A DNA stretch of 22,399 nt from a virus, in the IMG/VR virus record IMGVR_UViG_3300032242_000852, positions 1 through 22,399 of that record; one strand, written 5' to 3'. The translations under genes were made by a program, and so were the position numbers. Within the stretch, counting starts at the first letter, position 1, and the number at the start of each line of letters is the position of its first letter. Below are positions 1 through 22,399 of this stretch, piece by piece. The notes under the pieces are model-generated. The model did no database searches, was not told where the DNA came from, and saw only the letters and a list, made by a program, of their open reading frames with translations.

Positions 1-3000
1 AACCAACACAGGATCGTCATATACTATGACTGGTCCTACAGGTAGTATATCTAATTACACACAAAGTGACGTCAAGTATCGCAAAAAATTTGCTCAACTT
101 GAGCTAACGTCAGTACCTGCTATATTAAACAGAATAGAAATTACATATCCGAAAGATGTAGCATTCTTTACTGCTATTGATAGGATAGGAAAATATTACG
201 AACCTACTTCGGGAATGCCCGGTAAAAATCAATTAGGCCAGTTGATGACAGGTATCGACTTCCCTGGCGTTAAGATAGATACTTTACCTTACAGTTTCTC
301 TGGTGGTTATGGAGTTCTTCCTTATTGGTCTACAGCGTGGGACAACTACACCACTCCTGACAACTACGGTACTGTATTAAACCCGCAGATAAACAGTATC
401 AATAATATTAATCTTGCTACAAGTAATCTCAATGCGGCTAGAACATTACAAAATAGCTTGAACGATCAAATTGTTTATGTCCAAAATACTCTACAAACAG
501 TTGCTCATTACACAACAGTTGTAACCGCGTTAGGCAATCAATCTGTATTGAATCCTTATTATACATCTCTAGAAGCGCAAATAGCATCTCTACATGAGCA
601 AGCCGTTGCCGCTACTGCTACAGTGGTAAGCCTAAGTGCTCAGTTGGATGAATTAAATTCTGGCAACATTGCTGTAACAACCCCATTCGTTGTTGCAACA
701 GGCACGATTATTAACACTTATCTAAATGGTGAGAGAATCGATGGAGTCAGCTTCTATGGAGATGTAGGAGTCAGCGAAACAGAGCATAGTTTGGGTCGTG
801 ATGCAAGATTCAATGTGGTTATTACAAACACAGTACCTGTAGAATATTCAGCAACGATAGCATATACTGGTACCAACTATACGGTAAATGACGTCTTGAG
901 AATTTTTGGTGATCAACTAGGCGGCCAGAGAAGTTCATATACCCTGCAGTCATCGACCTCATCATTCTACAATCACTATGATGCTAATGACTTGGTAATT
1001 ACAGTTACTAGCACATCTACTAGTGGAGCTATAACCGGAATATCAGTTCAGGGTGTTCCTAATACAACAAGAACTATAGTAGGAGCTGGAAAAGCGGCCA
1101 CCGTATATATTCCAAGTTCTTATCTATTACCAAGCACCACTGTTACTAACTTTGTCGGCAAGTCAGGAATAAATCCCTGCTTGGTCACATTAGGAATCTT
1201 TACTCAGACCAGTGTTCCTGCTCTAGGTCAGTGGAACGTGTTTGGTAATAGTAATAACTTATACAACGGCGTATTCGAAGCTACAACAGCCACAACATCT
1301 ACGATAACCTTAAGTTACACTAGCGATCCTGGTACGTTCGGTACTGGAATTACAGAAATTTCTACATCTAATAATATAGTATTATTTAGAAGTGCGTCAG
1401 ATGATGGCACATTAACCCCAACCGACGAGGATACATTAGATACTCTTATCAGCGGAGGCGATTTTGGTGGAGCCATATTAGGTATTAATCCTGCCGATAT
1501 CGTGATCGACGGTGATGCTTATATAACCGCTAATACTAGCCATGCACCTGAAGAAATGATACCGGGGGAGGTACAGGAATCAGTTTCTATCTCTGTATTC
1601 ACTACCAACCCTACTACAAGCAGTACGCAATTCTTAAGTGCACCAATGATTAAGAATTACAAATATCAACTAGACGGCCAGACTCAATCGTTCGGCATGG
1701 GCAATATCGCTAACACAAGCTCTTTGATAGTTGTTGCAGGTAACACTCCTCTCCACTATGGTACAGATTATCTGCTAGATATTACTAATAATAATATTGC
1801 TTTATTACGCCCACTTCCTGGTCCTGATTTCTTAAGCATCAGTTCATTTGACATGGGCGGTATAAATTGTATCGATAAACAGGTTATATTCAGCGCCAAC
1901 AGAACAATCAATGTTCTAACGACAGTGGCCTATAAAGATATAGGTAGCATTTATGTCACGGTTAATGGTATTCCTGTTCCTCAGTTTGAAAGCACATCAA
2001 CGAATCAAACCTACGGTTGGACTATAACAAAAGCACCTGCTAGAGAAAATGATCCTAACCCACGTGCCTATTTGAATATTGTTAAACCTGGTATTATTCC
2101 AGGACTTAATGATGCCGCGTTGAACAAAACACAAGTATGGTATTTTAGTTCACCAATGAAGTCAGCCGGTGAAATATACACACAAGTTATTCCTAGAGCG
2201 CAAGGCACAACGTTTAATCTAGAGCAACCTCCGGGAGTAGCCGGACCATATAGTAGTCAAGTAATCGTAGAGCTAAACAGTCGCAGACTAATACCTCCTG
2301 CAACGATTTATTTTATTGTGGGATCAAATTTAACATCGTTCCGTTTGGTCGGTTCTGGAACTATCCAGTCATTTAACAGCACTTCGACTGTGGTACCAAC
2401 TCCTCCCGGAGCGAACATTCAATGGACTATACAAGATGCCGCCGGTTATTCTATAACACAGGATATAAGCTATCCTAAAGGTATTATTGATAATAGCAAA
2501 ATAGAAATTTGGTTGAATGGTGAAAAATTAGATAAGACTCCTACTAACTATTTCTTTAATGCGGCACAGGGCATAGTAGAGTTCCCAACAGGACGTATCA
2601 AAACAGGAGATGCACTGGCTTTTGTAATATTTGACAACTTTGAATATCAGATAGTAAACTACCAACTATTGTTACAGACTCTTCCTTATCGCGGACCTAA
2701 TGATACTCTTAGAATAACATCATTTACTAACCACAATGGTGATTTCTTGAGAAAAGAAAAATTTGCCGGCAATAGTTTAAACACCTATAAGATACAACGT
2801 CCTGTATTTGACACAGCCTATATATGGGTTGAATATAACGGCGCTAGCTTGATAGCAGATATTGATTTTGCCGTGTCCAAAGACGGCACCACAATAACAG
2901 TTAAACCTAGTTTCTACCAAGGTCCTACAGATTCTGTTGTAATTATCAGCATGAGTCAGAATGCCTATGTTGGTAGCTTGAGCTACAGAACTTTTACAGA

Positions 3001-3874
3001 CATACTGGGCAGAACTAGTATGAAGCGTATAGGAGAAGGGGCATCTACAGTCTTAGCTAATCCGTTACTAATAACAGATACAACCATTCGCGTTGAGGAC
3101 GGAAATAGACTTAGCGCACCTAATCCGACTAAGAATTTGCCCGGCATCATTTATGTTGCCGGCGAACGCATTGAATACTTTACCAAGTATGGAAATATCC
3201 TAGGACAGCTTACAAGATCTACACTGGGCACTGGTGCTAGAACAGCTTATCCTGCAGGTACAAAAGTTATTGATCAAGGACCTGGAGTTAATATTCCTAT
3301 AGTTGAAAAAACTATCAGTCAGACATTTATGTCAACTAATACCAACACATCTTTTGTGTTAAACCCTCCAGATACAGCCCCCGATCAATTTATCAATTTT
3401 AGTTCGTTAGCTAATCCTTGGGATCAAGTTGATGTGTTCTACGGTGGGCGTAAGCTACTTAAACCTACTACAAATACTGTAGTAACTTATAATCCGGTCG
3501 CTTATGATTCTAATCAACAGGATAGTCTAGGCAATTTAAGCAGTCCTATCGTTCTACCAGAATTTACGATAACAAATAGTTTAACAACTCCGACTATACA
3601 GTTAAATATTGAAGTTCAAGCGGGATTAGAATTAACTGTAAGACAGAGAACTGGTCAAAGCATGTTCAAGTTATCAGAGTTTGCAAATCCTGCAAAAGCC
3701 AGCGTAACAGAACTACGACCAGGACAAGAATTTATAGATAATGTTAAAGGATTCCTAATACAAGATACTGCGCAGTTACCAGACGACACCTACTACGGTG
3801 GCGATCCTGTGATTATCCTAGAAACAGAATTCATATTACAAGACGAGAATGGAAACCCAATTGAAGGTGATTAA
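1..3874 (+). CDS. Very large beta-repeat virion structural protein, 5' end probably outside the window
   Basis: The reading frame is open from the left edge with no in-frame stop. The first ATG is at 26 (1282 aa) but has no ribosome binding site, so the gene probably begins upstream. The protein is rich in Thr, Ser, Asn and Gly and carries repeated units of the form strand-NG-strand: around residues 229 (TYLNGERIDG), 642 (VTVNGIPVPQ), 747, 828 (IWLNGEKLDK), 933 and 1135 (VFYGGRKLLKP), each followed by a Tyr-containing beta stretch. These resemble the beta-sandwich repeats of large T4-like cyanophage structural proteins. Residues about 478-515 hold an acidic stretch ending in APEEMIPGEV that I associate from memory with the same group. 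Residues about 123-211 differ: they look helical, with Leu/Ala spacing suggesting a coiled coil. It lies 3 nt upstream of the next fibre gene. The role is inferred as virion, probably tail or baseplate periphery; no enzyme motif is visible. Confidence 0.75.
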   Translation, partial: TNTGSSYTMTGPTGSISNYTQSDVKYRKKFAQLELTSVPAILNRIEITYPKDVAFFTAIDRIGKYYEPTSGMPGKNQLGQLMTGIDFPGVKIDTLPYSFSGGYGVLPYWSTAWDNYTTPDNYGTVLNPQINSINNINLATSNLNAARTLQNSLNDQIVYVQNTLQTVAHYTTVVTALGNQSVLNPYYTSLEAQIASLHEQAVAATATVVSLSAQLDELNSGNIAVTTPFVVATGTIINTYLNGERIDGVSFYGDVGVSETEHSLGRDARFNVVITNTVPVEYSATIAYTGTNYTVNDVLRIFGDQLGGQRSSYTLQSSTSSFYNHYDANDLVITVTSTSTSGAITGISVQGVPNTTRTIVGAGKAATVYIPSSYLLPSTTVTNFVGKSGINPCLVTLGIFTQTSVPALGQWNVFGNSNNLYNGVFEATTATTSTITLSYTSDPGTFGTGITEISTSNNIVLFRSASDDGTLTPTDEDTLDTLISGGDFGGAILGINPADIVIDGDAYITANTSHAPEEMIPGEVQESVSISVFTTNPTTSSTQFLSAPMIKNYKYQLDGQTQSFGMGNIANTSSLIVVAGNTPLHYGTDYLLDITNNNIALLRPLPGPDFLSISSFDMGGINCIDKQVIFSANRTINVLTTVAYKDIGSIYVTVNGIPVPQFESTSTNQTYGWTITKAPARENDPNPRAYLNIVKPGIIPGLNDAALNKTQVWYFSSPMKSAGEIYTQVIPRAQGTTFNLEQPPGVAGPYSSQVIVELNSRRLIPPATIYFIVGSNLTSFRLVGSGTIQSFNSTSTVVPTPPGANIQWTIQDAAGYSITQDISYPKGIIDNSKIEIWLNGEKLDKTPTNYFFNAAQGIVEFPTGRIKTGDALAFVIFDNFEYQIVNYQLLLQTLPYRGPNDTLRITSFTNHNGDFLRKEKFAGNSLNTYKIQRPVFDTAYIWVEYNGASLIADIDFAVSKDGTTITVKPSFYQGPTDSVVIISMSQNAYVGSLSYRTFTDILGRTSMKRIGEGASTVLANPLLITDTTIRVEDGNRLSAPNPTKNLPGIIYVAGERIEYFTKYGNILGQLTRSTLGTGARTAYPAGTKVIDQGPGVNIPIVEKTISQTFMSTNTNTSFVLNPPDTAPDQFINFSSLANPWDQVDVFYGGRKLLKPTTNTVVTYNPVAYDSNQQDSLGNLSSPIVLPEFTITNSLTTPTIQLNIEVQAGLELTVRQRTGQSMFKLSEFANPAKASVTELRPGQEFIDNVKGFLIQDTAQLPDDTYYGGDPVIILETEFILQDENGNPIEGD

Positions 3875-3877
3875 AAA

Positions 3878-6469
3878 ATGACAAAAATAACACAACTACC
3901 GCTACTTCCGGATACCCAGAGTCCAGCCGATCAAGCTTCGTTTCCGTTTGTCGATGACGGAATTACTAAACGAATAACCTATACTCATCTTAAAAATACT
4001 TTGAAAGGTGCTACAGGTGATACTGGACCACAAGGCCCAGTAGGTCCGATAGGACCACAGGGTCCCCAGGGTACATCAGGTCCCCAGGGTCCTAAGGGAG
4101 ATCCAGGCGCATCTTTCGTATTAACTACTGCAACTGGAATACGACTAGGCGGTGTAAAAATTGGTGCTAATATTAATATTACATCTGATGGCACTATCAG
4201 CGCACAAAATAGTTATGTATTAAACACGGCTACGACAGCAACACTAGGTGGTGTTGTGATAGGATCTGGACTTTCGATCAATACAACAACTGGCGTATTG
4301 AGCGCACTTGCTCAGGTATTAGGCACAGGTACTTCAACTGTGCTAGGTGGGGTAAAAGTTGGAAATGGATTTACTGCACAGGGCGATGGACTTATAAGTG
4401 TAATAGGTTCTCCAGTGACTACTCCTAATACAGTTTCCACATCTTTAACAGGTGACTCAGCTAACGGGACCAGCGGTGTGCAACAAACTGGCCTATGGAA
4501 ATTTACACAAGGGTACATACCTCTCCCCAATGGCCTACGAACTGCTAGCGATCTAGTTGGGGCAAAATTATCTTTTACCGGACCGTTTACCTATGATTCG
4601 AGTGTTGGCCCATATGCGGCTACAATCACTGCGGCACAGCCTGCTCCTGCACAGGGCAACTATGCCGGACAGTATTATATTACTTGGAGTCCTGCTGTAA
4701 GTGCCACTTACAATACTGTAGTACAGGGTCAACCTAACAATCATCAATTTATCATAAACAGCGTAGCTAATCAAGCATACGCAGTTGATGGTATTAATAA
4801 TCAAACTATATATCTAGTACGTGGTAGAACCTATACGTTCTCTATTGCGGCAACAGGGCATCCTTTCTGGATCAAGACTACAGGAACGACTGGTGTTGGT
4901 AATGCTTACAATACGGGAGTTGTTAATAACGGTTTGGAAAGTGGAACTATAACTTGGAGTGTGGATCAAACTACTCCGGATACGTTATACTATAATTGCC
5001 AGTTCCATAATAATATGCGAGGTGTTATTAATATTGTAAATGCAGGAATCCCTGCTAGTACGCTATACAATGCTGTGACTATCAATTACAATGTTCAATC
5101 TCCTTGGAATTTTAGTTATTCAGTGTTAGGCGAAACTACAGTTGCTAATCTTCTAACAGTATCTAACAAATCAGTATTCAACGGACAGATGGTAGCGGCA
5201 TCTACTAATAATATCATACCATTTTACTATCCAAGTCAATCATTCTTCCCCTCAGCGGCATCAGCCGCTGGTGCTCTAGCACAGAGTAATGCAGATGGTA
5301 GACTATTCCAATCGTGGAACAGCCAATGGGTACCTATCGCTAATCTAGCAGACGTTACACTGACAGCATCTACGGCAACCTATACACAGGTTGGCGGAGT
5401 TAAGATAGGTAATGGTATCGGCATAGCATCAGATGGAACTATCAGTGTAACTACAGCTTCTTTTGCTTTGCAAACAGCTACCAATGTGTTGTTAGGTGGT
5501 GTAATCCTTGACGGTATTACTATCAAAGCTAACGGTCAAGGGCGTATCAGCGCAACTGGACTCCAGCTAACAGATCTAACTGTATCGCAACTTGCGGCCA
5601 ACGGTACTGGGTCGCTAGTATATAATAACGTCACTGGAGTATTTGCATATACACCACCTGCTCTATCGCAGTTCTTAACTGGTATTACAGGCAATCAAGT
5701 GACAACGGCATTAGGTTATACTCCTTTGCAGTCTTCTAGTCTAAGTGCTATTACTGCTACTAGTAGTGGAACAGGAGTTTTAACTTATTCAAACGGAGTC
5801 TATACCTTATACCCACCAGTGCCATTTACATTGAACACAGCTAGCACTACGGTATTAGGCGGAATTAAACCGGACGGAACAAGTTTAGCTATCGATCCTG
5901 ATGGCACTCTACATGCTACCTATGCCAACTTACCTATAGCATCTGCTAGTCAGTACGGTGCTGTTAAAATTGACAACAGCACAATTACAATTACTAATGG
6001 TGCTATCAAAGCCAACTACACAAACTATACACTTCCTAATGCCAGCGTATCTACACTAGGTGGTGTTAAGATCGATGGTACTAGTATCACTATCACAGCG
6101 GGCGGAACTATCAGTTCAAACGTTGTCGTATCAACAGCTACTACTAGTGTACTAGGTGGAGTAATTATTCCTGCTGTAGGTACTAGCGGTATCGTGATAA
6201 ACAGCACCGGTGTAATCAGCATTTCGACTGCTAGCACAACACAGATAGGTGGAGTTAAAGTTGACGGTAGTTCGATCGTAGTGAGCGGTACAGGCGTGAT
6301 TTCTGAATCGGGAACCAGTGCTACTAGAACACTAACTCCAGGTGGTCAGCCATCTACTCCTGTAAACGGCATGATGGCAGTATCAAACGGAACAACTTGG
6401 AACCCTAATAGTGACGGTATACAGCATTTATACATATATCTAAACGGCGCTTGGGTAAAAGTAGTTTAA
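3878..6469 (+). CDS. Tail fibre-like protein with collagen-like stem, LGGVKIG repeats and embedded cupredoxin-like domain
   Basis: 863 aa, start supported by an AAGGTG Shine-Dalgarno inside the previous gene's end. The N-terminus (ITQLPLLPD...FPFVDDG...TYTHLK) is of the kind seen at fibre attachment ends. Residues 44-79 are twelve perfect Gly-X-Y triplets, a collagen-like stem expected to trimerise. From about residue 85 to 815 there are about ten units of roughly 24 residues of the form LGGVKIG-x-G-x-I-x-x-x-G-x-I-S, a beta-repeat common in phage fibres. Between repeats 3 and 4, residues about 289-391 look like a cupredoxin: H328 in GHPFWI, then C374-x2-H377-x2-M380 in YYNCQFHNNM, followed by a strand, GVINIV. 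These match the His-Cys-His-Met ligand set of type-1 copper proteins. The C-terminal about 45 residues (TPGGQPSTPVNGMMAV, then YIYLNGAWVKVV) resemble a fibre tip. A virion location is inferred; copper binding is untested. Confidence 0.85.
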   Translation: MTKITQLPLLPDTQSPADQASFPFVDDGITKRITYTHLKNTLKGATGDTGPQGPVGPIGPQGPQGTSGPQGPKGDPGASFVLTTATGIRLGGVKIGANINITSDGTISAQNSYVLNTATTATLGGVVIGSGLSINTTTGVLSALAQVLGTGTSTVLGGVKVGNGFTAQGDGLISVIGSPVTTPNTVSTSLTGDSANGTSGVQQTGLWKFTQGYIPLPNGLRTASDLVGAKLSFTGPFTYDSSVGPYAATITAAQPAPAQGNYAGQYYITWSPAVSATYNTVVQGQPNNHQFIINSVANQAYAVDGINNQTIYLVRGRTYTFSIAATGHPFWIKTTGTTGVGNAYNTGVVNNGLESGTITWSVDQTTPDTLYYNCQFHNNMRGVINIVNAGIPASTLYNAVTINYNVQSPWNFSYSVLGETTVANLLTVSNKSVFNGQMVAASTNNIIPFYYPSQSFFPSAASAAGALAQSNADGRLFQSWNSQWVPIANLADVTLTASTATYTQVGGVKIGNGIGIASDGTISVTTASFALQTATNVLLGGVILDGITIKANGQGRISATGLQLTDLTVSQLAANGTGSLVYNNVTGVFAYTPPALSQFLTGITGNQVTTALGYTPLQSSSLSAITATSSGTGVLTYSNGVYTLYPPVPFTLNTASTTVLGGIKPDGTSLAIDPDGTLHATYANLPIASASQYGAVKIDNSTITITNGAIKANYTNYTLPNASVSTLGGVKIDGTSITITAGGTISSNVVVSTATTSVLGGVIIPAVGTSGIVINSTGVISISTASTTQIGGVKVDGSSIVVSGTGVISESGTSATRTLTPGGQPSTPVNGMMAVSNGTTWNPNSDGIQHLYIYLNGAWVKVV
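4007..4114 (+). repeat. Collagen-like Gly-X-Y repeat region
   Basis: Twelve uninterrupted Gly-X-Y codon triplets within the fibre gene (residues 44-79), Pro/Gln-rich at X and Y. At DNA level this appears as recurring ggtcc/caggg units. It is a coding repeat that should form a trimeric stem, not a DNA-level element such as CRISPR. Confidence 0.9.
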
Positions 6470-6488
6470 CAGCATACTTTTAAAAGCG

Positions 6489-6496
6489 AATAAATA
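6489..6496 (+). promoter_or_regulatory. Possible T4-late-type promoter box (AATAAATA)
   Basis: AATAAATA differs from the T4 late consensus TATAAATA at the first base and sits in the 29-nt gap between the fibre gene and the next gene. With T4 spacing, transcription would start about 6 nt downstream, near 6502. That would skip the ATG at 6499 and favour the ATG at 6526. Confidence 0.35.
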
Positions 6497-6498
6497 AC

Positions 6499-7167
6499 AT
6501 GATAGAAGAAAACGAAGATCCTAAAATGACTGAAAATCAACAAAATCAAGAACAAAAACAGCCCGATGAAACGGGCGGAATCTATTTACGCGGTCATATT
6601 AAAATATTCGACCCCCAGACAAACGAAGTATTCATCGACAAGCCAAACGCTATTCACTATGAAAATTTTAGTCTAGCTCTTGCTCAAGCAGTAAGTAATC
6701 AAGGTCAAGGCTGGATAGCCGAAATGTGCTTCGGGAATGGCGGAACACGTGTTGATCCTACAGGTATTATTACCTATTTGACTCCTAACGTAGTAGGCCA
6801 AGCCGCTAATTTATACAATCAAACCTATATCAAAGTTGTAGATGCAAGTAATCCTCTAGATCTTGACCCTACCCGCAATTTTATGGATGTGCGCCATGTT
6901 ACAGGCACTCCCTATACAGATATCTTAATCAGCTGTTTATTGGATTTTGGTGAGCCAAGCGGACAACAAGCATTCGATACAGCTACCCAGCTAAACAGCA
7001 ACTATGTTTTTGATGAATTAGGACTAAGAGCATATGGCTTAAATGGCCCTGGCACAGGGAATTTATTGACCCATGTCATTTTCCATCCAGTACAAAAAAG
7101 TTTGAACCGTATGCTCCAGATAGACTATACAGTTCGAGTGCAGGCATTAACTAGCATAACCGGATAA
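6499..7167 (+). CDS. Conserved T4-like phage protein of the structural region, function unknown
   Basis: 222 aa from ATG 6499; an alternative ATG at 6526 (MTENQQ, 213 aa) is preferred if the late-type box at 6489-6496 is real. Neither start has a strong Shine-Dalgarno. The first about 27 residues are a hydrophilic Glu/Gln/Asn-rich tail. The rest is a compact domain beginning GIYLRGHIKIFD, with NAIHYENFSLALAQAV, a Gly-rich FGNGGTRVDPTG segment and a C-terminal HVIFHPVQKSLNR...IDYTVRVQAL segment. From memory, proteins of this layout are conserved in marine T4-like phages beside the fibre genes, without assigned function. There is no signal peptide, membrane segment or catalytic motif. It ends 4 nt before the first of the four paralogous fibre genes, so co-transcription with virion genes is likely. 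A structural or fibre-joining role is inference. Confidence 0.8.
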   Translation: MIEENEDPKMTENQQNQEQKQPDETGGIYLRGHIKIFDPQTNEVFIDKPNAIHYENFSLALAQAVSNQGQGWIAEMCFGNGGTRVDPTGIITYLTPNVVGQAANLYNQTYIKVVDASNPLDLDPTRNFMDVRHVTGTPYTDILISCLLDFGEPSGQQAFDTATQLNSNYVFDELGLRAYGLNGPGTGNLLTHVIFHPVQKSLNRMLQIDYTVRVQALTSITG

Positions 7168-7171
7168 CACA

Positions 7172-9100
7172 ATGGCGAATTATAACGTTTTTTATTCTGA
7201 TCCAGGTAAAACCACTCCAATAGTAGTTGTAGATGGTACGCTGAATATAACAGATACTAGTCTAAAACTGGTAGGACAAAATTATCCCGGCTATGGTCCT
7301 GCGTTATCGGAAAACCTATTACATGTTCTAGAAAATTTTGCAAGTTCTAGTCCGCCCAACAATCCGATTGAAGGACAGTTGTGGTTCAATACCAGCGATC
7401 CTTTGAATAAAAAATTATTCGTCAATGATGGAACAGCATACAATTCATCATGGTCTCCAGTTAACGGAGTACATCAAACCCCATTATCACCATCTAATGC
7501 CAATCTTGGAGATGTATGGGTTGATACTAATCAGCAACAGTTGAGTTTCTGGAATGGTAGCTCATGGATTCTAGTAGGTCCAGCATACTCAGGCACTACA
7601 AAAACTGGGCCATATGCTACTACATCAACAGACGTTACAGGTGTTACACACAATATCGTTATCAATTATGTTAACGGTACTGCTATGGAAATTATTTCCC
7701 CTACTAACTTCATACCGTTGCAGTCTATTGATGGATTCCCAAACATCTCAACTGGTGTAAACGTAACAAAGAAAAACTTTGGCACTACACAAAGTCCTAA
7801 TTATGCAACGCTAAATGGCACAGCCAATGCTTCATTGGGCTTGTTACAAAGCGGAACAACTATTCCTGTTATCGCAGATAATTTTGCGAGATTAGATGTC
7901 CCTCAAACATTTAATAAAGTAGTAACTTTTTCCGATGACCAAGATAGAGGTATTTTAATCGGAAGTCAACCTACACTAGCGATCCAAAGACAAAATCAAT
8001 ACGATGCTGTATTTCTAAATACCTTCGGCGCTAATCACTCAAGCGGCGGAAGATTCGTATTCCGTGCTATTAAGAACAATGTAAACTCCCCTTTACTAAC
8101 AATAGACGGAGATAAAAATAAAGTCTACGTAGGATCTCAAGGACTTGCTAACGGAGATCTTGTAGTAAATGGATCTATTGACGGCACGACAGCTACAGTT
8201 ACTACTCTATTAGTTACATCTACACTCAACAGTTTAACTAATACTGTATCAAACGCACTAGTAGTAAATGGAGGCGCAGGCATAGGCGGAACATTATTAG
8301 TGACAGGAGAACATATTCTCAAAGGAGCACTAACAGTAGGTTCTAATCCTATCACGACTCCTCTTAATACAACAACTGCTCTTGTAGTTCCTAGCCAAGC
8401 AGGTCATTATACATTAGGAGATACCAATGTATGGTGGAGTAATGTTTATTCAACTCAGTATAGCGGCCCAAACGGAACTCCAGCTACCTTTAACGGTAAT
8501 GCCACAAAGGCATCACAACTTTCATCACCTTTCAACCTAAGTCTGCAAGGTGCATTGCAGTCGAATGTCAAACAGGTTACAGGTAATCAAGGTGATTTTG
8601 CTTTACAAACACAAGCTACACAAGATCTTATCTATACAGCGCCGGGCGGAACGACAGCAACAACACGTGTGTCTGATCAGTTGTTGATATATAGACAACT
8701 ACAGGTAAATGACGTTAATGTGCCAGATACTGGAGCACATGGTAACGGACAGATATATAGACAGCAGAAATCGGATTTCTTGCAAGATTTATACGCCGGA
8801 CTGATACAAACAGGATGTGTAATTCCATTTGCAGGCCCAGCAAACAAATTACCTAGCTTTGCAAATAATCCTAACTTTCCGTCATTGAATGACGCGACCA
8901 GACCAGCCTGGTTAATTTGTGATGGTACTGCATATGACGGTAGTCAAGCATCTAGCCCTTATTATAACCTATATCAAGTTATAGGTAACCTATACGGCGG
9001 AACAGGTCCTGGTAACTTTAAAGTTCCCGACTTGAGAAATCAAGGACTAGCAGGCAATCAGGGAGTTGGTCCTTACTTAAATTACATAATAAAGACCTAA
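7172..9100 (+). CDS. Fibre paralogue 1, with C-terminal phage tail collar domain
   Basis: 642 aa. This is the first of four tandem paralogues. The shared N-terminal module (about residues 1-200) has LVGQNYPGYG, LLHVLENFASS and GQLWFNTSDP, then VWVDTNQQQLSFWNG and WILVGPAYS. The middle is a beta-rich, repetitive shaft with Asn, Thr and Ser in abundance. The C-terminus from about residue 546 is a tail collar-type domain: GCVIPFAGP, then PAWLICDGTAYDG, YYNLYQVIGNLYGG, FKVPDLRNQG and a terminal YLNYIIKT. This fold is found at the ends of T4 gp12-like and other phage fibres and is typically the receptor-contacting tip. The start has only a weak upstream GGA. The gene is 4 nt from the following paralogue. 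A virion fibre role is well supported by architecture; the receptor is unknown. Confidence 0.87.
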   Translation: MANYNVFYSDPGKTTPIVVVDGTLNITDTSLKLVGQNYPGYGPALSENLLHVLENFASSSPPNNPIEGQLWFNTSDPLNKKLFVNDGTAYNSSWSPVNGVHQTPLSPSNANLGDVWVDTNQQQLSFWNGSSWILVGPAYSGTTKTGPYATTSTDVTGVTHNIVINYVNGTAMEIISPTNFIPLQSIDGFPNISTGVNVTKKNFGTTQSPNYATLNGTANASLGLLQSGTTIPVIADNFARLDVPQTFNKVVTFSDDQDRGILIGSQPTLAIQRQNQYDAVFLNTFGANHSSGGRFVFRAIKNNVNSPLLTIDGDKNKVYVGSQGLANGDLVVNGSIDGTTATVTTLLVTSTLNSLTNTVSNALVVNGGAGIGGTLLVTGEHILKGALTVGSNPITTPLNTTTALVVPSQAGHYTLGDTNVWWSNVYSTQYSGPNGTPATFNGNATKASQLSSPFNLSLQGALQSNVKQVTGNQGDFALQTQATQDLIYTAPGGTTATTRVSDQLLIYRQLQVNDVNVPDTGAHGNGQIYRQQKSDFLQDLYAGLIQTGCVIPFAGPANKLPSFANNPNFPSLNDATRPAWLICDGTAYDGSQASSPYYNLYQVIGNLYGGTGPGNFKVPDLRNQGLAGNQGVGPYLNYIIKT

Positions 9101-9104
9101 TACA

Positions 9105-10964
9105 ATGGCATACACAATAAATTATACCAACGGTAATATTCTAACAACTATACCTGATCAAACAGTGGATCAGGTCAATACCAGTTTGACTCTAATAGGT
9201 AAGAACTATAATGCCTATGGAACTTATTATAACGATAACCTGGTAGCATTGTTAGAAAATTTTGCTAATACAACTCCGCCCAGAAGTCCTGTAGTAGGAC
9301 AGCTTTGGTTCAATACAAACGCTGGCCGATTGTACGTATTCAACGAATCAAGATTACCCCGACCTGTCGGTGGCCCAATTATCAGCAATACACAACCAGT
9401 AGGTCCAGTTGCCGGCGATTTGTGGATCGACACAGCTAATGGACAGTTAAAATACTACGATGGTATATCTGGAAATTATGCACAGACTGGAAAGCTATAT
9501 TCGGATGTAACAGGCAAAGCCGGTTTCGTTATCGAAACAGTGCAAGACAATACACTAAATTCTAGAACGGTAGCTAATCTATACAATAATGGCACCATAA
9601 TCGCTGTACTTAGCGATGCGGCTTTTACATTGGCCAATCCTATAGGTGGATTGACCTCTATAGTACAAGGTTTGAATCTCGTAAACACCGCCCGACTACA
9701 GGGCACCGCAAGCAACGCTAGTGGCGTAGCAGGAGTTGATTCAAATAAAATTACTGCGTTCTTTAATACATCTACAGCAGTCATAACAGGAACACTTATC
9801 ACTGTTGGTGGTATAAACGCTGTTAATGGTGGCATACAGTTATACAACGATAATTTTACTAATAATACTATTTCCAGCAGTACATTGGAACAGGACTTGA
9901 CTTTCCAAGTAGCCAGCGTTAACCAAGGCGGTAATTTATCTGCTATTCGAATCAAACCTAGCACAAAGCAAATAGGTATATGGACAGATACTCCTGGTTC
10001 AAACGCAGGTGGCACCTATTATAATTTAGATATCGTAGGTAATACTAGAATACAAGGTAATCTAGATATTATCAACAATGCTACCAGCATAGAAGTCAAG
10101 AATTTAAAAGTAGAAAATAAAGTAATCGAACTAGCTTATCCAAGTTTACCAGATGTGAACTTAGATAACGCAGGTATTGTTCTGCATGGTACGCAAGATC
10201 ATACTATCTATTATCGTTCTGCTACATCTTGGTGGGAATTTAATAACAGTATTAATGTTACTTCTCCAAATACCTATAACGTAAACAATACTCCTATAGT
10301 ATCTTATGTTTCCGGCGGCCTAAACTTGGTCAATATTAAAGGGGCGCCTGATTTAGAAACTGTAGGTACACTGACAAATATACAAGTCGGCAACATCACT
10401 ATTTCTACTTCAACTATTAATACAGTTAATAATGGCGATCTTGTTCTAATGAACAATAATCCTGTTCTAGGAAATATTAATATCAGCGGCAAGAAGATAA
10501 TCAATTCTAAAGCTACCTTAATAACAGACAGCACAAGCACTTTGGCCACTAAAGGTTATGTCGATAGCGTACAACAAATCGCGGCCAGCAAAAAATATGT
10601 GTTTACAGTTGACATTACAGGTAAGGCTAATCCGGACACGTTCATCATTGGTAATTTCTTGAACGTTATGCTTCCTCCTGTCGATCCTGTGAGTTCATTA
10701 TATAACATACCGGACCAGGCAGAAGCTAGAGTCAATACACTTAACTATATTTTGCCAGCCTTGCTAACCAACGTTACATTTGCAGGACAATATGTAAGTG
10801 TTGACAAAGGTGGCATACAAAATAGTCAATCGGTACTATACGGAACCCCAGGTATTACTGTAAGCACACAACCAGGTCAGGCACCTGTTTGCATACAACG
10901 CATTTATAGATACTATGTATCGGGATCAACTTGGGTAGCAGATCCAGGTAATCCGATCGCTTAA
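9105..10964 (+). CDS. Fibre paralogue 2, distinct beta-rich C-terminus
   Basis: 619 aa. The N-terminal module matches its three neighbours: SLTLIGKNYNAYG, NLVALLENFANTTPPRSP, GQLWFNTNAGRLYVF and DLWIDTANGQLKYYDG. The middle is beta-rich with several NGG and NNN turns. Near residue 480 it has STLATKGYVDSVQQIAA, a motif type common just before fibre tips, which probably forms a short trimeric coil. The final about 130 residues (from KKYVFTVDITGK to WVADPGNPIA) have no collar or peptidase signature that I recognise, so the tip is unclassified. The ATG is 4 nt after the previous stop, with no evident Shine-Dalgarno, suggesting translational coupling. The next paralogue begins 10 nt downstream. 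The role is inferred as a virion fibre or fibre-associated adhesin. Confidence 0.82.
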   Translation: MAYTINYTNGNILTTIPDQTVDQVNTSLTLIGKNYNAYGTYYNDNLVALLENFANTTPPRSPVVGQLWFNTNAGRLYVFNESRLPRPVGGPIISNTQPVGPVAGDLWIDTANGQLKYYDGISGNYAQTGKLYSDVTGKAGFVIETVQDNTLNSRTVANLYNNGTIIAVLSDAAFTLANPIGGLTSIVQGLNLVNTARLQGTASNASGVAGVDSNKITAFFNTSTAVITGTLITVGGINAVNGGIQLYNDNFTNNTISSSTLEQDLTFQVASVNQGGNLSAIRIKPSTKQIGIWTDTPGSNAGGTYYNLDIVGNTRIQGNLDIINNATSIEVKNLKVENKVIELAYPSLPDVNLDNAGIVLHGTQDHTIYYRSATSWWEFNNSINVTSPNTYNVNNTPIVSYVSGGLNLVNIKGAPDLETVGTLTNIQVGNITISTSTINTVNNGDLVLMNNNPVLGNINISGKKIINSKATLITDSTSTLATKGYVDSVQQIAASKKYVFTVDITGKANPDTFIIGNFLNVMLPPVDPVSSLYNIPDQAEARVNTLNYILPALLTNVTFAGQYVSVDKGGIQNSQSVLYGTPGITVSTQPGQAPVCIQRIYRYYVSGSTWVADPGNPIA

Positions 10965-10974
10965 GGAATAAACA

Positions 10975-13098
10975 ATGTCATATCTAATAAGATTATACAA
11001 CAATACGCTTTTAACAACAGTGCCAGATGGACAGGTAGACAACACCACATCTTTAAATCTTATTGGAAAGAACGTTTCTGGATTCGGACAATACCAGAAC
11101 GATAATTTTGTTTGGTTATTAGAAAACTTTGCCAGCGACAGTGAACCCGTAAACAAACTACAAGGTCAAATTTGGTTTGATAATAAAGCTGGTATGCTTC
11201 GTCCTATGGCCTACGATGGTAATAATTGGAGACCGTTGGGCGTAACTCTTTACAGTACAACATCAACAGATGCTACTATAAATCCATCAGGTGATCCAGT
11301 TAGTGCATCACAACCTGGAGATTTTTGGTACAAGAGCGATGACCGTCAGTTATACATTGCTACAACTAGTTCGGGATATCAATTGATTGGTCCCGAACGT
11401 GTCCCCGGCTTCTTAGAAACTAAAATGCGTTCTACGGCAGTAGCGGACAGCACAGGCACTAGCCATCCGGTAGTTGAGTTGATCATCAACGGCGAAAACA
11501 TGGCTATCTTTTCGCAGAAAACATTTGCATCTACTTCATCTCTAGTAGCTACAGGATTTCCGACTATCTACAGAGGCATTACATTTAAAAATTATTCTGC
11601 TCAACATAGATCTGTAACTACAAGTACTGATGTGGCATTATACGGTATTCCAAATCTATTGGATGCCACATATCCTCAACGTAACGTAAGTGAAACTATT
11701 GCCAGCAGATGGACTTTCCAAAATGGATTATCTCTAGGTGGCGCCAGCGGAACAGCTTCTATAATCAGTGATGATAATATAGATAATCTAAACGTAGGTG
11801 CAGGCGGAGCAAACATTACTTTCAGTATAAACAATGGAACCGGCGTAGCTAAAGTTTTACAAGAAGGCATTATACCATCGGGTAACAATCTACAACAACT
11901 GGGCAACATCAGCAACTTATGGAAGAATGTTTACAGTCTAGGACTAAGTGCCGGTACACCAAATACCAATGCTACTCTAGACGGACAGTGGCAATTGACC
12001 AACAACAGTCGTGTTGTACCATTTGCAGATCTAGGTAACGATCTTGGCACATCAGTTTTAAGATACAATTCCATTTATGCCGGCACACTAAGTTCGGGTC
12101 CACAGCAGGGAACGCTAGCTGGTAATTGGAAATTAGATACAAACACAGGCATTATACCCAACAGCGATTACGGTAATAGTCTAGGTAGTCCGGCAGTAAG
12201 ATTTGATACGGTTTATGCTAGAACATTTAATGCAGGTATTAATAATCCAGGTAACTTAGTTGGATCGTGGGCAGTTAAGGGAGATATGCTACCAGCAGAC
12301 GATGTGGCTTATAACTTAGGAGCCCCTGGAAGTACATGGCGATCAGCTACTATTGGTGACATTACCGCTAACACTATTACCGCAGGCGCCCTGACAGCAC
12401 AAATTACTAGTTTAACTGACAGCGCCAGCAATGCTATAGCACAGTTTGATAATGACGTTAGATTGACAGCCAATTTAGCCAGCAGAGTTCCTACACAATA
12501 TGCTGTTAAAAATTATGTAGATGCCGCTATTGCTTTACTACAACAAGAAATCAATGCGTTAAGTGCTTCATTGAATGCGGCTTTAAACAACTTTACAGCG
12601 ATACCTGCTGGTACTATTATGCACCACGGTGGATCTTCAGCGCCAAGCGGATTCTTAATATGCGATGGTTCCACAGTATTGACTACTTCTTATCCAGATC
12701 TGTTTGCCGCTATCGGTTATACATATGGCGGCGGCGGTACAGAATTTGCCCTTCCTAACTTGCTTGGAGAATTTATCCGCGGTTGGGATAGAGGACGTGG
12801 CATTGACTCTGGGCGTAACTTGGGATCAGTCCAATCAGATAACGTTAGATTCTTAGAGCATTATCACGTGATGCCAGGCGATGATCAATTGACATTTGCT
12901 GGTAACTCTGCTAATTGGCCTAATAGAAGCCTTGGAGGATTCCCGTACGATGCTAGATCAGTTTATGGCGGCGGAGCACAGATGTGGTTAACTGGTAATG
13001 CTGTAGACATCAACGGAAACAATGTTACGAATGGTGGTGAGACAAGACCACGCAACGTTGCCCTACTACCTATAATTAAATTTAGAAACGGAAGTTAA
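10975..13098 (+). CDS. Fibre paralogue 3, with coiled coil, collar domain and HxH motif
   Basis: 707 aa; start supported by AAGGA at 10963-10967, 7 nt before the ATG. The shared N-terminal module is clear: SLNLIGKNVSGFG, FVWLLENFASDS, GQIWFDNKAG and DFWYKSDDRQLYI. The shaft includes three or so internal repeats of the type NLG-x-W-(K/R)-(N/S)-V-Y-(S/A), around 11905-12240. Near residues 505-541 TQYAVKNYVDAA leads into a Leu-rich coil (LLQQEINALSASLNAAL), a probable trimerisation segment. From about 542 follows a collar-type tip: PAGTIMHHGG, SGFLICDGS, YPDLFAAIGYTYGGGG, FALPNLLGEFIRGWD, then EHYHVMPGDD and a C-terminal ETRPRNVALLPIIKF. HYH is an HxH of the kind that binds metal in T4 long-tail-fibre tips, though metal binding here is only a possibility. 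Confidence 0.88.
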   Translation: MSYLIRLYNNTLLTTVPDGQVDNTTSLNLIGKNVSGFGQYQNDNFVWLLENFASDSEPVNKLQGQIWFDNKAGMLRPMAYDGNNWRPLGVTLYSTTSTDATINPSGDPVSASQPGDFWYKSDDRQLYIATTSSGYQLIGPERVPGFLETKMRSTAVADSTGTSHPVVELIINGENMAIFSQKTFASTSSLVATGFPTIYRGITFKNYSAQHRSVTTSTDVALYGIPNLLDATYPQRNVSETIASRWTFQNGLSLGGASGTASIISDDNIDNLNVGAGGANITFSINNGTGVAKVLQEGIIPSGNNLQQLGNISNLWKNVYSLGLSAGTPNTNATLDGQWQLTNNSRVVPFADLGNDLGTSVLRYNSIYAGTLSSGPQQGTLAGNWKLDTNTGIIPNSDYGNSLGSPAVRFDTVYARTFNAGINNPGNLVGSWAVKGDMLPADDVAYNLGAPGSTWRSATIGDITANTITAGALTAQITSLTDSASNAIAQFDNDVRLTANLASRVPTQYAVKNYVDAAIALLQQEINALSASLNAALNNFTAIPAGTIMHHGGSSAPSGFLICDGSTVLTTSYPDLFAAIGYTYGGGGTEFALPNLLGEFIRGWDRGRGIDSGRNLGSVQSDNVRFLEHYHVMPGDDQLTFAGNSANWPNRSLGGFPYDARSVYGGGAQMWLTGNAVDINGNNVTNGGETRPRNVALLPIIKFRNGS

Positions 13099-13100
13099 TT

Positions 13101-15191
13101 ATGCCATATATTTTAAACAAAACTAACGGAAAGCAGATAGCAGTAATTCAAGACGGCACTATTAACAACACGTCAGCAGATTTGACTTTCGTAGGAAAGA
13201 ATTATTCGGGGTATGGGCAAGTAGTTAATGAAAACTTCCTACAACTTTTAGAAAACTTTGCAAATCCAGTCGCCCCTTCTAAGCCAGTTATCGGTGAACT
13301 ATGGTATGATTCTGGTAATAAAAAACTATGTATCAACACTACAGGCACAGCGCAAGGTTGGAAAAAACTAGCTCTTATAAACAACACAGAAGCTGGTTAT
13401 CCTCTAGATCAAACACTGGGTGATTTTTATTGGGACAGTTCTCTACAGAAATTATATCTATATAACGGTTCCGACTATGTGTTAATCGGTCCAATCAATA
13501 GTGGCGGCGCGGCCGCAAGCGGTGCGGTTATCGGCACACTAACTGACAATAACAATCAAAGCCATCCTGTACTATTACTACAAATAGATGGAGATACTCC
13601 TGCCCTGATCGCAGATTTCAGTGCTACAACTGCTAACCAAGATCCATTATATGTAAAATATCCTACAGTTGGAAAAGGTTTGTCAATACAAGGTTCCAAT
13701 AATGTCGGTATTAGTTGGCCAACTTACAGTCTTTGGGGTACTGCTAGCAGTGCTAGAGGCTTAGTTAGAGCTAGTGATAATTATTCTATTCTACATACAG
13801 GTGATGATTTCCTATTACAATCTGAACTTGCAGGATTTAGCGGTTCAATCAATCTACAAACTGACGACGGAATTTATGTTGGTAAAAATAGAATAGCGCA
13901 ACTTCATGTTCAACAAAATACACAAGGTGCTCTATCAAATATACAGTCTACTAGATTTAATTTTAATGTTACACGAAGTAACGTTCTAACAGAAGTATTC
14001 CATATTGACGGTAGTAATTCGGGCTACAATCAGATAGTGCCTAATCCTAATGTAACAACTAACATTGGTGCGACAGGAACAGGAAATGCTTTCAATAAAT
14101 TATATTCATCCAATTTAATCTCTGCAACATTGACAGCGCCTGGGGCGACTGAACCTGCAAGCCAGCCTGCGTCCGGAAGCGGTATAATAACGGGTAATTG
14201 GACAGTAAATGGAAATATTTCTGTATCTGGTGGTTCTATTACAGCTACTACTGCTGGTCTCTCAACTAATGCAAACAATCTACAGAATGCAACGTCAGAT
14301 GCATATATTCATGCTAAAATAGATGCATCAACAAACTCCATTCTACAGTTGGATAGTGATGGTTATGCAAACGTTAGAGGCCTAACAGGTTATCTCAATC
14401 CTAAGATCAAAGGCACTTGGACTTTAGATTTTCAATCTTCGCTACAGGCCAGTAGTCTAAAAAATGCCAACGGAAGTGGTTACATTACACCGACAGTCTC
14501 TGGAACTCCGGATCAAATAAAAGATACGCTTGTACAAAGAGATGCTAGCGGTGGCATTACTGGAGTAGCAATATATGGCGCTAGTCTACAAGCTCCTACA
14601 CTAAGAGCTTCCTCTGATCCACAAGGTCAAGGAACGATATACGGCCAATGGCAAATGGGCTCGGCGGCTACCTTACAGGCTACTAGTTTAGCAGGAACAG
14701 GCGGATATTTTGCGGCAACAACAGATGGTGGACAAGCCAATACTATAGTCCAGCGTGATTCCAGTAAAAATGTCTCCGCTAACGATTTTTACGGAAACGT
14801 ATTCCACGGTACTTCGACTGCGGCTCGTTATGCTGACTTGGCAGAAAAGTATACAGCAGATACAGAATACGAGCCAGGAACAGTTCTGGTGCTTGGAGGA
14901 GATAAAGAAACAACATTATCTACTAGCCGGGCTAGTATAAATTGGGCAGGCATTGTTTCTACTAACCCTGCGCATTTGATGAATGAAGGTATTGATGGAG
15001 TTGCAGTTGCACTAAAAGGACGAGTACCATGTAAGGTAGTAGGACCTGTGAGCAAAGGCGATTTGATAGTTACAAGTTCCACTCCGGGCTACGCAGAAGC
15101 ATATCGCGATGGAGATAGCACACTAGCAGTAATAGGCAGAGCTTTAGAGGCCTTGCCCGACGGACTTGGAGTGATAGAAGTTAAGGTCTAA
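13101..15191 (+). CDS. Fibre paralogue 4, with GRVPCKV/GDLIVTS-type C-terminal domain
   Basis: 696 aa, last gene of the rightward module, 2 nt after the previous stop. The N-terminal module is shared: DLTFVGKNYSGYG, NFLQLLENFANP, GELWYDSGNKKL and DFYWDSSLQKLYLYNG. The shaft carries G-x-W (I/T/Q) repeat units (ITGNWTVNG, IKGTWTLDF, IYGQWQMG). From about residue 574 the C-terminal domain has ARYADLAEKYTADTEYEPG, TVLVLGG, WAGIVSTNPAHLM, VAVALKGRVPCKVVGP, SKGDLIVTSSTPGYA, AVIGRALEALPDGLG and ends IEVKV. This matches, from memory, a beta-rich module that ends many phage and bacterial fibre-like proteins and is reminiscent of autoproteolytic tail domains (Peptidase G2-like). No catalytic residues can be assigned with confidence. 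The stop codon's last base lies at the left edge of the downstream terminator hairpin. Confidence 0.86.
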   Translation: MPYILNKTNGKQIAVIQDGTINNTSADLTFVGKNYSGYGQVVNENFLQLLENFANPVAPSKPVIGELWYDSGNKKLCINTTGTAQGWKKLALINNTEAGYPLDQTLGDFYWDSSLQKLYLYNGSDYVLIGPINSGGAAASGAVIGTLTDNNNQSHPVLLLQIDGDTPALIADFSATTANQDPLYVKYPTVGKGLSIQGSNNVGISWPTYSLWGTASSARGLVRASDNYSILHTGDDFLLQSELAGFSGSINLQTDDGIYVGKNRIAQLHVQQNTQGALSNIQSTRFNFNVTRSNVLTEVFHIDGSNSGYNQIVPNPNVTTNIGATGTGNAFNKLYSSNLISATLTAPGATEPASQPASGSGIITGNWTVNGNISVSGGSITATTAGLSTNANNLQNATSDAYIHAKIDASTNSILQLDSDGYANVRGLTGYLNPKIKGTWTLDFQSSLQASSLKNANGSGYITPTVSGTPDQIKDTLVQRDASGGITGVAIYGASLQAPTLRASSDPQGQGTIYGQWQMGSAATLQATSLAGTGGYFAATTDGGQANTIVQRDSSKNVSANDFYGNVFHGTSTAARYADLAEKYTADTEYEPGTVLVLGGDKETTLSTSRASINWAGIVSTNPAHLMNEGIDGVAVALKGRVPCKVVGPVSKGDLIVTSSTPGYAEAYRDGDSTLAVIGRALEALPDGLGVIEVKV

Positions 15192-15219
15192 AAAAAAGCA
15201 CCCCAGGGGTGCTTTTTTT
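15191..15219. terminator. Bidirectional rho-independent terminator between convergent blocks
   Basis: A perfect inverted repeat: seven A, GCACCCC, a central A, GGGGTGC, seven T. With a CAG loop it forms a GC-rich stem, flanked by a T-tract on either strand. It overlaps the stop codon of the rightward fibre gene (15189-15191) and the leftward gene's stop (15218-15220), so it can terminate both convergent transcription blocks. Confidence 0.93.
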
Positions 15220-15817
15220 ACGCTTCTGCTTTTGCTGTTTTCTTCTTTGGTGGATCGATTGAATCTGCTTGTTTACGTAATGCTTGTGCTTGTTTGAACA
15301 AAGCATCTGCACGTGAACGTAATTCTGCAGGAGTTAATTCAAAATCTCCGCTGTTTGATTCAGTAACAACTTCTTCTGTTGATTCAGCTTTTTTACTAGC
15401 TGGTTTTTTAGTTGCAACAGTCTTGGATTCACTACCATCATTTACGGCTAGGTCTTCTAATTGCACACCTTTCTGTTCAGCGATTAGATTGTTTAACTCA
15501 TCTAATGCGATGTGATTGGCATTTAATTGTGGAGTAACTGTAACTTGAGTTGTAGGAACTTTCTTTAAATGACCGTTGGTATGTAAAAATGCCAACATGT
15601 TTGTACCATCAGCAAATTTACGAACAGCTAAGACATCTGCTAATTCATTTGCCTGCTGACCGCTTTCACTTTCTACAACGGTCATTAAACCGTCGTGATG
15701 CATATCAGTTAATCCTTGTGTGCCAACTACTAGCGCACTATGAGGATCGCCTGGCAAAGTACGGTAAACAATAGCAACTTTCGCGCCATTGTTTTTCATT
15801 TTACCAACGTGTTTCAT
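15218..15817 (-). CDS. Conserved T4-like phage protein MKHVGKM..., function unknown
   Basis: 199 aa. The start at 15817 is chosen because AAGGAG lies 6 nt upstream; a longer frame from 15868 would add 17 residues that overlap the upstream gene and lack a Shine-Dalgarno. The N-terminal domain (about 1-110) is compact, with VAIVYRTLPGDPHSALVVG, HHDGLMTVVES and GQQANELADVLAVRKF. The C-terminal half is charged and probably disordered (Ser, Glu, Lys, Ala), then a helix (LRSRADALFKQAQALRK) and a basic PPKKKTAKAEA tail. I recall the N-terminal sequence as conserved among T4-like marine phages without known function. It is last in the leftward transcription unit and ends in the bidirectional terminator. 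The Shine-Dalgarno overlaps the stop of the upstream gene (TAAGGAG), indicating coupling. No catalytic motif is visible. Confidence 0.85.
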   Translation of the reverse strand: MKHVGKMKNNGAKVAIVYRTLPGDPHSALVVGTQGLTDMHHDGLMTVVESESGQQANELADVLAVRKFADGTNMLAFLHTNGHLKKVPTTQVTVTPQLNANHIALDELNNLIAEQKGVQLEDLAVNDGSESKTVATKKPASKKAESTEEVVTESNSGDFELTPAELRSRADALFKQAQALRKQADSIDPPKKKTAKAEA

Positions 15818-15823
15818 ATCGGG

Positions 15824-15829
15824 CTCCTT
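15824..15829 (-). promoter_or_regulatory. Ribosome binding site deciding the 15817 start
   Basis: AAGGAG on the minus strand, 6 nt upstream of the ATG at 15817 and overlapping the TAA stop of the preceding gene. It decides against the longer frame starting at 15868. Confidence 0.85.
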
Positions 15830-16106
15830 ATTGGGCGTCTGGGGCTGGTTGTTGTACGCCGTCGGCAACGCCTTCAGAAGGTGGTAGTTGTTGTGGATAA
15901 ACTGCTTCTAAGAAACTATTCAACTTGTTGAAAACTGCGCCAACTGCACTCATTTCAGCGGCACGGAATGCACCACGTTGAGCGGCTACGTCAATAACTG
16001 AGCGTAGGTTTGTAAGATCAGCAATAGTTAACTCTGGATTAGCGGCTGGTGCTTGTGCATCAGTTGCTGGTTGTTGTGCTTGACCTTGATCTTGTGTATC
16101 TGCCAT
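15828..16106 (-). CDS. Small conserved phage protein, Ala/Gln-rich ends, unknown function
   Basis: 92 aa; start supported by AGGAG at 16115-16119, 8 nt upstream. The N-terminal about 24 residues (DQGQAQQPATDAQ type) and C-terminal about 20 residues (Pro/Gln/Ala) look disordered. The core, about residues 25-70, is a predicted helical domain: LTIADLTNLRSVIDVAAQRG, AFRAAEMSAVGAVFNKL and NSFLEAV. From memory, short proteins with this core (RSVIDVA-RGAF-A-E-AVG) occur next to the same neighbour in T4-like marine phages; function is unassigned. It is expressed between two other small genes with 4-nt spacing upstream and an overlapping RBS downstream. A role as a small scaffold or partner protein would be a guess. 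Confidence 0.82.
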   Translation of the reverse strand: MADTQDQGQAQQPATDAQAPAANPELTIADLTNLRSVIDVAAQRGAFRAAEMSAVGAVFNKLNSFLEAVYPQQLPPSEGVADGVQQPAPDAQ

Positions 16107-16110
16107 TTTA

Positions 16111-16389
16111 TTATCTCCTATGTAAATGTGGACACGCCAGGGTAAGCATAGTTATCTCTCTAGGATCCTCAATACCTATTTCTTGGTTTTCAATAATTTT
16201 GTTATTAACGTCTAATTTAAGACTCTTTTTAATAGCAAATCTACTTTCCAGATTGTAAACAACCCAGTCTTCCAATGCTTTAGTATCTACTCCATTAATA
16301 GACAATCTGGTAAAATTGTCTGGAATATGATCTAACTTTCTTACTCCTAAAACATTAAGAGCATTAACTTCGTTTCTAGCTAGTGCCAT
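16111..16389 (-). CDS. Small protein of unknown function
   Basis: 92 aa, beginning MALARNEVNALNVLG and containing HIPDNFTRLSI, DTKALEDWVVYNLESRF and a C-terminal LTLACPHLHRR. A mixed alpha/beta composition is likely. There is no signal peptide, membrane segment or recognised motif. The C-terminal CPHLH could in principle bind a metal but has no further support. The start is preceded by only AGG (16395-16398 region). An exact TATAAATA late-type box lies about 14 nt upstream, overlapping the end of the VWA gene, which would give an almost leaderless late transcript; transcripts from the VWA promoter may also cover it. It is 12 nt downstream of the VWA stop and 4 nt upstream of the next gene. 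Confidence 0.75.
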   Translation of the reverse strand: MALARNEVNALNVLGVRKLDHIPDNFTRLSINGVDTKALEDWVVYNLESRFAIKKSLKLDVNNKIIENQEIGIEDPREITMLTLACPHLHRR

Positions 16390-16401
16390 AATGTACCTAT
16401 T

Positions 16402-17667
16402 TTATTTATAGTAGGCTACATTACCATATGGTGGGATTATGGAATCGTTTCCATGGATGATAAACAGGGTATCGCAATAGTCCTCATCACCCCAGCTACC
16501 GCATGGATAACCGTCTGTAAACATGATGAACTTTTTAGGTACCAAATCCTCATCTTTCATGAAACGGAAATTAGCTTCGAAATCAGTACCACCTCCGCCT
16601 TTGACTTGATAGCTGTTAATGTCATCTGCTGTGTCTCCAGTAAATTGAGCATAGTTATAAACTTCGGTATCGAAGCACCAAATGTCCAATTTAAAGTCTA
16701 CGTATTCTTCCATGATACCTTTGACTTCTGAAATAAAGTCTTTGGCTTGATCGTCAGTAATACTACCGCTCATGTCGATAGCACAACTAACATCGATAGT
16801 TTCTTCGTTCATAAGTCCTGGCAGGATAGCACCGCTCATTTGACTCTTGCGGTTAGGACGAGCAAAGCTAAAATTATTTTTAACGATGCTTTGGATTTGC
16901 ATACGCAGAAGCTGTCGCCAATCCATCTTAGGCTCAGTGAAGTCTTGTATCATACGAGCGATACCTGCTGGTATACGACCAGCGCCTGCGGCCTGTGCGG
17001 CACTAATCATAGCTTCCTTGATCTCATCACGGATGGCTTTCTTTTCTTCAGGAGTCAGTTTAGGACGACCGCCCTTACCTTCCTTATCGCCATCTTTGCC
17101 TTGACCATCTTTGCTGTCGCCATCACCTTCATTATCATCCAAGTGATCATCGAGCAATTCACCTAATTGATTCAAATCAATTTTAATAGCTTTTTCTTCC
17201 AAGTCGGCGTAGATCTTTTCGTAGGACCAGCCGCGATATTTGTCGTCTTGGAAGATTTGTATCATGTGAGGAACATCACCGATGCGCTCATCTTTAAGGA
17301 TTTGGTTAGCCGCATAGTCTGCCGCAATATTAGAAAGTTGGGGATCACGTTCATTACGGCGTCCCATATGATCAAACACATTATGTAAAACTTCATGTGC
17401 AAACCCAAACTCTGTTTCACGTGGAGTAAGTTTATCTACGAAGCCCACATTGTAGTAAAATGTACGACCATCTGTAGCCAAAGTAGAACACCAATTGCTG
17501 GCGTCTACTAACTTCATGCGAGTAGCAAGATTACCAAAGAATGGATGCTTGAGTAAAAGTCCTACACGAGCTGTAGTTAGCTTTTCTATTACTTTATTTT
17601 TCTCTGCATCTGTATAGACACGATCTTTGTCTACTTTTTTAGTTTTTTCCTGCTTCATTACTGCCAT
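16402..17667 (-). CDS. VWA protein with HExxH metallopeptidase-like N-terminal domain (DUF2201 type), partner of MoxR ATPase
   Basis: 421 aa; GGAG at 17674-17677 lies 6 nt before the ATG. The N-terminal domain (about 25-150) has HEVLH at 91-95, a further His at 100 and NIAADYAANQ at 113-122, as in the metallopeptidase-like half of DUF2201 proteins. Residues about 170-205 form an acidic, Gly/Asp/Lys-rich low-complexity linker (DGDGDSKDGQGKDGD type). Residues about 206-285 are helical. The C-terminal VWA domain (about 290-421) has an intact MIDAS: D298-M-S300-G-S302, T361 in GGGGTDF and D385 in FTDG. Such proteins typically work with MoxR AAA+ ATPases, as the one encoded at 17939-19024, in ATP-driven maturation or remodelling of target proteins. 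Cobaltochelatase CobT is an alternative, but the HExxH domain fits DUF2201 better. Protease activity is unproven. Confidence 0.9.
   Translation of the reverse strand: MAVMKQEKTKKVDKDRVYTDAEKNKVIEKLTTARVGLLLKHPFFGNLATRMKLVDASNWCSTLATDGRTFYYNVGFVDKLTPRETEFGFAHEVLHNVFDHMGRRNERDPQLSNIAADYAANQILKDERIGDVPHMIQIFQDDKYRGWSYEKIYADLEEKAIKIDLNQLGELLDDHLDDNEGDGDSKDGQGKDGDKEGKGGRPKLTPEEKKAIRDEIKEAMISAAQAAGAGRIPAGIARMIQDFTEPKMDWRQLLRMQIQSIVKNNFSFARPNRKSQMSGAILPGLMNEETIDVSCAIDMSGSITDDQAKDFISEVKGIMEEYVDFKLDIWCFDTEVYNYAQFTGDTADDINSYQVKGGGGTDFEANFRFMKDEDLVPKKFIMFTDGYPCGSWGDEDYCDTLFIIHGNDSIIPPYGNVAYYK
16403..16410 (-). promoter_or_regulatory. Exact T4-late promoter box TATAAATA
   Basis: The minus strand reads TATAAATA, an exact match to the T4 late -10 consensus, made from the last codons and stop of the VWA gene (Tyr-Lys-stop). 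The predicted start near 16397 would transcribe the three small genes 16389-15218 separately from the early VWA transcript. The leader would be only about 8 nt, which weakens the case; the octamer could also be a coincidence of codons. Confidence 0.45.
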
Positions 17668-17698
17668 AAGTTACTCCATAAGTTCAGTGTATATTAAT

Positions 17699-17727
17699 AT
17701 TATATAGTCTTTTTACCAGATTGTCAA
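17699..17727 (-). promoter_or_regulatory. Perfect sigma-70 promoter upstream of the VWA gene
   Basis: The minus strand has TTGACA (17722-17727), a 17-nt spacer, and TATAAT (17699-17704), an exact consensus. The predicted start near 17692 gives a leader of about 25 nt containing the GGAG ribosome site. The -35 overlaps the TGA stop of the 55-aa gene. The region just downstream includes the palindrome ATATTAATAT (17691-17700), a possible operator. Confidence 0.9.
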
Positions 17728-17891
17728 TAGTTTTCTTTGACAAAATAATACTCGGGCTTGGGATACTTTTCCAAAAGCTCTTTCTCCTTGATGAACTCGT
17801 TCATTTTTGGAGCAGTAAAAAACATTTGATGGAATACAGATTTATGAGTTTTAGATTCGATTATACTTAGGTACCAAGATTTTACAGCCAT
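17724..17891 (-). CDS. 55-aa protein of unknown function between the MoxR and VWA genes
   Basis: A short reading frame of 55 codons with AAGG at 17901-17904, 9 nt before the ATG. The product begins MAVKSWYLSIIESKTHKS, continues with FHQMFFTAPKMNEFIKEKE and ends KYPKPEYYFVKENY. It is Lys/Glu/Tyr/Phe-rich and hydrophilic, with no membrane segment or recognised motif. It starts 24 nt after the terminator hairpin of the MoxR gene, and its stop codon lies inside the -35 of the VWA promoter. No good promoter of its own is visible, so it is probably read by read-through of the terminator. Its position suggests a link to the MoxR-VWA pair, but that is inference. Its size is below common ORF cut-offs, so annotation pipelines may miss it. 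Confidence 0.68.
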   Translation of the reverse strand: MAVKSWYLSIIESKTHKSVFHQMFFTAPKMNEFIKEKELLEKYPKPEYYFVKENY

Positions 17892-17914
17892 TTTATTTTT
17901 CCTTTTTTATAGTG

Positions 17915-17940
17915 AAAAAGGGCCCCGAAGGGCCCTTTTT
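17915..17940 (-). terminator. Strong terminator with UUCG tetraloop after the MoxR gene
   Basis: Minus-strand RNA forms AAAAAGGGCCC-UUCG-GGGCCCUUUUU, an 11-bp stem closed by C-G around the extra-stable UUCG loop and followed by five U. It begins at the last bases of the MoxR stop codon (17939-17941). The UUCG reads correctly only on the minus strand, matching the direction of transcription. Confidence 0.93.
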
Positions 17941-19024
17941 AGTTCTCCATTGCAACCATTACGTATTTGCCGTAGTTCTCATGGAACCTATCAAAGTTCT
18001 TGAGCTTGCTAGCGTCAAACGGTAATTGGTAATTAGTGAGCGCAACTTTGGAACCCATTACAACTAATTCGGTTGGGAAATTATCCATCATAAATCCGAA
18101 GAAGTTATCTGCCATTTCGTTCCAGTTCTTGGCTTTCTTTTCCCAAGAATTTTGGAGCTCATAGCACATACTAATTGTCAAAGAGTACATCGCGGAGATT
18201 TCTTTGATGTCCATCTTTTTAACCTTGCCATCGAGGATATCTTCTGGCTTAGGCATCTGTTTAGCTACCTTGCGGTGAGCCATAAACTTAACAGCAAGTC
18301 CTTCACCAATAGCACCTGCAACCAAGTCGGTAAGGGTCGATTCTGGCAAATCGTCATCCCACAGTAAATCGCTTACAAATGACCAAGAGCGTGGAGTAGC
18401 GAAAGAACGTGAGCTGGATTTTGGATCATAATCGTAAAGATCATTTTTTGCAAAACCTACATAACCAACGACTTGTTCGTGGATCTTGTTAGCGACAGCC
18501 CATTCTTGCCAGTCATCAAAACTAGGTTTTAGTTCCAAGTGTAGGAAGCGATTAGCCAACGGAGCAGGCATACGATATGTTACACCCTTATCACCCTCGC
18601 GGTTACCAGCGGCAACAATGCTAACACCTTTTGGCAAATGATATGTACCGACACGGCGGTTCAAAATCAGCTGATAAGCCGCGGCCTGTGTAGCAGGAGC
18701 CGCAGAGTTAAGTTCGTCTAAGAACAGTACTGCGGTACTATCTGGATCTGCAGGAAGCTCAATTGGAGGAGCCCATTGCATGGTTTTTTGTTCTGGGTGA
18801 TAAAAAGGAATACCTTTAATATCGGTAGGTTCCCACAAGCTCAAACGAACGTCGATAACGTCACGACCTTGTTCAGCCGCAATTTGGTGGATAATATCTG
18901 ATTTGCCAATACCTGGAGGGCCCCACATGAAAACTGGGCGACCAACTTTAAAGCATTTACGGATAGCCGCTTTGGCTTCGTTGGGCGATTGTGTACGATT
19001 AGTACTGACTTCTGCTCTTGCCAT
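17939..19024 (-). CDS. MoxR-type AAA+ ATPase
   Basis: 361 aa; AGAGGA at 19030-19035 is 5 nt before the ATG. The AAA+ core is complete. Walker A is GPPGIGKS (35-42), Walker B VLFLDE (99-104), sensor 1 is AAGNRE around N141, the arginine finger is in LANRF (R159) and a sensor-2-like ATPRSW has R212. The order and the short N-terminus fit the MoxR/AAA_5 group. These ATPases form hexameric rings that work with a VWA protein, here encoded two genes downstream, to remodel or insert cofactors into target complexes. In cyanophages a CobS-like ATPase of the same superfamily is common, so CobS is an alternative name; the partner's HExxH domain argues for a general MoxR-DUF2201 pair. It has its own sigma-70 promoter and terminator, so it is a monocistronic unit, probably early. 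The C-terminal third (about 220-361) is helical and less typical. Confidence 0.93.
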   Translation of the reverse strand: MARAEVSTNRTQSPNEAKAAIRKCFKVGRPVFMWGPPGIGKSDIIHQIAAEQGRDVIDVRLSLWEPTDIKGIPFYHPEQKTMQWAPPIELPADPDSTAVLFLDELNSAAPATQAAAYQLILNRRVGTYHLPKGVSIVAAGNREGDKGVTYRMPAPLANRFLHLELKPSFDDWQEWAVANKIHEQVVGYVGFAKNDLYDYDPKSSSRSFATPRSWSFVSDLLWDDDLPESTLTDLVAGAIGEGLAVKFMAHRKVAKQMPKPEDILDGKVKKMDIKEISAMYSLTISMCYELQNSWEKKAKNWNEMADNFFGFMMDNFPTELVVMGSKVALTNYQLPFDASKLKNFDRFHENYGKYVMVAMEN

Positions 19025-19079
19025 TTTGTTCCTCTGTTAAAAAGTTAAAATAGAAAACTGTAACGCTCACTATGTATAT

Positions 19080-19108
19080 AGTATAACGCCGTTAGCAGAT
19101 AAAGTCAA
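19080..19108 (-). promoter_or_regulatory. Near-consensus sigma-70 promoter upstream of the MoxR gene
   Basis: The minus strand has TTGACT (19103-19108), a 17-nt spacer, and TATACT (19080-19085): five of six matches in each element with ideal spacing. Predicted start near 19073, leader about 49 nt. An inverted repeat, ACTAT-N4-ATAGT (19069-19082), overlaps the -10 and start region and could be an operator. Confidence 0.85.
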
Positions 19109-19128
19109 CAACTGGTTTGTCCAAAATA

Positions 19129-19146
19129 CGTTGTATTTTTACAACG
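19129..19146 (-). terminator. Weak AT-rich hairpin at the end of the preceding gene
   Basis: Perfect inverted repeat CGTTGTA-N4-TACAACG that overlaps the TAA stop of the 130-aa gene and is followed on the minus strand by TATTTTGG. The stem is only 7 bp and the U-tract is interrupted, so it may be a weak terminator or an RNA-processing or stability hairpin separating this gene from the MoxR unit. Confidence 0.4.
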
Positions 19147-19531
19147 ACTTTTTGCTTTCGGTCATGCTCCAGCCGTACTTGTGGAGGTCTCCCGAAAAGA
19201 GGATTAATTGAAAAGCAGTTTTTTCTTTGTAGACATGCAGAGTCTTTTTATTTTCCCAGTACCAAGGACCGTCTAAGAAACGATCCATCCATATGAGAAC
19301 TTGATTGGTTATTACTGTATCTGGACTTAGATCTATAGGATAACATTTGATATCTAGCTCAGACAAGACAGTATGACCGTATTCGGTTATGCCCCAACCA
19401 CCTTCGTCTTTGTGTCTTGGGTTCTTCCAAAAGACATTTTTGAAACGTTCTAGTGTTTGTGGTTTTACAGAGATTTGGTTGTAGATATTCTCTGTAAATT
19501 CCTGTTTAGGATTGTTGCTTGATTTCTTCAC
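19139..19531 (-). CDS. Hypothetical phage protein, GTG start
   Basis: 130 aa. The frame starts with GTG at 19531, within the last codons of the upstream gene (26-nt overlap), with no clear Shine-Dalgarno; the next internal Met is about residue 82, so GTG with coupling is the best choice. The sequence begins KKSSNNPKQEFTENIY, then QTLERFKNVFWKNPRHKDEG, GWGITEYGHTVLSEL, VITNQVLIWMDRFLDGPWYW and ends with FQLILFSGDLHKYGW. It is Trp-rich (7) and likely a compact alpha/beta domain. The YWEN-LHVY-LILFSGDL layout recalls small unknown proteins of T4-like marine phages, but I cannot assign a family. It is last in the leftward group before the 114-bp gap holding the MoxR promoter. Confidence 0.75.
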   Translation of the reverse strand: MKKSSNNPKQEFTENIYNQISVKPQTLERFKNVFWKNPRHKDEGGWGITEYGHTVLSELDIKCYPIDLSPDTVITNQVLIWMDRFLDGPWYWENKKTLHVYKEKTAFQLILFSGDLHKYGWSMTESKKSL

Positions 19532-19799
19532 CGGTAGTTAACTTATATACAGAGAAGTCATTGCAGTTGAACATCTTGTTGAGTTTTTCTGCGAGATTGA
19601 AAGCGTGACCGCTATTTGAAAAACTAACCTTTTTGTATTTTGGTCCTAGCTGATGCGCGATGATGCTAGTGGTTTTTAGGTTAACGGGGCGAGCCTTATA
19701 AAATACTGCCCAAATGGCTTCCGCTTCCAAAACCTGCTCAGTTTTGTAATTCTTCTTGTTTGTGATCTCTAATAATACTTTAGGCTTAGGGCGGCTCAT
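19506..19799 (-). CDS. Small conserved phage protein, unknown function
   Basis: 97 aa. The start at 19799 is chosen because GGAG (19808-19811) is 8 nt upstream; a longer frame from 19823 would place the Shine-Dalgarno inside the coding region. The product begins MSRPKPKVLLEITNKK and has YKTEQVLEAEAIWAVFYK, PVNLKTTS, LGPKYKKVSFSNSGHA and FNLAEKLNKMFNC. The basic Lys-rich surface and PKYKKVSFSNSGHAFNLA segment suggest nucleic acid or small-partner binding, but this is speculation. From memory similar short proteins occur in cyanophages. A late-type TAATAAATA box lies about 26 nt upstream. Its end overlaps the downstream GTG-start gene by 26 nt. Confidence 0.78.
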   Translation of the reverse strand: MSRPKPKVLLEITNKKNYKTEQVLEAEAIWAVFYKARPVNLKTTSIIAHQLGPKYKKVSFSNSGHAFNLAEKLNKMFNCNDFSVYKLTTGEEIKQQS

Positions 19800-19807
19800 A
19801 AGTGCGT

Positions 19808-19811
19808 CTCC
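19808..19811 (-). promoter_or_regulatory. Ribosome binding site deciding the 19799 start
   Basis: GGAG on the minus strand, 8 nt before ATG 19799. It decides against the longer frame from 19823. Confidence 0.7.
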
Positions 19812-19824
19812 AAATATACGCACT

Positions 19825-19833
19825 TATTTATTA
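19825..19833 (-). promoter_or_regulatory. Late-type promoter box variant (TAATAAATA)
   Basis: The minus strand reads TAATAAATA in a 19-nt gap between genes; AATAAATA differs from TATAAATA at one base. A predicted start near 19819 gives a leader of about 20 nt carrying the GGAG site, a layout better than that of the other late-type boxes here. It would drive the genes at 19799 and 19531. Confidence 0.45.
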
Positions 19834-19842
19834 TATTTGTAC

Positions 19843-20079
19843 TTAAAAGCCGCCACCGTCCATCTGGACTTGTACCACTTCTTCTTGTGGAGTTTGTTGT
19901 TGTAGTTGATGTATAATAGCGTCTAATTCGCCACTTAGACGTGTCATGATAACAGTTAGGCTAGCGGCTAACTGCTCGGCTTCATCTATAGGCAGATTTA
20001 CTACTTTTTGATGCGATTTTGAAGCGATTCTAACCTTATTTAGGTAGTTTTCTACTGGAATTGTGTTTAAAGGTTGCAT
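19843..20079 (-). CDS. Small conserved phage protein ending MDGGGF, unknown function
   Basis: 78 aa. The ATG is one base past the previous stop (TAATATG), with no Shine-Dalgarno, so translation is probably coupled. The sequence begins MQPLNTIPVENYLNKVRIA, then SKSHQKVVNLPIDEAEQLAA, a helix SLTVIMTRLSGELDAIIHQL, and a terminal VQVQMDGGGF. Short proteins with the NKVR-A-KS pattern and a final MDGG(x) are, from memory, found in T4-like marine phages without function. The N-terminal YLNKVR and the helical middle suggest a small dimer or partner protein. It lies in the exonuclease-linked cluster. Confidence 0.8.
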   Translation of the reverse strand: MQPLNTIPVENYLNKVRIASKSHQKVVNLPIDEAEQLAASLTVIMTRLSGELDAIIHQLQQQTPQEEVVQVQMDGGGF

Positions 20080-20080
20080 A

Positions 20081-20578
20081 TTAACGATTCATTGCTGTTA
20101 GCACAGTCTTCATTTCTACTTCTGTTTTAAACGGGCCTCTATGATCATAGCGTTCTAGTGTGATTAATTTTGGACAAAAACTCTTAACCCATCCTTTGCG
20201 GAACTTGATCACATAATAGCCTGCACAATATTGGCTCTTTGATTTACCGCTTTTGGAGTAAATTGGTAACTTTTTACGAACATCATATACTGGATTAAAC
20301 GGCTTGCTAGAACAAGGAAACTCATAAATCGAATGATCCTTGGCTAGAGTTTTTTCTTCTGCGGACTTCTTAGCACGTTCTTTTTTCAACTGCTCTTCAT
20401 TGATAGTGATTCCAAATAGAGTTTGAAAAACAGCCAAGTCTGCAATATCGACTTTTTGTCCTTTGCGCATGAAAGAATAACCTTTCTTTTCTTTGCTCAA
20501 AGTACCTAGTTTTTCACCCTCTGCTTCTACTATCCAATACTTGCCATCTATAACTGGTTTAGCTTGTGCTTCTGTCAT
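20081..20578 (-). CDS. Conserved T4-like phage protein, unknown function
   Basis: 165 aa; AGAGGA at 20583-20588 is 4 nt before the ATG. The N-terminal about 65 residues include YWIVEAEGEKLGTLSKEKKGY and a stretch KVDIADLAVFQTLFGI. A charged linker (KKERAKKSAEEKTLAK) follows. The C-terminal domain (about 90-165) is the best conserved part: YEFPCSSKPFNPVYDV, KKLPIYSKSGKSKSQYC, AGYYVIKFRKGWVKSFCPK and TLERYDHRGPFKTE. From memory the second half is nearly invariant across cyanophage-like myoviruses, and its basic, aromatic character suggests nucleic-acid binding, but no function is known to me. C89, C117 and C136 (approximate) could bind metal; there is no clear zinc-finger spacing. It lies 14 nt downstream of the exonuclease gene. 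Confidence 0.82.
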   Translation of the reverse strand: MTEAQAKPVIDGKYWIVEAEGEKLGTLSKEKKGYSFMRKGQKVDIADLAVFQTLFGITINEEQLKKERAKKSAEEKTLAKDHSIYEFPCSSKPFNPVYDVRKKLPIYSKSGKSKSQYCAGYYVIKFRKGWVKSFCPKLITLERYDHRGPFKTEVEMKTVLTAMNR

Positions 20579-20592
20579 AATTTCCTCTTGTC

Positions 20593-21582
20593 TTAAATCT
20601 GTGTGTATCTAGCACTAAATGGATCTGCATAGCTTTCTATTTGCTCAGTAACTTTTACCAGATCGTAGGTGCTACAAAACTTAATTAGCCTAATTCCAAC
20701 CTGTGGTAAATTTTTCTTTTTGTCAATTTCTTGAGCAATAGTTTCTGCGATCAGCTCTTTAATTTCATCTGGCTGGGCAGTAAGATCGCACAACTTAACA
20801 TTTCGATTGTAGTCGTCTAACACGCGATGTTCTACACCTTCGTGGTCTACCCACTTCTGCAACATCATATTGTTCCAATTATATCCGCGGTCGTTTCGAT
20901 CTGCAAATGCTTCTCTAAGGCCCACTTTGTTTTTAGTGCCTTTTTCTCGGACTCCGGGATAAGCAGAAAAGATGTTGTCTGACGTGTCTCCTCGCATACA
21001 CTTTTCGAATAAGAGCCATTCTGGGTCTGGAGCAGGCTTGGTAGTTTTTGTTTTCTTGTCAACAACTGGTTTCCCCTTTTCATCAAAATAACCTTCGTGT
21101 GTAGTAGTAACACCACTAACACCGTTATACTGTCTTACGTTGGGCGCAATCAACTGTGCAAAGTCGCCATCTGTTGAAATGATAACATGATTATCATTTG
21201 GGTGTGCTTGTATAAAACCTGCTATTAAATCATCTGCTTCTAATTGGGGATGTTGCAAAACTGTACAGTTAGTTTTTTCGTGTATGAATTGTTTAAAGTC
21301 ATCGAATGTTTCCCAGAATATTTTATCTTCTTCTGCATCTCGGGGACTTAGGGCATCTCTAGCCACCTGTCGATTTCGCTTGTAAGGCTCATAATGATCC
21401 TTACGCCAGCTACGACCTTCTAGGCAGAATATGACATGTTTCCCGTCAAAATCTTTCCATGCTTTGCGCACAGAGTTTAACAACACGTGTAAGCTCATTC
21501 CTACTTTTTCTGAAATGTCTCCACGTACCACATGCCTTGCACGGAAAAATGTATTTGCCGTATCTACCAAAATATATGTCAT
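20593..21582 (-). CDS. rnh: 5'-3' exonuclease / flap endonuclease, T4 RNase H type
   Basis: 329 aa, close to the about 305 aa of T4 RNase H. The FEN-family acidic clusters are visible: D7 (ILVDTAN), E115-D117-D118 (LEADDLIA), D138 and D140 (STDGDFAQL) and D199/D202 (GDTSDNI), followed by the helix-three-turn-helix region about 203-226 (YPGVREKGTKNK). Basic residues around 57-75 (EGRSWRKDHYEPYKRNR) form the conserved arch/DNA-contact part. The role is removal of RNA primers and 5' flaps from lagging-strand fragments during phage replication, with DNA ligase and DNA polymerase. The ATG overlaps the previous stop (TAATG) and has a weak GGAAG upstream, so translation is coupled to the 125-aa gene. 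It is the only replication gene in the window. Confidence 0.93.
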   Translation of the reverse strand: MTYILVDTANTFFRARHVVRGDISEKVGMSLHVLLNSVRKAWKDFDGKHVIFCLEGRSWRKDHYEPYKRNRQVARDALSPRDAEEDKIFWETFDDFKQFIHEKTNCTVLQHPQLEADDLIAGFIQAHPNDNHVIISTDGDFAQLIAPNVRQYNGVSGVTTTHEGYFDEKGKPVVDKKTKTTKPAPDPEWLLFEKCMRGDTSDNIFSAYPGVREKGTKNKVGLREAFADRNDRGYNWNNMMLQKWVDHEGVEHRVLDDYNRNVKLCDLTAQPDEIKELIAETIAQEIDKKKNLPQVGIRLIKFCSTYDLVKVTEQIESYADPFSARYTQI

Positions 21583-21959
21583 TAACTAACTTCCGATCTA
21601 CCGTTGCCGATGTTTGTTACGTTTATGTATCCAGCACCGCGGCGTTCCATACCAATCTGTTCTTCCATTGCGACATCTCTGCACAAGTCCTTGAACCATG
21701 CGTCAACGATAGCTTCTTCTGAATCGCCGCGATACCCTGCTTCTCTTAATTGTATAATAAAATACTCGTTCCAGTCAAGCTCAAAAAAGCCATTCCTGAT
21801 GTTTTCTTTATTGACATGAGTAGTCAGAACAGATATATAAGGCTCTTTTTTGGCTGTTGCGGCCTCTTTTGGATTTAGAGTTTCTGGATGTACTACATAT
21901 TTCTTTGCTTCTTTTTTACCTTTAAAATTGGTAAAAAACTTTTTAATCTTCTCAATCAT
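21582..21959 (-). CDS. Conserved T4-like phage protein, unknown function, translationally coupled to the exonuclease
   Basis: 125 aa. The start at 21959 is chosen because GGAG (21967-21970) is 7 nt upstream and the ATG overlaps the previous stop as ATGA; the longer frame from 21983 adds eight residues that overlap the upstream gene and lack a Shine-Dalgarno. The N-terminus is a Lys-rich helix (MIEKIKKFFTNFKGKKEAKK). Next come YVVHPETLNPKEAATAKKEP, YISVLTTHVNKENI and a core ELDWNEYFIIQLREAGYRG, EAIVDAWFKDLCRDV, then a C-terminal INVTNIGNGRSEVS. From memory the same order, oxygenase then this protein then RNase H, recurs in cyanophages, so it may be functionally linked to replication, but no function is known. 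No catalytic motif or membrane segment is visible. Confidence 0.83.
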   Translation of the reverse strand: MIEKIKKFFTNFKGKKEAKKYVVHPETLNPKEAATAKKEPYISVLTTHVNKENIRNGFFELDWNEYFIIQLREAGYRGDSEEAIVDAWFKDLCRDVAMEEQIGMERRGAGYINVTNIGNGRSEVS

Positions 21960-22399
21960 TTTGATTCTCCATATACTACGCATGAATAATTAGTCGTTAA
22001 TACCCAGCGTTCTTCGTCACTTTGGTTTGGTTGTGTTCTGTGATGTAACCAACCATAAAAAAATAATACATCGCCTGTTACAGCAGGTACAGCACAATAT
22101 TCTTCTACATCATACTGTTTGGCTCTTTTGTGTATGCTGTGCATTTCAAAAAGAGGATCACGGAATTCTATATATCCGCCATCTTCGGGCATTTGTATAT
22201 ATGCCGCGATGCTCATCACACTGATTCCGTGTGTATGAGTTTTAGTTACTCCACCGCGACCGTGTACGTTGATCCAACTGTTAGATACCCAATAGGGAAT
22301 ATGCTCCGTGAGATGCATATTGTTTAAAAGTATTTCTCCAGCCTTTTTCTGTTGCCAATTGTAAAAGTCTTTAAATGCAGGATGTCTAGCAGGAGGCAT
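21956..22399 (-). CDS. 2OG-Fe(II) oxygenase-like protein, N-terminus probably outside the window
   Basis: 147 aa visible, to an ATG exactly at the window edge, so the true start may lie further right; family members I recall are about 190-220 aa. The fold's signature is present: HTHG around residues 55-58 with a leading conserved WVSNSWINVHGRGG, then MSIAAYIQMPEDGGYIEF, GDVLFFYGWLHHRTQPN (about 109-125) and RWVLTTNYS. H-x-H in THTHG plus H in WLHHRT and R in ERW match the iron- and 2-oxoglutarate-binding pattern of phage 2OG-Fe(II) oxygenases. Such enzymes hydroxylate or oxidise a substrate using 2-oxoglutarate and oxygen; the phage substrate is unknown. The ATGA overlap with the next gene shows coupling. 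Confidence 0.8.
   Translation of the reverse strand: MPPARHPAFKDFYNWQQKKAGEILLNNMHLTEHIPYWVSNSWINVHGRGGVTKTHTHGISVMSIAAYIQMPEDGGYIEFRDPLFEMHSIHKRAKQYDVEEYCAVPAVTGDVLFFYGWLHHRTQPNQSDEERWVLTTNYSCVVYGESK
21967..21970 (-). promoter_or_regulatory. Ribosome binding site deciding the 21959 start
   Basis: GGAG on the minus strand, 7 nt before ATG 21959, inside the last codons of the oxygenase gene. Confidence 0.75.

What the first reader, a model, noticed from the sequence alone, without database searches (positions are those of the whole stretch)
16402..19108. Phage-encoded MoxR ATPase plus VWA/HExxH protein with independent early-type promoters
The sequence shows a complete MoxR-type AAA+ (GPPGIGKS, LFLDE, sensor 1, R-finger, sensor 2) and, two genes on, a VWA protein with intact MIDAS and an HEVLH domain. 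In bacteria such pairs act as chaperone or remodelling machines, and MoxR-VWA modules also occur in some anti-phage or stress systems. A lytic T4-like phage keeping both, each under its own strong host-type promoter, suggests host takeover, counter-defence or maturation of a virion or cofactor-bearing target. The function is inference.
Basis: partly seen in the sequence, partly recalled or inferred. Interest (0 to 1): 0.7.

Follow-up and report, generated by a model that had tools for sequence, protein, structure and literature searches.

The report
Phage MoxR ATPase with metallopeptidase-VWA partner
A large uncultivated bacterial virus carries a known pair of genes, a ring-shaped protein-remodelling motor and a partner that looks like a zinc protease joined to a gripping (VWA) domain; hundreds of phages keep this pair together, but nobody knows which protein it works on.

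Summary
ORF 17939-19024(-) is a complete MoxR-type AAA+ ATPase. ORF 16402-17667(-) is a DUF2201_N metallopeptidase fused to a DUF2201 VWA domain with an intact MIDAS. Each gene has its own sigma70-type promoter, and a strong terminator hairpin lies between them. This arrangement is conserved in relatives: moxR precedes vwa on the same strand in 141 of 141 loci holding both, and all 94 distinct moxR upstream regions carry a promoter matching at least 10 of 12 positions. Both genes occur in all 21 divergent phage genomes checked.

The pair is not new. Iyer et al. 2021 described it in group 2.2 jumbo phages and proposed virion assembly with proteolysis; homologues are N4-like core genes 24 and 25. 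By fold, the closest solved relatives are NorQ and CbbQ, MoxR motors that work with VWA partners.

Best mechanism (inferred): the ATPase ring acts through the VWA protein on a protein complex, possibly cleaving it. The target is unresolved; virion (tail) maturation is only slightly favoured over an early intracellular target. Nothing supports counter-defence.

New details: the conserved two-promoter layout, a candidate Asp third zinc ligand, and a T4-type late promoter motif inside the vwa stop codon.

The parts
17939..19024 (-). moxR: MoxR-type AAA+ ATPase, 361 aa, PHROG 1297
   Evidence: Pfam AAA_3/AAA/AAA_5 above cut-off, phrog_1297 1.6e-102, AlphaFold2 model pLDDT 88.5, best PDB folds NorQ and CbbQ2
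18899..18922 (-). Walker A GPPGIGKS (residues 35-42)
   Evidence: K41 invariant in 19 divergent phages
18713..18727 (-). Walker B, ending in D103 E104
   Evidence: E104 invariant, D103 nearly invariant
19080..19108 (-). sigma70-type promoter of moxR, TTGACT-N17-TATACT
   Evidence: 10/12; homologous site scores 10-12/12 in all 94 distinct upstream regions; 45 strong sites in 50 loci fall in this bin
19129..19146 (.). hairpin upstream of moxR, terminator-like on both strands
   Evidence: z -4.0
17915..17940 (-). intrinsic terminator right after moxR (AAAAAGGGCCC-TTCG-GGGCCCTTTTT)
   Evidence: -18.6 kcal/mol, z -4.5; terminator-type hairpin between the two genes in 65 of 96 distinct relatives
17724..17891 (-). 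55-aa ORF between moxR and vwa, function unknown
   Evidence: homologues in 30 of 150 loci scanned, almost all between moxR and vwa; no Pfam or PHROG match
17699..17727 (-). sigma70-type promoter of vwa, TTGACA-N17-TATAAT, 12/12
   Evidence: TATAAT at this place in 91 of 99 distinct relatives, with TTGAC- or TTGC-type -35
16402..17667 (-). vwa: metallopeptidase (DUF2201_N) plus VWA (DUF2201) protein, 421 aa, PHROG 1314
   Evidence: Pfam, phrog_1314 3.7e-108, AlphaFold2 model pLDDT 77
17383..17397 (-). HEVLH zinc-binding motif (residues 91-95)
   Evidence: H91 and H95 invariant, E92 nearly invariant
17317..17319 (-). D117, candidate third zinc ligand in the following helix
   Evidence: invariant across divergent phages; helix 108-125 in the model; ligand role is inference
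16762..16776 (-). MIDAS motif 1, DMSGS (D298, S300, S302); T361 and D385 complete the site
   Evidence: invariant
16403..16410 (-). TATAAATA, T4-type late promoter motif overlapping the vwa stop codon
   Evidence: promoter function inferred

Best explanation
The two genes encode a phage MoxR-VWA couple. By analogy with NorQ-NorD and CbbQ-CbbO, six MoxR subunits form an ATPase ring. The second protein (N-terminal HExxH zinc peptidase domain, disordered acidic/Gly-rich linker, C-terminal VWA domain) docks on the ring, grips a target through its MIDAS metal, and the ring's ATP-driven motion remodels the target while the peptidase domain probably cleaves it. Shown here: the domains, their conserved active-site residues, the obligate pairing, the conserved promoter-terminator-promoter layout, the NorQ/CbbQ-like fold. 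Inferred: the hexamer, the complex, the protease activity, and the target. The most likely target is a virion component, probably of the tail or baseplate, made or matured by a machine expressed early from host-type promoters.
For: Domains and motifs. Pair present in 21/21 divergent phages and adjacent in 141/141 clade loci; gene trees concordant, Mantel rho 0.92. MoxR model best matches NorQ in NorQ-NorD VWA complexes and CbbQ2; VWA model matches the midasin MIDAS domain among others. Linker predicted disordered (pLDDT < 50 at 167-197), as in NorD (PMC9976466). Target: tail fibre genes lie convergent 3-9 kb downstream throughout the clade; in K64-1 and CBB the pair directly follows tail tube and structural genes; in RPP1/LIT1 a second structural module lies near gp24/gp25 homologues (PMC4193335); the PA5oct MoxR record carries the same 'ESI-MS/MS' note as its structural proteins; archaeal virus ATV p618/p892 is a MoxR-VWA couple acting in tail development (PMC4124505).
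Against: No interaction, ATPase or peptidase data for any member. Sigma70-type promoters and middle expression of N4 gp24/gp25 (PMC4193335) are not what a purely late assembly gene needs. In N4-like phages and in Atu_ph07/Phosso the neighbours are replication and nucleotide-metabolism genes. Mass-spectrometry support is thin: one peptide in phage DC4 (PMC10638138); the PA5oct note was not traced to its paper; four major MIJ3 bands did not include it (PMC6892783). Atu_ph07 has HQILH in place of HExxH, so catalysis may be dispensable there.
Confidence: 0.45

Rival explanations
1. Same machine, different target: it remodels a phage or host intracellular complex early or mid infection (replication, transcription, or a host enzyme), rather than the virion.
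For: Strong host-type promoters concentrated at moxR (45 strong sites in 50 loci) and conserved at vwa, while a T4-type late motif appears only after vwa; N4 gp24/gp25 are middle genes; replication and nucleotide genes nearby in many lineages, and a 5'-3' exonuclease gene upstream in the window clade.
Against: Tail and structural genes nearby in the window clade, K64-1 and CBB; archaeal-virus precedent for tail development. Assembly chaperones can be made early, so timing does not decide.
Confidence: 0.35
2. MoxR-VWA couple without proteolysis: the HExxH domain is a metal-dependent docking or regulatory domain, and the machine only remodels or inserts metal, as NorQD does.
For: NorQD and CbbQO act without cleaving their targets; Atu_ph07 has lost the catalytic Glu; some phages lack the +5 His.
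Against: H91, E92, H95 and D117 stay nearly invariant where overall identity falls to about 25%, which is typical of a catalytic site.
Confidence: 0.3
3. A counter-defence or defence-like module (relative of anti-phage MoxR-VWA ternary systems).
For: MoxR-VWA couplings occur in proposed conflict systems (PMC7159879); cellular homologues sit on plasmids.
Against: PADLOC gives only weak, partial P-loop matches; bpMoxR of the ternary systems is below its cut-off; the pair is a conserved phage core gene set, not the patchy distribution expected of counter-defence genes.
Confidence: 0.05
4. The VWA protein is an HNH endonuclease, as PHROG 1314 and many phage records say.
For: PHROG 1314 label and about 23 of 60 listed records.
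Against: Pfam finds DUF2201_N plus DUF2201 and no HNH model even at E 0.1; HExxH and MIDAS invariant.
Confidence: 0.02

Closest known systems
MoxR + metallopeptidase-vWA pair of group 2.2 jumbo phages (Iyer et al. 2021, PMC7824862; ASV44729.1/ASV44728.2)
   Same: Same domain architecture, same two-gene pairing, same broad phage group (Atu_ph07 is a group 2.2 member and is among the closest relatives here).
   Different: The window is an uncultivated freshwater-type clade; the conserved promoter-terminator-promoter layout and the late motif in the stop codon are not mentioned in the passages read.
N4-like (Schitoviridae) core genes 24 and 25 (PMC4193335)
   Same: Homologous ATPase and vWFA/DUF2201 proteins, adjacent or one gene apart; HExxH and MIDAS kept.
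   Different: About 25-28% identity; other neighbours; middle-gene expression rather than visible sigma70-type promoters of their own.
NorQ-NorD and CbbQ-CbbO (bacterial MoxR-VWA couples)
   Same: MoxR fold is the best PDB match; VWA partner with MIDAS, N-terminal domain and disordered linker.
   Different: No metallopeptidase domain in NorD/CbbO; targets are nitric oxide reductase and rubisco; sequence identity about 16%.
ATV p618-p892 (archaeal virus tail development; PMC4124505)
   Same: A virus-encoded MoxR ATPase with a VWA partner, linked to tail formation.
   Different: No peptidase domain reported; unrelated virus; homology beyond family level not tested here.
Cellular plasmid MoxR-DUF2201 modules (Synechocystis pSYSA; Cupriavidus pRK1-1)
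   Same: ATPase gene followed by VWA-like DUF2201 gene.
   Different: Cupriavidus (and cyanophage MinM2) have a DUF3150 gene between them; not detected in the records scanned, though that scan had no positive control and missed annotated MinM2.

Membership tests
MoxR AAA+ ATPases | Walker A and B, sensor 1, Arg finger, sensor 2 | tested here: met
   K41, D103/E104, N141, R159, R212 conserved
MoxR AAA+ ATPases | MoxR-type fold | tested here: met
   top PDB fold matches NorQ and CbbQ2, TM (target) 0.63-0.67
MoxR AAA+ ATPases | Hexameric ring with ATPase activity | not testable with these tools
   no complex prediction or biochemistry available
MoxR AAA+ ATPases | Assignment to one of the seven MoxR subfamilies | not tested
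   no reference tree built with RavA, TM0930, YehL and others
MoxR-VWA couples | VWA partner gene linked to the ATPase gene | tested here: met
   141/141 clade loci adjacent; 21/21 divergent phages hold both
MoxR-VWA couples | Intact MIDAS (DxSxS-T-D) | tested here: met
   D298, S300, S302, T361, D385 invariant
MoxR-VWA couples | VWA 'finger' inserted into the ATPase pore | tested here: inconclusive
   only per-residue summary of the model available; a conserved hairpin just before the VWA core is a candidate
DUF2201 (COG3864) metallopeptidase-VWA proteins | Pfam DUF2201_N and DUF2201 above cut-off | tested here: met
   152.8 and 57.3 bits against cut-offs 23.2 and 26.4
DUF2201 (COG3864) metallopeptidase-VWA proteins | Zinc site HExxH with a third ligand | tested here: inconclusive
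   HExxH met; D117 is the invariant candidate ligand, geometry not measured
Anti-phage MoxR-VWA ternary systems | bpMoxR or PADLOC model match | tested here: not met
   bpMoxR 14.8 bits, below cut-off 27; PADLOC best E 0.0022 over a short P-loop stretch
CobS-CobT cobalt chelatase | Match to CobS-type family | tested here: not met
   no NCBIfam CobS match; only a weak partial match to phrog_249
HNH endonuclease | HNH domain | tested here: not met
   no HNH model among Pfam matches up to E 0.1

The most novel reading that the evidence does not exclude
The pair is an ATP-driven metalloprotease of an undescribed mechanistic type: a MoxR ring that, by twisting a VWA domain and its linker, delivers substrate to or switches on a fused zinc peptidase. 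This would be an AAA+ protease unlike the ClpXP, Lon and FtsH types, shared by jumbo and N4-like phages.
Probability: 0.3. Interest if true: 0.75.

Novelty: new member of a known kind. Interest (0 to 1): 0.35.

Why it matters
Hundreds of phage genomes, including N4-like laboratory phages of E. coli, keep this pair, yet its target is unknown and one partner is widely mislabelled as an HNH endonuclease. A tractable phage with the pair makes the question testable, and a proven MoxR-driven metalloprotease would widen what this ATPase family is known to do.

Tried and rejected
Counter-defence: PADLOC gave only weak P-loop matches. CobS/porphyrin link: no curated match. HNH endonuclease label: no HNH domain. 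Sequence search of the PDB with the VWA protein: nothing at E up to 1; with MoxR, midasin first. A bacterial genome scan with the broad VWA alignment failed because no stretch was conserved enough; the genome scan was not repeated with another query, so cellular homologues were seen only on plasmids. DUF3150 search returned nothing, control included, so it is uninformative. AR9 transcription paper: no mention of these genes under the terms tried. A search for COG3864 with MoxR in papers found none. The Mantel result is weak evidence of functional coupling, since any two vertically inherited core genes would agree.
Full report
Observation. The window is an IMG/VR virus record of 22,399 bases. 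moxR lies at 17939-19024(-), a 55-aa ORF at 17724-17891(-) and vwa at 16402-17667(-). The MoxR ORF matches AAA_3, AAA and AAA_5 above the Pfam cut-offs, and the VWA ORF matches DUF2201_N (1.8e-44) and the DUF2201 VWA-like domain (2.2e-15). The two proteins fall in PHROGs 1297 and 1314.

Promoters and terminators. The vwa promoter at 17727-17699(-) is a 12/12 match and the only site of at least 11/12 in the window, where 0.95 is expected by chance. The moxR promoter at 19108-19080(-) is 10/12. Single sites of this quality prove little, so I looked at relatives. In 94 distinct moxR upstream regions every one scores at least 10/12 and 46 are perfect, against mostly 7-9 in shuffles. Upstream of vwa, 91 of 99 distinct sequences keep TATAAT at the same place; 36 have a TTGAC-type -35 and most of the other 55 a TTGC-type -35. 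Over 50 non-redundant loci, 45 of 156 strong sites fall at the moxR start, far more than at any other position. The hairpin after moxR folds at -18.6 kcal/mol, z -4.5, and 65 of 96 distinct relatives have a terminator-type hairpin between the genes. The annotators of Yersinia phage phiR1-37 independently placed a promoter before its homologous ATPase and a terminator between it and the VWA gene. Early expression itself is inferred.

Pairing. Two viral scans gave 150 loci including the window. In all 141 where both genes were scored, moxR is upstream of vwa on the same strand, usually about 81 nt apart. In 21 divergent phage records, from a 65-kb cyanophage to a 490-kb Agrobacterium phage, both families are present in every one. 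They are not always adjacent: about 6 kb apart in Vibrio phage 1.150.O, on opposite strands in rV5 and about 3 kb apart in PA5oct. tblastn finds 703 phage records with the VWA protein and 824 with the ATPase. These counts depend on sensitivity and the 21 records were chosen from those hits, so this is not a census. Gene trees agree (Mantel rho 0.92), as expected of co-inherited genes.

Active sites. Over 19 phages with identity to the window down to 25%, invariant VWA-protein residues include H91, H95, D117, D298, S300, S302, T361 and D385, with E92 nearly so. The His five residues after HExxH is not universal. Atu_ph07 reads HQILH, an exception that would remove the catalytic Glu. In MoxR, K41, E104, N141, R159 and R212 are invariant.

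Structure. The MoxR model (pLDDT 88.5) matches NorQ in NorQ-NorD complexes and CbbQ2 best. Both are MoxR motors with VWA partners. The VWA-protein model (pLDDT 77.0, pTM 0.53) matches VWA domains, including the midasin MIDAS domain, and viral VWA-like and metallopeptidase proteins; the peptidase half found no clear solved match. Residues 167-197 are low-confidence and acidic/Gly-rich, giving the order N-terminal domain, linker, VWA that is also described for NorD (PMC9976466). In NorQD, ATP-driven motion acts on the NorD linker (PMC13036017). I infer a similar mode here.

Target. For the virion: tail fibre genes lie convergent downstream of the pair throughout the clade; the pair follows tail tube and structural genes in K64-1 and CBB; a second structural module lies near gp24/gp25 homologues in RPP1 and LIT1 (PMC4193335); the PA5oct ATPase record bears an ESI-MS/MS note, as do structural proteins nearby; ATV p618/p892 acts in tail development (PMC4124505). 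Against: host-type promoters, middle expression in N4, replication and nucleotide genes as neighbours in other lineages, one peptide only in the Staphylococcus phage DC4 virion (PMC10638138) and none among the four MIJ3 bands analysed (PMC6892783). I give the virion target a small lead only.

Known or new. Iyer et al. 2021 reported the same pair, with the N-terminal metallopeptidase, in group 2.2 jumbo phages and proposed virion assembly with peptidolytic processing (PMC7824862). N4-like core genes 24 and 25 are homologues (PMC4193335). The window is therefore a new member of a known kind. The conserved regulatory layout, the invariant Asp and the late-type motif at the vwa stop are additions that I did not find stated in the passages read.

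A regulatory boundary. TATAAATA, the T4-type late promoter core, overlaps the vwa stop codon in the window and lies at or just after vwa in 61 of 77 distinct relatives, although it is rarer than chance over these loci as a whole (68 against 178 in shuffles). Among vwa genes ending Tyr-Lys-stop, 78 of 82 use TAT AAA TAA where codon usage predicts 36% (sequences are related, so the nominal probability is overstated). It fits a late promoter for the three genes that follow, whereas moxR and vwa have host-type promoters.

Noticed in passing
16403-16410 (-): T4-type late promoter motif TATAAATA sits inside the vwa stop codon and is conserved at that place in 61 of 77 distinct relatives, beyond codon-usage expectation; the next three genes may be late genes.
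   Followed up: yes
17724-17891 (-): A 55-aa ORF of unknown function lies between moxR and vwa in this and about 30 of 150 loci, placed between the moxR terminator and the vwa promoter.
   Followed up: partly
16402-17667 (-) and homologues: PHROG 1314 and about 23 of 60 listed phage records call this metallopeptidase-VWA protein an HNH endonuclease, which its domains do not support.
   Followed up: partly
vwa upstream region in relatives (e.g. L099, L043): Many relatives have TTGC-type instead of TTGACA -35 boxes at the vwa promoter with TATAAT unchanged; whether this marks another regulator or a weaker promoter is open.
   Followed up: partly
L151 10271-11560 (Atu_ph07): The Atu_ph07 VWA protein has HQILH instead of HExxH, a natural loss of the catalytic Glu.
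   Followed up: no
L219, L160: A DUF3150 gene is annotated between ATPase and VWA genes on a Cupriavidus plasmid and in cyanophage MinM2; possible third component in some lineages.
   Followed up: partly
7172-15191 (+): Four related tail-fibre-type genes in tandem (7172-9100, 9105-10964, 10975-13098, 13101-15191) form one sequence family with several copies per locus in relatives.
   Followed up: no
21956-22399 (-): A 2OG-Fe(II) oxygenase family protein (phrog_81), cut by the window end.
   Followed up: no
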